This document shows positions 1 through 64,000 of a stretch of 64,000 nucleotides of DNA, piece after piece. The stretch comes from Longimicrobium sp. Lineage in GTDB: Bacteria; Gemmatimonadota; Gemmatimonadetes; Longimicrobiales; Longimicrobiaceae. Each line of letters starts with the position of its first letter. The stretch's first letter is position 1. The DNA lies in assembly GCF_035474595.1 (NCBI RefSeq), contig NZ_DATIND010000047.1:1-64000 (forward strand), given 5' to 3'. A program made the translations under genes and the position numbers. The notes below the pieces were generated by a model. That model made no database searches, was not told the DNA's origin, and worked only from the letters and a program-made list of their open reading frames with translations.

Positions 1-138
<138 letters not shown>

Positions 139-166
139 TGAAACCAGTCTTTTAGCGGATCTGGTA

Positions 167-1774
167 TCAGTGTGCCATGCCGCCGCCGCCGCTCGCCCTG
201 CCCCTGCGCATGAGGAGCAGGAGGGGGAGGGTGAGCCCCATCCCGATGCCGAACATCAGGAACAGGTGCTCGTAGCTGAGCATGGCCGCCTGCCGCATCA
301 CCTGGCCCTGGATCAGCGCGATGGCCTTGGTCTCCGCCACGGGCGCGGGGGTGCCCTTCGCGATCATCGCCTGCGTGATCATGGCCAGCCGCTCGCGCGT
401 GGCCTCGCCGTAGCGGCTCACGTGCTCGCTCAGCGCGGCGTAGTTCTGCCCGCGGAAGCGGCTCACCAGCGTGGCCGTGACCGCGATGCCGATGCTGCCG
501 CCCAGCTGCCGCGTCAGGTTGTACAGCCCGGTGCCGTTGGGAATCTTCTCCATCGGCAGCTCGGCCAGCGCCAGGTTGGTCATGGGGACGAAGATCAGCC
601 CCAGCCCCACCCCACGCAGGATCAGCGGCCAGAAGAAGTCGCCCTGCCCGCTCTCGGTGGTGAAGTGGCCGTGCATCCACATCGACGCGCCGAAGATGGC
701 CACGCCGCACACCACCAGGATGCGCCCGTCGATCTTCCCCGTCGTCCTCGCCATCGCTGCCATGGTGAAGGCGCTGGCCAGCGCGCCGGGGAGGATGACG
801 AACCCCGTCTGCTCCGCCGTGAAGCCCAGCAGCGTCTGGAGATAGACGGGGAGCACGAACACCGTGGCGTACAGGCAGCACCCCAGCATGGCCGCGAAGG
901 TGATCCCCGCGGTGAACTGCCGGTTCTTCAGGATGCGCAGGTCCACGATGGGGTGCTCGGTGGTCAGCTCGTGCCACACGAACCAGACGAGCGAGACCGC
1001 GCTCACCACGGCGTACAGCAGCACCTCCTTCGAGTCGAACCAGTCCAGCCGCTCGCCCCGCTCCAGCATGGTCTGCAGGCACCCGATCCCGGCGATCAGC
1101 AGGCCCAAGCCCAGCCAGTCCACCCGTTCCACCTTCTGGGCGAAGCGGCTGTCGCGGATGAAGCCCAGCGTCATCGCCAGCGCGATCATCCCCAGCGGCA
1201 CGTTGATGTAGAAGATCCACGGCCAGCTGAGCGCGTCGGTGATGTATCCCCCCAGCGTGGGGCCCAGCGTCGGCCCCACCATCACCCCCATCCCGAAGAT
1301 GGCCATCGCCGTCCCGAACTCTTCCCTCGGGAAGACTTCGTAGAGGATGGACTGCGAGGTGGAGAGCAGCGCCCCGCCGCCGACGCCCTGCACGATGCGC
1401 CAGAAGACCAGCGCCTGGAGCGTGTGCGCGTTGCCGCAGAAGAACGAGGCGACGGTGAAGAGGGCGATGGAGGCGGCGAAGTAGCGCCGCCGCCCGAAGC
1501 GCGCCGAGAGCCACCCGGTGATGGGAAGCACGATCACGTTGGCGACGACGTATCCGGTCGACACCCAGGCGATCTGGTCCAGCGTGGCGCCCAGCGTGCC
1601 CATCATGTGCGGCACGGCCACGTTCACGATGCTGGTGTCCAGCAGCTCCAGCACCGACGCCAGCGTGACCGTCAGCGCGATCAGGTAGCGGTTGCGGTAC
1701 GGGTCGTCCGCGGCCGCCGCCCGCGCAGCAACGCGGGCGGCGGGGAACGGCAGCGTCCGGGTAGACGTGCTCAC
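167..1774 (-). CDS. DHA2-family MFS multidrug efflux permease (EmrB/QacA type)
   Basis: Inner-membrane drug:proton antiporter of 535 aa, the usual length for 14-helix DHA2 transporters. The family motif LDTSIVNVAVP is at residues 45-55, and a motif-A-like loop (GWLSARFGRRRYF) is at about 87-99. Hydrophobic helices fill the rest, with a short basic, Gly-rich tail. It starts at GTG, 7 nt after the stop of the adaptor gene, and is the last gene of a tetR-tolC-hlyD-emrB transcription unit. Together these encode a tripartite pump spanning both membranes. EmrB partners usually export hydrophobic compounds, but the substrate cannot be told from sequence. Confidence 0.95.
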   Translation of the reverse strand: MSTSTRTLPFPAARVAARAAAADDPYRNRYLIALTVTLASVLELLDTSIVNVAVPHMMGTLGATLDQIAWVSTGYVVANVIVLPITGWLSARFGRRRYFAASIALFTVASFFCGNAHTLQALVFWRIVQGVGGGALLSTSQSILYEVFPREEFGTAMAIFGMGVMVGPTLGPTLGGYITDALSWPWIFYINVPLGMIALAMTLGFIRDSRFAQKVERVDWLGLGLLIAGIGCLQTMLERGERLDWFDSKEVLLYAVVSAVSLVWFVWHELTTEHPIVDLRILKNRQFTAGITFAAMLGCCLYATVFVLPVYLQTLLGFTAEQTGFVILPGALASAFTMAAMARTTGKIDGRILVVCGVAIFGASMWMHGHFTTESGQGDFFWPLILRGVGLGLIFVPMTNLALAELPMEKIPNGTGLYNLTRQLGGSIGIAVTATLVSRFRGQNYAALSEHVSRYGEATRERLAMITQAMIAKGTPAPVAETKAIALIQGQVMRQAAMLSYEHLFLMFGIGMGLTLPLLLLMRRGRASGGGGMAH

Positions 1775-1781
1775 GGCCGGA

Positions 1782-2918
1782 TCAGCTCCGCGCCTTGATG
1801 CGGACGAAGGCGCTCATCCCCGGGCGCAGCGGGAACCCCGCGTCGCCGCGCCCGTCGAAGCGGATGCGCACGGGAATGCGCTGCACCACCTTGGTGTAGT
1901 TCCCCGTGGCGTTGTCCGGCGGCAGCAGCGAGAAGCGCGCGCCGGTGGCCGGGCTGATGCTTTCCAGCCGCCCGTGGAAGGTGTGGCCCGGATAGGCGTC
2001 CACCTCGACCTCCACCGGGTCGCCCGGACGCAGGTCGCGCGTCTGCGTTTCCTTCAGGTTGGCCGTCACCCACACGTCGTTCAGGGGGACCACGGTCATC
2101 ACCGGCTGGCCGGGCTGCACCAGCTGCCCCACCTCCACCGACTTCTTGGCGACCACGCCGTCCATCGGCGCGGTGACCACCGAGTAGGAGAGCTGCAGCG
2201 CCGCCGCGTCGCGCGCCGCGCGCGCCGACTCGATCTTGGAGCGCGTCACGCGCACGCCCGCGCCGGCCGCGGTGGCCTGGCTGCTGGCGGCGCTGGCGTT
2301 CTCGCGCGCGGCCTGCACCTGCGCGTCGGCCGCGGCCGCGGCGGCCACCACCGCGTCGTACTGCTGCTTGGAAACGATGTTGCGCTCGGCCAGCGGGCGC
2401 AGGCGCTCCACGTCGCGGTGCGCCTTGGTGGCGTTGGCCTGCGCCGCGGTGATGTTGGCGCGCGCGGCGCCGGCCGTGGCCTGGGCCGCGGCGGCCTGCG
2501 CCACCGCCTGCCCGCTTCCGCCGGTGGTCTGCTCCTCGGCCGCGGCCAGGTCGGCCTCGGCGGCCTCGAGCTTGGCGCGCAGGTCGCGGTCGTCCAGCAC
2601 CATCAGCGTGTCGCCCCGGTGCACCTGCTGGTTCTCCTCCACCCGCACGCTGGCCACGTAGCCGCCCACGCGGGGAAGCACGGGGGTCACGTGCCCCTCC
2701 ACCTGCGCGTTGTCGGTGGTCTCCCAGTTCCGCCCCTGCCACCAGCGGTAGCCGAAGTAGCCGACCAGCGCCAGCAGCAGCACGGCCAGGATGGGGAGCA
2801 CCGGGCGCTTCTTTTTCGGCGCGTCGGGGGCCGCCGCCCCGTCGGGGGAAAGGGTCACTCGCTGCGGCCCGGCGGGAGCGTCGGTGGCCGTGTTCATCTT
2901 GGCTGTCGCGTTGGCCAT
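1782..2918 (-). CDS. HlyD/EmrA-family membrane fusion protein
   Basis: Periplasmic adaptor joining the MFS pump to the TolC-like channel, 378 aa. A Lys-rich cytoplasmic N-terminus precedes one membrane anchor (residues about 40-58). A lipoyl-like half-motif follows (VEGHVTPVLPRVGGYVASVRVEENQQVHRGD), then a long Ala/Gln-rich coiled-coil hairpin (about 110-230) and the returning lipoyl and beta-barrel parts. I chose the ATG at 2918 because GAGGA lies about 10 nt upstream. An in-frame ATG at 2942, 3 nt after the tolC stop, would add eight residues (MNREDEDT) and remains possible. Confidence 0.93.
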   Translation of the reverse strand: MANATAKMNTATDAPAGPQRVTLSPDGAAAPDAPKKKRPVLPILAVLLLALVGYFGYRWWQGRNWETTDNAQVEGHVTPVLPRVGGYVASVRVEENQQVHRGDTLMVLDDRDLRAKLEAAEADLAAAEEQTTGGSGQAVAQAAAAQATAGAARANITAAQANATKAHRDVERLRPLAERNIVSKQQYDAVVAAAAAADAQVQAARENASAASSQATAAGAGVRVTRSKIESARAARDAAALQLSYSVVTAPMDGVVAKKSVEVGQLVQPGQPVMTVVPLNDVWVTANLKETQTRDLRPGDPVEVEVDAYPGHTFHGRLESISPATGARFSLLPPDNATGNYTKVVQRIPVRIRFDGRGDAGFPLRPGMSAFVRIKARS

Positions 2919-2945
2919 GGTGTCTTCGTCCTCGCGGTTCATCCG

Positions 2946-4286
2946 TCAGCGGATGTTCAGGGTGGTTCCGGTGGCCCGGGCCAGGTTCACGCGCGCCTGG
3001 GCCGAGGCGGCCTGCGCGTCGATCACGGCGTCCTTGGCGCGCACCAGGTTCTGCTGCGCGTTGATCACTTCGATGTTGGTGGCCAGCCCGTTGGCGAAGC
3101 GCTCCTGCGCCTGCGAGAGCTCCTCGTTGGCCAGCCGCAGCCGCTCGGCCGCGATGCGCTGCTGGTCCTGCCCGTTGGCCACGTCCAGCAGCGCCGAGCG
3201 CACCTCGGCCTCCACCTGCTGCCGCACGTCGGCGGCGCGCACGCCGGCCTCGCGCGCGGTCAGCGCCTGGTGCTGCTGGCGCGCCTCGCGGCGGAAGCCG
3301 TCGAAGAGCGGCGCCGACACCTGCACGGCAATGTTGTAGGTGGGAAAGGCGTCGCGCGGGTTCAGGCCGGTGATCCCGTAGTCGGCCGCCAGGTCCAGCC
3401 GCGGCAGGCGCTCGGCCTGGATCGCCCGCGTGGCCAGCTGCGCGGCGCGCTGCTGCGCCTCGGCGCTCCTCAGCTCCGGCCGGTTGGCCATCGCCGCCCG
3501 CATCGCCTCCGCCTCGTCCGCCGGAACGGAGATGGCGGCGGTCTGCGGCCCCAGGGCGTCGGCGATGACGAAGTTCGTGCGCGGGTCGATCCCCATCGCC
3601 CGGGCCAGGTTCACCTGCGCCTGGTCGAGCTGGTTCTGCGCCACGGACAGCAGCCCCTGCGCCGCCGCCAGCTGCGTCCGCGCGCGGGTGACGTCCAGCG
3701 CCGTGGCCACCCCGCGGTCCAGCTGCGCCTGCGCCAGGGTGACCAGCTCGCCCGCGAGACGGACGTCCTCGCGGCGGGCCGACACGGTGGCGGCCGCGCG
3801 CTCGGCCGTCACGTACGCCAGCGCGGCGCGCGCGCCCGACGTCTCGGACGCCGTCGACACCTCCGCCTGCGTTCCCGCCGCGGCGGCGCGGACGGCGCGC
3901 ACGCGCGCCACGCCCGCGGGGTCGAACAGCGCCGTCGAGGCGCGCAGGCGCGCGTCGAACACGTCCACGGGGCCGATCTTGGGGTTCAGCGACTCGCCGG
4001 GAGGAAGCGGCAGCGCGAACCCGAAGGTCTCCAGGTTCTGCGTGCGCCGGTCCTCGCTCACCGCGGCCGACAGGGTGGGGAGCAGGGCGCCGCGGGCCTC
4101 GCGGATCCGCTCCTCCGCCTCGCCGGCACGCAGGCCGGCGATGCGCACGCCGGGCGCGGTGTCGGCCGCGACCGCCACGGCGCGCGAAAGGGTCAGGGTC
4201 ACGGGCGGCGCGGTGTCCTGCGCGGCCGCCGTGCCCGCCATGAGCGCCAGCGCGGCCAGGGCCGCGGGCGCGATCTCAAGCTTCAT
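2946..4286 (-). CDS. TolC-family outer-membrane efflux channel
   Basis: Outer-membrane component of the tripartite pump, 446 aa with a signal peptide ending near AAA-QD (about residue 22). The body shows the two Ala/Gln/Arg-rich alpha-helical repeats of the OEP family (for example [27 protein letters not shown], and the C-terminal [16 protein letters not shown]). Its start overlaps the 3' end of the tetR gene by 11 bp, so translation is probably coupled and the regulator is co-transcribed with its pump. Confidence 0.93.
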
Positions 4287-4977
4287 CGGTGTCGTTCTCC
4301 GTCTCCGGCTCCTTCGCCAGTCCGCGAAGGAAAAGGTCCATGTGGAGCTTCAGGTAGCGGTCCATGTCCCACCCGTCGGGGTCGTGCTGCATCATGGAGC
4401 GCTTGTAGATGGACGCGTTCGCCAGCGGCGCGATGGCCAGCCGGGCCGCGTCGGTCACGTGCACCGGGCGGAACTCGCCGCTGTCGATCCCGCGCTGGAT
4501 GGCCGCCTGGAAGATGCGGCGCCCGCGGACCACCACGTGCTCCACGTAGTACTGGGCCAGGTGCGGGAAGTTGGCGGCCTCGCCCGTCATCAGCTTGCTC
4601 AGGCAGGCCACGCGCTGGCTTCCCATCAGCTCCCACCACCCCTGCAGCAGCGTGCGGATCAGGTCGGCGGCCGACCCGGTGCTCCGGGCCAGCATTCGCT
4701 CGCCGGTCTCGATGTTGGGCCCCATCATCTCCTCCACCACCGCGCGGAAGAGGTCTTCCTTGCTGGGGAAGTAGAGGTACACGGTGCCCTTGGTCACGCC
4801 GGCGCGCTTCGCAATCTCGTCCATGCGGGTGGCCGCGAAGCCCTTCTCCACGAACAGGTCCAGCGCCGCCTCCACGATCTCGCCGGGGCGCGCCTCGCTG
4901 CGCCGCCGCCAGCGCGGGGCGTCCTGCTCGGGGTCCTGCTCCGCCTCGTTCAGCCGTCCCTCGGTGTCTGCGCTCAT
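4276..4977 (-). CDS. TetR/AcrR-family transcriptional regulator
   Basis: DNA-binding repressor of 233 aa. The N-terminal helix-turn-helix is classical ([31 protein letters not shown], about residues 50-80). It is preceded by an acidic, low-complexity leader and followed by an all-helical ligand-binding domain. It is the first gene of the efflux operon, and its promoter carries a perfect 6+6 palindrome over the start-site region. Autoregulation of the whole operon, relieved by a drug-like ligand, is the natural reading. The ligand is unknown. Confidence 0.94.
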
Positions 4978-5004
4978 TCCGGGTACCGCTCTTGTGGGTA
5001 GATA

Positions 5005-5018
5005 ACTGACTGGTCAGT
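5005..5018. promoter_or_regulatory. Probable TetR operator (14-bp palindrome)
   Basis: ACTGAC-TG-GTCAGT: perfect 6-bp arms with a 2-bp centre. It lies immediately downstream of the minus-strand -10 box, where a bound repressor would block transcription start. Size and symmetry fit TetR-family operators. Confidence 0.7.
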
Positions 5019-5046
5019 AAGATACGGATTTCGTTGCCGCAGTCAA
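5019..5046 (-). promoter_or_regulatory. Sigma70-type promoter of the efflux operon
   Basis: Read on the minus strand: TTGACT (complement of 5041-5046), 16-bp spacer, TATCTT (complement of 5019-5024). The palindrome at 5005-5018 follows directly. Confidence 0.65.
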
Positions 5047-5330
5047 GGGCAAACCGGAAGTCGCGTCCGGGATTGAAGATGGGGATTCCGGGCGATGAAA
5101 AGATCGTCGGAAGATCGGGGTCGAAGGGTGGAGATGGAGAGATCAAGGATGGCGAAGATGGAGAGATCGAAGATCGTGGAGATGGAGGATTGGGAAGGAT
5201 CGGGACCGCGCGGATGCGCAGGGCCCCTCGTCCAAACGGTCATCCCTTCGCCAAGCGAGATTCCCGACACGCGCGTGTGGGACCAATCCGCGCACGCCGG
5301 GGAAGCCCGCGCAAGTCGGTGACGCTTCAC
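5047..5330. other. Intergenic purine-rich stretch, no gene seen
   Basis: From about 5090 to 5205 the plus strand is rich in degenerate GATGGAGA/GATCGAAGA units, giving a low-complexity purine tract. The rest up to the next promoter shows no supported coding region. Confidence 0.5.
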
Positions 5331-5333
5331 CGC

Positions 5334-5362
5334 TTGACACCACCGAAAAGTCCGTTTACGAT
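5334..5362 (+). promoter_or_regulatory. Sigma70-type promoter for the RDD gene
   Basis: TTGACA (5334-5339), 17-bp spacer, TACGAT (5357-5362). Transcription would start near 5369, leaving a GC-rich leader of about 220 nt before the start codon at 5590. Confidence 0.65.
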
Positions 5363-5589
5363 CACACTGCCATAGTGAGCATCGTTCAGGCGCGATCCGC
5401 GCCCTGGCCATCCGCGCGGCCCTCCGGCCGGCGTTTCCTTCCGTCCCCACGCGGACGACCGCTTCTCCCGCCGCCCCCTGCCGGGCGGCCCGCACGTTTC
5501 CTTGGCGGCAGCCGGGCAATTCCGCCGGCGCCCGCCGGACAAGGTGGGGCCCTCCCCGCCTCTCTCTCCCTCTCCCCAGGAGGTTCTCC

Positions 5590-6156
5590 ATGGACCCGCA
5601 AGCCCCCCGCACCGAGAATCCCGCCGGCGGTCCCATGTACCAGGCGCCCGTTCCGGCTCCGACCTATGCCGGTCCCGGCGGCGCGCCCGGCCAGCCGGAC
5701 ATCGTGAAGCGCGGGATCGCGGCGTTCATCGACTTCGCCATCATCGGCGCGGCGAACGCCTTCATGACCCTCGTGCTCAGCATCGCGCTGGGGTGGATCG
5801 GGGCGATGGTGGCGGCCGCCGTGGCCACCGCGCTGGTGCTGGGGCGCGACATCGTCATCGAGAACCGCTCGCTGGGCAAGAAGCTGCTGGGCCTTGCCGT
5901 GGTGCGGGCGGACGGAAGCCCCATCACCCTCCAGGAGTCCATCCGCCGCAACGCCACGCTGGCCATCGGCACGGCGGTGGGAATCCTGGGCGCCGTGCCC
6001 CTCCTGGGGCTGCTGGCCATCCCGCTGTACCTGGTGGCCGCGGCCGTGGGCTTCTACGAGATCTACCTCGTGGCCAGCAGCAAGCCGCGCCTGGGCGACA
6101 ACCTGGCCGGCGGCACCCGCGTGGTCTTCCAGGGGCAGCCCGCGATCGCGTTCTGA
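5590..6156 (+). CDS. RDD-family integral membrane protein
   Basis: A 188-aa protein with a Pro/Ala-rich cytoplasmic N-terminus (about 35 residues). The RDD core follows: the first helix carries the signature Arg-Asp (RGIAAFIDFAIIG), then a helix pair, the loop IENRSLGKKLLGLAVV typical of the family, and a third hydrophobic segment (about 120-155). The Shine-Dalgarno AGGAGG is 7 nt upstream of the ATG. RDD proteins are small inner-membrane proteins; a few have been linked to ion transport, but no function can be assigned here. It has its own promoter at 5334 and is separated from its neighbours. Confidence 0.88.
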   Translation: MDPQAPRTENPAGGPMYQAPVPAPTYAGPGGAPGQPDIVKRGIAAFIDFAIIGAANAFMTLVLSIALGWIGAMVAAAVATALVLGRDIVIENRSLGKKLLGLAVVRADGSPITLQESIRRNATLAIGTAVGILGAVPLLGLLAIPLYLVAAAVGFYEIYLVASSKPRLGDNLAGGTRVVFQGQPAIAF

Positions 6157-6378
6157 CGCCACGGCTCCTCCCGGGGACGCCACCGCCGCAGTCCGAGCGC
6201 CCGTCCCGCCTGCCGGGGCGGGCGCTCGCTTCCCTCCCACCACCCGGCTCACTCCCCAATTGTCGCGTTCCGCGCGGCACGCGATGCAGAAAATCCTTGC
6301 TTCCCGCGTACGTAGCGAGCACTTTGGGTTCGTTGCATGCGTGGGTCCCCTTCGCTCCTACCCTCCGGAGAAAATCAG

Positions 6379-6855
6379 ATGAGCATCAGCACTGGCGGAA
6401 CACACCGGCCTGCCCCCAGCGACCCGCACAGGACGGTGAGCTGCCGCGGCGCCAGGCACAATCCGCCGCAGAACGGCACCGGCGGGTCCACCACGCCCCC
6501 GGATGACTACGAGGTTTCGTTCTATCCCGGCTTCGCCAGCCACGTGCACGTGAACGAGCACGAGGTGTACGCCGAGACGCCGGGGAGCCCGTTCGTCCTT
6601 CCCAGCGGGTGCGAAGAGCCGTGGAGCAGCAGCGCGGTCACCATCCGCAACACCGCGAAGAACTTCAACGTCACCCTGCACATCGACGACCCGCAGCACA
6701 TGATCCACCGCATCCACGTGGAACTGCTGGACCCCGCCAGCAAGAAGCAGCTGAAGTCCGCCGAGCGCGGCGCGGTGACGGCGTACCAGACCGCCCCCAA
6801 GCCCGACACGATCGTCGTCACCAACACCCCCACCCTGTGCCCGCCGGAATGCTGA
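6379..6855 (+). CDS. Hypothetical protein, copy 1 of a tandem paralogue pair
   Basis: 158 aa, no signal peptide or membrane segment, family not recognised. It shares three blocks with the protein at 7732-8124. These are YEVSFYPGFAS (here) with YTVTFHPAFAS, NVTLHIDDPQHMIHRIHVELL with DITLEVHDPKHAIKQVHLELY, and a C-terminal LCPPEC with LCPPMC. The conserved CPPxC near the C-terminus could bind metal or form a disulfide. The N-terminal 40 residues are basic, Pro/Gly-rich and probably disordered. Its stop codon overlaps the start of a membrane-protein gene, so the two are translationally coupled; the same arrangement is repeated next door. An in-frame upstream start (6337) is possible but lacks a ribosome-binding site. 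Confidence 0.7.
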   Translation: MSISTGGTHRPAPSDPHRTVSCRGARHNPPQNGTGGSTTPPDDYEVSFYPGFASHVHVNEHEVYAETPGSPFVLPSGCEEPWSSSAVTIRNTAKNFNVTLHIDDPQHMIHRIHVELLDPASKKQLKSAERGAVTAYQTAPKPDTIVVTNTPTLCPPEC

Positions 6856-7607
6856 TGGCCGCCCTTGCACCGCACGTGGTGCGATCGCTGTCGATGCAGC
6901 TGGTGTTCGCCACGCTCACGCTGGGCTTCGGCATCCTGGCGCTGCGGGTGGCGCCGCGCCCCGGGCGCAACGTGCGCCTGGGCGCGTGGCACCTCGCGGG
7001 CGTCACCTTCACCACCATCGGCGCGATCGCCACGGTGGTGGACGTGCTGGCCATTCCCGCGGCGGTGCAGGGCTCCGGCCGGTTCTTCGACTTCTTCCTG
7101 CACGCCAGCACCATCGGCAACGACGCGCGCGGGTTCGCGGTGTTCGGCTTCGCGCTGGCGCTGACGGACATGATGGTGCGCCGCAGACCCGCGCCGCCGC
7201 GCCGGGTGGTGATCTGGGGGATGGTGGGGCTCCTGGCCGTCGGCGCGGGCGTCGGCGTGCTGGAGGGCGCGTTCGTCGGCTCCCGCCAGCACTCCGTGAT
7301 CGCGCTGGTGAGCGGGGCCACGGTGGTGGCGCTCTTCGCCGCGCTGTACGCGGGGATGGTGAGCAACTCCATCGACTGGCACCTGTGGGTGGCGCTGGGG
7401 ATCTACGCGGTGCGCGAGGCGCTGGCCTCGGTGATCTCGGCGGCGCGCGCGGCGGGGTACATCGCCAACGAGTGGAAGCCCTCGGCGGTATGGATCTTTC
7501 CGCTGGGGATGGCGTCGGTGCTGGTCATGCTGTGGTGCACGCTGGTGAGGCTGGGCGTGGCCCGCGGCACCGACGCGCCGGGGCTGCTGGAGCGCCTGCG
7601 AGGCTGA
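6855..7607 (+). CDS. Multi-pass membrane protein, copy 1 of a tandem paralogue pair
   Basis: 250 aa, about seven predicted hydrophobic helices, family not recognised. The ATG overlaps the previous stop (TGATG); another in-frame ATG lies 6 nt earlier. It resembles the protein at 8135-8893 in length, helix spacing and local motifs. Examples are GVLEGAFVGSRQHSVIAL here with GVREGSFTRTGHVTAL there, and a conserved His-x-Ser/Ala...Arg block (FLHASTIGNDARGFAVFGFALAL with FNHSRTFMVTGALLALAW). Pairing with a small soluble protein in both copies suggests the two products act together at the inner membrane. No function is assigned. Confidence 0.7.
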   Translation: MAALAPHVVRSLSMQLVFATLTLGFGILALRVAPRPGRNVRLGAWHLAGVTFTTIGAIATVVDVLAIPAAVQGSGRFFDFFLHASTIGNDARGFAVFGFALALTDMMVRRRPAPPRRVVIWGMVGLLAVGAGVGVLEGAFVGSRQHSVIALVSGATVVALFAALYAGMVSNSIDWHLWVALGIYAVREALASVISAARAAGYIANEWKPSAVWIFPLGMASVLVMLWCTLVRLGVARGTDAPGLLERLRG

Positions 7608-7731
7608 ACCCCTTCCTGATACGCAATCTGTTACCCTGCAACGGCATACCCTTGCCGCGGCGCCCTGCCGCGCCCATTTTTCGCGCGCCGCAGGTTTCCT
7701 TCCCTTCCTGTCCCACGTTTTGGAGGATCGT

Positions 7732-8124
7732 ATGTCGGACGGCCACATCACCGCCGAGCTCAACAACTACACCGTCACCTTCCATCCCGCGTTCGCCAGC
7801 CGCTGCGCCGTGACCGGCGACGACGGCGAGTGCGAGGTGTACAAGCAGGCCAAGCCGCACAAGCTGAACGGCCAGGGCCACCCCAAGAAGCACACGATCC
7901 GGCTGCAGGGCGGCAAGTACGGGCGCGACATCACCCTCGAGGTGCACGACCCCAAGCACGCCATCAAGCAGGTGCACCTGGAGCTGTACGGCGACCGCGA
8001 CCCCAGCCACATCGGCGACAGCCGCGTGGAGTACCCCGCCGTCGAGTCCTTCACCGCGCTGAACACCGCCGAGCTCTGCCCGCCGATGTGCGACGACGGC
8101 ACGGGCGACGGCACCAAGCCCTGA
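7732..8124 (+). CDS. Hypothetical protein, copy 2 of the tandem paralogue pair
   Basis: 130 aa, soluble, family not recognised. Paralogue of the protein at 6379-6855 (shared blocks listed there), including the C-terminal CPPMC motif and a DITLEVHDPKHAIKQVHLELYG strand-helix block. It is shorter at the N-terminus and starts at ATG 7732, with GGAGG 5 nt upstream. The following membrane-protein gene begins 10 nt after its stop, repeating the soluble-then-membrane order of copy 1. Confidence 0.7.
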   Translation: MSDGHITAELNNYTVTFHPAFASRCAVTGDDGECEVYKQAKPHKLNGQGHPKKHTIRLQGGKYGRDITLEVHDPKHAIKQVHLELYGDRDPSHIGDSRVEYPAVESFTALNTAELCPPMCDDGTGDGTKP

Positions 8125-8134
8125 CCCCGGGACC

Positions 8135-8893
8135 ATGCTCGTCTATTCGCTCCAGCTGGTCGGAAGTCTCTTGCTGCTGATGACGGGGGCCGCGGCGCTT
8201 GCCGTGGGCCTCCGTGCCCGTTCCGGCGACGCGTACCACGCGGCGGCGTGGCGCGCGACGGGCGCGACCTTCCTGGCCGAGGGCGTCAGCGTCACCACGC
8301 AGAACGCGTTCGGCGGCGCCGCGATGCACGCCGGCGGCACGTCGTCGCTGATGAAGGCGTACCTGGCCTGGCTGCCGGTGTTCAACCACAGCCGCACCTT
8401 CATGGTCACCGGCGCGCTGCTGGCGCTGGCGTGGCTCGCGCTGCACCGCGGCGCGCCCGGGCCGCGCTTCTGGACCGGGCTGGTGGCGCTCCTCTGCCTG
8501 GGCACGGCGGTCGGTGCCGCGCTGGGGGTGCGCGAGGGCTCGTTCACGCGCACCGGGCACGTGACGGCGCTGGCGGGATGGGACCTGATGGAGCTGCTGG
8601 TGATCCTTCCCGTGCTCTTCCTGCTGCTGGTGAAGAACCGCGTGGACCGGCTGCTGTGGGCGCTCCTGGGCGCCTACGCGGCCAGCCTTGCGCTGGGGAT
8701 CTTCTGGTTCCTGGTGCTCGGGCAGATCGCCCCGGGATGGACGCCGTCGAACTGGTCGCGGGTGGCCGTGCGCGACGCGCTGTACGTGGGGATGGCCGCC
8801 GCGGCGCTCTTCCGGTGGCTGGCCGTACGCAGGGGCAGGGAGGTGCACGGGATGCTGGGGCCGCCGCCGCTGCGCGTCTCCATGATCCGGTAG
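8135..8893 (+). CDS. Multi-pass membrane protein, copy 2 of the tandem paralogue pair
   Basis: 252 aa with about seven hydrophobic helices and a short basic C-terminal tail. It is a divergent paralogue of the protein at 6855-7607 and follows the small CPPMC protein at 10 nt spacing. Conserved features include His-Ser-Arg in the middle helix region and the GVREGSF loop. Family unknown. A perfect 18-bp hairpin directly downstream (8918-8957) ends the unit. Confidence 0.7.
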   Translation: MLVYSLQLVGSLLLLMTGAAALAVGLRARSGDAYHAAAWRATGATFLAEGVSVTTQNAFGGAAMHAGGTSSLMKAYLAWLPVFNHSRTFMVTGALLALAWLALHRGAPGPRFWTGLVALLCLGTAVGAALGVREGSFTRTGHVTALAGWDLMELLVILPVLFLLLVKNRVDRLLWALLGAYAASLALGIFWFLVLGQIAPGWTPSNWSRVAVRDALYVGMAAAALFRWLAVRRGREVHGMLGPPPLRVSMIR

Positions 8894-8917
8894 CATCCGT
8901 CGGCGCAGGGAAGAAGC

Positions 8918-8957
8918 AAGCGGCGGCGCGGGAGACCGATCTCCCGCGCCGCCGCTT
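8918..8957. terminator. Bidirectional terminator hairpin
   Basis: Perfect 18-bp arms (8918-8935 with 8940-8957) and a CCGA loop, with AA/TT at the base. It lies between convergent genes ending at 8893 and 8987. Confidence 0.75.
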
Positions 8958-8986
8958 TCTCATCTCCATCCTCCGTCATCTCCCGC

Positions 8987-9712
8987 CTACGGCCACTCGC
9001 GGCGCCAGAGGAGGAGGCCGGCGAGGGCGAGCCAGAAAACGCCGTACCCGGCCGCGAAGGAGACGGGCGCCCAGGGAGAGCCGCCGGTGACGACCAGGTC
9101 GTACGCGTCGCGCAGCGCCAGGTGCGGCGGGAGGACGAACGACACGGCCTGGCGGAGGAGGAAGGGCCCGGGAGGCGCGAGCTGGGCCTCCTCGAACATC
9201 CCCAGAATGCCCAGCCAGAGGTCGGTGAGGAAGTAGATCGACAGCACCATCGCTCCGTCGCCGACGGGGAGGACGACGGAGAAGAAGGCCAGCACCGCGC
9301 CGTAGATGAGCGCGAAGAGCGCCGGCTGCGCCAGCGAGCCCACGCCCGCCCGGATCTCGCCCCACGCGGCCAGCTGCGCCAGGATGAAGAACGCGCAGAC
9401 GATCAGCATGGTCACCGCGTAGGCGACGGTCCAGCGCAGCGCGTAGAACGACACCGGCCGCGTGGGATGCGAGAAGTAGATGCGGAAGTACCCGCGCCGC
9501 CGGTCGCCGGAGATGAAGTCGGTGAGCAGCACCAGCATGGACGCGGCGGCCAGGTTCGCCAGGGTGAAGGCGATCTCGCCGGGCGGCACGTAGTCGGCCG
9601 AGCCGGCGGCGGCGTGCACGTGGAAGCTGGGCTCGATGAGGTAGAAGCCCAGGCAGACCACGGCCACCGCCACGATCCGCCAGCGCAGCTGCCAGAGGTA
9701 GAGGGTGATCAC
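8987..9712 (-). CDS. ABC-2-type transporter permease
   Basis: 241-aa inner-membrane protein with six hydrophobic segments: LRWRIVAVAVVCLGFYLI near the start, FTLANLAAASMLVLL, YAVTMLIVCAFFIL, LFALIYGAVLAFFSVV, MVLSIYFLTDLWLGILGMF and the C-terminal FAAGYGVFWLALAGLLLW. The spacing fits ABC-2 exporters. The GTG start overlaps the stop of the upstream ATPase gene by 4 bp (GTGA), so the two subunits are translated together. Substrate unknown. Confidence 0.85.
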   Translation of the reverse strand: MITLYLWQLRWRIVAVAVVCLGFYLIEPSFHVHAAAGSADYVPPGEIAFTLANLAAASMLVLLTDFISGDRRRGYFRIYFSHPTRPVSFYALRWTVAYAVTMLIVCAFFILAQLAAWGEIRAGVGSLAQPALFALIYGAVLAFFSVVLPVGDGAMVLSIYFLTDLWLGILGMFEEAQLAPPGPFLLRQAVSFVLPPHLALRDAYDLVVTGGSPWAPVSFAAGYGVFWLALAGLLLWRREWP

Positions 9713-10650
9713 GGGCGCCCCTTTCCGCGCTTGCGCACCTCGCGGAAGCGCTGCTCCAGCGTCTCGCGCTCGGGTGCCAGCGCGCGCAGCGCCACGCCGC
9801 GGGCCAGGAGCGCGGCCACGCGGCGGTCCAGGTCTTCCACGTCCGCCGGCTGCACGCGGAAGGAGAGGGGCGAGCCCTCCTCGGCCACCGCGTCGGGGAA
9901 GCAGGCGAGCACGGCCTGCGCGGCGTGCGGCGTGGAGTCCACGACGATGCGGTAGGCGGGGAACCGGGCCTCGGCGGCGCGCAGATCGATGACCTCGCGC
10001 ACCTGCCCGGCCACCAGCACGGCCACGCGGTCGGCGGTGCGCTCCAGCTCGTTCAGGTCGTGCGAGGAGATCAGCGCCACGCGCCCCGGCGACGCCGCGC
10101 GCCACTCGGCCACGATGGCTCGCAGCTCGGCCACCCACTCGGGGTCCAGCCCGCTGGTGGGCTCGTCCAGCACCATCACCTCGCGCTCGCCGAGGAGCGC
10201 CTGGCCGATCGCCACGCGCTGCAGCATTCCCTTGGAAAGCTCCCGGATCTTCCGCCCCTCCGTCCCGTCCATCCCCACCCGCTTCAGCGCCGCCCCGATC
10301 TTCGGCGCGGGATCGTCCAGCTCGCCGAGCGAGGCGAAGTAGCGCATGGCGAAGCCCACCGTCCACGACTCGGGGATGGTGGGGAGTTCGGGGACATAGG
10401 CCACGCCGCGGCTCTGGGCCCACGCGCGCGGCTCCATCCCCCCGATGCGCACGGTGCCGCGGGTGGGGCGGAGATAGCCCAGCAGGAGCTTGATGAGCGT
10501 GCTCTTTCCCGCGCCGTTGGGGCCCACCACGCCCATGACGGTGCCGGGCGGCACGTGCAGCGACACCCCGTCCAGCGCATGGACGCGGTTCTTCCGCGCG
10601 GTACCAAGCCAGCCGCGATATTCTTTCGCCACGTTGTCCAGGTGGATCAT
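9709..10650 (-). CDS. ABC transporter ATP-binding protein
   Basis: 313 aa from the chosen ATG at 10650 (MIHLDNVAKEYRG); an in-frame ATG at 10686 would add 12 unconserved residues. Walker A GPNGAGKST is at residues 43-51, the signature is LSKGMLQRVAIGQALL, Walker B is VMVLDEPTSGLDPEW, and the His switch is ISSHDLNELERTADRV. The C-terminal 90 residues form the regulatory extension common to CcmA/NatA-type ATPases. It powers the ABC-2 permease encoded 4 bp downstream. Confidence 0.92.
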   Translation of the reverse strand: MIHLDNVAKEYRGWLGTARKNRVHALDGVSLHVPPGTVMGVVGPNGAGKSTLIKLLLGYLRPTRGTVRIGGMEPRAWAQSRGVAYVPELPTIPESWTVGFAMRYFASLGELDDPAPKIGAALKRVGMDGTEGRKIRELSKGMLQRVAIGQALLGEREVMVLDEPTSGLDPEWVAELRAIVAEWRAASPGRVALISSHDLNELERTADRVAVLVAGQVREVIDLRAAEARFPAYRIVVDSTPHAAQAVLACFPDAVAEEGSPLSFRVQPADVEDLDRRVAALLARGVALRALAPERETLEQRFREVRKRGKGRP

Positions 10651-10710
10651 GGGCGGGACGGTACGCCGGGGCGTGGCGGGGCGCAAGGATGCGGGATGGG
10701 GATTAAGGAA

Positions 10711-10760
10711 GTGCTAAGTCCTAAGTCCTAAGTCCTAGGTGCTGAGTGCTGAGTGCTGAG
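10711..10760 (+). repeat. Heptamer array (AAGTCCT then GTGCTGA units)
   Basis: Two 7-bp repeats run into each other: AAGTCCT x3-4, then AGTGCTG x3. The reverse-complement array lies at 10976-11003, so the pair forms inverted ends around elements B and A. Confidence 0.85.
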
Positions 10761-10790
10761 GGCCAAGTTCGCGCGCCGCATCCGCATCGC

Positions 10791-10843
10791 GCCCTCTCCG
10801 GCCGGCCGAGGCCGTCCACCTCTCCCGTACCGGGAGAGGTAGC
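10791..10843 (+). repeat. Intergenic element B, copy 1
   Basis: Begins CCCTCTCCGGCCGGCCGAGG and ends in a perfect 10-bp hairpin ACCTCTCCCG-TAC-CGGGAGAGGT. Near-identical copies at 32277-32327 and, inverted, at 46543-46597. Confidence 0.85.
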
Positions 10844-10888
10844 TTCCCCACCATTGGTGCGGAACCGCGATGCCGCCACTCCCCGCAC

Positions 10889-10955
10889 CGAAATGATGTC
10901 CGCGAAGGCGGACTGCGTGCCGTTGTAGCCGCGACTTCAGTCGCATTTTCCCCCA
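10889..10955 (+). repeat. REP-like element A, copy 1
   Basis: Two hairpins in tandem: GTCCGC-GAAG-GCGGAC and GCGACT-TC-AGTCGC, joined by TGCGTGCCGTTGTAGCC. Copies at 42075-42146 (inverted) and 43985-44047. Confidence 0.85.
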
Positions 10956-10975
10956 CACAGATGCCGATTTTCCAC

Positions 10976-11030
10976 GCACTCAGCACTCAGCACTCAGCAC
11001 TCACACTTGGCACTTGGCGCTTGGCACCAG
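10976..11030 (-). repeat. Inverted heptamer array (CAGCACT, then ACTTGGC units)
   Basis: CAGCACT x3-4 is the reverse complement of the AGTGCTG array at 10740-10760. It is followed by ACTTGGC-like heptamers up to the deacetylase 3' side. Confidence 0.8.
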
Positions 11031-11042
11031 ACACTTTCCCCC

Positions 11043-11996
11043 TCACCGCCCCGCCGCCGCCCCCGTGACGTACGCCGTTCCGTGGCGGTCCAGGCGGTCC
11101 AGCACGATCTGCACGGCATTGCGGTAGCCGATGATGCGGTCGATGCTGTGGCCGTCGTAGCGTGGATCGTACGGGCTGACGTTGGGGCCGCCGCTGACCT
11201 CGAGCACGGCGGGATGGTCGTAGCGCACCACGCGGCCCGACTTCGGATCGCGCCAGGCGCCGTGCCACGCGAGCGGGCGGTTGCGCGGCCACACGCCCAG
11301 CGGGAGCGCGAAGGTGGTGATGCGGTAGCCGGGCACGGCGGAGTCCACCGCCATGGCCAGACGCGCGATCTGCTCCTGGATGAACGCGTCGGAATAGCGG
11401 TCCAGCCGCGCGTGCCACTGCGTGTGATTGCAGATCTCGAAGCCGCTGCGCACCAGGAAGCGGAGCTTGGGGTACCGCCACGCCGTCTTCTGCCCCTGGA
11501 TGTTGCCGTTGCCGAAGAACGAGCCCCCCGCGTCGCCCGCGCTCAGCACGCAGAAGGTGGCCGCGTTGCGCCACCCCGGGTGCGTGGCGGTGAAGCGTGT
11601 CCAGATGCCCACGGCGCTGGTGGGGTCGATCTCCAGCCTTCCCCCCGCGCGCTCGATGTAGCGGAACTGCGACGGGCTGGCGTCGTCGAACACGGCCACG
11701 AACGGCTTGTACCCGGCGGGGAGCACCGCGTCCATCCGCCGGCCGTTCATCTCCGCCACGGTAACGGGGCGGTAGCCGCGGCGGTACAGCAGCTCCAGGT
11801 CGCGCTGCAGCTCCCCCGGCGTATGGTGGAACTCGGTGGGCCCCGCGGCGATCACGTGGTACTCGAACACGGGGACGTACCCCATCCGGTTGGGCGCGAA
11901 CGGCCCCCGCTGCGCGTCCGGCGTCCGCGCATCCGCCGAATTGCAGGCGGCGAGCAGGAGGGCGAGCAGCGGCGTGATGTTCATCTTCATCTTCAT
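11043..11996 (-). CDS. Polysaccharide deacetylase-family lipoprotein
   Basis: 317 aa. The N-terminus (MKMKMNITPLLALLLAACNS) is a lipoprotein signal with lipobox LAAC, so the enzyme is probably anchored on the periplasmic side. A divergent NodB-type fold follows: the aspartate motif AVFDDASPSQF and the metal-ligand pair in CNHTQWHARLD (His-x3-His). These enzymes remove N-acetyl groups from glycan chains, but the substrate here is not evident. The three in-frame ATGs within MKMKM make the exact start ambiguous by up to four residues. Confidence 0.82.
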   Translation of the reverse strand: MKMKMNITPLLALLLAACNSADARTPDAQRGPFAPNRMGYVPVFEYHVIAAGPTEFHHTPGELQRDLELLYRRGYRPVTVAEMNGRRMDAVLPAGYKPFVAVFDDASPSQFRYIERAGGRLEIDPTSAVGIWTRFTATHPGWRNAATFCVLSAGDAGGSFFGNGNIQGQKTAWRYPKLRFLVRSGFEICNHTQWHARLDRYSDAFIQEQIARLAMAVDSAVPGYRITTFALPLGVWPRNRPLAWHGAWRDPKSGRVVRYDHPAVLEVSGGPNVSPYDPRYDGHSIDRIIGYRNAVQIVLDRLDRHGTAYVTGAAAGR

Positions 11997-12028
11997 CTTC
12001 GTCTTAAATCCTTCGAACTGCTGAACTT

Positions 12029-12101
12029 CACGCGGAGGCGCGGAGGCACGGAGAACTCACCGTGCGTTCTCCGTGCCTCCGCGTCTCCGTGCCTCCGTGT
12101 G
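12029..12101. repeat. Long-hairpin element C, copy 1
   Basis: Imperfect inverted repeat: CACGCGGAGGCGCGGAGG... (12029-12056) against ...CCTCCGCGTCTCCGTGCCTCC (12066-12101). Related copies occur at six other intergenic sites in this window. Confidence 0.8.
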
Positions 12102-12113
12102 CAGCCGATCGGT

Positions 12114-14183
<2,070 letters not shown>

Positions 14184-14293
14184 CGCGCGCGTTCGTCCGG
14201 TTGAGGTCCCTCTGCAACTTGGACCTGCGCACCGGCAGGCGCAATCGGCGGACCGGGTAAGAACGGCGGTGCGGGCGAGAATTTCAGTCCAAA

Positions 14294-14309
14294 ACAAACT
14301 ATAGTTTGT
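14294..14309. promoter_or_regulatory. 16-bp perfect palindrome upstream of nadE (operator candidate)
   Basis: ACAAACTATAGTTTGT, perfectly symmetrical and AT-rich in a GC-rich genome. It contains a TATAGT -10-like hexamer on both strands. A 14/16 match to the same symmetry lies 33 bp away, three helical turns. Confidence 0.7.
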
Positions 14310-14326
14310 CTCGGATGACTTATAGA

Positions 14327-14342
14327 ACAAACTATAGGTTGA
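14327..14342. promoter_or_regulatory. Second, imperfect copy of the nadE palindrome
   Basis: ACAAACTATAGGTTGA, differing at two positions from the perfect palindrome at 14294-14309. The centre-to-centre distance of 33 bp puts both on the same face of the helix. Confidence 0.65.
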
Positions 14343-14533
14343 CAGGACACCCGAGGAAGACAACCGCGGACGGGGGCGACGTCGGGCCGCTGATCGCATT
14401 CTTGCGGCTGACACCCGCCGCACCGATACGTCTCGCCACTTCCTCTCCCGCGCCCACCGGTTCGCATCTTGCCGGAGAGGCGGGGTTCGTAGCCCCACCC
14501 CACACGCGATGCGTGCCCCGAGCAAGACGGCGG

Positions 14534-16195
14534 ATGTCTGGACTGGAAAACCTGCTCGCCGGCAAGACACTGGTGAAGCGGTACCGGATCGAGGAAGTGA
14601 TCGGGCTGGGCGGGTTCGCGGCGGTGTACCGCGCCGAGGACCTGCGCCTGGGCCGCCCCGTGGCCGTAAAGATCATCACCCTGGCGGCGGACGACGCGGC
14701 CGCGCGCGAGCGGCTGCGCGAGCGCTTCGAGCGCGAGGCGCGCGCCGCGGCCAGCCTGCCGCACCACCCCAACGTGATCACCGTCCACGACTTCGGCACC
14801 GACCCGGAGCTGGGGCTGGACTTTCTGGTGATGGAGCTGCTGAAGGGCGAGAACCTGGCGCAGCTGTTCAAGCGCGAGGGGCGCCCGCCGCACGACGTGG
14901 CGCTGGCCATCCTGCGCGACGCGTCGGAGGGGATCGCGGTGGGGCACGCGGCGGGAATCATCCACCGCGACGTGAAGCCGGGGAACATCTTCCTGGCCGA
15001 GCCGCACGACGACGATCCGTTCCGCGTGTGCGTGCTGGATTTCGGCATCGCCCGCATCGCCACCGACGACCCGGAGCTCACGCGCACCATCGGCGCCGAG
15101 AACCCGCTCACCGCCGCGTACGCCGCGCCCGAGCAGATGCGCGGCGACCACCACCTGACGCCCGCGGCCGACGTGTTCAGCCTGGGCGTGGTGGGCTACC
15201 AGCTGTTCACGGGCGAGAAGCCGTTCGGCGGCGCGGAGGGGCGGCGGGGGCGCGGGCGCGAGCCGGTGCGCCCCATCCACGAGCTGAACCCGCAGGTGCC
15301 GCCCGCGGTGGAGCGGGTGATCGAGCGGGCGATGTCGGAGGATCCGGAGCAGCGCTACCCCGACGCGGGCGCCTTCGCCGAGGCGCTGGACGCGGCGGCG
15401 AGGGAGGACGACGGCACCATCCTGGCCCCCGTGGGCCTTGGCGCGGCCGCGGCGATGGACGACGACCGTACCATCATCGCCCCTACCCCGCCGCCCGCGA
15501 CGGTGCGCCCGCCCGCGCCGGAGCCCGTCGTCCAGCGCGCGCCGGAGCCGGGGCCGCGCATGGCGCCGGCCGCCGCGCCGCGCCGCAGCCGCGCGCCGAT
15601 GCTCCTCCTCCTGCTCCTCCTCCTCGCCGGGGGCGCGGCGGCGGCGGTGTGGGGGATGGGACGCCGGAACGGGTCGCCCGACCGGAATCGACCGGACACG
15701 GGTGCCGCTCCGGCACCCGCACCCGCGGAAGACGAAGGCGGCGACAACGGCCCGGTGACGTCGCCCGCGCCCGCGCCGCCCCCGTCGTCCAGCGATGGCG
15801 GTGTGTCCCCATCCTCGCCCGACGGCTCCGGCCAGCAGACGGACGGCGGCGGCGCGGACAACACCGGCGGCGACGGTGGCGCTCAGCCGCTCCCGCCGAT
15901 CGTCCGCACGCCGGGGATCGCGCCGCAGCCGGCGCCCGCGCCGGCACCGGTGCCGCCCGCGGCCCCGTCGCCCGCGCCCAGCGCGCCGCCCTCGGCACCG
16001 CCCTCGCAGCCCACGCCCCGGCCTTCGCCGCCGCCCGCGCCGGTGCCGGCACCGCCGCCGCCGCCACCTCCGCCGCCACCTCCCCCGCCGCCGCCGCCGG
16101 TGCAGGTGCCCATCCCGGTGCCGCAGGTGCCCGCGCCGAACCCGAACGCGCCGCGCGACACCATCGTCATCCCCACCAACCCGACGCCGCGGTAG
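14534..16195 (+). CDS. Membrane Ser/Thr protein kinase with Pro-rich extracytoplasmic tail
   Basis: 553 aa, PknB-like. The kinase domain spans residues about 17-280: Gly-rich loop GLGGFAAVY (24-32), ATP-anchoring Lys46 in VAVKI, catalytic HRDVKPGN (Asp146), DFG (Asp169), and APEQM. One membrane helix (about 356-378, Leu/Ala-rich) follows. The outer part is a 170-residue low-complexity tail rich in Pro, Ala and Gly with a run of about 15 prolines, and no recognisable sensor domain. Start ATG 14534 was chosen from the family N-terminus ([19 protein letters not shown]); the longer upstream frame is not conserved. Substrates unknown. Confidence 0.9.
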
Positions 16196-16301
16196 GCACC
16201 GGCGGCTGGCGGGGCGCCGGGCGGCGCGCGAGATTCGGCGGAATCACCCGAACTCGCGCGCTGCTCCGGCGGCGCATCATCCCCCTGCGCTCCGCATCTC
16301 C

Positions 16302-17621
16302 ATGCTCCGCACGCTCGTCCATCGCATCCTGCCCGCCGCGGTCGGGGCCGCGCTCGCGCTCGCACCGTCCGCCGTCCGCGCGCAGCAGCTTTCGCCCGAG
16401 GAGCGCCGCATCGCCGCGTACGTGGACGCGCACGCGGACGACGCCATCGCGCTGCTGGAGCGCACGGTGAACGTCAACAGCGGCACGCACAACCTGGCCG
16501 GCGTGCGGCAGGTGGGCGACATCTTCCGCGCGCAGCTGGACTCGCTGGGGTTCGAGACGCGGTGGGTGGAGCTGCCCGACTCGCTGCACCGCGCGGGGCA
16601 CCTGTTCGCCGAGCTGCGCGGGCGGCGCGGGAAGCGCGTGCTGGTGATCGGCCACCTGGACACCGTGTTCGAGCCGGGAAGCCCGTTCCAGCGCTTCGTG
16701 CGCAGCGGCCCGACTGCCAGCGGGCCGGGATCGAACGACATGAAGGGGGGCGACGTGATCGCCATCTACGCCCTGCGCGCGCTGCGGGCCGCCGGCGTGC
16801 TGCGCGACCGCCGGATCATCGTGGCGTTCACGGGAGATGAAGAAGCGCCGGGGCGGCCGCTCTCGGTGGCGCGCGCGGAGCTGATCGAGGCGGGGCGGCG
16901 CAGCGACGCGGCGCTGGAGTTCGAGGGCGCCAGCCGCGAGGAGGACGGCACGGAGACGGTGGTCACCTCGCGCCGCAGCTCCAGCGGGTGGACGCTGTCG
17001 GTGCGGGCGCGGCCGGCGCACTCGTCGGGGATCTTCGCCGAGGGCGTGGGGAGCGGGGCGATCTACGAGGCGGCGCGCGTGCTGGACGCGTTCCAGTCCA
17101 CCCTGCGCGAGCCGGGGCTCACCTTCAGCCCGGGGATGATTCTGGGCGGCACCGAGGTGCAGCTGGACACCGGCCAGAGCCGCGGCACCGCGTTCGGCAA
17201 GTCGAACGTGATCGCCGCCACCGCCATCGCGACGGGCGACATCCGCACGCTGACGGACGAGCAGCTGCAGCGCACCCGCGAGCGGATGCGGCAGGTGCTG
17301 GCCACGCCGCTGGCCGGCGCGCAGTCGTCCATCACCTTCAGCGACGGCTACCCGTCCATGCCGCCCACGCCGGGGAACCTGGAGATCCTGGGCGTGCTGA
17401 ACGGCGTCAACCGCTCGCTGGGCCTCGCCGCCGCCGCGCCGAACGACCCGGGGAGGCGGGGCGCGGGGGACATCTCGTTCGTGGCGCCGTACGTGAGCGG
17501 CATCGGCGGGCTGGGCGCGCACGGCACCGGCTCGCACACCGAGCGCGAGACGGTGAACCTGGAAACGCTGCCGCAGCAGATCAAGCGCGCCGCGCTCCTC
17601 ATCTACCGCCTCACGCGGTGA
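16302..17621 (+). CDS. Secreted M20-family zinc metallopeptidase
   Basis: 439 aa with a signal peptide (MLRTLVHRILPAAVGAALALAPSAVRA-QQ), so exported. Family M20 metal-site motifs are in order: GHLDTVF (His and Asp), GPGSNDMKGG (bridging Asp), FTGDEEAPG (catalytic Glu pair), ALEFEG, and a C-terminal His in GAHGTGSHTERETVN. A dimerisation domain sits between them. It most resembles the glutamate carboxypeptidase (CPG2) branch, which cleaves C-terminal amino acids. ATG 16302 is chosen because it gives the intact signal peptide. Confidence 0.9.
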   Translation: MLRTLVHRILPAAVGAALALAPSAVRAQQLSPEERRIAAYVDAHADDAIALLERTVNVNSGTHNLAGVRQVGDIFRAQLDSLGFETRWVELPDSLHRAGHLFAELRGRRGKRVLVIGHLDTVFEPGSPFQRFVRSGPTASGPGSNDMKGGDVIAIYALRALRAAGVLRDRRIIVAFTGDEEAPGRPLSVARAELIEAGRRSDAALEFEGASREEDGTETVVTSRRSSSGWTLSVRARPAHSSGIFAEGVGSGAIYEAARVLDAFQSTLREPGLTFSPGMILGGTEVQLDTGQSRGTAFGKSNVIAATAIATGDIRTLTDEQLQRTRERMRQVLATPLAGAQSSITFSDGYPSMPPTPGNLEILGVLNGVNRSLGLAAAAPNDPGRRGAGDISFVAPYVSGIGGLGAHGTGSHTERETVNLETLPQQIKRAALLIYRLTR

Positions 17622-17658
17622 AGGGAGCGTCAACTGTCTCGCGCACCCGTGGAAATCC

Positions 17659-17693
17659 ACCACTCGGTGGCTGATTTTCAGCCACCGAGTGGT
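17659..17693. terminator. Perfect 16-bp hairpin between convergent genes; left flank of the DUF4143 unit
   Basis: Arms 17659-17674 and 17678-17693 pair perfectly around a TTT loop. It lies between the M20 gene (ends 17621) and the AAA/DUF4143 gene (ends 17700). Its right arm is also the start of the 41-bp direct repeat described below. Confidence 0.7.
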
Positions 17694-17718
17694 TGATTTT
17701 CACGCTGAGTGTGCGGTT
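17678..17718. repeat. Left 41-bp direct repeat flanking the AAA/DUF4143 gene
   Basis: Matches 19060-19100 at 38 of 41 positions. Its right half (17700-17718) is the coding end and stop codon of the gene itself (TAHSA-stop on the minus strand). Confidence 0.85.
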
Positions 17719-19010
17719 GATGAGGTTGGCGTGGCGTTCAGTTCCCAGAGCGCGCTCACGGGCAACGCCGTGAGATGGGTGCCGAAAGAGATGGCTTCGT
17801 TGCCGGTGTACAGCACCACGCCATGCATGAACCGCTTCCCCAGCAGCTCCGCGAGATAGCTGAGGTGCCGGAAATCGCGCTCGCTTACGGAGCCGCTCGC
17901 CTTCACCTCGATGGCGGCTACGCGGCCGCGAGCGTCCTCCAGCACCAGGTCCACCTCCTGGTCCGTTTGAGTGCGGAAGTGGTAGAGGCGTGGCTGCACT
18001 TCACTCCACGCGCACTGCTTCCGGATCTCCATCGACACGAAGTTTTCGAGCAGCGAGCCAAAGATCGTGCCCATGTCCACGCCAGCCGCATCGTCCAGTC
18101 CCAGAAGGTACGCCGCGAGGCCCGTGTCGCTCAGCATCAGCTTCGGGGACTTGGTGAGCCGCTTGCCGAGGTTCCCCGACCACGCGGGGAGCGTGTGGAC
18201 GAGGAACGTCATCTCCAGCAGCGTCATGTAACGCTTGAGGGTGGACTGGGCGATGCCGCTGCTGCGCGACAGCTCGGCGTAATTCAGCAGCGATCCGGCG
18301 CGCGTGGCGAGCAGCGCGAGCAGCCGTGGAAGGTCGGTCAGCCCCTCGATGTTGGCGATGTCGCGGATGTCGCGCTGCAGGATCGTGGTGACGTACGAGC
18401 CGAACCAGGCCCGGCGGCGGCGCACGCTGCCGCGCGCGAGCACTTCGGGAAACCCGCCGGCGAGCACGCGATTCACGAGATCGGTCCGGTCTATGACCGT
18501 TCCGGCGTATGGTGGCAGGGAGCGGGAAAACAGCCCGTCGATGAACCCTTCGCGGACGCTGGCCAGCTCTCCCTGCGAGAGCGGCCACAGCGTCAGCACC
18601 TCCATGCGCCCGGCCAGGGACTCGGAGACGGCGGGAAGCATCAGGACGTCGGCGGAGCCGGTCAGCAGGAACCGCCCGGGGCGGCGGGCGCGGTCGATGG
18701 TGGCCTTCAGCGCCACGAACAGCTCCGGGGCACGCTGCACCTCGTCCAGGATCACGGGGCCGTCCATTCCCCCGATGAACTCGGCGGGCGCGGTCCGTGC
18801 CGCCGCGAGTGCGGTGGCATCGTCGAGCGTCAGGTACCGAGCTTCGAAGCCGGTGCCGGCGAGGGACTGAACCAGCGTGCTCTTTCCTGTCTGCCGTGCG
18901 CCGTTGACCAGCACGACCGGAGTGTCGGAGACGGCTTCCTGAAGACAGGTCAGCAAATTGCGCGGGTACATCAGGCCGCTGAGACGAGGGACGTAACCAG
19001 TCTGTTTCAC
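17700..19010 (-). CDS. AAA+ ATPase with DUF4143 domain
   Basis: 436 aa. Walker A GARQTGKST is at residues 37-45 and Walker B PVILDEVQRAPEL near 95, followed by sensor LLTGSAD. The DUF4143 C-terminal domain ends in a PD-(D/E)XK-like fold: EVDLVLEDARGRVAAIEVKAS. Such proteins are numerous in bacterial genomes, often variable between strains, and have no firm function; links to mobile elements and stress have been proposed. It stands alone and convergent to the M20 gene. Direct repeats and hairpins bracket it on both sides, which suggests it arrived, or was duplicated and deleted, as a unit. Confidence 0.9.
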   Translation of the reverse strand: MKQTGYVPRLSGLMYPRNLLTCLQEAVSDTPVVLVNGARQTGKSTLVQSLAGTGFEARYLTLDDATALAAARTAPAEFIGGMDGPVILDEVQRAPELFVALKATIDRARRPGRFLLTGSADVLMLPAVSESLAGRMEVLTLWPLSQGELASVREGFIDGLFSRSLPPYAGTVIDRTDLVNRVLAGGFPEVLARGSVRRRRAWFGSYVTTILQRDIRDIANIEGLTDLPRLLALLATRAGSLLNYAELSRSSGIAQSTLKRYMTLLEMTFLVHTLPAWSGNLGKRLTKSPKLMLSDTGLAAYLLGLDDAAGVDMGTIFGSLLENFVSMEIRKQCAWSEVQPRLYHFRTQTDQEVDLVLEDARGRVAAIEVKASGSVSERDFRHLSYLAELLGKRFMHGVVLYTGNEAISFGTHLTALPVSALWELNATPTSSTAHSA

Positions 19011-19032
19011 TACAACTTATGGGCAAGTGGCT

Positions 19033-19083
19033 GAAAATCAACCACTGCGTGGCTGAAAATCAGCCAGTGAGTGGTTGATTTTC
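19033..19083. repeat. Right hairpin of the DUF4143 unit
   Basis: GAAAATCAACCACT...AGTGGTTGATTTTC: outer arms pair perfectly, as do inner GCTGA/TCAGC arms, with a mismatched segment between. It mirrors the hairpin at 17659-17693. Confidence 0.7.
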
Positions 19084-19100
19084 ACGCCGAGTGTGCGGTT
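19060..19100. repeat. Right 41-bp direct repeat flanking the AAA/DUF4143 gene
   Basis: 38/41 match to 17678-17718. On the minus strand it still reads TAHSA-stop, the exact C-terminus of the gene it precedes, so it looks like the tail of a lost second gene copy. Confidence 0.85.
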
Positions 19101-19221
19101 TGGCGGATTCCGATCCACGGCCTGCGCCGGGTGCGCGCGACGGCTGCTGGCCGGACAAGATATTGCGATCCAATGGCTTGGGATGATGCAGGCGAGACGG
19201 CGATGAACCTCTGGAGGGGAT

Positions 19222-20052
19222 GTGTCACAGGCTGAGGAAGTGAGTGCGGGCCCGATCATTCTCGACACCAGCGCGGGCGGGCGGGTAGAGGTGCTGCGGC
19301 ACGGGGCGCAGGTGGTGCGGTGGACGGACGCGGCGGGGGGCGAGGTGCTGTACCTGAGCCCGCGGTCGCGCTTCGGGGCGGGGGCGCGCATCCGCGGCGG
19401 CATCCCCGTGGTCTTCCCGCAGTTCGCCGAGCAGGGGCCGCTCCCCAAGCACGGGATCGTGCGGACGGCGGAGTGGGAGCTGGAGGAGAGCGGGACGAAC
19501 CGCGCCGTCCTGCGGCTGGCGGACTCGGCGGACCGGCGCGCAGTGTGGGACCACGCCTTCGAGGCCGAACTGCGGGTGGAGCTGAGCGACGAGCTCACCG
19601 TCACCCTCTCCGTCATCAACACCGGCGAGGACGCGTTCGACTTCACCGCCGCGCTGCACAGCTACCTGCACGTGGGCGACATCCACCGCACGGCGGTGCA
19701 CGGGCTGGGCGGCGTGCGCTTCCGCGACAAGGTGCTGGGCGGACAGCTGCGGGTGCAGGAGACCGACGAGCTGCGGTTCGATTCCGAGACGGACCGCATC
19801 TACCTGGACGCGCCCGACGAGGTGTGGGTGCGCGACGAGGCGGAGGAGCGAACGGTGGTCGTCACCAAGCGCGGATTTCCCGACGCGGTGGTGTGGAACC
19901 CGTGGGCGGAGCTGGCGGCGAGGACGGAGGACCTGGGCGAGGACCAGTATCCGCGCTTCGTGTGCGTGGAGGCGGCGCAGGCGGGAACGCCCGCGCGGCT
20001 GGAGCCGGGGGCACGCTGGGAGGGGGCGCAGACGATCTCCATCACCCGCTGA
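19222..20052 (+). CDS. D-hexose-6-phosphate mutarotase-like (aldose-1-epimerase fold)
   Basis: 276 aa, the usual size of the YeaD/glucose-6-phosphate 1-epimerase group, which interconverts alpha and beta anomers of hexose phosphates. Family blocks: RIRGGIPVVFPQFAEQGPLPKHGIVRTAEWEL, ALHSYLHVGDIHRTAVHGLGG (containing the catalytic His), and VVWNPWAELAARTEDLGEDQYPRFVCVEAAQ (containing the catalytic Glu). The start is GTG 19222 with GGAGGGG 4 nt upstream. It is monocistronic, about 110 bp before ytxJ. Confidence 0.9.
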   Translation: MSQAEEVSAGPIILDTSAGGRVEVLRHGAQVVRWTDAAGGEVLYLSPRSRFGAGARIRGGIPVVFPQFAEQGPLPKHGIVRTAEWELEESGTNRAVLRLADSADRRAVWDHAFEAELRVELSDELTVTLSVINTGEDAFDFTAALHSYLHVGDIHRTAVHGLGGVRFRDKVLGGQLRVQETDELRFDSETDRIYLDAPDEVWVRDEAEERTVVVTKRGFPDAVVWNPWAELAARTEDLGEDQYPRFVCVEAAQAGTPARLEPGARWEGAQTISITR

Positions 20053-20163
20053 CCATCTCCCGATACCGCCGCGGTACGCCCGTTGCGCGGAGGGGCCCGC
20101 CCGCGCGACGGGCGTTTCCTCGTCCGCCGCGGATCGCCGGGGACCACCGAGAATGGAGGCGGG

Positions 20164-20499
20164 ATGAAGGAGATGACGAGCCGCGAGGAGACGGACGCGG
20201 CCCTGGGCGAGGAGACCGCGCTGCTCTTCAAGTACAGCATGACCTGCCCGATCAGCGCCAACGCGCGGCAGGAGATGGATTCGCTCCTCTCCGGCGGCGA
20301 GCCGGTGCCGGTGTACCGGGTGGACGTGAACGCCCGGCGCGAGGTGTCGGACTACGTGGCCGAGCGCACGGGCGTGCAGCACGAGTCGCCGCAGGTGATC
20401 CTGCTGCGCGGCGGCAGGCCGGTGTGGGACGCCGACCGCTTCGGCGTGACCGCGGGCGCCATCCGCGAGCAGCTGGGGCTGGCGGCGCCCGGCGGGTGA
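20164..20499 (+). CDS. YtxJ/BrxC-family monothiol bacilliredoxin-like protein
   Basis: 111 aa, DUF2847 family, thioredoxin-like fold. The single active-site Cys28 lies in the motif MTCPIS, followed by the VYRVDVNARREVSDYVAERTGVQHESPQVILLRGG segment typical of YtxJ. In Firmicutes this family removes bacillithiol from proteins, so its presence suggests the organism makes bacillithiol; no bacillithiol synthesis genes are in the window. ATG 20164 has weak GGCGGG upstream. Confidence 0.88.
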   Translation: MKEMTSREETDAALGEETALLFKYSMTCPISANARQEMDSLLSGGEPVPVYRVDVNARREVSDYVAERTGVQHESPQVILLRGGRPVWDADRFGVTAGAIREQLGLAAPGG

Positions 20500-20538
20500 G
20501 GCGCGTCCGGCGCGCGCGGAGGGGCATCGCCCACGGCA

Positions 20539-20613
20539 CTCACGCGGAGACGCGGAGACGCAGAGAACTCATCTCGCGTTCAGTTCCTCCGCGACTCCTC
20601 GTCTCCGCGTGAG
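20539..20613. repeat. Long-hairpin element C, copy 2
   Basis: CTCACGCGGAGACGCGGAG... (20539-20568) pairs imperfectly with ...CGTCTCCGCGTGAG (ends 20613), arms about 30 bp with a few mismatches. Confidence 0.85.
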
Positions 20614-20729
20614 ATCCCGGGATGCGGCTCGCGAGCGGGCGGCGGGCTTCCCCGTATCCCCCGAACCGGCTAGTTTTGCGAAGCGCTTGCGGGACAGCGC
20701 CTTACGTTTTCACGCGAACGAAGCCGAAG

Positions 20730-22118
20730 ATGGGCGATTTCTTCGACGAGCTGCGCCGGCGCGACTTCAGCCGGCTGGACGACCTGGGGCACGTGTATCT
20801 GGACTACACCGGCGCCGGACTGTACGCCGAGAGCCAGGTGCGCGCGCACTCCGACTACCTTTGCCACACCGTGCTGGGGAACCCGCACTCGCGGAACCCC
20901 ACCTCGCAGGCGGCCACGCTGAAGGTGGAGGAGGCGCGCGAGAAGGTGCTGGCGTTCTTCAACGCCGACCCCGAGGCGTACGAGGTCGTCTTTACGCTGA
21001 ACGCCAGCGGCGCGCTGAAGCTCGTGGCCGAGGCGTATCCGTGGGAGCCCGGCGTGCAGTTCCTGCTGACGGCCGACAACCACAACTCGGTGAACGGGAT
21101 CCGCGAGTACGCGGCCGCGCGCGGCGCCGAGGTGCGCTACGTGCCGATGGGGCGGGAGCTGCGCGTGGCCGACCTGGAGGCGCACCTCACCTGCCAGGAC
21201 TGCAACAAGCCCAACCTCTTCGCCTTTCCCGCGCAGAGCAACTTCTCGGGCGTGAAGCACCCGCTGGAGTGGATCGAGACGGCGCGCGCGCACGGCTACC
21301 ACACGCTGCTCGACGCGGCGGCGTTCGTGCCCACCAACCGGCTGGACCTGGGCCGCTGCACGCCGGACTTCGTCTGCCTCTCGTTCTACAAGATGTTCGG
21401 CTTCCCGACCGGCGTGGGCGCGCTGCTGGCGCGGCGCAACGTGCTGGGCGAGCTGAACCGCCCGTGGTTCTCGGGGGGCACCGTGCGCTTCGTCTCGGCG
21501 CAGAACCCCGTGTTCCTCCCGCACATCACCGGGCGCGGATACGAGGACGGGACGCCCAACTACCTGGGGATCGCGGCCGCGGCGGCGGGGCTGGACTACA
21601 TCGGCGAGATCGGGGTGGAGCGCATCAACGCGCACGTGATGGCGCTCACGGCCGTGCTGCTGGAGCGGCTGAGGGCGCTCGCGCACACCAACGGCGCGCC
21701 GGTGGTGCGCATCTACGGCCCCGAAGGAATGGAGCGTCGCGGCGGCACCATTGCCTTCAACCTGCTGGACGCCGAGGGCGAGCTGGTGGACTTCCGCATC
21801 GTGGAGCAGCGCGCGAACGAGGCCAGCATCTCCATCCGCACCGGCTTCTTCTGCAACCCCGGCGCGGCCGAGTTCGCGTTCGACTACCACGACGAGGAGG
21901 CGTTCCGCTGCATCAGCACGATGACGGCGGAGAGCTTCACGCTGCAGCAGTTCTCGGACTGCATGGGCGACCATGCGGTGGGCGCGGTGCGGGCGTCGCT
22001 CGGCATCGCCAGCAACGAGGCCGACATCGCGCGCCTCTGCGAGGCTCTGGCCACCTTCCGCGACGCCGACGCCTCCGTGCGCCTGACCCCGGTAGCCGAG
22101 CTCGCCACGATCGACTGA
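20730..22118 (+). CDS. Class V PLP-dependent aminotransferase / MoCo-sulfurase-like enzyme
   Basis: 462 aa, cysteine-desulfurase fold. The Schiff-base Lys221 is in VCLSFYKMFGFPTGVGALL. Other family blocks are VYLDYTGAGLYAESQ at the N-terminus, FNLLDAEG, and RTGFFCNPGAAE with a Cys on the mobile loop. This pattern is closest to the N-terminal domain of molybdenum-cofactor sulfurases, so a role in sulfur transfer is plausible, but the specific acceptor is not evident. A MOSC protein, the usual partner fold, is present at 52216 but not linked. A clear terminator hairpin (22142-22176) follows. Confidence 0.85.
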   Translation: MGDFFDELRRRDFSRLDDLGHVYLDYTGAGLYAESQVRAHSDYLCHTVLGNPHSRNPTSQAATLKVEEAREKVLAFFNADPEAYEVVFTLNASGALKLVAEAYPWEPGVQFLLTADNHNSVNGIREYAAARGAEVRYVPMGRELRVADLEAHLTCQDCNKPNLFAFPAQSNFSGVKHPLEWIETARAHGYHTLLDAAAFVPTNRLDLGRCTPDFVCLSFYKMFGFPTGVGALLARRNVLGELNRPWFSGGTVRFVSAQNPVFLPHITGRGYEDGTPNYLGIAAAAAGLDYIGEIGVERINAHVMALTAVLLERLRALAHTNGAPVVRIYGPEGMERRGGTIAFNLLDAEGELVDFRIVEQRANEASISIRTGFFCNPGAAEFAFDYHDEEAFRCISTMTAESFTLQQFSDCMGDHAVGAVRASLGIASNEADIARLCEALATFRDADASVRLTPVAELATID

Positions 22119-22141
22119 AGCGGCGGCGGGATGTGGATCGA

Positions 22142-22176
22142 CGAAGCCCGTCCGGCAGCGCGCCGGGCGGGCTTCG
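22142..22176 (+). terminator. Terminator hairpin after the class V aminotransferase
   Basis: CGAAGCCCGTCCGGC pairs with GCCGGGCGGGCTTCG (one G-U) around a 5-nt loop, followed by TTGCTT. Confidence 0.7.
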
Positions 22177-22355
22177 TTGCTTCGCCCTCCCTTTGCGGTT
22201 GAAGCCTCGCGCGGTTTGCGAGGCTTTCCGTGGTTGTTGCCGCGGCTTCAGCCGCCTTCTGGCGCCGGCGCCGCGCGCTTTCAAGGTGCGCCCGAGCCCA
22301 GCGGCACGGTTTTCGGATGATGCACCCGCGGATCGCGAACGGGAGACGGTTCCGG

Positions 22356-23462
22356 ATGCTGATGCGGATCACCGAGCGGGGGCTGTACTGCGACGCGGGC
22401 GACTTCCACGTGGACCCGTGGATGCCGGTGGAGCGCGCCGTGATCACGCACGCGCACGGCGACCACGCGCGCTGGGGCTCGCGCCGGTACCTGGGCTCGC
22501 GCGAGGGCGAGCGGGTGATGCGCACGCGCCTGGGCCACGACGCGTCCATCCGTGCCGTGGACTGGGGCGAGCCGGTGGAGGTGAACGGGGTTCGCATCTC
22601 CCTCCACCCGGCCGGGCACATCCTGGGCTCGGCGCAGGTGCGCGTCGAGCACCGCGGCGAGGTGTGGGTGGTGTCGGGGGATTACAAGACCGAGCCGGAC
22701 CCCACCTGCACGCCGTTCGAGCCGGTCGCGTGCCACACCTTCGTCACCGAATCCACCTTCGGGCTCCCCATCTACCGCTGGTCGCCGGACCGCGAGGTGT
22801 TCGCGGGGATCGACGCGTGGTGGCGCGCCAACCAGGAGGCGGGGAAGGCGTCGCTCATCTACGGCTACGCGCTGGGAAAGGCGCAGCGGCTGCTGGCCGG
22901 GGTGGACCCGCAGATCGGGCCGATCTACGAGCACGGCGCGGTGGCGCGGCTCACGCGCGACTATCGCGACACCGGTGTGGCGCTTCCGCCCACGGAGTAC
23001 GCCGGCGCCCAGCCGCGCGGCCACGACTGGAGCCGCGCGCTGATCGTCGCCCCGCCCAGCGCGCACGGGACGCCGTGGATGCGCACGTTCGGCGCGGTGA
23101 GCACCGCCTTCGCCAGCGGGTGGATGCGGGTGCGCGGCCAGCGCCGCCGCCGCTCCGTCGATCGCGGATTCGTGCTTTCCGACCACGTGGACTGGCCCTC
23201 GCTCCTGGCCGCCATCGAGGCGACGGGCGCTGGGCGCGTGTGGGTGACGCACGGGTACCGCGAGCCGGTGGTGCGGTGGCTCCGGCAGCGCGGCATCGAG
23301 GCGCAGGCGGTCGCCAGCCGCTGGGAGGGAGACGAGGATGCAGGGGATGTGGAGATCGCGCCGGAGGCGGGGGAGGCGGGTGTGGTGGATAGTGTTGCGG
23401 GAGATGGGGATGCGGTGGCGGATTCGATGGATGGGCTCGGGCGAGAGGGGGAGGGCGAATGA
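22356..23462 (+). CDS. Ligase-associated DNA exonuclease (metallo-beta-lactamase fold)
   Basis: 368 aa. The metallo-beta-lactamase signature HAHGDH is at residues 32-37. Further ligands lie in LHPAGHILGSAQV, and the beta-CASP part includes GYALGKAQRLL and the C-terminal SDHVDWPSLL and VTHGY. Members of this group are normally encoded beside an ATP-dependent DNA ligase, as here, and are thought to trim DNA 3' ends before ligation. The start at 22356 has GGGAGA about 9 nt upstream; the frame extends upstream without conservation. The last 45 residues are an acidic Gly/Asp/Glu-rich tail not usual for the family. Confidence 0.88.
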   Translation: MLMRITERGLYCDAGDFHVDPWMPVERAVITHAHGDHARWGSRRYLGSREGERVMRTRLGHDASIRAVDWGEPVEVNGVRISLHPAGHILGSAQVRVEHRGEVWVVSGDYKTEPDPTCTPFEPVACHTFVTESTFGLPIYRWSPDREVFAGIDAWWRANQEAGKASLIYGYALGKAQRLLAGVDPQIGPIYEHGAVARLTRDYRDTGVALPPTEYAGAQPRGHDWSRALIVAPPSAHGTPWMRTFGAVSTAFASGWMRVRGQRRRRSVDRGFVLSDHVDWPSLLAAIEATGAGRVWVTHGYREPVVRWLRQRGIEAQAVASRWEGDEDAGDVEIAPEAGEAGVVDSVAGDGDAVADSMDGLGREGEGE

Positions 23463-23464
23463 AT

Positions 23465-23515
23465 TCGCGGCAACAACGGCCCGAAGTCCGCCTTCGCGGA
23501 CTGCTGTCCGGCATC
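23465..23515 (-). repeat. Degenerate element A fragment
   Basis: Contains GAAGTCCGCCTTCGCGGACTGCTG and a diverged CGGCAACAACGGC linker, matching element A on the minus strand but without the second hairpin. Confidence 0.6.
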
Positions 23516-23580
23516 CTGCCGTCGAGCCGGTATCGTGCGTGTGATTGGCTGCGCCAACCTTTTCTGCTCTCCGGGCGTAG

Positions 23581-23614
23581 TTTCGTACTTCCGTACTCTC
23601 GTACTTTCGTACTC
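23581..23614 (-). repeat. GTACTTTC-type octamer array
   Basis: TCGTACTTCCGTACTCTCGTACTTTCGTACT: about four 8-9 bp units, ending 2 bp before the ligase start codon. Confidence 0.8.
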
Positions 23615-23616
23615 CA

Positions 23617-25209
23617 GTGAAGGCATTCGCCGAGCTTTACTCCGCGCTGGACGAGACGACGAAGACGGGCGAGAAGGTGGACGCGCTCGCCCGCTACTTC
23701 GCGTCGGTGGCGCCGGCGGACGCGGCTTGGGCGGTGCACTTCCTCAGCGGGCGGCGGCCCAAGCGCCTCGTCGGCGCGCGGAAGCTGGCGGAGTGGGCGA
23801 TGGACTTCACCGGCACGCCGGAGTGGCTGTTCGGCGAGTGCTACGAGGCCGTGGGCGACCTGGCCGAAACCATCTCCCTTCTCCTGCCGCCCTCCGGCGC
23901 GTCCAGCGACCTGCCGCTGCGCGTGTGGGTGGAGGAGCGCCTCCTCGCGCTCCGCGGCGAGAGCGAGCCCACGCAGCGCGAGGCCGTGGTCCGCGCGTGG
24001 GGCGAGCTGGACGGCGCGCAGGCGTACGTGTGGAACAAGCTCATCACCGGCTCGTTCCGCGTGGGCGTGTCGCAGAAGCTGGTGGTGCGCGCGATCGCCC
24101 GCGTCAGCGGCGTGGACGAGGCGGCGGTGGCGCACCGGCTGATGGGCGCGTGGGACCCGTCGCCCGAGTTCTACGGCCGCCTGGTGGGCGAGGACACGCG
24201 CGACACCGACGTCTCCCGTCCCTATCCCTTCTTCCTGGCGCACGCGCTGGAGGGCGAGCCGGACGCGCTGGGCGAGCCCGGCGAGTGGCAGGTGGAGTGG
24301 AAGTGGGACGGCATCCGCGCGCAGGTCGTCCGCCGCGCGGGAACCACCTTCATCTGGTCGCGCGGCGAGGAGCTGGTGACCGAGCGCTTTCCCGAGCTGG
24401 CGGCCGCGGCGGCGCTGCTGCCCGACGGCACCGTGCTGGACGGCGAGGTGCTGCCGTGGCAGGACGGCGGCCCGCTCCCCTTCGCCCAGCTGCAGCGCCG
24501 CATCGGACGCAAGCTGCTGGGGCCGAAGATCCTGGGCGAGGTGCCCGTCGTCCTTCTCGCGTACGACCTGCTGGAGATCGGCGGCCAGGACGTGCGCGAG
24601 CGGCCCATCTCCGAGCGCCGGGCGATGCTGGAGGATTTGCTCGCGAGCGTACCCACGAACGGGCGCTTCCTCCTCTCCCCCGTCGTTTCCACGGCGAGCT
24701 GGGACGACGTGCGTCAGGCGTACCGCGAGGCGCGGCAGGCCAGCCGCGAGGGGCTGATGCTGAAGCGCGCCGACAGCCCGTATCGCGTGGGCCGCAAGCG
24801 CGGCGACTGGTGGAAGTGGAAGGTGGAGCCGTTCACCGTGGACGCGGTGCTGATCTATGCGCAGCGCGGCCATGGCCGCCGCGCCTCGCTCTACACCGAC
24901 TACACCTTCGCCGTGTGGAGCGGCGGCGAGCTGGTCCCCTTCGCCAAGGCATACAGCGGGCTGACCGACGAGGAGATCCGCCGCGTAGACAGCTTCGTCC
25001 GCCGCAACACCGTGCAGAAGTTCGGGCCGGTGCGCGCCGTGAAGCCGGAGCTCGTCTTCGAATTGGGATTCGAAGGGATCCAGCGCTCGCCGCGCCACAA
25101 GAGCGGCATCGCCGTCCGCTTCCCGCGCATGCTGAGATGGCGGACGGACAAGAAGCCGGAGGACGCGGACACGCTGGAGATGATCACGGCATTATTAGAA
25201 CAACGATGA
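23617..25209 (+). CDS. ATP-dependent DNA ligase (LigB/LigC-like)
   Basis: 530 aa. An N-terminal DNA-binding domain (about 1-190) precedes the nucleotidyltransferase core: motif I KWDG with Lys229, motif III DGTVLDGEVLPW, motif IV EGLMLK, and motif V/VI WWKWK. The OB-fold domain ends with QRSPRHKSGIAVRFPRMLRWRTDKK. It seals nicks using ATP, probably in repair rather than replication. The GTG start directly follows an octamer repeat array, so no usual Shine-Dalgarno is visible. It pairs with the upstream exonuclease; the lhr-type helicase often found in this cluster is absent. Confidence 0.93.
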   Translation: MKAFAELYSALDETTKTGEKVDALARYFASVAPADAAWAVHFLSGRRPKRLVGARKLAEWAMDFTGTPEWLFGECYEAVGDLAETISLLLPPSGASSDLPLRVWVEERLLALRGESEPTQREAVVRAWGELDGAQAYVWNKLITGSFRVGVSQKLVVRAIARVSGVDEAAVAHRLMGAWDPSPEFYGRLVGEDTRDTDVSRPYPFFLAHALEGEPDALGEPGEWQVEWKWDGIRAQVVRRAGTTFIWSRGEELVTERFPELAAAAALLPDGTVLDGEVLPWQDGGPLPFAQLQRRIGRKLLGPKILGEVPVVLLAYDLLEIGGQDVRERPISERRAMLEDLLASVPTNGRFLLSPVVSTASWDDVRQAYREARQASREGLMLKRADSPYRVGRKRGDWWKWKVEPFTVDAVLIYAQRGHGRRASLYTDYTFAVWSGGELVPFAKAYSGLTDEEIRRVDSFVRRNTVQKFGPVRAVKPELVFELGFEGIQRSPRHKSGIAVRFPRMLRWRTDKKPEDADTLEMITALLEQR

Positions 25210-25268
25210 ATATCGAATCGAATATAGCTCAGATTTATGAAGTGTTTCGTGAGTGCCTACTTAAGTAC

Positions 25269-25300
25269 AAAAAACCGGCCCGGGCAAAAGCCCGGGCCGG
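25269..25300 (-). terminator. Strong hairpin, intrinsic terminator on the minus strand
   Basis: Perfect 11-bp arms CCGGCCCGGGC/GCCCGGGCCGG with an AAAA loop. Six A residues precede it (25269-25274), giving a T-run on the minus strand only. No minus-strand gene ending here is evident; on the plus strand it may still end ligase transcripts. Confidence 0.65.
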
Positions 25301-25316
25301 TGCAACCGCGCAAGCG

Positions 25317-25336
25317 CGCGGCTAGCCCTGAGAACG
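25317..25336. repeat. 20-bp direct repeat, left copy (candidate att core)
   Basis: CGCGGCTAGCCCTGAGAACG, identical to 25601-25620, where it lies inside the tmRNA-like sequence. Confidence 0.75.
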
Positions 25337-25591
25337 TGACACAAATCTATATGAGAATGACGATCTTGCAAGAAACTGGTTTTATCTAGATACTCACTCT
25401 AGGGACATACCCCCGTTCTCATAGTATGAAACCCCCCTATTACGATTGTAACAGTAAAGAATATCAGCCTAAGCACAAGCACTACCTATATACAGCTAAA
25501 ACATAGGCACGCTGCGCGCGAACAAGACTCTTGCGCACTCGGCATTTCCGGGGTTATCGTGGGGGCCGTTGGGGTAGGAGGGCGGTCCGCG

Positions 25592-25671
25592 AGAGGCCTA
25601 CGCGGCTAGCCCTGAGAACGCTAGAGGGTCTAAAAGCCTGACGGGTTCGATTCCCGCGCCTTCCGCCCCGA
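25592..25671 (+). ncRNA. tmRNA-like 3' end fragment (candidate integration site)
   Basis: The order matches the 3' end of ssrA: GGCCTACGCGGCTAG (the CUACGCxxGUAG-type block), a GGGTCTAAAAGCCTGAC linker, a T-arm CGGGTTCGATTCCCG, then an acceptor-like strand GCCTTCCG. Neither a tag-peptide reading frame nor the matching 5' acceptor strand (GGAAGGC) is visible nearby, so this is a fragment rather than a working gene. Such 3' ends are preferred targets of tyrosine recombinases. Confidence 0.5.
25601..25620. repeat. 20-bp direct repeat, right copy
   Basis: Exact copy of 25317-25336, 284 bp away, embedded in the tmRNA-like fragment. Confidence 0.75.
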
Positions 25672-25686
25672 CTGGGTAATCTAACG

Positions 25687-26130
25687 ATGGTCGAAGGAAA
25701 TTCCGAGACGAGTCCGACACCACCGCCGACCAACGCACGTGATTTAATTGTGCGTTGGGGTGGGGAGGCGGTCATCTTCGAAGAGGGCTTTATGGCTGTT
25801 CCCACTACTTTCCTAAAGTACTTCGGGACGTTAAGCCCAAGTCTTACGCCAACTGAAGCAATTTTTGTCCTTGAGATCATGGTCTACAAGTGGGATGAAC
25901 GAGCTCCGTTTCCAGGATACAAAACGATCGCGCAGAGAATGGGTGTTTCGGAGGTATATGCCCGCAAGTTGGCACGTACACTCCAAGCAAAGGGGTATCT
26001 CAAGCGACAGTTGCGCGTAGGTCAGACAAATGTTTTCGATCTTCAGCCACTGTTCGAGCGACTAGCAGCGCGAGCTATAACAGAGAAGCAGCATAGAACT
26101 GTTCGTAACCGGAGAAGCGCAGGTGGTTGA
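25687..26130 (+). CDS. Winged-helix DNA-binding protein of a mobile remnant
   Basis: 147 aa, low-GC codon use unlike its neighbours. A central helix-turn-helix (PFPGYKTIAQRMGVSEVYARKLARTLQAKGYLKRQLRVGQTNVFDL, about residues 76-120) has the form of the winged-helix domains in phage and plasmid replication or copy-control proteins. The N-terminal 30 residues are Ser/Thr/Pro-rich and the C-terminus is basic. It begins 16 nt after the tmRNA-like fragment, so it probably entered with the element inserted there. Exact role unknown. Confidence 0.7.
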   Translation: MVEGNSETSPTPPPTNARDLIVRWGGEAVIFEEGFMAVPTTFLKYFGTLSPSLTPTEAIFVLEIMVYKWDERAPFPGYKTIAQRMGVSEVYARKLARTLQAKGYLKRQLRVGQTNVFDLQPLFERLAARAITEKQHRTVRNRRSAGG

Positions 26131-26288
26131 TCGCTCGATACGTCATTTATGGAAGATTTCTTGGCTGCTTGTTGCGGATGAGCTGGATTCTAGTCGTCAG
26201 AGTTTCGCAGATCCATAGCAGCCCTGCCTTCTATCTACTCTAATTTGAGCAACAACATGAGCAGCGCGCTTCCGACCGACATCGACGG

Positions 26289-27047
26289 GTGATCGAGCGG
26301 CTTTCCACCATCATCCAGGACTGCATCGCCCGGCAGGACCGGCTGGGCTACTTCGCGGCGCTGTACAACCGCGTGACCGTGGCGGTGAAAGACGGCATCG
26401 CCAAGGGCGAGTTCGACGACGGGTCGCGGATGGAGCGGCTGGACGTGACCTTCGCCAACCGGTACATCACCGCGTACGAGACCTACCGCTCCGGCGAGGT
26501 GCCCACGCTGTCGTGGCTGAAGGCGTTCAAGGCCGCGCAGACGACCGACCACATCGTGCTGCAGCACCTGCTGGCGGGGATGAATGCGCACATCAACCTG
26601 GATCTGGGCGTCGCCGCCGCGCGCACCTGCGCCGGGAGCGAGCTGCCGGGGCTGCGCGGCGACTTCGACCGGATCAACGACGTGCTGGCGGCGCTCACGC
26701 CGGTGGTGGAGCAGCAGCTGGACGAGTGCTCGCCCGGCTTCGACACGCTGTCGCGGATCGCGCCGAAGCTGGAGCTGAAGATGGTGGGCTTCTCGATGGA
26801 CAAGGCGCGTGCCGCCGCGTGGGCCTTCGCCGAGGAGCTGGCGCCGCTCCGGCACCTGCCACAGGTGGCCCGGATGGCCGCGCACGACGCCGCCGTGTCG
26901 CTCATCGGCGACGCCGTACTGAACGACGGCCTGGTGGTGCGCCTGATCCGCGCGACCGAGAAGGACGACGTAGCGCGCAACATCGACGTCCTCTGCCAGG
27001 GCGAGTTCCGCAACGTGGTCCCCGCGCTGATCGGCACGCCGGCCTGA
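26289..27047 (+). CDS. DUF5995-family protein, N-terminus probably frameshifted
   Basis: 252 aa from GTG 26289. Family blocks are clear: RLGYFAALYNRVTVAVKDGIAKGEFDDG, MERLDVTFANRYITAYE, and IVLQHLLAGMNAHINLDLGVAAART, which carries the conserved His residues. An ATG at 26257 begins MSSALPTDIDG and stops at 26290, exactly where the main frame begins. Joined, the two read MSSALPTDIDG-VIERLSTII, a natural start for this protein, which suggests one G was lost from the GGG run at 26287-26289. Function unknown. A terminator hairpin (27135-27162) separates it from the convergent glutamate dehydrogenase. Confidence 0.82.
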   Translation: MIERLSTIIQDCIARQDRLGYFAALYNRVTVAVKDGIAKGEFDDGSRMERLDVTFANRYITAYETYRSGEVPTLSWLKAFKAAQTTDHIVLQHLLAGMNAHINLDLGVAAARTCAGSELPGLRGDFDRINDVLAALTPVVEQQLDECSPGFDTLSRIAPKLELKMVGFSMDKARAAAWAFAEELAPLRHLPQVARMAAHDAAVSLIGDAVLNDGLVVRLIRATEKDDVARNIDVLCQGEFRNVVPALIGTPA

Positions 27048-27134
27048 CCCCCGAGCGCCGCACCGCGCCCCCATCTCCGGCCCCGCGTCGACTCGATGCG
27101 GGGCCGGGCATTTCGAAGGTCCGGGTAGACGCAG

Positions 27135-27162
27135 AACGGGCCGGCATCGCTGCCGGCCCGTT
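27135..27162. terminator. Bidirectional terminator hairpin
   Basis: Perfect 12-bp arms AACGGGCCGGCA/TGCCGGCCCGTT with a TCGC loop, between convergent genes ending at 27047 and 27189. Confidence 0.75.
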
Positions 27163-27188
27163 TCGTATCTCCATCCCCGCCGATCCGG

Positions 27189-30100
27189 TCAGCTCGCGTT
27201 CGCCGTCAGGGCGATGGCTACGGCCTGGAGCTGGCGAACGGCCAGCGCGAACGCCGCCAGCGGGCAGTCGCCCGCCGAGAGCTCGGCGGTCAGGTCGCGG
27301 TACGCGCGGAACTCGCGCGGGTGCGCCTTCTCCAGCGCGGCCAGCGCGCGCGCCGGGTCCTCGCCGCCGCGGAGGACGGCGGCCACCACCACGCGCTGCG
27401 CGCCGGTCAGGTCGTCGCCCAGCGCGCCGGCGTAGCGCCGCTCCCACGGGTTGTCGCCCGCGGCCACGCGCAGCCCCTCGCGCAGCCGCGCCGTCCCCAG
27501 CTTCTCCGACACGGCGTAGAAGGCCCTGGCGGTGCGGATCTCCTCCGTTCCCGCGCCGCGCGCCGCGTGCACGATCTCCAGCAGCTGCGGAAGGAAGCGC
27601 AGGGTGATGATGCGCTCGCCCAGCGCCTTCTCCACCCCCAGCTGCTCCAGCTCGCGCAGGCGGTCGTGGAACATGGTCCGGTCGTCGCCCGCCACGAACT
27701 TGCCGAAGCTGCCGCGCAGCGCGGAAAGGCCGGTGCGCGCCTCCTCGATCAGCGCGCCGGTGTCGCCGCCGTCCGGGAGGTTGGCCAGGAGCCAGTGCGT
27801 GGTCTGCTCCAGCACCCGCGCCAGCCCGTTCAGCCAGCGGTAGATGGTCTCCGACGGGAAGCGCCCCTCCGCCCCGGCCAGGTCCGCGCGGATCTCCGGC
27901 GCCCCGGCCACGCGGCTGGCGACGAGCCATGCACGCACCACCTCGGCGATCCCCCGCCCCGTGTCGCGGCTCACGCGGTGGAGGAACGACGAGCCCATCA
28001 GGTTCACCAGGTCGTTCACCAGCTCGGTGGTGATGATCTCGCGCCGCAGCCGGTGCTCGCGCAGCCGCGCGGGGCCGGCCGCCTCCACCGCCGCGGGCGG
28101 GAAGTAGTCCACCAGGTACTCGTCGGTCGCCGGGTCGTCGGGCACGGTGCTCTCCAGCAGCGCACCCTTGGCCTGCAGCTTGGCGTGGGCCAGGAGGACG
28201 GCCAGCGTGGGGCGCGTGAGCCCGGTCTTGTTCTGCCGCCGCGCCCGCAGCCCCTCGGCGTCGGGCATTCCCTCGGCCGCGGGGTCCAGCCGCCCGTCGC
28301 GCGCCCGCGCCTCCATGAACGAGGCGAAGTCGTCCAGCGCCTCCCTGCTCCGCAATTCGTCGAGCGAGACGGCGAGCGACTGGCCGAAGTTGTTGCGCAG
28401 CACCAGCCGGTTCACGTCGCCGGTCATCGACCGCAGCAGCTCGTTGCGGCCCTCCATCGCCAGGTCGCCGTCGCGCACCACGCGGCCCACCAGGATCTTC
28501 AGGTTCACCTCGTGGTCCGACATGTCCACGCCGGCCGAGTTGTCCAGCGCGTCAGTGTTGATCTTCCCGCCGCGGAGCGCGAAGTCGATGCGCCCCTGCT
28601 GGGTGAAGCCCAGGTTGCCGCCCTCGCCCACCACCTTGGCGCGCAGCTCGCCGCTCTCGATGCGCACGGGGTCGTTGCTGGTGTCGCCCACGTCGGCGTT
28701 GGTCTCGTCGGGCGAGCGCACGTAGGTGCCGATGCCGCCGTTCCAGAGCAGGTCCACCGGCGCCTTCAGCACCGCGCGCACCAGCCCCTCGCCGTCCAGC
28801 CGCCCCACGCCGTCGGCCAGCCCCAGCGCGGCGCGCGCCTCGGGCGTCAGCTCCACCTCCTTGCTGGCGCGGGGAACGATCATGGCGCCGGGAGAAAGGA
28901 CGGAGCGGTCGTAGTCGTCCCAGCTGGAGCGGGGGAGGTCGAACATCCGCTTCCGCTCGGCGAACGAGCGCGCCGGGTCGGGGTCGGGGTCGATGAAGAT
29001 GTGCCGGTGGTCGAACGCCGCCACCAGGCGGATGACGGGCGACAGCAGCATCCCGTTGCCGAACACGTCGCCGCTCATGTCGCCGATGCCGGCCACGGTG
29101 AAGGGCTGCGTCTGGATATCCGTGCCCATCTCGCGGAAGTGCCGCTTCACGCACTCCCACGCCCCGCGCGCGGTGATCCCCTCGACCTTGTGGTCGTATC
29201 CCTGGCTGCCGCCGCTCGCGAACGCGTCATCCAGCCAGAAGCCGTACTCCGCCGCCACCGCGTTGGCCGTGTCGGACAGGTGCGCCGTCCCCTTGTCGGC
29301 CGCGACCACCAGGTACGGGTCGTCGCCGTCGTGGCGGACCACGTCGGGCGGCGGCACCACCCTGCCGTCGACCAGGTTGTCGGTGAGGTCCAGCAGGCCG
29401 CGCATCAGCGTCATGTACTGCTGGCGCGCCTCCTCCATCTGCGCGTCGCGGTCGGCCGGCTGCCGCTTGGTGATGAAGCCGCCCTTGGAGCCGCTGGGAA
29501 CGATGGTGGCGTTCTTCACCACCTGGGTCAGGACGAGCCCCAGGATCTCGGTGCGGAAGTCGTCGGGGCGGTCGCTCCAGCGGATGCCGCCGCGCGAGAC
29601 CGGCGCGGCGCGCAGGTGCACCCCCTCCATCCGCGCGGAGTGGACGTAGACTTCGTAGAGGAGACGCGTCTTCTTCAGGTCCTCCACGTCCGCCGAGCGC
29701 ACCTTCACGGAGATGTAGGGGACGCCGCCGGAGCGGAAGACGGGGTCCGCGCCGCCGTGACGGAAGTAGTTGGTGCGGACCGTGGCCTCCACCAGGTTCA
29801 TCAGCCGCCGGAGCGCCCGGTCGTCGGCCAGCGACGTCACCTTCTCCAGCTCCACCAGCACCGTCTGCCGCAGCCCCTGCATCTCCGCCTTCGTCGTCTT
29901 CTTTTCCGGCGACAGGCGCGCATGGAAGAGGTCGATCAGGAGACGCGCGAAGTGGGGATGGGTGGTGAAGGCGCGCACCGGGGCCAGGCGGCTGGGCACC
30001 GCGCCGATCTGCGAGGCGTAGTTGGCGTAGGTGCGCACCACGTCCACCTCGCGCCACCGCAGCCCGGCCAGGAGGGTGAGGGCGGCGTAGGCGTCGCGCT

Positions 30101-32069
30101 CCGCGTCGCCCGCGCGCGAGGCCAGCAGGCTTTCCGCCAGCGCGCCGAACAGCTCCGGGGGGATGGGCTCGCCCGCGCGCGTCTGCACGTGGAACGAGTA
30201 CACCATCAGGTGCGGCAGCTCGTCGCTGGGCTGGAACTCGAAGGTGTCGACCTCCAGCACCTTCACCCCGTGGTCCTCCAGGATGGGCATGAAGTCGGAG
30301 AGCACCAGCCGCTCGCCCGCGAGGTACAGGCGCAGCACGGTGGCCCCGGCGGCCACCAGCTCGCCGTCCACCGCGGGGCGGAGGAGGAGGGAGACGGTCT
30401 GGCCGGCGCGCAGCATCTCGTCCATGCGCAGGACGTCGGGGACCGTGGCCAGCGGATTGTTGGCCGCGCGGTAGTCGGCGCCCACCACCTGGCCGTACGC
30501 CTGCGCCAGGCGGCGCGCCTCGCCCGCGTCCACCGCGTGCGCCAGCCGCTCCTCGAGCAGGTCTTCCCACGAGCGCAGGAGCTCGCCGATCCCGGCCTCA
30601 AGGTCGCGCTCGGTGGCCGCCACGTCGCCCTGCCCCGGCGCGGCGCCGTCGCGCCCGGTGAGGTAGTAGTGGATGCGCGCCTGGTCGGCCGCGCCGGCCG
30701 GGTTGGAGCTACGCAGCGTGGCCCCCAGCCGCCGCTCCAGCATGGCCCCGATCTCCTTGCGGATGCGGTTGCTGAAGCGCCCGCGCGGGAGGATGACCAT
30801 CACCGCCGCCTCGTTGCGCAGCGGGTCGGGGCGCAGCACCACCCGCACCTCGTCGCTGAACAGGTGCCCAAGGACCGCGTCCACCTCGTCGCGCAGCTGC
30901 CCGGTGGAGGCCTGGAACAGCTCCTCCTTGGGCATCTCGTGCAGGATGGAGATGATCTCCTTGTAGTCGTGGCTCCCCGGGCGCGCGCCGTCCTGCTCCA
31001 GCAGCGAGCGCACCTTGTGGCGCACGATGGGGATCTCGGCGGGGTTCTGGCCGTACGCCTGGCTGGTGAACAGCCCCAGGAAGCGCCACTCGCCCACCAC
31101 GTTCCCCTGCTCGTCCAGCCGCTTCACGCCGATGTAGTCCATCCGCGCCAGGCGGTGCACCGTGGACTCGCGGTTGGCCTTGCTGACGATGAGCAGCGGC
31201 CCGCGCAGCACGCGCTCGCGCAGCGCCGGCTGCATGGTGCCGATGCGCTGCGGGTCGGCGTACTGCGAGCGGTCCTCGTCGGCCAGGATCCCCAGCCCGC
31301 TCCCCTTTTCCACCCGCACCACGGCCTGCTCGCCCTCGCCCGCGATCTCGTAGGCGCGCGCGCCCAGGAAGACGAAGTTCCCCTCGCGCAGCCACCCCAG
31401 GAACTCCAGGTACTCGCCGTACTCGCGCGCGCGGTCGGGAAAGCGGCGGACGTAGCCGGCCACCGCGGCCTGCACCCGCTCCACCTGCCGCACCATGGCG
31501 GCGAAGTCGCGTGTGGCCTCCACCACGTCGCTGAGCCGCCGGCGCACCTCTTCGCGGATCTCGGCGGCGCGCTCGCGGCGCGGAACGTGGGGGATCTCCA
31601 CGTGCCCCAGCGCCTCCAGCCCCTCGCCGCCGCCCGCGCCGGTGCCCACCGCGGTGATGGCGCCGTCCTCCGCCCGCTGCACGCGCAGCACGGGGTAGAC
31701 GTAGTGGAGGATGGGGATGTTCTCGGCGTTCAGGTACTCGCGGATGGTGTCCACGATGAACGGACGGTCGCCCACCTCGGTGCGGATGACGGTGACGGGC
31801 GCCTTCCACCCCTCGTCGCGGGGGTCGGTGACCTCGGCGTTCACCTGGTCGGGGCGGGCGCGCTTCAGGAACTCCCACGCGCCCAGCGTCATGGCGGCCA
31901 GCTCCTCCACCGAGCGCTCCTCCAGCAGCGTGCGGGGGATGCGGCCGAAAAAGATCCGCGCGAAGTCGCAGGCAAGCTGCTGGTCCGCGCGGCCCTGGGT
32001 GCCGATGTAGTTGCAGAGCTCGTCGACCGTGACCGACTGGGCGGACGAGGGAAGGGTGACGGTACTCAT
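27189..32069 (-). CDS. gdhB: NAD-specific glutamate dehydrogenase, large (about 180 kDa) type
   Basis: 1,626 aa, the size of the giant bacterial NAD-GDH class, which oxidises glutamate to 2-oxoglutarate and ammonia. The long N-terminal regulatory region contains the class-specific VGDRPFIVDTIREYLNAENIPILHYVYPVLRV and GEWRFLGLFTS. The catalytic core is in the middle: SRGGIRWSDRPDDFRTEILGLV and PSGSKGGF with Lys862, followed by YLVVAADKGTAHLSD and NGMLLSPVIRLVAAFDHRHIF. The C-terminal domain is helical. It starts at ATG 32069. The glutamate-degrading direction links it to nitrogen and carbon balance. It stands alone on the minus strand; the upstream region is filled with repeats, so the promoter was not identified. 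Confidence 0.95.
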   Translation of the reverse strand: MSTVTLPSSAQSVTVDELCNYIGTQGRADQQLACDFARIFFGRIPRTLLEERSVEELAAMTLGAWEFLKRARPDQVNAEVTDPRDEGWKAPVTVIRTEVGDRPFIVDTIREYLNAENIPILHYVYPVLRVQRAEDGAITAVGTGAGGGEGLEALGHVEIPHVPRRERAAEIREEVRRRLSDVVEATRDFAAMVRQVERVQAAVAGYVRRFPDRAREYGEYLEFLGWLREGNFVFLGARAYEIAGEGEQAVVRVEKGSGLGILADEDRSQYADPQRIGTMQPALRERVLRGPLLIVSKANRESTVHRLARMDYIGVKRLDEQGNVVGEWRFLGLFTSQAYGQNPAEIPIVRHKVRSLLEQDGARPGSHDYKEIISILHEMPKEELFQASTGQLRDEVDAVLGHLFSDEVRVVLRPDPLRNEAAVMVILPRGRFSNRIRKEIGAMLERRLGATLRSSNPAGAADQARIHYYLTGRDGAAPGQGDVAATERDLEAGIGELLRSWEDLLEERLAHAVDAGEARRLAQAYGQVVGADYRAANNPLATVPDVLRMDEMLRAGQTVSLLLRPAVDGELVAAGATVLRLYLAGERLVLSDFMPILEDHGVKVLEVDTFEFQPSDELPHLMVYSFHVQTRAGEPIPPELFGALAESLLASRAGDAERDAYAALTLLAGLRWREVDVVRTYANYASQIGAVPSRLAPVRAFTTHPHFARLLIDLFHARLSPEKKTTKAEMQGLRQTVLVELEKVTSLADDRALRRLMNLVEATVRTNYFRHGGADPVFRSGGVPYISVKVRSADVEDLKKTRLLYEVYVHSARMEGVHLRAAPVSRGGIRWSDRPDDFRTEILGLVLTQVVKNATIVPSGSKGGFITKRQPADRDAQMEEARQQYMTLMRGLLDLTDNLVDGRVVPPPDVVRHDGDDPYLVVAADKGTAHLSDTANAVAAEYGFWLDDAFASGGSQGYDHKVEGITARGAWECVKRHFREMGTDIQTQPFTVAGIGDMSGDVFGNGMLLSPVIRLVAAFDHRHIFIDPDPDPARSFAERKRMFDLPRSSWDDYDRSVLSPGAMIVPRASKEVELTPEARAALGLADGVGRLDGEGLVRAVLKAPVDLLWNGGIGTYVRSPDETNADVGDTSNDPVRIESGELRAKVVGEGGNLGFTQQGRIDFALRGGKINTDALDNSAGVDMSDHEVNLKILVGRVVRDGDLAMEGRNELLRSMTGDVNRLVLRNNFGQSLAVSLDELRSREALDDFASFMEARARDGRLDPAAEGMPDAEGLRARRQNKTGLTRPTLAVLLAHAKLQAKGALLESTVPDDPATDEYLVDYFPPAAVEAAGPARLREHRLRREIITTELVNDLVNLMGSSFLHRVSRDTGRGIAEVVRAWLVASRVAGAPEIRADLAGAEGRFPSETIYRWLNGLARVLEQTTHWLLANLPDGGDTGALIEEARTGLSALRGSFGKFVAGDDRTMFHDRLRELEQLGVEKALGERIITLRFLPQLLEIVHAARGAGTEEIRTARAFYAVSEKLGTARLREGLRVAAGDNPWERRYAGALGDDLTGAQRVVVAAVLRGGEDPARALAALEKAHPREFRAYRDLTAELSAGDCPLAAFALAVRQLQAVAIALTANAS

Positions 32070-32155
32070 TCAGCCATGCTCGAACGGGTTGGTACGGGTT
32101 ACGGAAACGCGCGCCAATGTAGCGGATGGGGAGCGGTTTGGCACGGGGAGGAAAG

Positions 32156-32237
32156 GAAGTGCGGAAGTGCGGAAGTGCGGAAGTGCGAGAGTGCGAGAGT
32201 GCGAGAGTGCGAGAGTGCGAGAGTGCGTGAGTGCGGG
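32156..32237 (+). repeat. Octamer array (AAGTGCGG, then AGTGCGAG units)
   Basis: About ten consecutive 8-bp units, starting 87 bp upstream of the glutamate dehydrogenase start codon. The reverse-complement array is at 32586-32624. Confidence 0.9.
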
Positions 32238-32276
32238 GTGCGGGAGGAGCTTCGGTGCGCATCGGCCGGCATCGCG

Positions 32277-32327
32277 CCCTCTCCGGCCGGCCGAGGCCGT
32301 CCACCTCTCCCGTACCGGGAGAGGTAG
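32277..32327 (+). repeat. Intergenic element B, copy 2
   Basis: Same sequence as 10791-10843, including the perfect CTCTCCCG-TAC-CGGGAGAG hairpin. Confidence 0.85.
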
Positions 32328-32476
32328 CTCGATGAGATTTGCGCGACTACGGCGGCACCTTGCCCGCCCCGCTGGCCCCCCTCCCCCCGGCCCTCAGCGC
32401 AGGTCCGGGCCTCCGCCACACCGAAGCCACCAGCGCGAGCCGGATCATGCAGGCCGCGCCGATGCTGCCCCCGCCC

Positions 32477-32528
32477 CCCTCGCCCGGTACGGGAGAGGGC
32501 GAGCGCTCTAAGGCGCGGGGAGAGGGCT
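32477..32528 (+). repeat. Intergenic element B2, copy 1
   Basis: CCCTCGCCCGGTACGGGAG, then AGGGCGAGCGCTCTAAGGCGC and GGGGAGAGGGC. A reverse-complement copy lies at 46422-46474. Confidence 0.75.
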
Positions 32529-32585
32529 CCGCGGCGAGCACCGGCGCCCGGCCAGCACCGATGCCGCGCGGCTCACCGATTCCAG

Positions 32586-32624
32586 CGCACTCCCGCACTC
32601 CCGCACTCCCGCACTTCCGCACTT
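32586..32624 (-). repeat. Inverted octamer array (CACTCCCG/CACTTCCG units)
   Basis: Five 8-bp units, reverse complement of the array type at 32156-32237. The two arrays bracket elements B and B2. Confidence 0.85.
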
Positions 32625-32724
32625 ATCTCCCTTCCCCTTCCGCGCCATCCTGTGTATCTTCGTGAATCCCCCACACCTACGACACTTGCAGCCGCTCCGG
32701 GGCAATCCGACCGCGGGCCTTCTC

Positions 32725-33732
32725 ATGCATCGCCGCCGTATCGACCTTCTGTCCTTCGTCGCTCCCCTCGTGGGCGCCCTCGCCATCGCGCTGCTGTCGG
32801 TGGGGATGGTGAGCGCGTGGGCGCGTGCCGACGCACCCGAGTCCGCCGACGCCGCGCTGACGGTGCTTCCCGCGATGCGCGCGGCGCCGGCGGTGGTGGT
32901 GGACACGCAGTTCATCGGGGGATACGCCAAGGGGACGTTCGCGGACGCGCTGCAGGCCGTGGCGGGCGACCTGTCGCAGCCCGAGCGCGAGATGATCGGG
33001 CGGCACCTGGACAAGATCTTCCTTCCCCTCCTGAACCAGCAGGGGATGCCCAACGGCGGGCGCCTGCGGCTGGCGTACGAGCGCACCCGCAAGCCCGACG
33101 GCACCACCCGCGCCATCCAGGTGCTGGCGGCCGAGGCGGCGGTGGGCGGCACGCTCTACACCGTGTTCCTCTACGACCACGGCGACCGCCCCGGCTACTA
33201 CGACGACTGGGGCCGCTCGCTCGACCCGGTGCCGTGGACGGGGCCGCTGTCCAGCATGCGGGTGACGTCGCCGTTCGCGTCCAACCGCTTCCACCCCATC
33301 CTGCACCGCGTGCTCCCGCACCTGGGCGTGGACCTGGCGGCGGCGTACGGCACGCCGGTGCGCGCCGCGGCGGACGGGAGCATCACCTGGAGCGGGCCCA
33401 AGGGCGGATACGGCAACCTGATCGAGGTCACGCACCCCAACGGCTACGCCACGCGCTACGGCCACCTTTCGTCGGTCGCCGTCCGCCCCGGCGCCATCGT
33501 CCGCCAGGGCGACGTGATCGGCTACGTGGGCGCCACGGGGCTGGCCACCGCGCCGCACCTGCACTACGAGGTGCGCCGCAAGGGCCTGCCGGTCGACCCC
33601 ATGCTGGTGCAGCCCACCGCCCGCACCACCGGCGACGTGGGCTACGACTTCGGCTGGCGCCAGGAGCGCACCTCGCTGGCCGAGCTGCTCGCCCGCGCCC
33701 CGCAGGTGGTGTCGTCGGGGACGAGCTACTGA
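32725..33732 (+). CDS. M23-family peptidase (LysM-less, membrane-anchored)
   Basis: 335 aa from ATG 32725 (MHRRRIDLLSFVAPLVG), with an N-terminal membrane anchor or signal (about 8-32). The lysostaphin-type zinc site is complete: His199 and Asp203 in HLGVDLA, then HLH (278-280) in APHLHYEV. Further family features are the beta-strand turns GGYGNLIEVTHPNGYATRYGHLS and VRQGDVIGYVGATG. The middle resembles the M23 OapA-like N-domain. It probably cleaves peptidoglycan cross-links or activates amidases in the periplasm. A longer frame start at 32662 lacks support. Confidence 0.9.
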   Translation: MHRRRIDLLSFVAPLVGALAIALLSVGMVSAWARADAPESADAALTVLPAMRAAPAVVVDTQFIGGYAKGTFADALQAVAGDLSQPEREMIGRHLDKIFLPLLNQQGMPNGGRLRLAYERTRKPDGTTRAIQVLAAEAAVGGTLYTVFLYDHGDRPGYYDDWGRSLDPVPWTGPLSSMRVTSPFASNRFHPILHRVLPHLGVDLAAAYGTPVRAAADGSITWSGPKGGYGNLIEVTHPNGYATRYGHLSSVAVRPGAIVRQGDVIGYVGATGLATAPHLHYEVRRKGLPVDPMLVQPTARTTGDVGYDFGWRQERTSLAELLARAPQVVSSGTSY

Positions 33733-33755
33733 CGGTGAGGCGGATGGAGCTGACG

Positions 33756-33788
33756 AGCGGGGCCGGCGCGATCAGCGCCGGCCCCGCT
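33756..33788. terminator. Bidirectional terminator hairpin
   Basis: Perfect 14-bp arms AGCGGGGCCGGCGC/GCGCCGGCCCCGCT with a GATCA loop, between convergent genes ending at 33732 and 33849. Confidence 0.75.
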
Positions 33789-33848
33789 TCCGTTGTCGCA
33801 GCTGTCGCCACCGTCCTCGCCTTCAGGAATCTTCCGCACTTCCGCACT

Positions 33849-36230
33849 TCACCCGCCGTACAGCCCGCGGTAGATGGCGCGGTTGCGGGTGAGGATCTTC
33901 ACGTAGTCGCGCGTTTCGTCGAAGGGGATGCGCTCGGTGAAGAGCTCCGGGTCGCGGTGCTCGGGGAAGGAGCGCCAGCGGTTGGCGCGCCCCGGCCCCG
34001 CGTTGTAGGCCACGAAGACGAGCGGCAGGTCGCCGCCGTAGTTGCGGATCTGCGCGGCCAGGAAGCGCGTTCCCAGGTGCACGTTGATCTCGGGGTTGAA
34101 GAGGAGGTCGGAGCTCCATCCCCCCACCCCCGCGCCCGCGGCCAGCCCCGAGGCGGTCCCCGGCATCACCTGCATCAGCCCCATCGCCCCGGCGCGGGAA
34201 AGGGCGCGCGGCTTGAACGACGACTCCTGGCGGATGAGCGCCGCCGCCAGGAACGGGTCCACCCCGCGCTCCCGCGCCTCGGCCGCGATCATGTCGCGGA
34301 AGGGGAAGGGGTAGAGGATGCGCGCCAGCCGCAGGTCGTACGGCGCGCCCGCCTTGCGCACCTCCAGCCCGATGCGGATCCCCTGCGGCGCGAAGCCGCG
34401 CGCCTCCAGCGCCTCGGCGAGCGGGTAGAGGAGCGCGCGGTCGGTCCCCGCCTCCTTCACGCGCCGGGCGACGTCCTCCTCGGCCTCGCGCCAGAGGTCG
34501 GCCTTGCGCAGCAGGTCCAGCGTCTCCATCCACCCGCGCACCCGCTCCACCGCCGCCGGGGCGTCGGCGGGGGCGGGGGCCAGGGGGATGGGCCAGTAGC
34601 GCTCGCCCATGCGCTCGGCCGCGCGGACGGAGTAGTACGACAGCGGCTCCTTGGCGCGCACCTCGCGCCAGCGCTCGCGCGCGCCGGCGGCGTCTCCGCG
34701 CGCGGCGGCGGCGCGGCCGGCCCAGTACGTGGCCTGCAGCCACAGGTCGCCCGCGGGAAAGCGGGCGCGGTACTGGTCGTACGCGCCCGCCGCGCCCCCC
34801 CAGTCGCCCGCCAGCAGCGCCGCGCCGCCCAGGCGCATCAGCGCCTGCCCCGCGCGCGGCGAGGTGGGATACTCGGAGGCGAGGCGGCGCAGGATCGCGT
34901 TCGCGCCCGCCGCGTTCGCATCGCCCGCCAGGTCCGCCGCCTGCCAGAGCGCGTCGGCGGACGAGGGCTGGCCGGGGAAGCGCCGCGCCGTCTCCATGAA
35001 CGCCTGCATGGCGGCGGCGCGCCCCTGCGTCCGGTACCGCGACCGCCCGACGAGGTACGACGCCTCCGCGGCCACCGGCGGCGGCGCGTCGCCGATAGTG
35101 GAGAGCGCGCCGACGGCCTCGGCGAAGCGGCCGGCGGCGAAGAGCGCGCGCCCCATCCGCATCTGCACGTCCTGCCGCTGCGCGGGCGCGCCGCCGCCGG
35201 CCGACAGCCACGCGCGGTAGCCGTCCGCCGCGCGGCCGGGGTTCCCGTTGCGGTCGTACGCCAGGGCGATGGCGAGATCGTCGTCGGCCCCCAGCCGCGG
35301 GAGCGCGGCAAGGGTGCGCGCCGCGTCCACCGCCGCGACACCGGCCGCCGCGTCGGAGAGGGCGGCGCGCAGCTCCTGACGGGCGGCCGCGGTGTCGCCC
35401 TGCGCCAGCGCGGCCTGCGCGGCGAGCGTTGCCAGCGCGGCGCGCTCCGCCGGCTCGGTGGCGCGGGCGCGGAAGGCGAGCGCCAGCGCGCGGGCGCCGG
35501 CGGGGTCGCGCGCGGCCCGGTACGCGCCGACGCGGGCGCGCCGCGAGCGGAGCGGCGCCTCCGCTACGCCGTCGCCGACGAGCGCGCGGATGCGCGCCGT
35601 GTCCCCGCGCTCCACCAGCGCCTCGGCGGCCAGGACGCTCGCCCAGCCGGAGAGCGCGGGGGTGCGGGTGCGCGCGGCCTCCAGCGCCCGCACCCCTTCG
35701 TCCACGCGCCCGGCGCGGAGGAGGACGAGCCCGTAGCGCAGCTCCGCGACGCCCTCCCACTCCGGGACCTCGCGCCCGGCCGACGCCCGCAGCGCGCGTC
35801 CGTACGCGTCCGCCGCGCCCGCCAGGTCGCGCGCCTCCTCGCGCGCGCGGCCGAGGAGAAACCACCCCTCGCCGTGCTCCAGCGTGTCCAGCCATGGCTT
35901 GGCGTTCAGCAGCCCGCGCACGTTGCTCCACCCGCCCCACGCGCCCTCGGTGCGGGCGGCCAGGAGGACGAGCCCCGGCGCCGAGTCCGCGCGGACGAGC
36001 TCGCGGAGACGGCGCGCGGCGGCCCAGTTGCGCCCGGCGCGCAGCAGCTCCGCCACGTCCTGCGGAACGGGGACGTTGGCGACCTTGGCCGGCACGCGCG
36101 TCGGGGCGGGCGCGAGCGCCGGCGCGGGGCCGGGCTTCGCCGGCTCGGGCGAGGCGAGGCGCACGGCGCCCCAGACCAGCAGCGGCGCGGCGAGGACGGG
36201 AAGCATGAGCAGGATGCGGCGTTGATCCAT
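33849..36230 (-). CDS. Soluble-lytic-transglycosylase-like protein with long TPR-type region
   Basis: 793 aa. An N-terminal signal/anchor (MLPVLAAPLLVWGAV) precedes a 600-residue Ala/Arg-rich helical-repeat region resembling the U-shaped superhelix of Slt70. The C-terminal SLT domain has catalytic Glu669 in ALIRQESSFKP, then GAMGLMQVMPGTA, NPEINVHLGTRFL and VFVAYNAGPGR. It cleaves peptidoglycan glycan strands, leaving 1,6-anhydro ends. It is convergent with the M23 peptidase, so two wall-cleaving enzymes sit side by side. Confidence 0.9.
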   Translation of the reverse strand: MDQRRILLMLPVLAAPLLVWGAVRLASPEPAKPGPAPALAPAPTRVPAKVANVPVPQDVAELLRAGRNWAAARRLRELVRADSAPGLVLLAARTEGAWGGWSNVRGLLNAKPWLDTLEHGEGWFLLGRAREEARDLAGAADAYGRALRASAGREVPEWEGVAELRYGLVLLRAGRVDEGVRALEAARTRTPALSGWASVLAAEALVERGDTARIRALVGDGVAEAPLRSRRARVGAYRAARDPAGARALALAFRARATEPAERAALATLAAQAALAQGDTAAARQELRAALSDAAAGVAAVDAARTLAALPRLGADDDLAIALAYDRNGNPGRAADGYRAWLSAGGGAPAQRQDVQMRMGRALFAAGRFAEAVGALSTIGDAPPPVAAEASYLVGRSRYRTQGRAAAMQAFMETARRFPGQPSSADALWQAADLAGDANAAGANAILRRLASEYPTSPRAGQALMRLGGAALLAGDWGGAAGAYDQYRARFPAGDLWLQATYWAGRAAAARGDAAGARERWREVRAKEPLSYYSVRAAERMGERYWPIPLAPAPADAPAAVERVRGWMETLDLLRKADLWREAEEDVARRVKEAGTDRALLYPLAEALEARGFAPQGIRIGLEVRKAGAPYDLRLARILYPFPFRDMIAAEARERGVDPFLAAALIRQESSFKPRALSRAGAMGLMQVMPGTASGLAAGAGVGGWSSDLLFNPEINVHLGTRFLAAQIRNYGGDLPLVFVAYNAGPGRANRWRSFPEHRDPELFTERIPFDETRDYVKILTRNRAIYRGLYGG

Positions 36231-36295
36231 CAGAAGCGGGTCGGCGGTGCGCAGGAGCGGTCACCGGACGGCTCCGCGAGGAGTGTGCCCCCGGG

Positions 36296-36333
36296 GAAGT
36301 GCGGGAGTGCGAGAGTGCGAGAGTGCGAAAGTG
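36296..36333 (+). repeat. Octamer array (AGTGCGAG units)
   Basis: Four to five 8-bp units just upstream of the transglycosylase start. Confidence 0.85.
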
Positions 36334-36364
36334 GGGGACGGGGGATTCGGAGGCTTGAGTGTTT

Positions 36365-36410
36365 AAGTGCTGAGTGCTGAGTGCTGAGTGCTGAGTGCTG
36401 AGTGCTGAGT
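36365..36410 (+). repeat. Heptamer array (AGTGCTG x6)
   Basis: Six uninterrupted 7-bp units, the same heptamer as at 10740-10760 and 10976-11003. Confidence 0.92.
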
Positions 36411-36678
36411 TGGGCGATGGCGGAAGCGACGTTCCTCGCGTCGGGGATGTGGAAAACGCTCGTTCGGGACGGGGCCGGTACGCGTTTGTCCCCCGCCGCA
36501 GCCAGCCAGCGGGGATGCGGGAAGCTTGCGTCGAGACTTCGGCGTGACGAGGCCGCCGGGGGCCCGGCGCCGTTGGGCACGGTCGTATCGTGCCCTACGG
36601 CGCGCGCAGCCCGGTTCCGCGCCCCGGCGCGGAACACGCCCGAACCCGGCGGTTACGTCGGTTGGGGACGGCGAAGAA
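36411..36678. other. Intergenic DNA, one hairpin, no gene seen
   Basis: A GGGCACG/CGTGCCC hairpin lies at about 36575-36596. Nothing else in this stretch could be supported. Confidence 0.4.
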
Positions 36679-37092
36679 TCAGTGGGAAACTTCGAGTTCG
36701 CCGAGGCGGCGGCGCACTTCCTCGAGGACGCGGCGGGGGTCGCAGGGCTTGGTCAGGTACCCGTCGCACCCCGCGTCGATCGCGCGTTTGCCCACCGAGC
36801 CGTAACGGTGTGCGGTGATGATGACCACCGGGATGGCTCCGGTTTCGGGGTCGAGCTTCAGCGTCTCGGTGGCGCGGATGCCGTCCATGCCGGGCATGGA
36901 GATGTCCATCAGGATCAGGTCGGGATGCTCCTCGCGCGCGGCGCGGATCCCCTCCGCCCCGTTGTCCGTGGCCAGCACGCGGTAGCCGTGGTGATGCAGG
37001 TACATCGCGTTGATCGCCCGCATCTCGATCTGGTCCTCGACGATCAGCACGGTCTTCGCGCCACGCGTCTTCTGATCGAACGCCTGGTACAT
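36679..37092 (-). CDS. Single-domain response regulator (CheY-like)
   Basis: 137 aa, receiver domain only. Acidic pocket VEDQ (Glu19/Asp20), phospho-acceptor Asp63 in LILMDISMPGMDG, switch Thr in VVIITAHR, and Lys115 in YLTKPCDP. No output domain is fused, so it probably works by protein-protein contact in a phosphorelay. No histidine kinase is encoded nearby. It is divergent from the small secreted protein at 37261. Confidence 0.93.
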   Translation of the reverse strand: MYQAFDQKTRGAKTVLIVEDQIEMRAINAMYLHHHGYRVLATDNGAEGIRAAREEHPDLILMDISMPGMDGIRATETLKLDPETGAIPVVIITAHRYGSVGKRAIDAGCDGYLTKPCDPRRVLEEVRRRLGELEVSH

Positions 37093-37148
37093 CTGTTACC
37101 CTCTGCTACGTTCCGGATGATGGAAGTGGGTGTCCTGCAACGTAATAC

Positions 37149-37160
37149 GCGTGTACACGC
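37149..37160. promoter_or_regulatory. 12-bp palindrome in a divergent promoter region
   Basis: GCGTGTACACGC, perfectly symmetrical, between the divergent response-regulator and secreted-protein genes. Candidate operator only. Confidence 0.35.
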
Positions 37161-37260
37161 CGCGCCACGGTTTGGGTCCCACTTTCATCCGGTCGCACTC
37201 AACTGCTACGTCTTGCCCCGGATCGGAGCCGGGATGCATCTTCCCCCCAGGAGGTGAGAG

Positions 37261-37740
37261 ATGAAGAAGATCATCCTTGTGTGCGCCCTGTCGCTCGCGC
37301 CCGCCGCGCCCGTCGCGCTGGCTGCGCAGGCGGTGCCCCTGCCGCGCGACACCGTGCCCACGCACGTTCCCGTGCCGCTGCCGCCCAGCTTCCCCGCCGG
37401 TCCCGACGCCACGTCGATGACCGGGCATCGGGGCGGCGACGTGCTGGCCGCCGCGGGCGAGGGCGCGCTGGCCGGGGCGGTGCTCGGGGTGGTGGCCACG
37501 CAGGCCACGCCGGAGTGCGCGCCCTCGGACTCGCCGGGTGAGGCGGCCGCGGTGGGCGCCGGGATCGGCGCGGTATGGGGCGGGCTGCGCGCGCTGGTGA
37601 TGGGGCGGCGCGCGCGCATGCCGCCGGTGCTGGTGAACACGCCCGTGCGCGGGGACCGGCGCGTGAACGCTCCGCGGCCGCCGGTGGTGGACGACCGCTG
37701 CCTGGGAACGCTGCCGGGACGTTCCGACCTGCGGCAGTGA
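37261..37740 (+). CDS. Small secreted protein with glycine-zipper-like segments
   Basis: 159 aa, family not recognised. A signal peptide (MKKIILVCALSLAPAAPVALA-AQ) is followed by a Pro-rich stretch. Two Gly/Ala-rich hydrophobic segments (about 60-80 and 95-112; GEGALAGAVLGVVAT, AAAVGAGIGAVWGGL) have spacing typical of glycine-zipper proteins that associate with membranes. The tail is basic and polar and includes Cys near the end (DDRCLGTL). A strong AGGAGGTGA site precedes the ATG. Its last bases overlap the GTG start of bioF. Confidence 0.7.
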   Translation: MKKIILVCALSLAPAAPVALAAQAVPLPRDTVPTHVPVPLPPSFPAGPDATSMTGHRGGDVLAAAGEGALAGAVLGVVATQATPECAPSDSPGEAAAVGAGIGAVWGGLRALVMGRRARMPPVLVNTPVRGDRRVNAPRPPVVDDRCLGTLPGRSDLRQ

Positions 37741-38981
37741 TCGACAGCGCGCTACCCGAGGTCTCCGCCGCCCCGCCCGCCGCGGACGCGACGTCGCTGG
37801 ACGATGTGCTGCGAGGCGAGCTGGCGGAGATGGAGCGGGCGGGGCTGCGCCGGTCGCTGCGCCGCGTCGAGCATCGGCGCGGCGCCGAGGCCGTGGTGGA
37901 CGGCCGCGCCGCGGTGGACTTCTCCTCGAACGACTACCTGGGCCTCGCCTCCGACCCGCGCATCGCCGAGGCGGCGGCGCGGGCGCTGCGCGACGCGGGC
38001 ACCGGGGCTGCTGCGGCGCGGCTGATCTCCGGCAATCACCCGCTGCACGACGAGCTGGAGCGCGAGCTGGCGCGGTTCAAACGCGCGCCGGCCGCGCTCC
38101 TCTTCGCGTCCGGCTACGCGGCCAACACGGGCGCCATCCCCGCCCTCGTCGGCCGCGGCGACGCCGTCTACTCCGACGCGCTGAACCACGCCTCGCTGAT
38201 CGACGGGTGCCGCCTCTCCCGCGCGGCGCTCCGCGTCTTCCCGCACGGCGACGTCGGCGCGCTGGAGGCGATGCTGCGCGCGGACGCCGGGCTCTTCCGG
38301 CGCCGGCTGATCGTGGCCGATTCCGTCTTCTCCATGGACGGCGCGCTCTTCCCGCTGGACGCGCTGGCGGAGGTCGCGCGGCGCCACGGCGCGTGGACGT
38401 ACGTGGACGACGCGCACGGCACCGGCGTTCTGGGGGATGGCGGACGCGGCGCGGTCGAGCGCTGGGGCGTGGAGGGGCGGATCGACGTGGTGATGGGGAC
38501 GCTGGGCAAGGCGCTGGGGACGGCGGGCGCGTTCGTGGCCGGATCGGCGACGCTGTGCGAATGGCTGATGAACCGCGCGCGCCCGTTCGTCTTCACCACC
38601 GCCTCGCCGCCCGCGCTGGCGGCCGCATCGCTCGCGGCGCTGGGGATCGCGCGCGAGGAGCCGTGGCGGCGCGAGCGCCTGCGCACCAACGCCCGCCGCC
38701 TGCGCGCGGGGCTGGACGCGCTCGGCCGCCCTGCGCCCGGCGAGGCGGACGGCCACATCGTCCCCGTCCTCACCGGTGGCGCGGAGGCAACGGTGCGCGC
38801 GGGCCGCCTCCTGCTCGAGCGCGGCTTCCTGGTCGGCGCCGTCCGCCCGCCCACGGTGCCGCCCGGCACCTCGCGCCTGCGCCTCACCCTCTCCGCCGCC
38901 CACACGCCCGAGCAGGTGGACGGGCTGCTGGCGGCGCTCGCGGAAGTGCTGCCATCTCCATCAACCCCATCGCCCCGCTGA
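37737..38981 (+). CDS. bioF: 8-amino-7-oxononanoate synthase
   Basis: Joins pimeloyl-CoA/ACP and alanine to give 8-amino-7-oxononanoate, the first ring-building step of biotin. 414 aa from GTG 37737, whose GTGA overlaps the previous stop. The family signatures are VDFSSNDYLGLASDPRI, SGNHPLHDELE, FASGYAANTGAI, DALNHASLIDG, YVDDAHGTGVLG, and Lys258 (PLP) in MGTLGKALGTAG. The first 30 residues are unconserved, so a start nearer MERAGLRRSL is possible. bioA follows after a 564-bp gap that holds a large palindrome. Confidence 0.92.
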   Translation: MIDSALPEVSAAPPAADATSLDDVLRGELAEMERAGLRRSLRRVEHRRGAEAVVDGRAAVDFSSNDYLGLASDPRIAEAAARALRDAGTGAAAARLISGNHPLHDELERELARFKRAPAALLFASGYAANTGAIPALVGRGDAVYSDALNHASLIDGCRLSRAALRVFPHGDVGALEAMLRADAGLFRRRLIVADSVFSMDGALFPLDALAEVARRHGAWTYVDDAHGTGVLGDGGRGAVERWGVEGRIDVVMGTLGKALGTAGAFVAGSATLCEWLMNRARPFVFTTASPPALAAASLAALGIAREEPWRRERLRTNARRLRAGLDALGRPAPGEADGHIVPVLTGGAEATVRAGRLLLERGFLVGAVRPPTVPPGTSRLRLTLSAAHTPEQVDGLLAALAEVLPSPSTPSPR

Positions 38982-39063
38982 TCCAACCATATCGATCGAT
39001 CGGATCCGGATCGGTGGGGCATTGCGGCGAGACCCACGACGGGAGCGCGGCCGCAACACTCCT

Positions 39064-39332
39064 AACTGCGTCATCAGGGGGTGATGGACGAGGCCGACGG
39101 CCGTGCCCGTCCGCGACTCTCTTCCCGCTGGACGAGTCCGCAGCGATACCTCTCGTTTTCGTCGCGGCCTGATATGTCGGAAATTTCCGACATATCGATT
39201 CGCATCCTCGCACCCCACCTCCGTCACTCGGAACCTCGCGGAGATTTCGTCCGCCGCCATATCGACAATCTGTCGGCGCCGCGGTCGCGCACGATGGATT
39301 GCCTGGCGCCGGATCTACCTGATGACGCAGTT
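39064..39332. repeat. 269-bp unit with 15-bp inverted ends (MITE-like candidate)
   Basis: AACTGCGTCATCAGG at 39064-39078 and its exact reverse complement at 39318-39332. No target-site duplication was confirmed. Confidence 0.45.
39171..39196. promoter_or_regulatory. 26-bp perfect palindrome upstream of bioA
   Basis: GATATGTCGGAAA followed directly by its reverse complement. Too large and AT-rich to be chance in this genome. It could be an operator for bioA-bioD or part of the inserted unit around it. It does not match the BirA or BioR operator forms I know. Confidence 0.6.
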
Positions 39333-39545
39333 GAGAGCGTGTCCACCACGCCGGAGCCGCGGACGCGCGTCTCGGCTTTCCGGCGGCTCGCGTCCGATAG
39401 CGGACCGGACGTCGTCGGTAGGCCTTTGGAGATGATCCGCCGTCCACGTTGCGACCTCCGGGTGCCGCGACGAGCCACCGGGGTGGACGCGGGAGGATCG
39501 GGAGGCGAAGTTGTCGCCCCGAATCCCCCTGATCCCCGGCAGGTG

Positions 39546-40817
39546 ATGTCTCCCGACTGGCTGGCGCTGGACACCGCGCACGTCTGGCATCCGTACACGC
39601 AGCACGGCATCGCGCCCACGGCCACGCCCGTCGTCGGCGGCGAGGGCGCATACCTCCACCTGGCGGACGGCACGCGGCTGCTGGACGCCATCTCGTCGTG
39701 GTGGGTCACGCTCCACGGCCATGCGCACCCGGCCATCGCCGCGGCCATCGCCGAGCAGGCGCGGGTGCTGGAGCAGGTGATCTTCGCCGGGTTCGCGCAC
39801 GAGCCGGGCGCGCGCCTGGCCGCGGAGCTGGCGGCGGTGCTCCCGGCCGGGCTCACGCGCGTCTTCTACTCCGACGACGGCTCCACCGCGGTGGAGGTCG
39901 CGGTGAAGATGGCGCTGCAGCACTGGCGCCTCCGCGGCCAGCGCCGCCCGCTCGTGGCCGCGCTGGAGCACGCCTACCACGGCGACACCTTCGGCGCGAT
40001 GAGCGCCAGCGGCCGCAGCGTCTTCACCGAGGCGTTCGAGGACCACCTGTTCGAGACCGCGCGCCTTCCCGACCCCACGGAGGGGGATACGGTCGCCGCG
40101 CTGGACCGGCTGCTGGACGAGCGGGGGAACGAGCTCGCCGCCGTCATCGTCGAGCCGCTGCTGCTGGCCGCCGGGGGGATGCGCGTCTGGAGCGAGGACA
40201 CGCTGCGGGCCATCCGCCAGCGCACCGCGGACGCGGGGGTGCTGCTGATCGCCGACGAGGTGGCGACGGGGTTCGGGCGCACGGGGCCGCTCTGGGCGTG
40301 CGATCGCGCCGGCATCTCCCCCGACCTGATGTGCCTGTCGAAGGGCGTCACCGGCGGGTTCATGCCGCTGGGCGTGACCGCCGCGCGCGAGGAGATCTTC
40401 CAGGCGTTCGTGAGCGGCGACCGGCGCCACACCTTCTTCCACGGCCACTCGTTCACCGGCAACCCGCTTGCCTGCGCCGCTGCCCGCGCCTCGCTCCATC
40501 TCCTGCTCGACGACGGTTGCACCGCGCGGCGGGGGGAGATCGAGCGGGCGCACCGCGGCGCGCTCGATGCGCTGGCCTCGCACCCGCGGGTCCGCGCGCC
40601 GCGGGTGCTGGGGACGGTGGCCGCGTTCGAGACCGAAGCGGGGGGGGCGGGGTATCTGGAGCCGGTGGGGCGCGAGCTGGCGGCGTACGCGCGGGGCGAG
40701 GGCGTGCTGCTGCGGCCGCTGGGGAACACGGTGTACCTGATGCCTCCCTATTGCGCCACGGCGTCCGAAGTGCACAACGTATATCGGGTGATCGGCAGAT
40801 TTCTGGAGACGCGATGA
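39546..40817 (+). CDS. bioA: Adenosylmethionine-8-amino-7-oxononanoate aminotransferase
   Basis: Transfers an amino group from S-adenosylmethionine to 8-amino-7-oxononanoate, giving 7,8-diaminononanoate. 423 aa from ATG 39546. Family blocks: VWHPYTQ near the start, DAISSWWVTLHGHAHPAI, FYSDDGSTAVEVAVKMALQ, YHGDTFGAMS, LIADEVATGFGRTG, Lys266 in MCLSKGVTGGF, and HGHSFTGNPLACAAA. The long open frame upstream is unconserved. Its stop overlaps the bioD start (ATGA), so bioA and bioD are translated together. Confidence 0.95.
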   Translation: MSPDWLALDTAHVWHPYTQHGIAPTATPVVGGEGAYLHLADGTRLLDAISSWWVTLHGHAHPAIAAAIAEQARVLEQVIFAGFAHEPGARLAAELAAVLPAGLTRVFYSDDGSTAVEVAVKMALQHWRLRGQRRPLVAALEHAYHGDTFGAMSASGRSVFTEAFEDHLFETARLPDPTEGDTVAALDRLLDERGNELAAVIVEPLLLAAGGMRVWSEDTLRAIRQRTADAGVLLIADEVATGFGRTGPLWACDRAGISPDLMCLSKGVTGGFMPLGVTAAREEIFQAFVSGDRRHTFFHGHSFTGNPLACAAARASLHLLLDDGCTARRGEIERAHRGALDALASHPRVRAPRVLGTVAAFETEAGGAGYLEPVGRELAAYARGEGVLLRPLGNTVYLMPPYCATASEVHNVYRVIGRFLETR

Positions 40818-41521
40818 TCCGCCTGGGGATAACCGGCACCGACACCGGCGTGGGGAAGACGCTCGTGGCCACCGTGCTGCTGCGGCTGATGCGCGCCCGC
40901 GGCCTGCGCGTGGCGGCGATGAAGCCGGTGGAGACGGGCGTGAGCCCCGAGGATCCGCGCGGCGACGCCCACCGCCTGCGCGACGCCGCCGGCGGCGAGG
41001 ACCCGCTGGAGACGGTCCGCCCGCTGCTGCTGAAGGAGCCGCTGGCGCCGTGGGTGGCCAGCGCGCGCGGCGGCACCCGGGTGGACCTGGACGTGCTGGA
41101 CTCCGCCTTCCGCCAGCTCTGCGACGGGCGCGACGCCATCGTGGTGGAGGGCGCGGGCGGGCTCCTCGTCCCTCTCACCCGCGACGTGGCGTACGACGGG
41201 CTGTTCGTGCAGTGGGACCTGGACCTGGTGGTGGTGGCGGGGAACCGGCTGGGGGTGATCAACCACACCCTGCTCACCGTCCGCGCCGCGCACGACGCCG
41301 GGCTGCGCGTCCGCGGCGTGGTGCTGAACACCCTCGATCCCGAGCCGCCGGGGATCGCCGAAAGTACGAACCTGGAGACGCTGGCGGATCTCCTCGCCCC
41401 CGTTCCCGTCCTCCCCTTCCCCTGGCTCCGCAAGCCGGCCGACGAGAAGTACGTGCTGGAGATCGCGGAGGAGAGCGGGTTCGAGACGCTCATCTCCATG
41501 CGCGTGCCGCCGGGCTCGTGA
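40814..41521 (+). CDS. bioD: Dethiobiotin synthetase
   Basis: Closes the ureido ring of dethiobiotin from diaminononanoate, CO2 and ATP. 235 aa. P-loop GTDTGVGKT is at residues 8-16, followed by MKPVETG, EGAGGLLVPL and VVAGNRLGVINHTLLT. It overlaps bioA by 4 bp. bioB (biotin synthase) is not in the window, so the last step must be encoded elsewhere. Confidence 0.95.
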   Translation: MIRLGITGTDTGVGKTLVATVLLRLMRARGLRVAAMKPVETGVSPEDPRGDAHRLRDAAGGEDPLETVRPLLLKEPLAPWVASARGGTRVDLDVLDSAFRQLCDGRDAIVVEGAGGLLVPLTRDVAYDGLFVQWDLDLVVVAGNRLGVINHTLLTVRAAHDAGLRVRGVVLNTLDPEPPGIAESTNLETLADLLAPVPVLPFPWLRKPADEKYVLEIAEESGFETLISMRVPPGS

Positions 41522-41633
41522 GCGTGTAGGGGATTTTCGGACACCGGCAGAAACGGCGGGATAAAACTCTTGTTTGGCGGGCGGGGGTGGGACATCTTGT
41601 CATTCCTTACCCTTTCACCCGCCACGCCCCAAG

Positions 41634-42008
41634 GTGCCCGCCAAACTCGTGCTCCTCGTGGATTCGCACGAGGACAGCCGCGCCATCTACACCACGATCC
41701 TCGAGCATTCGGGCTTCGCGGTGGCGGCCGCGTCGCATGCCGACGAGGGGCTGAGGCTGGCGCGTGCACGGCGGCCCGACCTGATCGTGCTGGAGTTCTC
41801 TCCCCCGCGCGCCCGCAGCCTGGACGCCTTCCGCGCGTTCCGCCGCGATTCCGCCACTGCCTCCGTCCCCCTCGTCGCGCTCAGCACCATCCTGGGCGAG
41901 GCCGACCGCGAGCTGCTGGTGGCCGAGGGCGTCGCCCGCTACCTCGTCAAACCGTGCCCCCCGCTGATGCTGCTGGATGTGGCGAAGGCGCTGCTGGAGC
42001 GGTCGTGA
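41634..42008 (+). CDS. Atypical receiver domain with Glu in place of the phospho-acceptor Asp
   Basis: 124 aa from GTG 41634, receiver fold only. It has the acidic first strand (LVLLVDSHEDS), the switch Ser/Thr (LVALST) and Lys106 in YLVKPC. The phospho-acceptor position in PDLIVLEFSPP is Glu54 instead of Asp. Glu at this site often mimics the phosphorylated state, so the protein may be permanently active, or a scaffold. It is a paralogue of the conventional receiver at 36679 (shared KPC motif). The start is uncertain; an in-frame upstream frame adds 20 poorly conserved residues. Confidence 0.75.
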   Translation: MPAKLVLLVDSHEDSRAIYTTILEHSGFAVAAASHADEGLRLARARRPDLIVLEFSPPRARSLDAFRAFRRDSATASVPLVALSTILGEADRELLVAEGVARYLVKPCPPLMLLDVAKALLERS

Positions 42009-42074
42009 CGATCGACGTGACGGATTGTCGTGGCGGATTTGTCGTGATGGATCGTCGCGATGGATCGTCGCCGG

Positions 42075-42146
42075 TGTGGGGGAAAATGCCACTGAAGTGG
42101 CGGCTACAACGGCACGCAGTCCGCCTTCGCGGACTTCAATTCGGTG
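42075..42146 (-). repeat. REP-like element A, copy 2 (inverted)
   Basis: Reverse complement of 10889-10955, both hairpins present (GTCCGC/GCGGAC and a changed CCACT-GA-AGTGG). Confidence 0.85.
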
Positions 42147-42207
42147 CGGCGGCCACGCTTGTGCGCGGCCGCCGTTTTCATCCTCCCCGGCAATAACAGC
42201 TGAATGT

Positions 42208-42275
42208 CTCACGCGGAGACGCAGGGAACTCCGTGCGAGCGGTGAGTTCTCCGCGCCTCCGCGTCTCCGCGTGAG
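42208..42275. repeat. Long-hairpin element C, copy 3
   Basis: CTCACGCGGAGACGCAGGGAACTC against GAGTTCTCCGCG...GTCTCCGCGTGAG. Confidence 0.85.
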
Positions 42276-42305
42276 ATCCAGCAGTGCCGCGCGCCCGCGC
42301 CCGTG

Positions 42306-42872
42306 TCAGCGCGCGCCGTGCATCTCGCCGGAGCTGACGACGCGGATGGAGCCTACGTCGGGCTGCTTGCCGGTGACGATCCCCTTCATCACCTCGAAGA
42401 GGACGACGGGGCGCGGCGTGTCGCTTTTCATGTAGACCACCGACTCGGCGTCCACCAGCAGCAGGGTGATGCGCGGGTCGTCGGGGCTGCCGTCGCGCTC
42501 GCCGCCCTCGTCGGCGAACCACGCCTTCCAGTCCGGCTTGTACAGGCGGCGGATCTGCTCGCGGTCCCGCGAGATGCGCGCGGTGCCGCTCACCGACACC
42601 CACTCGCGCGTGCGGTCGCGGTAGTAGGCCAGGTTCACGTGCGGGTCGTGCTCCAGCTCGTCCAGCTTGTGGTCGCCGGCGTCGGTCACGAACCAGAAGT
42701 CCGCCGCGCCGTTGCGGTCCTGCGTCTGCATGGGCCGCGAAACCAGCTGCCCGTCGGGCCGGCGCGTGGTGAACATCGCCACCGAGATGCCGTCGATCAG
42801 GGCGTACAGGTCGTCGAGCTTCTTTTCCGTGGGCACGCTCTCGGCCCCGTGCGGGGCATCGTTCGTCGCCAT
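42306..42872 (-). CDS. Pyridoxamine-5'-phosphate-oxidase-like protein (general stress protein 26 type)
   Basis: 188 aa, split-barrel flavin-binding fold. Typical blocks are DLYALIDGISVAMFTTRRPDGQLVSRPMQTQ, DFWFVTDAGDHKLDELEHDPHVNLAYY, and WVSVSGTARISRDREQIRRLYKPDWKAWF. This branch is usually annotated as general stress protein 26 or FMN/F420-binding and is not a true PdxH. ATG 42872 has AGGGAGGGA 2-10 nt upstream and is preferred over ATG 42902. The physiological substrate is unknown. Confidence 0.88.
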   Translation of the reverse strand: MATNDAPHGAESVPTEKKLDDLYALIDGISVAMFTTRRPDGQLVSRPMQTQDRNGAADFWFVTDAGDHKLDELEHDPHVNLAYYRDRTREWVSVSGTARISRDREQIRRLYKPDWKAWFADEGGERDGSPDDPRITLLLVDAESVVYMKSDTPRPVVLFEVMKGIVTGKQPDVGSIRVVSSGEMHGAR

Positions 42873-43025
42873 CGTCCCTCCCTCTGCCTCGGGTTCGTCC
42901 AACCTTCACGAGCGAGCGCGCGGACGGGTGCAGCATGCGTGCCGGGGGTTGCCGCATCGGTGCCGCGGCGGCATCCTCAGCGCGCCCGAATCGCCCTCCA
43001 TCTCCCGCAATCCCGCGATCCCGAC

Positions 43026-43955
43026 GTGGCTTCCGCCCGGCACCGCCTGGAGATCCTGGGCGCCGCGCTGCTCTTTTCCACCGGCGGCGCCGCGATCAAG
43101 GCCACGACGCTGACGAGTTGGCAGGTGGCCAGCTTTCGCTCGGGGGTGGCGGCGCTCACGGTGTACCTGGTGGCGCGTCAGGCGCGGCGCGGGTGGAGCT
43201 GGCACGTGGTCCCCGTCGGCATCGCGTACGCGGCCACGCTGACGCTGTTCGTGGCCGCCAACAAGCTGACGACCGCGGCGAACACCATCTTCCTGCAGTC
43301 CACCGCGCCGCTGTACGTGCTGCTGCTGAGCCCGCTGCTGCTGCGCGAGCGCATCCGCCCGCGCGACGTGGGGTTCATGGCGGTGGTGGCGCTGGGGATG
43401 CTGCTCTTCTTCGTCGAGCGGCCGCCCGCCGCCGCCACCGCGCCCGACCCGCGCACCGGCGACCTGCTGGCGCTGCTCAGCGGTGTGTTCTGGGCGGCGA
43501 CGATCATGGGGCTGCGGTGGATGGGCAACCGCGGCGGTGCCAGCGACGGCAACACGCTGCCGACGATCGTGGCGGGGAACGCGATCGCCTTCCTGGCGTG
43601 CCTGCCGATGGCGCTTCCCGCGCACGCCGCGCCGGTGGACTGGGCGGTGATCGCGTACCTGGGCACCTTCCAGATCGGGGTGGCGTACCTGCTGCTGGGC
43701 TCGGGGATCCGCCACGTTCCCGCGCTGGAGGCGAGCACGCTGCTGCTGCTGGAGCCCGCGCTGAACCCGTTCTGGGCGTGGCTGGTCCACGGCGAGCGCC
43801 CGGGCATCTGGTCCATCGCCGGCGGCATCCTCATTCTGGGCGCCACCATCGCCCGCACGGCGATGTCTTCGCCGCCTTCGGCGGAGTACGAAAGTACGGA
43901 AGTACGACAGGGCGTGATGAAAAGTGCGAGAGTGCGAGAGTGCGAGAATAGGTGA
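43026..43955 (+). CDS. EamA-family (DMT) transporter
   Basis: 309 aa, ten hydrophobic helices forming two EamA repeats: first LEILGAALLFSTGGAAIKATTL..., second GDLLALLSGVFWAATIMGLRW.... The ending ALNPFWAWLVHGERPGIWSIAGGILILGATIA is characteristic. It probably exports a small metabolite such as an amino acid or nucleoside; substrate not predictable. GTG 43026 is the likely start. The last 23 residues (EYESTEVRQG... ARVRECENR) are encoded by the intergenic GTACGAAA and GTGCGAGA repeats, so a repeat array has replaced the original C-terminus. Confidence 0.85.
   Translation: MASARHRLEILGAALLFSTGGAAIKATTLTSWQVASFRSGVAALTVYLVARQARRGWSWHVVPVGIAYAATLTLFVAANKLTTAANTIFLQSTAPLYVLLLSPLLLRERIRPRDVGFMAVVALGMLLFFVERPPAAATAPDPRTGDLLALLSGVFWAATIMGLRWMGNRGGASDGNTLPTIVAGNAIAFLACLPMALPAHAAPVDWAVIAYLGTFQIGVAYLLLGSGIRHVPALEASTLLLLEPALNPFWAWLVHGERPGIWSIAGGILILGATIARTAMSSPPSAEYESTEVRQGVMKSARVRECENR
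43885..43949 (+). repeat. Octamer arrays (AGTACGAA then AGTGCGAG) inside the EamA 3' end
   Basis: About three GTACGAAA-type units (43885-43908), then three to four GTGCGAGA units (43921-43949), all within the coding frame. The inverted arrays are at 44194-44314. Confidence 0.85.
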
Positions 43956-43979
43956 AACGCGCCGCCGCTGGCTCCACGC

Positions 43980-44047
43980 AGATGTGGAGTCCGCGAAGGC
44001 GGACTGCGTGCCGTTGTAGCCGCGAGTTCACTCGCATTTTCGGCATC
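43980..44047 (+). repeat. REP-like element A, copy 3
   Basis: Same as copy 1 with compensatory changes in the second hairpin (GCGAGT-TC-ACTCGC instead of GCGACT-TC-AGTCGC), a sign that the structure is conserved. Confidence 0.88.
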
Positions 44048-44142
44048 TGCACCTCCGCATCTCCGGATCTCCACCGCACCGATCCGCATCGTCTCGCACC
44101 GCACCCCTACACGCATCTCCGCACGCACCCCGCACACGACGA

Positions 44143-44170
44143 AGGGGCCCGGCACGCGCGCCGGGCCCCT
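44143..44170. terminator. Bidirectional terminator hairpin
   Basis: Perfect 11-bp arms AGGGGCCCGGC/GCCGGGCCCCT with a 6-nt loop, between convergent EamA and tonB genes. Confidence 0.65.
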
Positions 44171-44193
44171 CGCATCTCCATCCCCAACCTGCA

Positions 44194-44314
44194 GTTCCGT
44201 ACTTCCGTACTCTCGTACTTTCGTACTGATCACGCACTCACGCACTTCCGCACTCACGCACTCACGCACTCACGCACTTCCGCACTTCCGCACTTCCGCA
44301 CTTCCGCACTTCCG
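44194..44314 (-). repeat. Inverted octamer arrays (GTACTTTC, then CACGCACT/CACTTCCG)
   Basis: Four units of the GTAC type (44194-44227) and about eleven of the GCACTTCC/GCACTCAC type (44231-44314). They end at the stop codon of the tonB gene. Confidence 0.88.
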
Positions 44315-45061
44315 TCACCGCTGCAGCTCCCAGTGGATCGGCAGGGCGATGACGACCGAGACCTTCTGGCCGTTCAGCCGGGCGGGGGAGAAGTGGAATT
44401 TCTCCACCACGCGCCTGGCCGCTTCCTCGAACGCGGGGTTCGTGGCGTCCTGAACGCGGACGCTTCCCGGCTCCACGTTGCCGTTCTCGTCGATGACCAC
44501 GATCACCGTGGCCTGGCCGGTGATGCCCGCGTCGCGCAGCAGCGGCGGATACGCGCGCTGCAGCAGCCGCTGGGCCTCGCGCTCGTTGGCCAGCCGCGGC
44601 AGCACCGACACCTCTTCCGGCGTGTACGGGTGACCGTCACCGGGCGCGGGCTGCGGATCGGTGTTGCCCGTCAGCGGCCCCGTGTGCGTGGAATCGGGCG
44701 TGCCCTCGACGTCGCCCTCGGGCCCGTCGCCGCCGGTGGGGACGGTGGGCGCCTGGTTGGGGTTCGGCGGCAGGATCCGGGTCGGCACCGTCTCCGGCGG
44801 CCGCTCGGTGACCACGCGGCCCTTCACGGGCTGGGGGCGGTCGGGCGCGGGCGGCGGCGGGGTCACGGGCTTCGGCGCGGGCTTCGGTCGCGCCGCGTCG
44901 GGGAGCCGCAGGTCGACGATGCGCTCGCGGGTCTCGGGCGGCGTGCTCTCTGCGGCGGTGACGAACGCGGCCAGCAGCAGCAGGTGCGCGCCGACCGAGA
45001 CGGCCACCGTGCGCGGGGTCCAGATGCTGCGCTTGCGGCGGTTGGTGACGACGTTGAACAT
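44315..45061 (-). CDS. TonB-family energy transducer, copy 1
   Basis: 248 aa. A short basic cytoplasmic end (MFNVVTNRRKR) and single anchor helix (about 18-38) precede a Pro/Lys/Thr-rich periplasm-spanning region (about 50-145). The TonB C-terminal domain is AYPPLLRDAGITGQATVIVVIDENGNVEPGSVRVQDATNPAFEEAARRVVEKFHFSP, ending VVIALPIHWELQR. TonB proteins pass proton-motive energy to outer-membrane receptors; no exbB/exbD or receptor gene is nearby. It is a tandem duplicate of the gene at 45369, with the same upstream sequence. GGAGG is located 6 nt before the ATG. Confidence 0.92.
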   Translation of the reverse strand: MFNVVTNRRKRSIWTPRTVAVSVGAHLLLLAAFVTAAESTPPETRERIVDLRLPDAARPKPAPKPVTPPPPAPDRPQPVKGRVVTERPPETVPTRILPPNPNQAPTVPTGGDGPEGDVEGTPDSTHTGPLTGNTDPQPAPGDGHPYTPEEVSVLPRLANEREAQRLLQRAYPPLLRDAGITGQATVIVVIDENGNVEPGSVRVQDATNPAFEEAARRVVEKFHFSPARLNGQKVSVVIALPIHWELQR

Positions 45062-45296
45062 GGGGCTCCTCCAGAGCGATGGTGCGGGCCGCTCGCCCGG
45101 CCCGGTGGGTGGCCCCGTGCGGGGCCGTTCGCGCTGGGCGCCGTGGATGGACGCCCGGAGAAGCGGGAGCGCCTGCAGTCACCCCCCACCGGCACCGCCG
45201 GTGTTCAGCCCGCGCGCTTTCCGCCGCGTGGCCCTCCATGTATCGAACGATCCGCGACCTCCGGTTCTGACGAAGAAGTTCGTAAAAATACGAAGA

Positions 45297-45317
45297 GGTC
45301 CGGCGCGATGCCGGACC
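45297..45317 (-). terminator. Terminator-like hairpin after tonB copy 2
   Basis: GGTCCGGC/GCCGGACC with a 5-nt loop. On the minus strand a T-rich stretch follows about 8 nt later. Confidence 0.5.
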
Positions 45318-45368
45318 CCTTCATCTTCAGAACCAGTAAGTGTTTGTCTGCTGCCCGGAACGAGCAGA

Positions 45369-46130
45369 TCAGTGCTGCAATTCCCAGTGAATCGGGAGCG
45401 CGATGACGACCGACACGGTCTGCCCGTTCAGCTCGGCGGGGGTGAAGTGGAACCGCTCCACCGCCCGCCGGGCGGCTTCCTCGAACGCGGGGTGCGAGGC
45501 CTCCTGCACCCGGACGCTCCCCGGCTCCACGTTGCCGTTCCGGTCGATGATCACCACCACCGTCGCCTGCCCCGAGACACCCGCGTCGCGCAACTGCGGC
45601 GGGTAGGCGCGCTGCAGCATCCGCTGCGCGTCGCGCTCGTTGGCCAGGTGCGGCAGCACCGTGGCGTCCTTCGCCTCGATCACGTCGTCGCCGCCGCCGA
45701 AATATGGGAACACCTCGGTGGGCCCCGTCGTCGTGGTGGTCGTCGTGGCCGGCCCGGCAGGATCGGGCTTGCCGATCACGTCGCCCTCGATGCCCAGGCC
45801 GCGGACGTCGGCGTCGTGGAGCGGCGTGTCGTCCGGATCGGGCTTGGTGACCCCGTCCGGGACGGCCGGCGGCGGCTTGGGGGAGACGAAATCGCCCTTC
45901 TTCGGCTGCGGCTCGTCCGGCCTGGGCTGCGGCGTCACCGGCTTCGGCTCCGGCCTGGGCTCGTCGCCGATCGGGAACTCGATCACTCCGGGAGGTGCCG
46001 GCTTCGCGGGCGTGCTCTCCGCCGCGGTCACGAAGACGCCGAGGAGCAGCAGATGCGCGCCGGCCGAGAGGGCCACCGTGCGCGGGGTCCACACGCTGCG
46101 CTTGCGGCGATCGGTGACGACGTTGAACAT
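45369..46130 (-). CDS. TonB-family energy transducer, copy 2
   Basis: 253 aa, same architecture as copy 1: MFNVVTDRRKRSVWTPRTVALSAGAHLLLLGVFVTAAEST anchor, Pro/Lys-rich spacer, TonB C-domain ending PIHWELQH. The two agree closely at both ends but diverge in the spacer, where this copy carries a run of seven threonines and a FGGGDD segment. It starts at 46130 with GGAGGA upstream. The region about 80 bp upstream is also duplicated (CGATGGTGCGG..., GGAGAAGCGGGAGCGCCTGC in both), so the duplication includes the control region. Confidence 0.92.
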   Translation of the reverse strand: MFNVVTDRRKRSVWTPRTVALSAGAHLLLLGVFVTAAESTPAKPAPPGVIEFPIGDEPRPEPKPVTPQPRPDEPQPKKGDFVSPKPPPAVPDGVTKPDPDDTPLHDADVRGLGIEGDVIGKPDPAGPATTTTTTTGPTEVFPYFGGGDDVIEAKDATVLPHLANERDAQRMLQRAYPPQLRDAGVSGQATVVVIIDRNGNVEPGSVRVQEASHPAFEEAARRAVERFHFTPAELNGQTVSVVIALPIHWELQH

Positions 46131-46339
46131 GGCTCCTCCAGGGCGATGGTGCGGCCGTTCGCGTTGGGCGCCCACGACGGACGCCCGGGGGAGAAGCGGG
46201 AGCGCCTGCGGTCGCTCCCTCACCAAGCCGTACCGCATCAAACCGGCCGGTGTTCCCGGCCGCGCGTCCTCTCCCGCGGCGCGCGGCCCTTCATATTTCT
46301 AACGGACGGTCGTTCGGAGTTCTGACACGGCGCGATACG

Positions 46340-46377
46340 GGTGCGAAAGTGCGAGAGTGCAAAGGTGCGAGAGTGCC
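46340..46377 (+). repeat. Octamer array (GTGCGAAA/GTGCGAGA units)
   Basis: Four imperfect 8-bp units upstream of the tonB pair. Confidence 0.8.
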
Positions 46378-46421
46378 ACGGCTCCGGCAGTGGCGATGCG
46401 CTTCGGATGCATCGGCGCCGC

Positions 46422-46474
46422 CCTCTCCCCGCGCCTCAGAGCGCTCGCCCTCTCCCGTCCCGGGCGAGGGGGGC
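46422..46474 (-). repeat. Intergenic element B2, copy 2 (inverted)
   Basis: Reverse complement of 32477-32528 with minor changes (GCCCTCTCCC...CGCCCTCTCCCGTCCCGGGC). Confidence 0.75.
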
Positions 46475-46542
46475 TGTCCAGCCGCGGCGCGGCCTGCAAC
46501 CTCAGGTCGCGCTAATGTTTCCGGAGTGCCGGGAAGGCGTGG

Positions 46543-46597
46543 GAGCTACCTCTCCCGGTACGGGAGAGGTGGACGGCCTGAGCCGGCCGGAGAGGGC
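46543..46597 (-). repeat. Intergenic element B, copy 3 (inverted)
   Basis: Reverse complement of 10791-10843 with the CTCTCCCG/CGGGAGAG hairpin intact. Confidence 0.85.
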
Positions 46598-46745
46598 GCG
46601 AGGCGGAGGGCGCGCACCGATGCGATCTCCCGATCCCGCACCTCCTCGCTCGCGTCCAGGGGATGGTCGCCGATAGCTTGGGTGAATCATCCTCCTCGTT
46701 CCTCCCACGTCGTCCAATCTCCTTCCATCCTTACGGAGGCACCGC

Positions 46746-47660
46746 GTGAGAATCTTCAAGATGATGAAAGGCGTGCGGCCGCTCGTACTCGGCGTTTCCC
46801 TGATGGCGATGGGGAAGACGGCGACGGCGCAGGCGTTCGATCCGGTGACGATGGACCCGGCGCGGGACTCGGCGGCGCCCGCGTCGGTGGAGGAGCTGGC
46901 GTTCACCAGCGGCGGCGCGCGGATGAACGGGCTGATGTACGTCGCCGCGGGGCGCGGGCCGCACCCCACCGTGGTCCTGCTGCACGGCTACCCGGGGAAC
47001 GAGCGCAACCTGGACCTGGCGCAGGCGCTGCGGCGCGCTGGGGTGAACGTGCTCTTCTTCGACTACCGCGGCAGCTGGGGAAGCGGCGGCACCTTCTCGT
47101 TCGCGGGCGCGCAGGAGGACGTGGCCGCCGCCGTGCGCTTCGTGCGCGATACCGGCAGTGCGCGCAAGTACCGCGCGGACCCGCGCCGTGTCGCGCTCGT
47201 CGGCCACAGCATGGGCGCGTGGCTGGCCATGCTCGCCGCTGCGGCGGACAGCACCATCTCCTGCGCGGGCGCGCTGGAGCTGGGCGACATGGCGCAGATC
47301 GGCGTGGGGATGAACGCCAGCCCCGCGGTCGAGACGGAGTTCACGCAGTACACGCGCTGGCTGACCGAGCCCGGCGCGCCGCTGCACGCCGACGCGGCGG
47401 AATTGATCGCCAGCCTGAAGGCGAACGGGCCGCGCTGGACCGTGGCCGCCAACGCGCCGCGCCTGGCCGGGCGCGCGCTGCTGCTGCTGGACAACGACCA
47501 CAACCCCACCCACGCCGCCACCGCCGCCGCCCTCCGCCAGGCCGGCGCGCGCCTCACCGCCGACGTCTGGCACACCGACCACTCCTTCTCCGACCGCCGC
47601 ATCGAGCTGCAGCACGCGGTCGTCAGGTGGGTGCGGACGAGCTGCGGGTTCGGGGGATAG
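46746..47660 (+). CDS. Secreted alpha/beta hydrolase
   Basis: 304 aa with a signal peptide (LVLGVSLMAMGKTATA-QA). The oxyanion region is LLHGYPGNERN, the nucleophile Ser155 is in GHSMG, and the likely acid and His are in LLLLDNDHNPTH and WHTDHSFSD. The fold resembles dienelactone hydrolases and prolyl-oligopeptidase-like esterases; substrate unknown. It starts at GTG 46746 with GGAGG 6 nt upstream. Confidence 0.85.
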   Translation: MRIFKMMKGVRPLVLGVSLMAMGKTATAQAFDPVTMDPARDSAAPASVEELAFTSGGARMNGLMYVAAGRGPHPTVVLLHGYPGNERNLDLAQALRRAGVNVLFFDYRGSWGSGGTFSFAGAQEDVAAAVRFVRDTGSARKYRADPRRVALVGHSMGAWLAMLAAAADSTISCAGALELGDMAQIGVGMNASPAVETEFTQYTRWLTEPGAPLHADAAELIASLKANGPRWTVAANAPRLAGRALLLLDNDHNPTHAATAAALRQAGARLTADVWHTDHSFSDRRIELQHAVVRWVRTSCGFGG

Positions 47661-48112
47661 AACCGCAAACATCATCACACGGAGACACGAGGCACAGAGA
47701 ACTACGGCAAACGGTGAGTACGGCGCGTCTCCGGTCCTCTGTGTCTCTGTGTGAAAAGGGGTGATCGGGAAGTGTGATACCCATCTCCTCGGAGATGGAA
47801 TTCTTTGCCTCACCTGTACCTGCGGTGCCGCATCCGCGCGGGCGGACGGGATGGATCGTCATCTCCCCCGACGTAGAAAGCGGCTTGGGATGGGGAGATA
47901 CGGATGTGGACGCGGAGTGCTCGCGGTGGCGCGTGGGTTGCGGCGAACGGTCGATAGCGCTCACGCCAGCCCGCGAGGACCCCATGAACGCCCAGCTCCC
48001 CCTGCATCGCCGCGCGCGCATCTGGTACGGCCGCCGCGCCGCCCCGGCCGCCCCGCTCCGCCACCCATCGCCCGAGAAGCGGCGCGCCATTCCCGCGCTG
48101 CGGATCGCCGCG
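47661..48112. other. Intergenic region, element C copy and no supported gene
   Basis: Beyond the long hairpin at 47675-47754, a possible short Arg-rich frame (47984-48169) has a weak ribosome-binding site but overlaps ung antisense. I do not support it as a gene. Confidence 0.4.
47675..47754. repeat. Long-hairpin element C, copy 4
   Basis: TCACACGGAGACACGAGGCAC... against ...CTCTGTGTCTCTGTGTGA, arms about 27 bp, imperfect. Confidence 0.8.
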
Positions 48113-48796
48113 CTACCGCCCGAGGTCCGGCAGGCACCAGTCGACCGGCGCCTGACCGGCCTTCTCTAGCGCCGCGTTGATCCTGGTGAACGGGCGGCTG
48201 CCGAAGAAGCCCCGCTTCGCCGAGAGCGGGGATGGGTGCGCCGACTTCAGCACCGTGTGCCGGCCGGCGTCGATCAGCGCCTCCTTCTTTCCCGCGTAGC
48301 CGCCCCACAGCACGAACACCACCGGCTCCGGGCGCTCGTTCACGGCGCGGATCACGGCGTCGGTGAACGTCTCCCACCCCTTGCCCTTGTGCGAGTTGGG
48401 CTCGCCGGCGCGCACGGTCAGCACCGCGTTCAGCAGCAGCACCCCTTGCCTTGCCCACGGGATCAGGTCACCGTTGTCGGGAACGGGGCACCCCGCGTCG
48501 TCCTTCAGCTCGCGCAGCAGGTTGCGCAGCGACGGCGGCGGCGTGACCCCCGGCCGCACCGAGAACGCCAGCCCGTGCGCCTGCCCCGGGCCGTGATACG
48601 GGTCCTGCCCCAGGATCATCACCTTCACCCGCTCGTACGGCGTAAGCTCCAGCGCCGCGAACACTTCCTCTTCCGGCGGATACACCTCCCGCGTCCGCCG
48701 CTCGCGCTCCACGAACTCGCACAGCTTGCCGAAGTACGGCTTCTCCGTCTCCGCGTCCAGGTACGGACGCCAGGATCCGGGCAGGGGGAGCTTCAT
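48113..48796 (-). CDS. ung: Uracil-DNA glycosylase, family 1
   Basis: Removes uracil from DNA at the start of base-excision repair. 227 aa from ATG 48796, the usual family-1 length. The water-activating loop GQDPYH is at residues 63-68 (Asp65), followed by LLLNAVLTVRAGEPNSHKGKGWE, and the DNA-intercalation loop HPSPLS. The longer frame upstream is not conserved. It is a single gene. Confidence 0.95.
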   Translation of the reverse strand: MKLPLPGSWRPYLDAETEKPYFGKLCEFVERERRTREVYPPEEEVFAALELTPYERVKVMILGQDPYHGPGQAHGLAFSVRPGVTPPPSLRNLLRELKDDAGCPVPDNGDLIPWARQGVLLLNAVLTVRAGEPNSHKGKGWETFTDAVIRAVNERPEPVVFVLWGGYAGKKEALIDAGRHTVLKSAHPSPLSAKRGFFGSRPFTRINAALEKAGQAPVDWCLPDLGR

Positions 48797-49039
48797 GGGG
48801 ATTCGATCTCCGTTCCACGGGTCCGCCCGCGCGGCGATGCAAGCCCGGTTCCTTCGTAGACGTAGTAAACGCGCCCGGCCGCGCCGATGTCTCCACGGAT
48901 GGCGATGGAGATGCGACGTACGGCGGCATTCCTCCTGCAAACATGCGGATGCAGGTGGCCGCCGCCGGGAACATCCGGTGCGCGCCGGCCGGTATAGCAA
49001 GGGTAGATCGAGAGGCGAACGTCCCCCTGGAGGCACGCG

Positions 49040-49753
49040 ATGATCAAGCCGAACGTACGGGCGAGCTTTGGGCGGCGCGAGGCCGAACTGCTTCTGGCGG
49101 TGACCGGCCCCGGCGGCGAGGAGCGGCTGCGCGAGGAGGGGTTCGACGCGCTGCTGGACGACGTGGGGGTGCTGCGCGAGCTGCTGCGCCGCGACGGTCT
49201 GAGCCGCGCGCCGGCGCCGCTGGTGTTCTACCTGCTGGTGCGCCACGCGCTGCTGCAGCGCGAGATCCACGACCGGCAGCTGGCCGACTACACCGCGGGC
49301 GTGCTGCTGGAGTTCGGGCTGCAGGGGCGCGCCGGCCGCGTGGACGGCGGCGAGGGCGAGCCGTTCACCTACCTGGTCGACATCCTGGGCGCCATCGAGC
49401 GGGCGCGCGGCGAGCGCGAGTTCCTGCTGCGTGTGCACCTGGGCAACTACGCGCTCTGGCTGGCGGGGATGTTCCCCGACCACATCACCCACCGCGTGCA
49501 GCGCCGCGCCGCGCCGCCCATCTCGTACTACGACGCGATGGGCGCCACCGGCTTCCGCACCGCCGCGGGGAACGAGATCGCGCTGCGCCACGGGCTGGGC
49601 GAGCTGTTCCTGCGCGTGTCCGACCGCTTCGCCGACGTGCGCGCCGCGCTGAACTCGCTCTCCGACGCGGTCCTCTTCCCGCGCTCCAAGGACCCGGTCG
49701 ACCGCGTCCTGCGCCAGGTCACCGACGACTTCCGCCGCAACTTCGGGGAGTAG
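49040..49753 (+). CDS. Conserved hypothetical protein, family not recognised
   Basis: 237 aa, soluble, mostly helical by composition, no signal or membrane segment. Distinctive stretches are LVFYLLVRHALLQREIHDRQLADYTAGVLLEFG, FTYLVDILGAIERARGEREFLLRVHLGNYALWLAGMFPDHITHR, and YYDAMGATGFRTAAGNEIALRHGLGELFLRVSDRF. The aromatic/His/Asp-rich helices would suit metal or haem binding, but this is a guess. CTGGAGG is located 8 nt before the ATG. The small gene at 49772 follows 18 nt later, probably co-transcribed. Confidence 0.75.
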   Translation: MIKPNVRASFGRREAELLLAVTGPGGEERLREEGFDALLDDVGVLRELLRRDGLSRAPAPLVFYLLVRHALLQREIHDRQLADYTAGVLLEFGLQGRAGRVDGGEGEPFTYLVDILGAIERARGEREFLLRVHLGNYALWLAGMFPDHITHRVQRRAAPPISYYDAMGATGFRTAAGNEIALRHGLGELFLRVSDRFADVRAALNSLSDAVLFPRSKDPVDRVLRQVTDDFRRNFGE

Positions 49754-49771
49754 CCGAACGGGAGGGTTTCG

Positions 49772-50038
49772 ATGGAGATCACATCAGGGGAGCCGTACAG
49801 TGTTGCGCGCGATGGCGATGACATCGTCGTGCGGATGCGCGCGGACTTCTTCACGCGCGAAGAGCTGTCGGACTTTCTCGACTGGGTTGTCCTCGAGAAC
49901 ATCCGGCGCAAGGCTTCGCTGAGTGATGAGCAGATCGCGGAGCTCGCGGACGAGGTTGACGGCGCGGTGTGGGAGCGCCTCCGGCCGATGGTAGAAGAGA
50001 AACTGGCGATTCACGCCAGAGCGAATACTCCGGCATGA
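49772..50038 (+). CDS. Small hypothetical protein
   Basis: 88 aa, acidic, probably two helices after a short beta-rich start (EPYSVARDGDDIVVRMRADFFTREELSDFLDWVVLENIRRKASLSDEQIAELADEVD). It resembles small toxin-antitoxin or prevent-host-death-type proteins in size only; no family is recognised. GGAGGG is located 8 nt upstream of the ATG. A strong hairpin directly after it (50040-50073) ends the unit. Confidence 0.65.
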   Translation: MEITSGEPYSVARDGDDIVVRMRADFFTREELSDFLDWVVLENIRRKASLSDEQIAELADEVDGAVWERLRPMVEEKLAIHARANTPA

Positions 50039-50039
50039 G

Positions 50040-50073
50040 CGAGGCCGGCTGACGTGCAGGTCAGCCGGCCTCG
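50040..50073. terminator. Bidirectional terminator hairpin
   Basis: Perfect 14-bp arms CGAGGCCGGCTGAC/GTCAGCCGGCCTCG with a GTGCAG loop, between convergent genes ending at 50038 and 50103. Confidence 0.75.
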
Positions 50074-50102
50074 ATGCGCGAAACCACCATCCCAACTCTG
50101 GA

Positions 50103-51218
50103 CTACTCCTCCTCGCTTGTCACCGACACCGCCACCGGCTCGGCCGCCGGAACCAGGTCGCTTTCGGGGAGGATGATCTGGCCGGTGTCGTGGAAGCGGT
50201 AGAAGCGGTCGAACACCACCTGCAGCACCACCGCCACCGGCACCGCCACCAGCGCCCCGATGATCCCCTTGGCCTCGGCGCCGATGAACAGCGCCAGGAT
50301 GATGGTGAGCGGGTGCAGCCCCACGGCGTTCCCGACGACCTTCGGGTACAGCACGTGGCTCTCGATGTTCGCCACCACGATCTCCAGCACCAGCACCGCC
50401 AGCGCGCGCCACGGGCTGATGGTGAGCGCCACCAGCATGGCGATGGCCGTCACCGTCACGCCGCCCACGTAGGGAATCAGCTCCAGCACCGCGCCGGCCA
50501 CGCCCAGCGACAGCGCGAAGGGCACGCCCAGCAGCCAGAGCCCCACCCCGAACGCCGTGCCGAAGAACGCGCCCACCAGCAGCTGCGCGCGCACCCAGTG
50601 CCCCAGCCGCCCGCTGATCTCGCGCGACAGCTCCGCCACCGTGGGCCGCACCCGCGGCGAGAAGAAGCGCCCCAGGAAGCGCGGGGCGAAGTTGGCGTCG
50701 GCGCTCAGGAAGAAGCCCACCACCAGCACCAGCAGCGCGCTCACCAGCACCCCCGTCACCGCCTTCCCCACCCCCACCAGCAGCCGCGGCACGCTGGCCA
50801 CGATCGACCCCACCTCGCCGCCCAGCCGGTGCCCCATCTCGGCGGTGGAGACGTGCCCCACGCCGGGAATGCTGATCGTGCCGCTCCCGGCCAGGTCGCC
50901 CACCTGCTGCGCGATCTTCGGCAGGCTGTCGGCCAGCTGGCTGCTCTCCTCCACCAGTACGGGAACCAGCAGGGCGACCGCGGCCACCAGCACCGCCATG
51001 ATCCCCAGGTACACGAGGAAGATGGCCAGCGAGCGGGGGAGCTTCCACCGCTCCATCCGGTCCACCAGCGGGTCGATTCCCACGGCCAGCAGGATGGCCA
51101 GGAAGAGGATGAACAGGATCTTGCTGAAGCCGACGACCAGCCACACCAGCGCCAGTGCCGCCAGCAGCATGGCGATGGCGCGGCCGGTGATGTTGATCTG
51201 GATGACGCGTGGGCGCAT
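50103..51218 (-). CDS. AI-2E-family transporter (PerM/YdiK-like permease)
   Basis: 371 aa from ATG 51218 (MRPRVIQINITGRAIAML); an ATG at 51266 would add 16 polar residues. There are about eight hydrophobic helices with the family's paired N-terminal helices (ALALVWLVVGF, ILFLAILLAVGIDPLVDRME). Its characteristic C-terminal block is LELIPYVGGVTVTAIAMLVALTISPW... HPLTIILALFIGAEAKGIIGALVAVPVAVVLQVVFD. The family name comes from TqsA, but most members have no proven AI-2 role; some are Na+/H+ antiporters. Confidence 0.9.
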   Translation of the reverse strand: MRPRVIQINITGRAIAMLLAALALVWLVVGFSKILFILFLAILLAVGIDPLVDRMERWKLPRSLAIFLVYLGIMAVLVAAVALLVPVLVEESSQLADSLPKIAQQVGDLAGSGTISIPGVGHVSTAEMGHRLGGEVGSIVASVPRLLVGVGKAVTGVLVSALLVLVVGFFLSADANFAPRFLGRFFSPRVRPTVAELSREISGRLGHWVRAQLLVGAFFGTAFGVGLWLLGVPFALSLGVAGAVLELIPYVGGVTVTAIAMLVALTISPWRALAVLVLEIVVANIESHVLYPKVVGNAVGLHPLTIILALFIGAEAKGIIGALVAVPVAVVLQVVFDRFYRFHDTGQIILPESDLVPAAEPVAVSVTSEEE

Positions 51219-51445
51219 GGAGATGGCCTTGGGGCGGGGATGGGACGGGAGACGAGCGGCGGGCACGGATACGGTAGCCTGCGGCCGGGCGCCTGAACAG
51301 ATTCGCGTCGCCGTGTCCGGATCGCCCGCCGCCGCGCGTTCTCGGCTATCACCGTGGGAACCGGTGGCGGCGGGCGCGGTAGAAGGCCGCTTCCGCCGTC
51401 GTCCCGCGCCCGGCCCGTAATCCGTCCGAATCTCCCGCTCGCCCG

Positions 51446-52024
51446 ATGTCCATCTCGCCTGGAAGCCGCTGGATCGCCGCGTCGGCGGCCGTGCTCGCCC
51501 TCGCCTGCGCCGCGCGGCCCGCGTCGGCGCAGCGCGACCTGTACGGCATGGGCGGCTCGTCGGCCGGCGACGCGCGCCGCCAGTTCATCGCCGAGGCGCG
51601 CGAGAAGGTGGGCGCGCTGCTGGCCGAGTACGAGTCCGCGTGGGGAAGCCGCGACCTGCGCGCGCTGTCCGGCCTCTACGCCGGCAACGCCACGGTCTAC
51701 CCGGCCGAGGGCGGAATGCTGACCGGCCGCGACGCCGTGCGCGAGCACTTCGCGCGGCTGCTGCCGAACGCCGAGCCGCTGCGCACGCAGATCGTGGAGT
51801 TCAAGGCGGCGGGCGACCTGGCCTTCGCCACGGTGCAGGTGAGCTACGCGGTGAAGGAGGGCGCGGCGGACCGCCCGTACCTGGGCACCGACGTGGTCGT
51901 CCTGCGCCGCGACTGGGCGGGCGACTGGACCATCGTCACCCAGTTCTCGCGGCAGGAGCCGGGGGCGATGGCCAACACGCCGCGCGCGACGGCGGCGACG
52001 TCGGATTCAGCAGGGTCGCAGTAG
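51446..52024 (+). CDS. Secreted NTF2-like (SnoaL/DUF4440-type) protein
   Basis: 192 aa with a signal peptide (AASAAVLALACAARPASA-QR). The NTF2-like cone fold is recognisable: VGALLAEYESAWGSRDLRALSGLYAGNATVYPAEGGMLTGRDAVREHFARLL, later WTIVTQFSRQEPG. It may be an enzyme or a small-molecule binder; nothing specific can be said. The C-terminus is Ala/Thr/Ser-rich. An octamer array begins right at its stop codon. Confidence 0.82.
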   Translation: MSISPGSRWIAASAAVLALACAARPASAQRDLYGMGGSSAGDARRQFIAEAREKVGALLAEYESAWGSRDLRALSGLYAGNATVYPAEGGMLTGRDAVREHFARLLPNAEPLRTQIVEFKAAGDLAFATVQVSYAVKEGAADRPYLGTDVVVLRRDWAGDWTIVTQFSRQEPGAMANTPRATAATSDSAGSQ

Positions 52025-52057
52025 GAAGTACGAAAGTACGGGAGTACGGAAGTACGT
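52024..52057 (+). repeat. Octamer array (AGTACGAA units)
   Basis: Four AGTACGxx units directly after the NTF2-like gene. The inverted counterpart is at 52852-52892, on the far side of the MOSC gene. Confidence 0.85.
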
Positions 52058-52065
52058 TTGGAATT

Positions 52066-52093
52066 GCGCCCGGGCCGGCTTCGGCTCGGGCGC
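52066..52093 (+). terminator. Terminator hairpin after the NTF2-like gene
   Basis: GCGCCCG-G-GCCG pairs with CGGC-T-CGGGCGC around a GCTT loop, one G-U pair. Confidence 0.55.
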
Positions 52094-52109
52094 CATGCTT
52101 TCGCTGGAT

Positions 52110-52177
52110 CTCACGCGGAGACGCGGAGGCGCGGAGGTGTGCGATGAGTTCTCTGCGTCTCCGCGTCTCCGCGTGAG
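52110..52177. repeat. Long-hairpin element C, copy 5
   Basis: CTCACGCGGAGACGCGGAGG... against ...GTCTCCGCGTGAG. It lies left of the MOSC gene. Confidence 0.85.
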
Positions 52178-52215
52178 GGCTGTTATCTTGGGTTGGGGGA
52201 GATGAAGAGACCGGG

Positions 52216-52746
52216 ATGGAGAGGATGATGGATCACGGAACGACCCTCGGCCTGTTCGACGAAGAGGTAGCGGACGATGCACATCTCTCCGGGCGTGTCG
52301 AGGAGATCTGGATCGCCGCAGGGGCGCGCGGGACGCCGCGGGCGCGGGTGGAGAGCGTGCGCGCCGTCGCGGGGATGGGGCTGGAGGGCGACCGCAACTT
52401 CGGGCGCAGGGCGGCGCCGTCCGCGAAGTACCGCCCCGAGCGGCAGGTGACGCTGATCGAGGCCGAGGCGATCGACGCCGTGCGCGCCACCGGCCGCGAC
52501 TTCGGCGCCGCGGACGCGCGCCGCAACGTGGTCACCCGCGGCGTGCGGCTGAACGCGCTGGTCGGCCGCACCTTCCGCGTGGGCGGCGTGGTCCTGCGCG
52601 GCATCGAGCGCTGCGACCCGTGCACGCACCTGGGCCGCCTCACCTGGCGCGGCGTCGTCCGCGACCTGCACGAGCGCGGCGGCCTGCGCGCCGAGATCCT
52701 CCAGGGCGGCACCATCAACACCGGCGACGAGCTGGCGCCGGTCTGA
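52216..52746 (+). CDS. MOSC-domain protein
   Basis: 176 aa, a stand-alone MOSC domain (the C-terminal domain of molybdenum-cofactor sulfurases). Typical features are VAGMGLEGDRNFGRRA, RQVTLIEAEAIDAV, RRNVVTRGVRLNALVGRTFRVG, and the conserved Cys in GIERCDPCTHL. MOSC proteins handle sulfur or activated molybdenum cofactor. A functional link to the sulfurase-like enzyme at 20730 is possible but not shown by position. Octamer arrays and element C copies bracket the gene symmetrically. Confidence 0.9.
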   Translation: MERMMDHGTTLGLFDEEVADDAHLSGRVEEIWIAAGARGTPRARVESVRAVAGMGLEGDRNFGRRAAPSAKYRPERQVTLIEAEAIDAVRATGRDFGAADARRNVVTRGVRLNALVGRTFRVGGVVLRGIERCDPCTHLGRLTWRGVVRDLHERGGLRAEILQGGTINTGDELAPV

Positions 52747-52767
52747 TCTCCATCCCCCCAAAAGATC

Positions 52768-52837
52768 GGGCTCACACGGAGGAAGCGGAGGGAACGGAGG
52801 AGATTCTCCGCTCCCTCCGTTCCCTCCGTGCGAGCCC
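52768..52837. repeat. Long-hairpin element C, copy 6
   Basis: GGGCTCACACGGAGGAAGCGGAGGG... against ...CCCTCCGTGCGAGCCC. It lies right of the MOSC gene. Confidence 0.85.
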
Positions 52838-52851
52838 TTTCCTTTTCTTCT

Positions 52852-52892
52852 TCCGTACTCTCGTACTTTCGTACTTCCGTACTTGCACGTAC
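52852..52892 (-). repeat. Inverted octamer array (GTACTTTC units)
   Basis: TCCGTACTCTCGTACTTTCGTACTTCCGTACTTGCACGTAC, reverse complement of the type at 52024-52057. Confidence 0.85.
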
Positions 52893-53094
52893 CGTGTGGC
52901 ATCGTCGCAAGCGCATGATCGCCGGGACGGGCGCGGGGCGATCCGCTCGAGGCGATACGCTTCCCCACGGAGACCATCAGCCGTCTCCGCATCTTCCCCC
53001 TGCGCGGGACAGGGCCGCGGCGCGCTTCGTGCTTGTAGGCGGGCCGGCAAATCCCACGCAGCTGCCACGAAATCTCCTTCCAGAAGAACCCGGG

Positions 53095-54264
53095 ATGGCC
53101 AGGGACAACCACGAGGGGGCCGAGCCGGTGATTCCGCCCGGCGAGTCCGAAACGCTGCTCGCCCCCGCGGCCGGCGGCCCGTACGCCGCGCCGCAGCCGG
53201 GGGGCGCCATCCGCATGCCGCCGCGCGGAAAGGGCCCCAGGCGCACGGTGCTGGAGCGCATCTTCGAGGCGCGCAGCCGCCCGTACCTGCGGCTGGCCGT
53301 GTACTACGTCCTGCTGATCGCGATCATGGCGTCGCTCGTGTACTTCGTGCCCGCCATCCGCGACGCGCTGGTGGCGCCCACGCTGCTGCCGCCGCGCGAG
53401 GGCGGGCTGATGACCGCCGGCCCCATCACCGCCGAGCTGGGGCGCAAGCTGTCGCTGGACGAGGCGCTGCACCGCATCCTCACCACACTGCTGGTGATCG
53501 CCGGGGCGCTGCTGCTGGTGGTGCCGGTGGCCTGGGTGTACATGCTGACCAAGCGCTTCCGCTACGACCCGGCGCTGGTGGCCTCGGTCATCATCCTGCC
53601 CATCGTGGTGGCCGGCACCTCGATGGTGGTGAAGAACTCGCTGGCGCTGGCCTTCTCGCTGGCCGGGATCGTGGCCGCGGTGCGCTTCCGCAACACGCTG
53701 AAGGACCCGCGCGACGCCGTCTACATCTTCCTGGTCATCGCCATCGGCCTGTCGGCGGGGGTGCAGGCGCTGGACGTGGCGCTGGCCATCTCCATCGCCT
53801 TCAACTTCGTGGTGCTGACCGTCTGGAAGTTCAACGTGGGCTCCATCTACAGCGGCAGCTTCGGGCGCACGGGGGTGCTGTCGGTGGGCGACCCCGCGCT
53901 GCTGGTGGCCGAGGAGCCGTCGCAGCAGCGGGCGGTGCGGCGGCGCATGCTGGCCGCCGACGGCGACATGCGCACCGACGGCGTGCTGCTGGTGCACAGC
54001 TCCGAGCCCGACACCGCGCGCAACACCGTGCAGGAGGCGCTGGCCGACCTGGCGCGCGACTGGCGCCTGGTGGATGTGGTGCCGCGCGGCACCGTGCACA
54101 CGCTGGAATACCTCGTGCGCATGAAGAAGGGGATCACCCCGCCGGACCTGGTGGGCGCGCTGGACGAGCGCTGGAGCGTGCAGGTGGAGGCCGCCGAGTT
54201 CTTTCCCATGCGTACCCGCCAGCGCAAGCGCACCAAGAACAGCGGCAAGCGCGGCAAGGACTGA
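53095..54264 (+). CDS. DUF4956-domain membrane protein
   Basis: 389 aa. The N-terminus is polar (about 60 residues) and is followed by membrane helices at about 69-90, 128-151, 160-182, 186-200 and 207-245. The core LALAFSLAGIVAAVRFRNTLKDPRDAVYIFLVIAIGLSAGVQ is the DUF4956 signature. A cytoplasmic alpha/beta domain follows (about 290-375) with a Lys/Arg-rich end. From general knowledge, DUF4956 genes are often found beside VTC-type polyphosphate polymerases and CotH-like kinases. Here they precede a phosphoesterase, a kinase-like barrel and a polyphosphate kinase, so a role in an envelope phosphate system is a reasonable inference. Confidence 0.88.
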   Translation: MARDNHEGAEPVIPPGESETLLAPAAGGPYAAPQPGGAIRMPPRGKGPRRTVLERIFEARSRPYLRLAVYYVLLIAIMASLVYFVPAIRDALVAPTLLPPREGGLMTAGPITAELGRKLSLDEALHRILTTLLVIAGALLLVVPVAWVYMLTKRFRYDPALVASVIILPIVVAGTSMVVKNSLALAFSLAGIVAAVRFRNTLKDPRDAVYIFLVIAIGLSAGVQALDVALAISIAFNFVVLTVWKFNVGSIYSGSFGRTGVLSVGDPALLVAEEPSQQRAVRRRMLAADGDMRTDGVLLVHSSEPDTARNTVQEALADLARDWRLVDVVPRGTVHTLEYLVRMKKGITPPDLVGALDERWSVQVEAAEFFPMRTRQRKRTKNSGKRGKD

Positions 54265-54443
54265 TGGGGAGATGGAGGAGGCCGCGCGCCGCCGCGTGAA
54301 TCCGTGGCGGCACGCGACTCTCGTGTGAACGGATGGCGCGAGGACGCGGGGACGCGGGATGCGCCGCCATCGGCGGGGTCCGGCGATGGCGGCGGGTGCG
54401 TCCGCGAGTCCGGGCCGATACGGTCGGAAGAACGACAACGGGG

Positions 54444-55796
54444 ATGGAGATGAGGGAGGCGAGACGTGCGCTGGCCGCCGCGTTCCTGTGCGCGGCGGTG
54501 CTGATGATGGCCGGGTGCTTCCGCTACGTGAAGGGGCTCGGGCGGCTGATCCCCAACGTGGCCGAGACCGACACGGTGGAGCTGCGCCTGGTGCTGGTGG
54601 GCGACGCGGGGCTTCCCGCGCCCGGCGGCGAGCCGGTGATGAAGGCGCTGCGCACCGAGCTGTCGTACGACCCCAAGCACTCGTTCGTGGTGTTCCTGGG
54701 CGACAACGTGTATCCGCGCGGGATGGTGCTGGACAGCACCGCCGCCGAGCGGCGCGAGAACGAGCGCATCATCAACGACCAGCTGGCGCCGCTGATCTCG
54801 CAGGGCGTGCACGGGATCATGATCCCCGGCAACCACGACTGGGCCACCGGCACCGCCGGCGGGCTGGAGGCGGTGCGCACGCAGGCGCGCTACGTGAACG
54901 CGCACGGCCGCGGGCTGGTGCAGTTCCTTCCCGCCGACGGCTGCCCCGGCCCCGTTTCGCTGGACTTCGGCAACTACCTGCGCCTCATCATCCTCGACAC
55001 CCAGTGGTGGCTGCAGGAGGGCTTTCCGCGCCCGTTCGGCGCCACCAGCGAGTGCCGGGCCAGGACCGAGGAGGAGATCGTGGACTCGCTGCGCGCCGAC
55101 CTGGGCTCGGCGGGGCAGCGGCGCACCGTGGTCGTCAGCCATCATCCCCTGGTCTCCGGCGGGCAGCACGGCGGCTACTTCGACTGGCCCACCTACCTCT
55201 TCCCCTTCCACCCGTGGGCGCGGCAGGCGGGCGCCTTCGCGCGGCAGGACGTGAGCGGGCGCGAGTACCGCACCATGATCACCGCGCTCTCGCGCGCCTA
55301 CCAGCCCAACGCGCCGCTGGTGCACGCGGCCGGGCACGAGCACAACCTGCAGCTGCTGCGCGGCGTGGGGGCCAAGTACCAGGTGGTGAGCGGCGCGGGG
55401 ATCTACAACCACACCACGCAGACGCGCGCCATTTCCGGGACCCTGTACGCGCGGCGGGTGAGCGGGTGGGTGACGATGGCCTTCCTGCGCGACGGCCGGG
55501 TGCGCATGGCGTACCGCATCGTGAACCCCGACGGCACCTTCCGCGAGGACTACTCGATGTGGCTGGACGTGCCGCCGCTGGTGCCCGAGTCGCAGGGCGC
55601 GCCCACCACGCCGCACGCGGCCGAGAACTCCGGGCCCACCACGCCCACGCCGGCGGGGCAGGTGCCGCGCCCCGCGCCGGTGGCGCCGGCCGCGCCGCCG
55701 CCGGCCCCGGTGGCCCCGTCGTCGCCCACGCCCGTCACCACGCCTCCACCCCGGCCGGCGCCCCCACCGCCGCCCCCCGCGGGAGCCCGTCCGTGA
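54444..55796 (+). CDS. Calcineurin-like metallophosphoesterase lipoprotein
   Basis: 450 aa. The signal with lipobox LMMAGC (Cys near residue 25) predicts a lipid-anchored periplasmic or outer-membrane protein. All five metallophosphoesterase motifs are present: GDAG, FLGDNVY, GNHDW, VSHHPL and AGHEHN, so it should be an active two-metal enzyme. The C-terminal 60 residues are a Pro/Ala/Thr-rich linker. Its stop overlaps the GTG start of the barrel gene by 4 bp, so the two are made together. In some other phyla a similar phosphoesterase and barrel appear, as I recall, as one fused protein. Alternative start ATG 54450. Confidence 0.9.
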   Translation: MEMREARRALAAAFLCAAVLMMAGCFRYVKGLGRLIPNVAETDTVELRLVLVGDAGLPAPGGEPVMKALRTELSYDPKHSFVVFLGDNVYPRGMVLDSTAAERRENERIINDQLAPLISQGVHGIMIPGNHDWATGTAGGLEAVRTQARYVNAHGRGLVQFLPADGCPGPVSLDFGNYLRLIILDTQWWLQEGFPRPFGATSECRARTEEEIVDSLRADLGSAGQRRTVVVSHHPLVSGGQHGGYFDWPTYLFPFHPWARQAGAFARQDVSGREYRTMITALSRAYQPNAPLVHAAGHEHNLQLLRGVGAKYQVVSGAGIYNHTTQTRAISGTLYARRVSGWVTMAFLRDGRVRMAYRIVNPDGTFREDYSMWLDVPPLVPESQGAPTTPHAAENSGPTTPTPAGQVPRPAPVAPAAPPPAPVAPSSPTPVTTPPPRPAPPPPPPAGARP

Positions 55797-58354
55797 TTCA
55801 TCGCTCCACCGCGTACGCCGTTCTCGCCGCCGCGTGGCTCGCCGGGCCCGCGGCGCTCGCTTCGCAGCGCTCTTCCGACACCGTCGTGGCCGCGGGGCCG
55901 CGCTACCGGGCCGGCGGGGTGCACCGCTGGCTGCTGGGCTCCACCTGGCGCGACCTGTGGACCGCGCCCGCCACCATCCCCGTGCTGGACCTGGGGACGT
56001 ACGCGGGCGGGCTGACGCCCACCGAGACGGGGGGCGGGCTGCAGACGCACTCGCTGCGCTTCCGCGCGGACAACGGGCGCGAGTACGCCTTCCGCTCGGC
56101 CGACAAGGACCAGACGCAGTCGCTCCACCCCGATCTCCGCGGGCGGACGCTGACCGCGTGGGTGGTGCAGGACCAGGTCTCGTCCCTCGTCCCCGCCGCC
56201 GGCGTGGCCGCGCACCGGGTGGAGGCGGCGGCCGGGGTGCCGCACACCACCGAGGAATTGTTCGTGATGCCCGACGACCCGCGCCTGGGCGAGTTCCGCC
56301 GGCAGTTCGCGGGGATGGTGGGCACCATGGAGGAGCGGCCGGCCGCCGGGCGCACGGGGGTGCACGCGCTGGCCGGCGCGGACCGGATCGTGGAGACGGA
56401 GGAGTTCCTGGACTCGCTGCAGAGCGGGCACGGCGAGCGCCTGGACGACCGCGGCTACCTGGCCGTCCGCCTGGTCGACATCCTGCTGGGCGACTGGGAC
56501 CGGCACGGCGGGCAGTACCTGTGGGCGCGCTTTCCGCAGGCCGGCGGGGGGCATCTCTGGCGCGTGCTGCCGCGCGACCGCGACTACGCCTTCGTGGACT
56601 ACGACGGGCTGGGGCCGCGCATCGCCCACGGCTTCATCCCCAACGTCATCCACTACCGCGGCACCATCGACCTGCGCCCCTTGCTGCTGAACGCGTCGCA
56701 GCTGGACCACCGGCTGCTGGGCGCCATCCCCCGCACCGCGTGGGACTCGGTGACGGCGGCGGTGCGCGCGGAGCTGACCGACGCCGAGATCGACGCGGCG
56801 GTGGGCGCCCTGCCCGCGGCCTGGCGCCAGCGTGAGGGCGCGCGGCTGTCGCGCACGCTGAAGGAGCGGCGCGACGACCTGCCGCGCGTATCCGCCAGCT
56901 TCTACCACATCATCGCCCGCGAGCCCGAGGCGCACGCGACGGATCTGGCCGACGCGGCGGTCGTCGAGCGGCAGCCGGACGGGAACGTGTGGGTCACCCT
57001 CACCCCGGCGGGCGGCGGTGAGCCCATCTACCGGCGCTGGTTCAACTGGTGGGACACGCGCGAGGTCCGCGTCTACCTGCACGGCGGCGGCGACGTCGCC
57101 CGGGTGACGGGGACGGGGCCCGAGCAGGTGATCGTGCGGGTGATCGGCGGCGGGGGCGACGACGACCTGCGCGATGAGGGGCGCGCGGGGCACCGCACCG
57201 CCTTCTACGACTCGGAGGGCGACAACCGCTACACGCGGCGCGACCACACCAAGGTCGACGAGAGTCCGTGGGAGCCGAAGCTGTGGGTGCCGGGCGGCGG
57301 CTCGCTTCCGCCGCGCGAGTGGGGGACCTCGGGGGGGCTGCTGACGCCGGCGTTCGGGTGGCGCCCGGCGTCGGTGGGGCCGTACGTGGGGATCGGGCCG
57401 TCGTGGACGCGCTACGGCTTCCGCCGCCAGCCGTACGCCACCAAGCAGCAGGTGCGCTTCATGTGGGCGGTGCAGCACGCCCGCTTCGGCGCCGAGTACC
57501 TGGGCGACTTCCGCTACGTGGGCCGGCCTGAGGACATGACGCTGGTGCTGGCGCGCGTCTCGGAGATGGAGGCCAGCCGCTTCCACGGCTTCGGCAACGA
57601 CACCGGCGGCGAGGGCGAGACCAGCTCGCACTTCCGCGTCTTCGAGCACCAGCTGATGGGGAACGCGGCGTACTGGCGCGGCGTCGGGCGGCGCGCGTGG
57701 GTGGTGGGCGAGATCACCGGCCGCTTCACCGACCCCGAGCCCCGGGCGGGAACGCCGGCCGGCGACCTGCACCCGCGCGGGTCCGACGACTTCGCCATCG
57801 TGGGCGGACGGCTCGGCCTGGTGCTCGACCGGGCCGACACCACCGCGTATCCGCGCCGCGGGTGGAAGCTGGAGACGTGGGGGACGGGGTTCCCCATCGC
57901 CTTCCACGACGCCACGGCCTTCGGGCGGGCGCGGGCGGTGGGGATCACCTACCTCTCCGCGAGGGAGCTCGGGCCCACGCTGGCGCTGCGCGCGGGCGGC
58001 GAGCGGGTGTGGGGGGGATTCCCCTTCCAGTACGCGGCCTTCCTGGGCGGCGGGGGGACCATCCGCGGCTACCAGTCCGAGCGCTACCAGGGCGACGCCT
58101 CGGCCTTCGGCACGGCCGAGCTGCGGCAGGTGGTCACCCGCGCCAACCTCCTGGTCGCGCGCGGCGAGCTGGGGGTGCTGGCGCTGGCCGACGCGGGGCG
58201 GGTGTGGTACGGCGGCGCGTCGCCCGGCGACTGGCACACCGCGTACGGCGGCGGGCTCTTCTTCGCCTTCATGGACCGGCGCCGCGCCGTCACCGTGACG
58301 TACGCCCACGGCGAGCGCAACACGGTGTACGCCGGCTTCGGGCTCCCGTTCTGA
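55793..58354 (+). CDS. Outer-membrane Omp85/BamA-type barrel with kinase-like N-terminal region
   Basis: 853 aa. A signal peptide (AAWLAGPAALA-SQ) is followed by a 400-residue soluble region. It has three blocks arranged like a CotH/Fam20-type kinase: a Lys-bearing strand LRFRADNGREYAFRSADKD (Lys105), GDWDRHGGQYLW (Asp234-His238), and LPRDRDYAF (Asp262, Asp264). The C-terminal half (about 480-853) is a 16-strand-type barrel with the Omp85 motif GGGGTIRGYQSERYQGDASAFGTAELR and a final aromatic residue. No POTRA repeats are recognisable. The GTG start overlaps the upstream phosphoesterase stop (GTGA), and the polyphosphate kinase gene begins 14 nt downstream. I infer a surface or periplasm-facing phosphotransfer function; whether it is catalytically active is not known. 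Confidence 0.85.
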   Translation: MIHRSTAYAVLAAAWLAGPAALASQRSSDTVVAAGPRYRAGGVHRWLLGSTWRDLWTAPATIPVLDLGTYAGGLTPTETGGGLQTHSLRFRADNGREYAFRSADKDQTQSLHPDLRGRTLTAWVVQDQVSSLVPAAGVAAHRVEAAAGVPHTTEELFVMPDDPRLGEFRRQFAGMVGTMEERPAAGRTGVHALAGADRIVETEEFLDSLQSGHGERLDDRGYLAVRLVDILLGDWDRHGGQYLWARFPQAGGGHLWRVLPRDRDYAFVDYDGLGPRIAHGFIPNVIHYRGTIDLRPLLLNASQLDHRLLGAIPRTAWDSVTAAVRAELTDAEIDAAVGALPAAWRQREGARLSRTLKERRDDLPRVSASFYHIIAREPEAHATDLADAAVVERQPDGNVWVTLTPAGGGEPIYRRWFNWWDTREVRVYLHGGGDVARVTGTGPEQVIVRVIGGGGDDDLRDEGRAGHRTAFYDSEGDNRYTRRDHTKVDESPWEPKLWVPGGGSLPPREWGTSGGLLTPAFGWRPASVGPYVGIGPSWTRYGFRRQPYATKQQVRFMWAVQHARFGAEYLGDFRYVGRPEDMTLVLARVSEMEASRFHGFGNDTGGEGETSSHFRVFEHQLMGNAAYWRGVGRRAWVVGEITGRFTDPEPRAGTPAGDLHPRGSDDFAIVGGRLGLVLDRADTTAYPRRGWKLETWGTGFPIAFHDATAFGRARAVGITYLSARELGPTLALRAGGERVWGGFPFQYAAFLGGGGTIRGYQSERYQGDASAFGTAELRQVVTRANLLVARGELGVLALADAGRVWYGGASPGDWHTAYGGGLFFAFMDRRRAVTVTYAHGERNTVYAGFGLPF

Positions 58355-58368
58355 CGCGGCGCCAGGAG

Positions 58369-61300
58369 ATGGCGAGCGCCCCGCGCCGTTTCACCGGCCC
58401 TTCCCCGCGGCCGCGCTTCCCCGCCGGATGGGCCCGCGGCGGCGAGCTGGTCGTCCGCTTCGCCGCGCCCGGCCGCGACGCGCTGGACCGCATCGCCGGG
58501 GGCCCGCTCCCGGCGGGGATCGCGGCGGAATCCCCATCCACCGAGCTGTTCCGCGACGTCTACTACGACACGCCGGAGCTGGACCTGCGCCGCCGCGGGG
58601 CCACCGCCGGCGTGCGCTTTCACCCCTCGGGCGAGCTGACGCTGGCGGTGGAGGTGCGCGGATCGGAGGACGCGCTCCCCCGGAGCGCCGCCGAGAGCGC
58701 GCCCGCCGCGGACGCCGCGGCGCTCTTCGCGGCCGAGAGCGAGCCCGCCCGCCTGCTCCGCGCGCTGATCGACCCCGCGCACCTGGACCCCTGGCTGGAG
58801 GTGGAGACGCGCCGCCGCGTCCGCCTGGCCGCCGCTCCCTCCGCGGAGGGGGACGAGGGGCTGGAGATGGAGATCGCCTGCGACGAGCGGACGGTGCGCG
58901 ACCGCGACGTCACCGCCGAGCTGTTCGAGGTGGAGGTCCGGCTGGCGGAGGACACCGCCGAGGGGCGCGCCGCCGCCCGCGCGCTGGAGACGGAGTTCGG
59001 CCTCACCCTGCTCACGGGCGACCCGCTCCGCCGCTGGTCCCGCAGCCTGGAGGAGACCGAGGTCGACTGGCTGGAAGAGGCCGTCCGCTCCTCGCGCCGC
59101 GTGGCCGTGCTGGCCTACCAGGGCGGCCGGGTGGCGCTGCTGAACCGCGACGGCTCGCTGCAGGTGCCGGCCGGGCCGGGAACCGGGCTGCAGGCCGCGC
59201 GCCGCGTGCTGGACGAGGTGCTGAACGCCAGCGGCCGCCTGCGCCTGGCGGGCACCGGCCCCGGCTCCGCGCGCCACCCGGCGACGGAGGTCTGGCTCGC
59301 GGAAGAGCTGGCGTACGCGCCGGGAACGGAGGGGATGGTGCACGTGGCGGTCGACGAGCTGATCGAGGCCGCCGGCTCGCCCGCGGTGCGCGACCCGGCC
59401 ACCCTCTCGGCGCTGCACGTGCTGGCGCGCTCGGGCGTGGCCGCGCACCCCGTCTCGGGCGACTGGGCGGCGGAGACGGACGCGCTGGACCCGCTCCACG
59501 CCGCCCCGCCGTACGCGCCGCCGCCGGGCGCCTTCGACGAGAGCAGCCTTCCGCCGGGCACGCTGCTGAACCCCGAGCTCAGCGTGCTGGCCTTCAACCG
59601 CCGCGTGCTGGAGCTGGCGGGCGACCGCGCGGTGCCGCTGCTGGAGCGGGTGCGCTTCCTCTCCATCTTCGGCGGCAACCTGGACGAGTTCTTCCGCGTG
59701 CGCGTGGCCGGGTACAAGCGGCAGGTGGCGCAGGGGTCCGAGAAGCCGGGGATGGACGGCGTTCCCCCGCGCGCGCAGCTCGACGCCATCGGCACCCGCG
59801 CGCGGCGGCTGGCCGACTCGGCGTACCGCCTGCTCTTCGACACGCTGATGCCGGAGCTGCGCGAGCGCGGGATCGACGTGGTGCGGCGCAGCGGCCTGGA
59901 CCGCGACGAGCGGGCGTGGCTGCGCGACTACTACGACGCCGAGGTCCACCCGCTGCTCACGCCGCTGGCCGCCGGGCCGGGGCACCCGTTCCCGCACATT
60001 CGCAACCAGCGTCCGGCGCTGGTCGCCATCCTCCGCGAGCCGCTGACGGGCGGGGAACGGCTGGGCGTGGTCGAGCTGCCGGACGGCCTCCCGCGCTTCG
60101 TCTCCCCCGGCGGCGGGCGGTACGTGCCGCTGGAGACGGTCATCATCGAGAACCTCCACCGCCTGTATCCGGGGATGGAGGTGGACAGCGCCTCCACCTT
60201 CCGCGTCACCCGCAGCGCCGAGCTGCAGCTGGAGCCGGGGCGCCTGGCCGACCTGCTGCAGGCGGTGGAGGAAGAGGTGCGCCGCCGCCGCTTCCGCCCC
60301 GTGGTCCGCGTGGAGGTGGAGGATTCCATCCCGGGCCGCCTGCGCGAAACGCTGCTGCGCGAGCTGCGGCACGAGGCGCCCGACCGCGCCTGGCCGCTGG
60401 GCGACGAGGACGTGTACGAGGTGGAGGGGTTGATTGACCTGCGCGGCCTGCGCGAGCTGGCGTCGCTGGAGATCGCGGACGCGCACTGGCCGCCCGAGGA
60501 AACGCACGAGCGGCTGGACCCCGGCGTCCCCATCGCCGACGTGCTGCGCGAGCGCGAGGTGCTGGTGGAGTTCCCGCGCGACTCGTTCGAGGCCACCGTC
60601 GAGCGCTTCGTGCTGGAGGCGGCGGAGGACCCGGACGTCGTCGCGATCAAGCTGGCCCTCTACCGCACCAACCGGAAGTCGCGGATCGTGGAGGCGCTGC
60701 GCCGCGCCAGCTCGCGCGGCAAGCAGGTGGTGGCGCTGGTGGAGCTGACCGCGCGCTTCGACGAGGAGCGCAACATCGAGTGGGCGCGCTACCTTCGCTC
60801 CTCCGGCATCCACGTGGTCTACGGCCTCCCCGGGCTGAAGGTGCACGCCAAGGTGGCGCTCGTCGTGCGCCGCGAATCGGGCGGGGTGCGGCGCTACGCG
60901 TACGTGGGGACGGGGAACCTGAACGCCACCACGGCCGCCGCGTACACCGACCTGGGCCTGCTGACGGCGGACCCCGGGATCACGGAAGAGATCTCCGAGC
61001 TCTTCAACATGCTCACCGGCGCCGGGGGCGAGCCGCACCACCGCCTTCTCCTCGTCGCCCCACGGACGATGCGCACGCGGTTCGTGGAGATGATCGACCG
61101 CGAGACCGAGCACGCGCGCGCCGGCCGCGGCGGCCACGTCATCGCCAAGGTGAACGGGCTGGCGGACCTGGAGCTGATCGCCGCGCTCTACCGCGCGTCG
61201 CGCGCCGGGGTGCGCGTCGACCTGATCGTGCGCGGGCTGTGCGCGCTGCGCCCCGGCGTGGCGGAGGTGTCGGAGACCATCCGCGTGGTCAGCATCCTGG

Positions 61301-61599
61301 GCCGCTACCTGGAGCACGCGCGCATCTTCCGCTTCGCCAACGGCGGCGATCCGGAGTACTACATCGGGTCGGCGGACTGGCGCACGCGCAACCTGAGCCG
61401 GCGCGTGGAGGTGGCCGCTCCGGTCCGCGCCCCCGCGCACCGCGCGCGGCTGGACGAGATCCTGCGCGCGCAGCTGGAGCACCCGCGCGCCTGGGAGCTG
61501 GGCGCCGACGGCACGTACTACCAGCGCCCGGCCATGGCCCCCCGCCAGGCGCGGGTGCCGCCGCCCGACCCCGATCGCCGCGCGATCATCACGGGATAA
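58369..61599 (+). CDS. ppk1: Three-domain protein: CYTH-like, Nudix-like, polyphosphate kinase 1
   Basis: 1,076 aa, against about 690 for ordinary PPK1. Residues about 25-220 look like a CYTH (triphosphate tunnel) domain: GGELVVRF in place of ExExK, RDVYYDTPELDLRRRG (62-77), LEVETRRRVRL, and FEVEVRLAEDTAEGRAAARALETEFGL. Residues about 240-365 look like a degenerate Nudix domain: VAVLAYQGGRVALL, a weak PAGPGTGLQAARRVLDEVLNASG box, VHVAVDELIEAAGSPAVRDPATLSALHVLA. PPK1 starts near residue 400 (LNPELSVLAFNRRVLELAG) and is complete, with autophosphorylated His826 in KVHAKVALVVRRE. It makes polyphosphate from ATP; the added domains may bind or trim polyphosphate or nucleotides. The AGGAG lies right at the ATG, so the exact start is uncertain. 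Confidence 0.88.
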   Translation: MASAPRRFTGPSPRPRFPAGWARGGELVVRFAAPGRDALDRIAGGPLPAGIAAESPSTELFRDVYYDTPELDLRRRGATAGVRFHPSGELTLAVEVRGSEDALPRSAAESAPAADAAALFAAESEPARLLRALIDPAHLDPWLEVETRRRVRLAAAPSAEGDEGLEMEIACDERTVRDRDVTAELFEVEVRLAEDTAEGRAAARALETEFGLTLLTGDPLRRWSRSLEETEVDWLEEAVRSSRRVAVLAYQGGRVALLNRDGSLQVPAGPGTGLQAARRVLDEVLNASGRLRLAGTGPGSARHPATEVWLAEELAYAPGTEGMVHVAVDELIEAAGSPAVRDPATLSALHVLARSGVAAHPVSGDWAAETDALDPLHAAPPYAPPPGAFDESSLPPGTLLNPELSVLAFNRRVLELAGDRAVPLLERVRFLSIFGGNLDEFFRVRVAGYKRQVAQGSEKPGMDGVPPRAQLDAIGTRARRLADSAYRLLFDTLMPELRERGIDVVRRSGLDRDERAWLRDYYDAEVHPLLTPLAAGPGHPFPHIRNQRPALVAILREPLTGGERLGVVELPDGLPRFVSPGGGRYVPLETVIIENLHRLYPGMEVDSASTFRVTRSAELQLEPGRLADLLQAVEEEVRRRRFRPVVRVEVEDSIPGRLRETLLRELRHEAPDRAWPLGDEDVYEVEGLIDLRGLRELASLEIADAHWPPEETHERLDPGVPIADVLREREVLVEFPRDSFEATVERFVLEAAEDPDVVAIKLALYRTNRKSRIVEALRRASSRGKQVVALVELTARFDEERNIEWARYLRSSGIHVVYGLPGLKVHAKVALVVRRESGGVRRYAYVGTGNLNATTAAAYTDLGLLTADPGITEEISELFNMLTGAGGEPHHRLLLVAPRTMRTRFVEMIDRETEHARAGRGGHVIAKVNGLADLELIAALYRASRAGVRVDLIVRGLCALRPGVAEVSETIRVVSILGRYLEHARIFRFANGGDPEYYIGSADWRTRNLSRRVEVAAPVRAPAHRARLDEILRAQLEHPRAWELGADGTYYQRPAMAPRQARVPPPDPDRRAIITG

Positions 61600-61700
61600 A
61601 CCGATGGGCACAACGAGGGAGATGGAGATCACGGGGGAAGATTCGTCCTCCCGTGTTCTCGATCCTTCCTCGCTGAGAGCCTGAAAGAAGGGTAGGGGAG

Positions 61701-62612
61701 ATGGAGATTCCAATCGGCCGCCGGCCCGCGCTCGCCCTCGTGGCCGCCGTTCTGGCGGGATGCGCCCGCGGCGACGCGGGGGAGGCGAAGGCGCCGGAGG
61801 TGGCCTGCGCGGTGGTGGAGAAGGGGATCACCCTGCCCGAGGAGCTGCGCGAGAGCAGCGGCATCGTGGCCAGCCGCAGGCACGCGGGGGTGTACTGGTC
61901 GCACAACGACTCCGGGCGCCACCCCGACCTCTTTGCCGTGGGGCTGGACGGCCAGCTGCTGGGGAAGATGACGGTCACCGGGGCGCAGAACAACGACTGG
62001 GAGGACATCGCCCTGGGCCCGTGCCCCGGGGGCGGCGGCGACTGCCTGTACCTGGCCGACACGGGGAACAACGGCAAGAAGCGCAGGCACGTCACCCTCT
62101 GGGTCTTTCCCGAGCCCGTGCCCGGCGACGGGGCCACGGCGCCCGCGCGCGAGTTCAAGGCGCGCTTCCCGGGCGATCCCACCGACATCGAGGCCCTCGC
62201 GGTGCTTCCCGACGGGCGCGTGCTGCTGGTCAGCAAGGGGAACAACGACGTGGTGGAGCTCATCCGCTGGCCCACGCCGCTGCAGGCCGGGATCGAGCCC
62301 ACGCTGGAGCCGCTGCGCCAGCTCGCCCCCGAGCCCACCGAGCTGGGCGACCGCGTGACCGGTGCCAGCGCCTCGCCCGACGGGCGGTTCGTGGCGGTGC
62401 GGACGTACGCCGCGCTGGCCATCTACCGCACGGCCGGCCTGCTGGGCACCGGCACCCCCATCGCGCAGCTGGACCTGGATCCGCTGGCCGAGACGCAGGG
62501 CGAGGCGGTGTCGCTGGCCAACGATGGCTCGGTGGTGCTCACCAGCGAGGGCCCCGGCAGCAAGCACCTGCCCGGCACCATCTCCCGCCTCCGCTGCGCG
62601 CTACCGCGGTAG
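61701..62612 (+). CDS. Secreted lipoprotein, beta-propeller-like
   Basis: 303 aa. The lipobox is VLAGC (Cys near residue 21), then an SGIVASRRHAGVYWSHNDSGRHPDLFAV repeat. Further repeats of the same form follow (DWEDIALGPC... CLYLADTGNNGKKRRHVTLWVF, DIEALAVLPDGRVLLVSKG, GASASPDGRFVAVRTY). This suggests a propeller fold like SdiA-regulated or esterase-like phytase proteins, the latter being phosphate-releasing enzymes. Its exact activity cannot be stated. It is the last gene of the phosphate-related run, 101 bp after ppk1, and a stem-loop (62637-62668) follows. Confidence 0.78.
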   Translation: MEIPIGRRPALALVAAVLAGCARGDAGEAKAPEVACAVVEKGITLPEELRESSGIVASRRHAGVYWSHNDSGRHPDLFAVGLDGQLLGKMTVTGAQNNDWEDIALGPCPGGGGDCLYLADTGNNGKKRRHVTLWVFPEPVPGDGATAPAREFKARFPGDPTDIEALAVLPDGRVLLVSKGNNDVVELIRWPTPLQAGIEPTLEPLRQLAPEPTELGDRVTGASASPDGRFVAVRTYAALAIYRTAGLLGTGTPIAQLDLDPLAETQGEAVSLANDGSVVLTSEGPGSKHLPGTISRLRCALPR

Positions 62613-62636
62613 CGTGCCAGCGGTGGCGGCTTCCAC

Positions 62637-62668
62637 ACGGGGGATTGGCCAGGCGGCCGGTCCCCCGT
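62637..62668 (+). terminator. Terminator-like hairpin
   Basis: ACGGGGGATTGGCC pairs with GGCCGGTCCCCCGT (two G-U pairs) around an AGGC loop, 25 bp after the lipoprotein gene. Confidence 0.6.
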
Positions 62669-62676
62669 AGCCTTTC

Positions 62677-62798
62677 CAGATCCGGAAATAGTTCGTGCTT
62701 CCGCGCCGCACCCGCCTGACGTCATCCTGAGGCCGGTCACACCGTAATCCGTGTCTGCACAGTAGGATGCAGGCCGAAGGATCCATAGCCGCGGCAGC
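62677..62798 (+). repeat. Intergenic element G, left copy
   Basis: About 120 bp from CAGATCCGGAAA to GCCGCGGCAGC, including TGACGTCATCCTGAGGCCG and GCAGGCCGAAGGATC. It matches the reverse complement of 63394-63516 over almost its whole length. Confidence 0.85.
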
Positions 62799-62876
62799 AC
62801 GTGACTCAACGGGATGCACGGATTCTTCTTCGGGATTCCGTATTCCCATCTCCCACGCACCGCAAGGGAGGGAACG

Positions 62877-63215
62877 ATGAGGGACGAGGTGATCGCGATG
62901 CTCCAGCGGCTCCCCGCCAACGTGACGATCGAGGAGATCGAGTACCACGTGTCGGTGATGGCCGGGTTCGAGCGCGGAGTGCGCGACGTCGAAGCCGGGC
63001 GTGTTTTCACGCAGGAAGAAGTGGAGGAGCATATCCTCAAGAACCAGGTGATGGACATGCTACGGCGCCTTCCCGATTACGCGAGCCTCGAGGACATCGG
63101 GGATCACGTGTCCTTCATGGCCGATCTTCAGGAGGGAGTCCGTGCCGCTGACGAAGGCGACGTCATCTCGCACGAGGAGATGAAGGCCCGCCTCCGCGAA
63201 GAAGGCTACCTCTGA
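62877..63215 (+). CDS. Small protein made of two antitoxin-like repeats
   Basis: 112 aa, two tandem copies of a roughly 48-residue unit: VIAMLQRLPANVTIEEIEYHVSVMAGFERGVRDVEAGRVFTQEEVEEHI, then VMDMLRRLPDYASLEDIGDHVSFMADLQEGVRAADEGDVISHEEMKARL. Each unit resembles small helical antitoxins of the type that end in a GRVxSxEEV helix. No toxin gene is adjacent. AAGGGAGGG is located 4-12 nt before the ATG. Inverted copies of a 120-bp element lie on both sides. Confidence 0.8.
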   Translation: MRDEVIAMLQRLPANVTIEEIEYHVSVMAGFERGVRDVEAGRVFTQEEVEEHILKNQVMDMLRRLPDYASLEDIGDHVSFMADLQEGVRAADEGDVISHEEMKARLREEGYL

Positions 63216-63261
63216 CTCGGCGGCTCTCGCCTCCGCGATCTCGAGATCCGCTAAGCATTGG

Positions 63262-63322
63262 ATCACACAGAGGAGCAGAGAAACAGAGATCCCCTCTCTG
63301 CTCCTCTGCTCCTCTGCTCCTC
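63262..63322. repeat. Long-hairpin element C, copy 7
   Basis: CACACAGAGGAGCAGAGAAACAGAG... against ...CTCTCTGCTCCTCTGCTCC, arms about 25 bp, imperfect. Confidence 0.8.
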
Positions 63323-63393
63323 GGCATATCCTTCCTGATATCCGCTCACGGGTTCACGCGATCCGGTATCGGCGCATCTCGTCCGCGTTACGC

Positions 63394-63516
63394 GCTGCCG
63401 CGGCTATAGATCCTTCGGCCTGCAACCTACCGTGCAGCCGCTGATGACAGTGTGGTCGGCCTCAGGATGACGTCAGGCGGGGCGGCGCGGAAGTACAGAC
63501 TCATTTTCCGGATCTG
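63394..63516 (-). repeat. Intergenic element G, right copy (inverted)
   Basis: Reverse complement of 62677-62798. The two copies bracket the antitoxin-like gene and one element C. Confidence 0.85.
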
Positions 63517-63782
63517 ATATTCCCCGCGCCCTGCATCCGCCGTGTCCCCGCCCGGAACAGGGTGTAGCGGGGCGGGACAGGTCCGGAGGTTATTTCGGAA
63601 CATACGATTCTAGCAGTCTCCTCCCAAGTCCCCCTGCTGCATCGAGTTGAGCTTCTTCGGCCGCACCCCGTGGGTGCGGTCCCGGTCGTGCTTTCTCCCG
63701 TGCCGCGAACCACCCGCGAGCCGGACCCGCGCCGCCCACCCGGGCGCGGCCTCCCGGCTCGCTCGCGACTCCCGGAGGAAAG

Positions 63783-64000
63783 ATGCGGTACCCGCAGTAC
63801 CTGGCAGCAGCGCCGCTGGCCTTCCTGGCGGCGTGCGGCGGCGGCGGCGCGGCCACCACCACCGCCCCCGAGCCCCCCGCCAGCACCTTCGCCTCGCTCG
63901 CGCTGACCCCCACCAGCGGCACCGTGGAAGTGGGGCGCACCTTCGTGCTCACCCCGCAGGCGCGCGACGGCATCGGCAACGAGATGGCCGGCGCCCCGGC
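63783..64000 (+). CDS. Lipoprotein with Ig-like domain, cut by window end
   Basis: The first 72 codons are inside the window. The N-terminal lipobox is FLAAC (MRYPQYLAAAPLAFLAAC), then a Gly/Ala/Thr linker. The start of a bacterial Ig-like (Big2-type) domain reads SLALTPTSGTVEVGRTFVLTPQARDGIGN. GGAGGAAAG precedes the ATG. Such proteins are usually surface-exposed and adhesive, but the rest is not visible. Confidence 0.75.
   Translation, partial: MRYPQYLAAAPLAFLAACGGGGAATTTAPEPPASTFASLALTPTSGTVEVGRTFVLTPQARDGIGNEMAGAP

What the first reader, a model, noticed from the sequence alone, without database searches (positions are those of the whole stretch)
53095..62612. Candidate envelope polyphosphate/phosphotransfer system of five adjacent genes
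The order is DUF4956 membrane protein, phosphoesterase lipoprotein, kinase-like Omp85 barrel, CYTH-Nudix-PPK1 and a propeller-like lipoprotein, all on one strand. The middle two overlap by 4 bp and the next gap is 14 nt. VTC polymerase, DUF4956 and CotH kinase are known neighbours in other bacteria. Here PPK1 with a CYTH domain replaces VTC, and the kinase-like part sits on an outer-membrane barrel. This would link cytoplasmic polyphosphate synthesis to phosphate chemistry at the cell surface.
Basis: partly seen in the sequence, partly recalled or inferred. Interest (0 to 1): 0.85.

Follow-up and report, generated by a model that had tools for sequence, protein, structure and literature searches.

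The report
Outer-membrane kinase linked to polyphosphate synthesis
A soil-type bacterium keeps together genes for making polyphosphate, an exported kinase-shaped domain built onto an outer-membrane barrel, and a lipid-anchored phosphatase; versions of this set recur across several phyla, which suggests a little-known phosphate-transfer system at the cell surface.

Summary
Five same-strand genes at 53095-62612 encode DUF4956, a metallophosphoesterase lipoprotein (MPE), a kinase-fold domain on an Omp85 barrel (KIN-Omp85), CYTH/Nudix-like-PPK1 and a propeller lipoprotein. The 4-bp overlap and 14-nt gap are exact.

The kinase part models confidently (pLDDT 94.5). It matches PI4KII (Z 16), Bacillus CotH kinase (Z 15) and Fam20C/HipA, with its putative catalytic residues kept in 132 homologues. 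The rest is a true Omp85 barrel (Z 25).

The neighbourhood is not local. In Gemmatimonadota, 25 of 36 genomes carrying both have DUF4956 within 5 kb of KIN-Omp85. In Bacteroidota, MPE, kinase and barrel are usually one fused protein. PPK1 and a homologous propeller lipoprotein recur beside it in Ignavibacteria and some Bacteroidota. The window's PPK1 belongs to a locus-bound paralogue clade; the genome has a canonical PPK1 elsewhere. Most KIN-less DUF4956 loci examined carry a secreted CotH-like kinase instead.

Corrections: the CYTH and Nudix-like parts lack their catalytic motifs, so PPK1, not CYTH, is the polymerase. DUF4956 is absent from 10 of 16 non-Gemmatimonadota genomes with KIN-Omp85. 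PPK1 adjacency is not universal.

PolyP export, donor, substrate and side of the membrane are inference.

The parts
53095..54264 (+). DUF4956 inner-membrane protein, 389 aa: several hydrophobic segments at about residues 67-248, then a soluble C-terminal part
   Evidence: PF16316 42.2 bits, over cut-off; hydropathy
54444..55796 (+). MPE: calcineurin-like metallophosphoesterase lipoprotein (start may be 54333 or 54450)
   Evidence: PF00149; GDxG, GDNxY, GNHDW, HHP and GHxH motifs kept in 56-60 of 60 homologues; lipobox MMAG/C
55793..58354 (+). KIN-Omp85: signal peptide, kinase-fold domain, beta domain, Omp85 barrel (853 aa)
55874..56947 (+). KIN domain (residues 28-385), CotH/PI4KII/Fam20C/HipA-like kinase fold; K105, D127, D229, R237, D262, D264 invariant in 132 homologues, D234 and Q241 nearly so, D236 in 121
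56930..57262 (+). all-beta linker domain (about residues 380-490) with GGxGDDxL-type acidic turns
   Evidence: model; alignment
57320..58351 (+). Omp85 beta-barrel (residues 510-853), with the RGY loop motif at R758
   Evidence: Z 25 to Sam50, Z 24.6 to TamA; NF047779 E 3.5e-16; R758 invariant in 42 sequences
58369..61599 (+). CYTH / Nudix-like / PPK1 fusion, 1076 aa
58447..58977 (+). CYTH (TTM-fold) domain, ExExK not conserved in the family: probably not a polymerase or triphosphatase
   Evidence: PF01928 29.9 bits; alignment of 16 homologues; motif definition from PMC8233210
58984..59553 (+). Nudix-like segment without an intact Nudix box; no Pfam hit
59560..61533 (+). PPK1 core; both histidine motifs (VHAK, LEHARIF) kept; locus-bound paralogue clade
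61701..62612 (+). propeller lipoprotein, phytase-like; homologous to the SdiA-regulated-family lipoproteins of other KIN-Omp85 loci
   Evidence: PF13449 below cut-off; hhalign prob 96%, E 2e-9; lipobox VLAG/C

Best explanation
The five genes are one module that couples polyphosphate (polyP) made by a dedicated PPK1 paralogue to phosphate transfer in the outer envelope. Proposed working: CYTH/Nudix-like-PPK1 makes polyP in the cytoplasm; its degenerate CYTH and Nudix-like parts bind phosphate ligands and regulate or tether it. DUF4956 sits beside it in the inner membrane and senses or passes polyP. KIN-Omp85, secreted and anchored in the outer membrane by its barrel, is an exported CotH-like kinase that phosphorylates an envelope substrate (protein or glycan). 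The lipoprotein MPE is its counter-enzyme. The propeller lipoprotein binds the substrate or the barrel. Shown: gene set, conservation, Bacteroidota fusion of MPE with KIN-Omp85, kinase fold with conserved putative catalytic residues, Omp85 barrel, PPK1 paralogue clade, exchange with CotH-like kinases beside DUF4956. Inferred: activity, substrate, phosphate donor, polyP passage, side of the membrane.
For: Conserved company in shuffled gene orders: 25 of 36 Gemmatimonadota genomes with KIN and DUF4956 have them within 5 kb, 21 of 28 for MPE, 13 of 18 for CYTH-PPK1 (loci). Rosetta-stone fusion MPE-KIN-Omp85, about 1250 aa, in Bacteroidota. PPK1 beside KIN-Omp85 in Ignavibacteria, Hymenobacteraceae and Cyclobacteriaceae. 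Kinase fold Z 15-16 to PI4KII and CotH, putative catalytic residues kept in 132 sequences. DUF4956 pairs with a CotH-like secreted kinase when KIN-Omp85 is missing and with VTC and CotH at the VTC locus read in full. Locus-bound PPK1 clade, support 100/99, separate from the canonical PPK1 that this genome also has. In Streptococcus intermedius, deleting DUF4956-type SIR_1592 or CotH-type SIR_1594, neighbours of a polyP polymerase gene, lowers Pel and aggregation (PMC12345266).
Against: No activity, transcript or localisation data. DUF4956 is missing in most Bacteroidota and Ignavibacteria genomes tested, so the kinase/phosphatase core can work without it. In an even sample of the phylum of G150, PPK1 is within 5 kb of KIN-Omp85 in only 4 of 51 genomes, and MPE is absent near many loci. 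KIN has no significant sequence match to CotH. Periplasm and cell surface lack ATP by general knowledge, so the donor is unexplained.
Confidence: 0.5

Rival explanations
1. Phosphate scavenging and storage: MPE and the phytase-like propeller release phosphate from organic phosphates at the outer membrane, KIN-Omp85 is a binding or uptake protein whose kinase fold is no longer used as a kinase, and PPK1 stores the phosphate as polyP.
For: MPE motifs intact; phytase-like resemblance of the lipoprotein; PPK1, SixA and a PAP2 phosphatase gene near KIN-Omp85 in other phyla.
Against: Lys/Asp residues at kinase-like positions kept in 132 sequences speak for catalysis; KIN-Omp85 exchanges places with CotH-like kinases beside DUF4956; no Pho-box-like repeat above chance in the window (a weak test).
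Confidence: 0.22
2. A secretion device like the patatin-type type Vd system: the Omp85 barrel carries the kinase (and in Bacteroidota the phosphatase) to the outside as a released or displayed effector, and the polyP genes are neighbours only by regulation.
For: An enzyme domain N-terminal to an Omp85 barrel is the layout of PlpD-type secretion (own knowledge); signal peptide and barrel in one chain; stand-alone KIN proteins of about 540 aa exist in Hymenobacteraceae.
Against: Linkage to PPK1 or DUF4956 in several lineages is not explained; the family is common in free-living bacteria.
Confidence: 0.15
3. The KIN domain is a small-molecule, lipid or glycan kinase (PI4KII or lipid A/LPS type) that decorates the outer membrane; polyP is only the energy supply or a stress signal.
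For: The best structural matches are PI4KII lipid kinases (Z 16.2), tied with CotH; the VTC-DUF4956-CotH cluster of G148 lies among flippase and glycosyltransferase genes.
Against: Z values of PI4KII and CotH differ by under 1, so the fold does not decide; no glycan or lipid genes in the five-gene set.
Confidence: 0.1
4. Chance neighbours inherited together, with no joint function.
For: The genes are shuffled, and several loci lack one or more of them.
Against: Adjacency far above the fraction of a genome expected by chance; gene fusion; 4-bp overlap.
Confidence: 0.03

Closest known systems
VTC polyphosphate polymerase / DUF4956 / CotH kinase clusters (e.g. S. intermedius SIR_1592-1594 in the Pel locus; accessory genes of Gram-positive pel clusters)
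   Same: DUF4956 beside a polyP-making enzyme and an exported CotH-fold kinase (PMC12345266, PMC7112168; L174 of this phylum)
   Different: Polymerase is a PPK1 paralogue, not VTC; the kinase is fused to an Omp85 barrel; MPE and propeller lipoproteins are added; no exopolysaccharide genes among the five
CotH / Fam20C / HipA / PI4KII atypical kinases
   Same: Fold (Z 11-16), Lys and Asp residues at kinase-like positions
   Different: No Pfam or PDB sequence match worth the name; carried on an outer-membrane barrel
Omp85 superfamily, in particular patatin-type type Vd proteins (PlpD) with an N-terminal enzyme
   Same: Omp85 barrel with loop motif, N-terminal exported enzyme domain
   Different: Kinase fold instead of patatin; an all-beta domain where POTRA would be; in Bacteroidota a phosphatase in front
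PPK1 polyphosphate kinase
   Same: Four PPK1 domains, both histidine motifs
   Different: N-terminal CYTH and Nudix-like extension, own clade, second copy beside a canonical PPK1

Membership tests
VTC/DUF4956/CotH polyP module | DUF4956 membrane protein | tested here: met
   PF16316 42.2 bits
VTC/DUF4956/CotH polyP module | VTC-type polyP polymerase (PF09359) | tested here: not met
   no VTC match in the window's genome; 3 of 150 genomes of the phylum have one
VTC/DUF4956/CotH polyP module | CotH-family kinase (PF08757) by sequence | tested here: not met
   no hit for the window protein; 2 of 72 homologues weakly, best E 0.0017
CotH-like atypical kinase fold | fold | tested here: met
   5jd9 Z 15.4 over 254 residues, rmsd 4.0
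CotH-like atypical kinase fold | conserved Lys and Asp residues at kinase-like positions | tested here: met
   K105, D127, D229, D262, D264 in 132 of 132; D236 in 121. Roles assigned by motif, not by superposition
CotH-like atypical kinase fold | phosphotransfer activity | not testable with these tools
   needs biochemistry
Omp85 superfamily | Omp85 barrel with loop motif | tested here: met
   Z 25; R758 invariant
Omp85 superfamily | POTRA domains before the barrel | tested here: inconclusive
   an all-beta domain 380-490 precedes the barrel in the model; not compared alone
PPK1 | N, middle, C1, C2 domains and catalytic histidines | tested here: met
CYTH (TTM) enzymes | ExExK motif | tested here: not met
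   not conserved in 16 homologues; motif as defined in PMC8233210
Nudix hydrolases | Pfam match and Nudix box GX5EX7REUXEEXGU | tested here: not met
   no Pfam hit; only G/E/R remnants
Calcineurin-like phosphoesterases | metal-binding motifs | tested here: met
   GDxG, GDNxY, GNHDW, HHP, GHxH in 56-60 of 60

The most novel reading that the evidence does not exclude
PolyP made by the dedicated PPK1 is passed across the inner membrane by DUF4956 and serves, in place of ATP, as the phosphate donor (or is itself the group transferred) for an outer-membrane-anchored kinase, so that bacteria phosphorylate their own surface with polyP.
Probability: 0.18. Interest if true: 0.92.

Novelty: new variant of a known kind. 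Interest (0 to 1): 0.73.

Why it matters
How extracytoplasmic kinases of Gram-negative bacteria obtain phosphate where there is no ATP is an open question, and no function is agreed for DUF4956. A conserved set that joins a polyP synthase to an outer-membrane kinase and phosphatase, in cultured genera such as Pontibacter and Hymenobacter, makes both testable. The KIN domain has no Pfam family although it is on a barrel in about a third of the genomes sampled from two phyla.

Tried and rejected
CYTH as a replacement polymerase: rejected, catalytic motif missing. VTC nearby in the same genome: none. Coincidence: rejected by conservation and fusion. Sequence proof that KIN is CotH: failed; profile comparison of KIN with the CotH-like proteins not significant, although the two motif regions line up. 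Full-length fold search only returned barrels, so the domain was modelled alone. Pho-box search: nothing above chance. Terminators or promoters between the genes: 2 terminator-like sites against 1.8 expected, none in the gaps between the five genes; no sigma-70-like site, uninformative for this phylum. The Riemerella metallophosphoesterase was considered as a studied relative, but its paper is not held, so relatedness is untested. Linkage at about 13 kb in 12 Bacteroidota genomes has other genes in between in the one locus read out (scpA-like and ftsY-like by eye) and was not counted as adjacency.
Full report
What is there. The overlap of 4 bp and the gap of 14 nt are correct. Pfam confirms DUF4956, Metallophos, CYTH and all four PPK1 domains; it gives no family for the kinase-like part, no Nudix hit, and only a sub-threshold phytase-like hit for the last lipoprotein.

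The middle protein. A full-length AlphaFold model from 42 relatives has pLDDT 89. Residues 510-853 are an Omp85 barrel (Sam50 Z 25.2, TamA Z 24.6). Residues 28-385 modelled alone from 72 relatives reach pLDDT 94.5 and match PI4KII (Z 16.2), Bacillus cereus CotH kinase (Z 15.4 over 254 residues), CtkA (14.5), Golgi casein kinase (11.9) and HipA (11.7). PI4KII and CotH are tied. In 132 homologues K105, D127, D229, R237, D262 and D264 are invariant, D234 and Q241 nearly so, D236 present in 121; the motifs GDWDRHxDQW and PIPRDRD look like the catalytic loop and the DFG-equivalent. Assignment of roles is by motif, not by superposition. So 'kinase-like' is right, by fold and conserved residues, not by sequence family.

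Conservation. In 150 genomes of the phylum, 52 match the protein (the weakest matches are barrel only). Counting positions, 25 of 36 genomes with KIN and DUF4956 have them within 5 kb, 21 of 28 for MPE, 13 of 18 for CYTH-Nudix-like. By my estimate a random pair would be that close in well under 1% of genomes, and many contigs end inside the locus. Gene order is shuffled while the set stays. A scan of named genomes found the kinase domain in Gemmatimonadota, Ignavibacteria, Chlorobi and many Bacteroidota (single MAG contigs labelled Deltaproteobacteria and Actinobacteria may be mis-binned; only the best 80 of 594 were kept). In 31 of 37 barrel-bearing Bacteroidota loci MPE, KIN and Omp85 are one protein of about 1250 aa, a fusion that links the phosphatase and the kinase directly. 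PPK1 lies next to KIN-Omp85 in 7 of 11 Ignavibacteria loci and 12 of 37 Bacteroidota loci in that set, usually with SixA. In an even sample of the phylum of G150 (which includes Ignavibacteria-like genomes) KIN-Omp85 is in 51 of 148 genomes, and PPK1 is within 5 kb in 4 of them: real, but not general. A propeller lipoprotein of the SdiA-regulated family sits beside KIN-Omp85 in many loci of four groups and is homologous to the window's last gene (hhalign probability 96%, E 2e-9).

DUF4956 and its kinases. DUF4956 is in 79 of 150 genomes, VTC in only 3, each time directly beside a DUF4956. One of these, L174, was read in full: VTC, DUF4956, a TPR protein and a 1059-aa protein that looks CotH-like by eye, among flippase and glycosyltransferase genes; the same genome (G148) also has the KIN-Omp85 locus. 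Of 20 further DUF4956 regions chosen mainly because KIN was not near, 15 have a secreted protein of about 340 aa at the DUF4956 gene, two of ten of which match Pfam CotH (best E 1.5e-6). So in this phylum DUF4956 travels with an exported CotH-like kinase, which is either a small secreted protein or KIN-Omp85. This is the best argument that KIN-Omp85 plays the CotH part. In S. intermedius the corresponding genes SIR_1592 (TM plus ACT domain) and SIR_1594 (CotH) are needed for normal Pel-dependent aggregation, and SIR_1593 between them has a polyP polymerase domain (PMC12345266); the same accessory set is described for Gram-positive pel clusters (PMC7112168).

The polymerase. The genome has two PPK1 genes, a canonical one on contig C83 and this one. 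In a tree of 42 PPK1 cores, those bound to this locus form one clade of 18 (support 100/99) apart from the canonical PPK1s of the phylum. The N-terminal CYTH domain lacks the ExExK hallmark in the family, and the following segment lacks an intact Nudix box (motif per PMC8233210), while the PPK1 histidine motifs are intact. CYTH proteins without ExExK are known (plant TTM1/2, which use pyrophosphate, same paper), so a role in phosphate-ligand binding is plausible.

Mechanism and limits. The most economical reading is an envelope phosphotransfer module tied to polyP: synthesis by the PPK1 paralogue, DUF4956 at the inner membrane, an outer-membrane kinase, a phosphatase and a propeller lipoprotein. 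Shown are the gene set, the fold, the conservation, the fusion and the paralogue clade. Not shown are activity, donor, substrate, polyP passage, co-transcription and whether the kinase faces the periplasm or the outside. The absence of DUF4956 in 10 of 16 other genomes with KIN-Omp85 means the kinase/phosphatase core can exist without it. Literature searches for Omp85 with CotH kinase or polyphosphate kinase, and for a CYTH-Nudix-PPK1 fusion, found no description of this protein or module in the held library; subscription papers are largely missing from it, so prior description cannot be excluded.

Noticed in passing
L084:13952-15166, L183, L184 and about 30 further Bacteroidota/Ignavibacteria loci: An HD-domain protein with a C-terminal PycTM domain (PF18967, 'Pycsar effector') recurs beside PPK1, SixA and KIN-Omp85; an adenylate/guanylate cyclase gene is close in 11 loci.
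   Followed up: partly
L124, L125, L131-L133, L138, L139, L146, L149: Pairs of stand-alone KIN proteins (about 540 aa, no barrel), divergently arranged, in Hymenobacter and relatives.
   Followed up: no
L033 (G000 contig C135, 1597-4104): A second KIN-Omp85 (44% identical) in the window's own genome, on a 4.8-kb contig, so its neighbours cannot be seen.
   Followed up: partly
L174 (G148 contig C18): A VTC-DUF4956-TPR-CotH-like cluster within a polysaccharide locus, in a genome that also has the KIN-Omp85 locus.
   Followed up: partly
L184:9589-10707: Another protein that looks CotH-like by eye lies two genes from the propeller and KIN-Omp85 genes.
   Followed up: no
window 52216-52746 and 51446-52024: MOSC-domain and SnoaL-like genes upstream on the same strand; they do not travel with the module.
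   Followed up: partly
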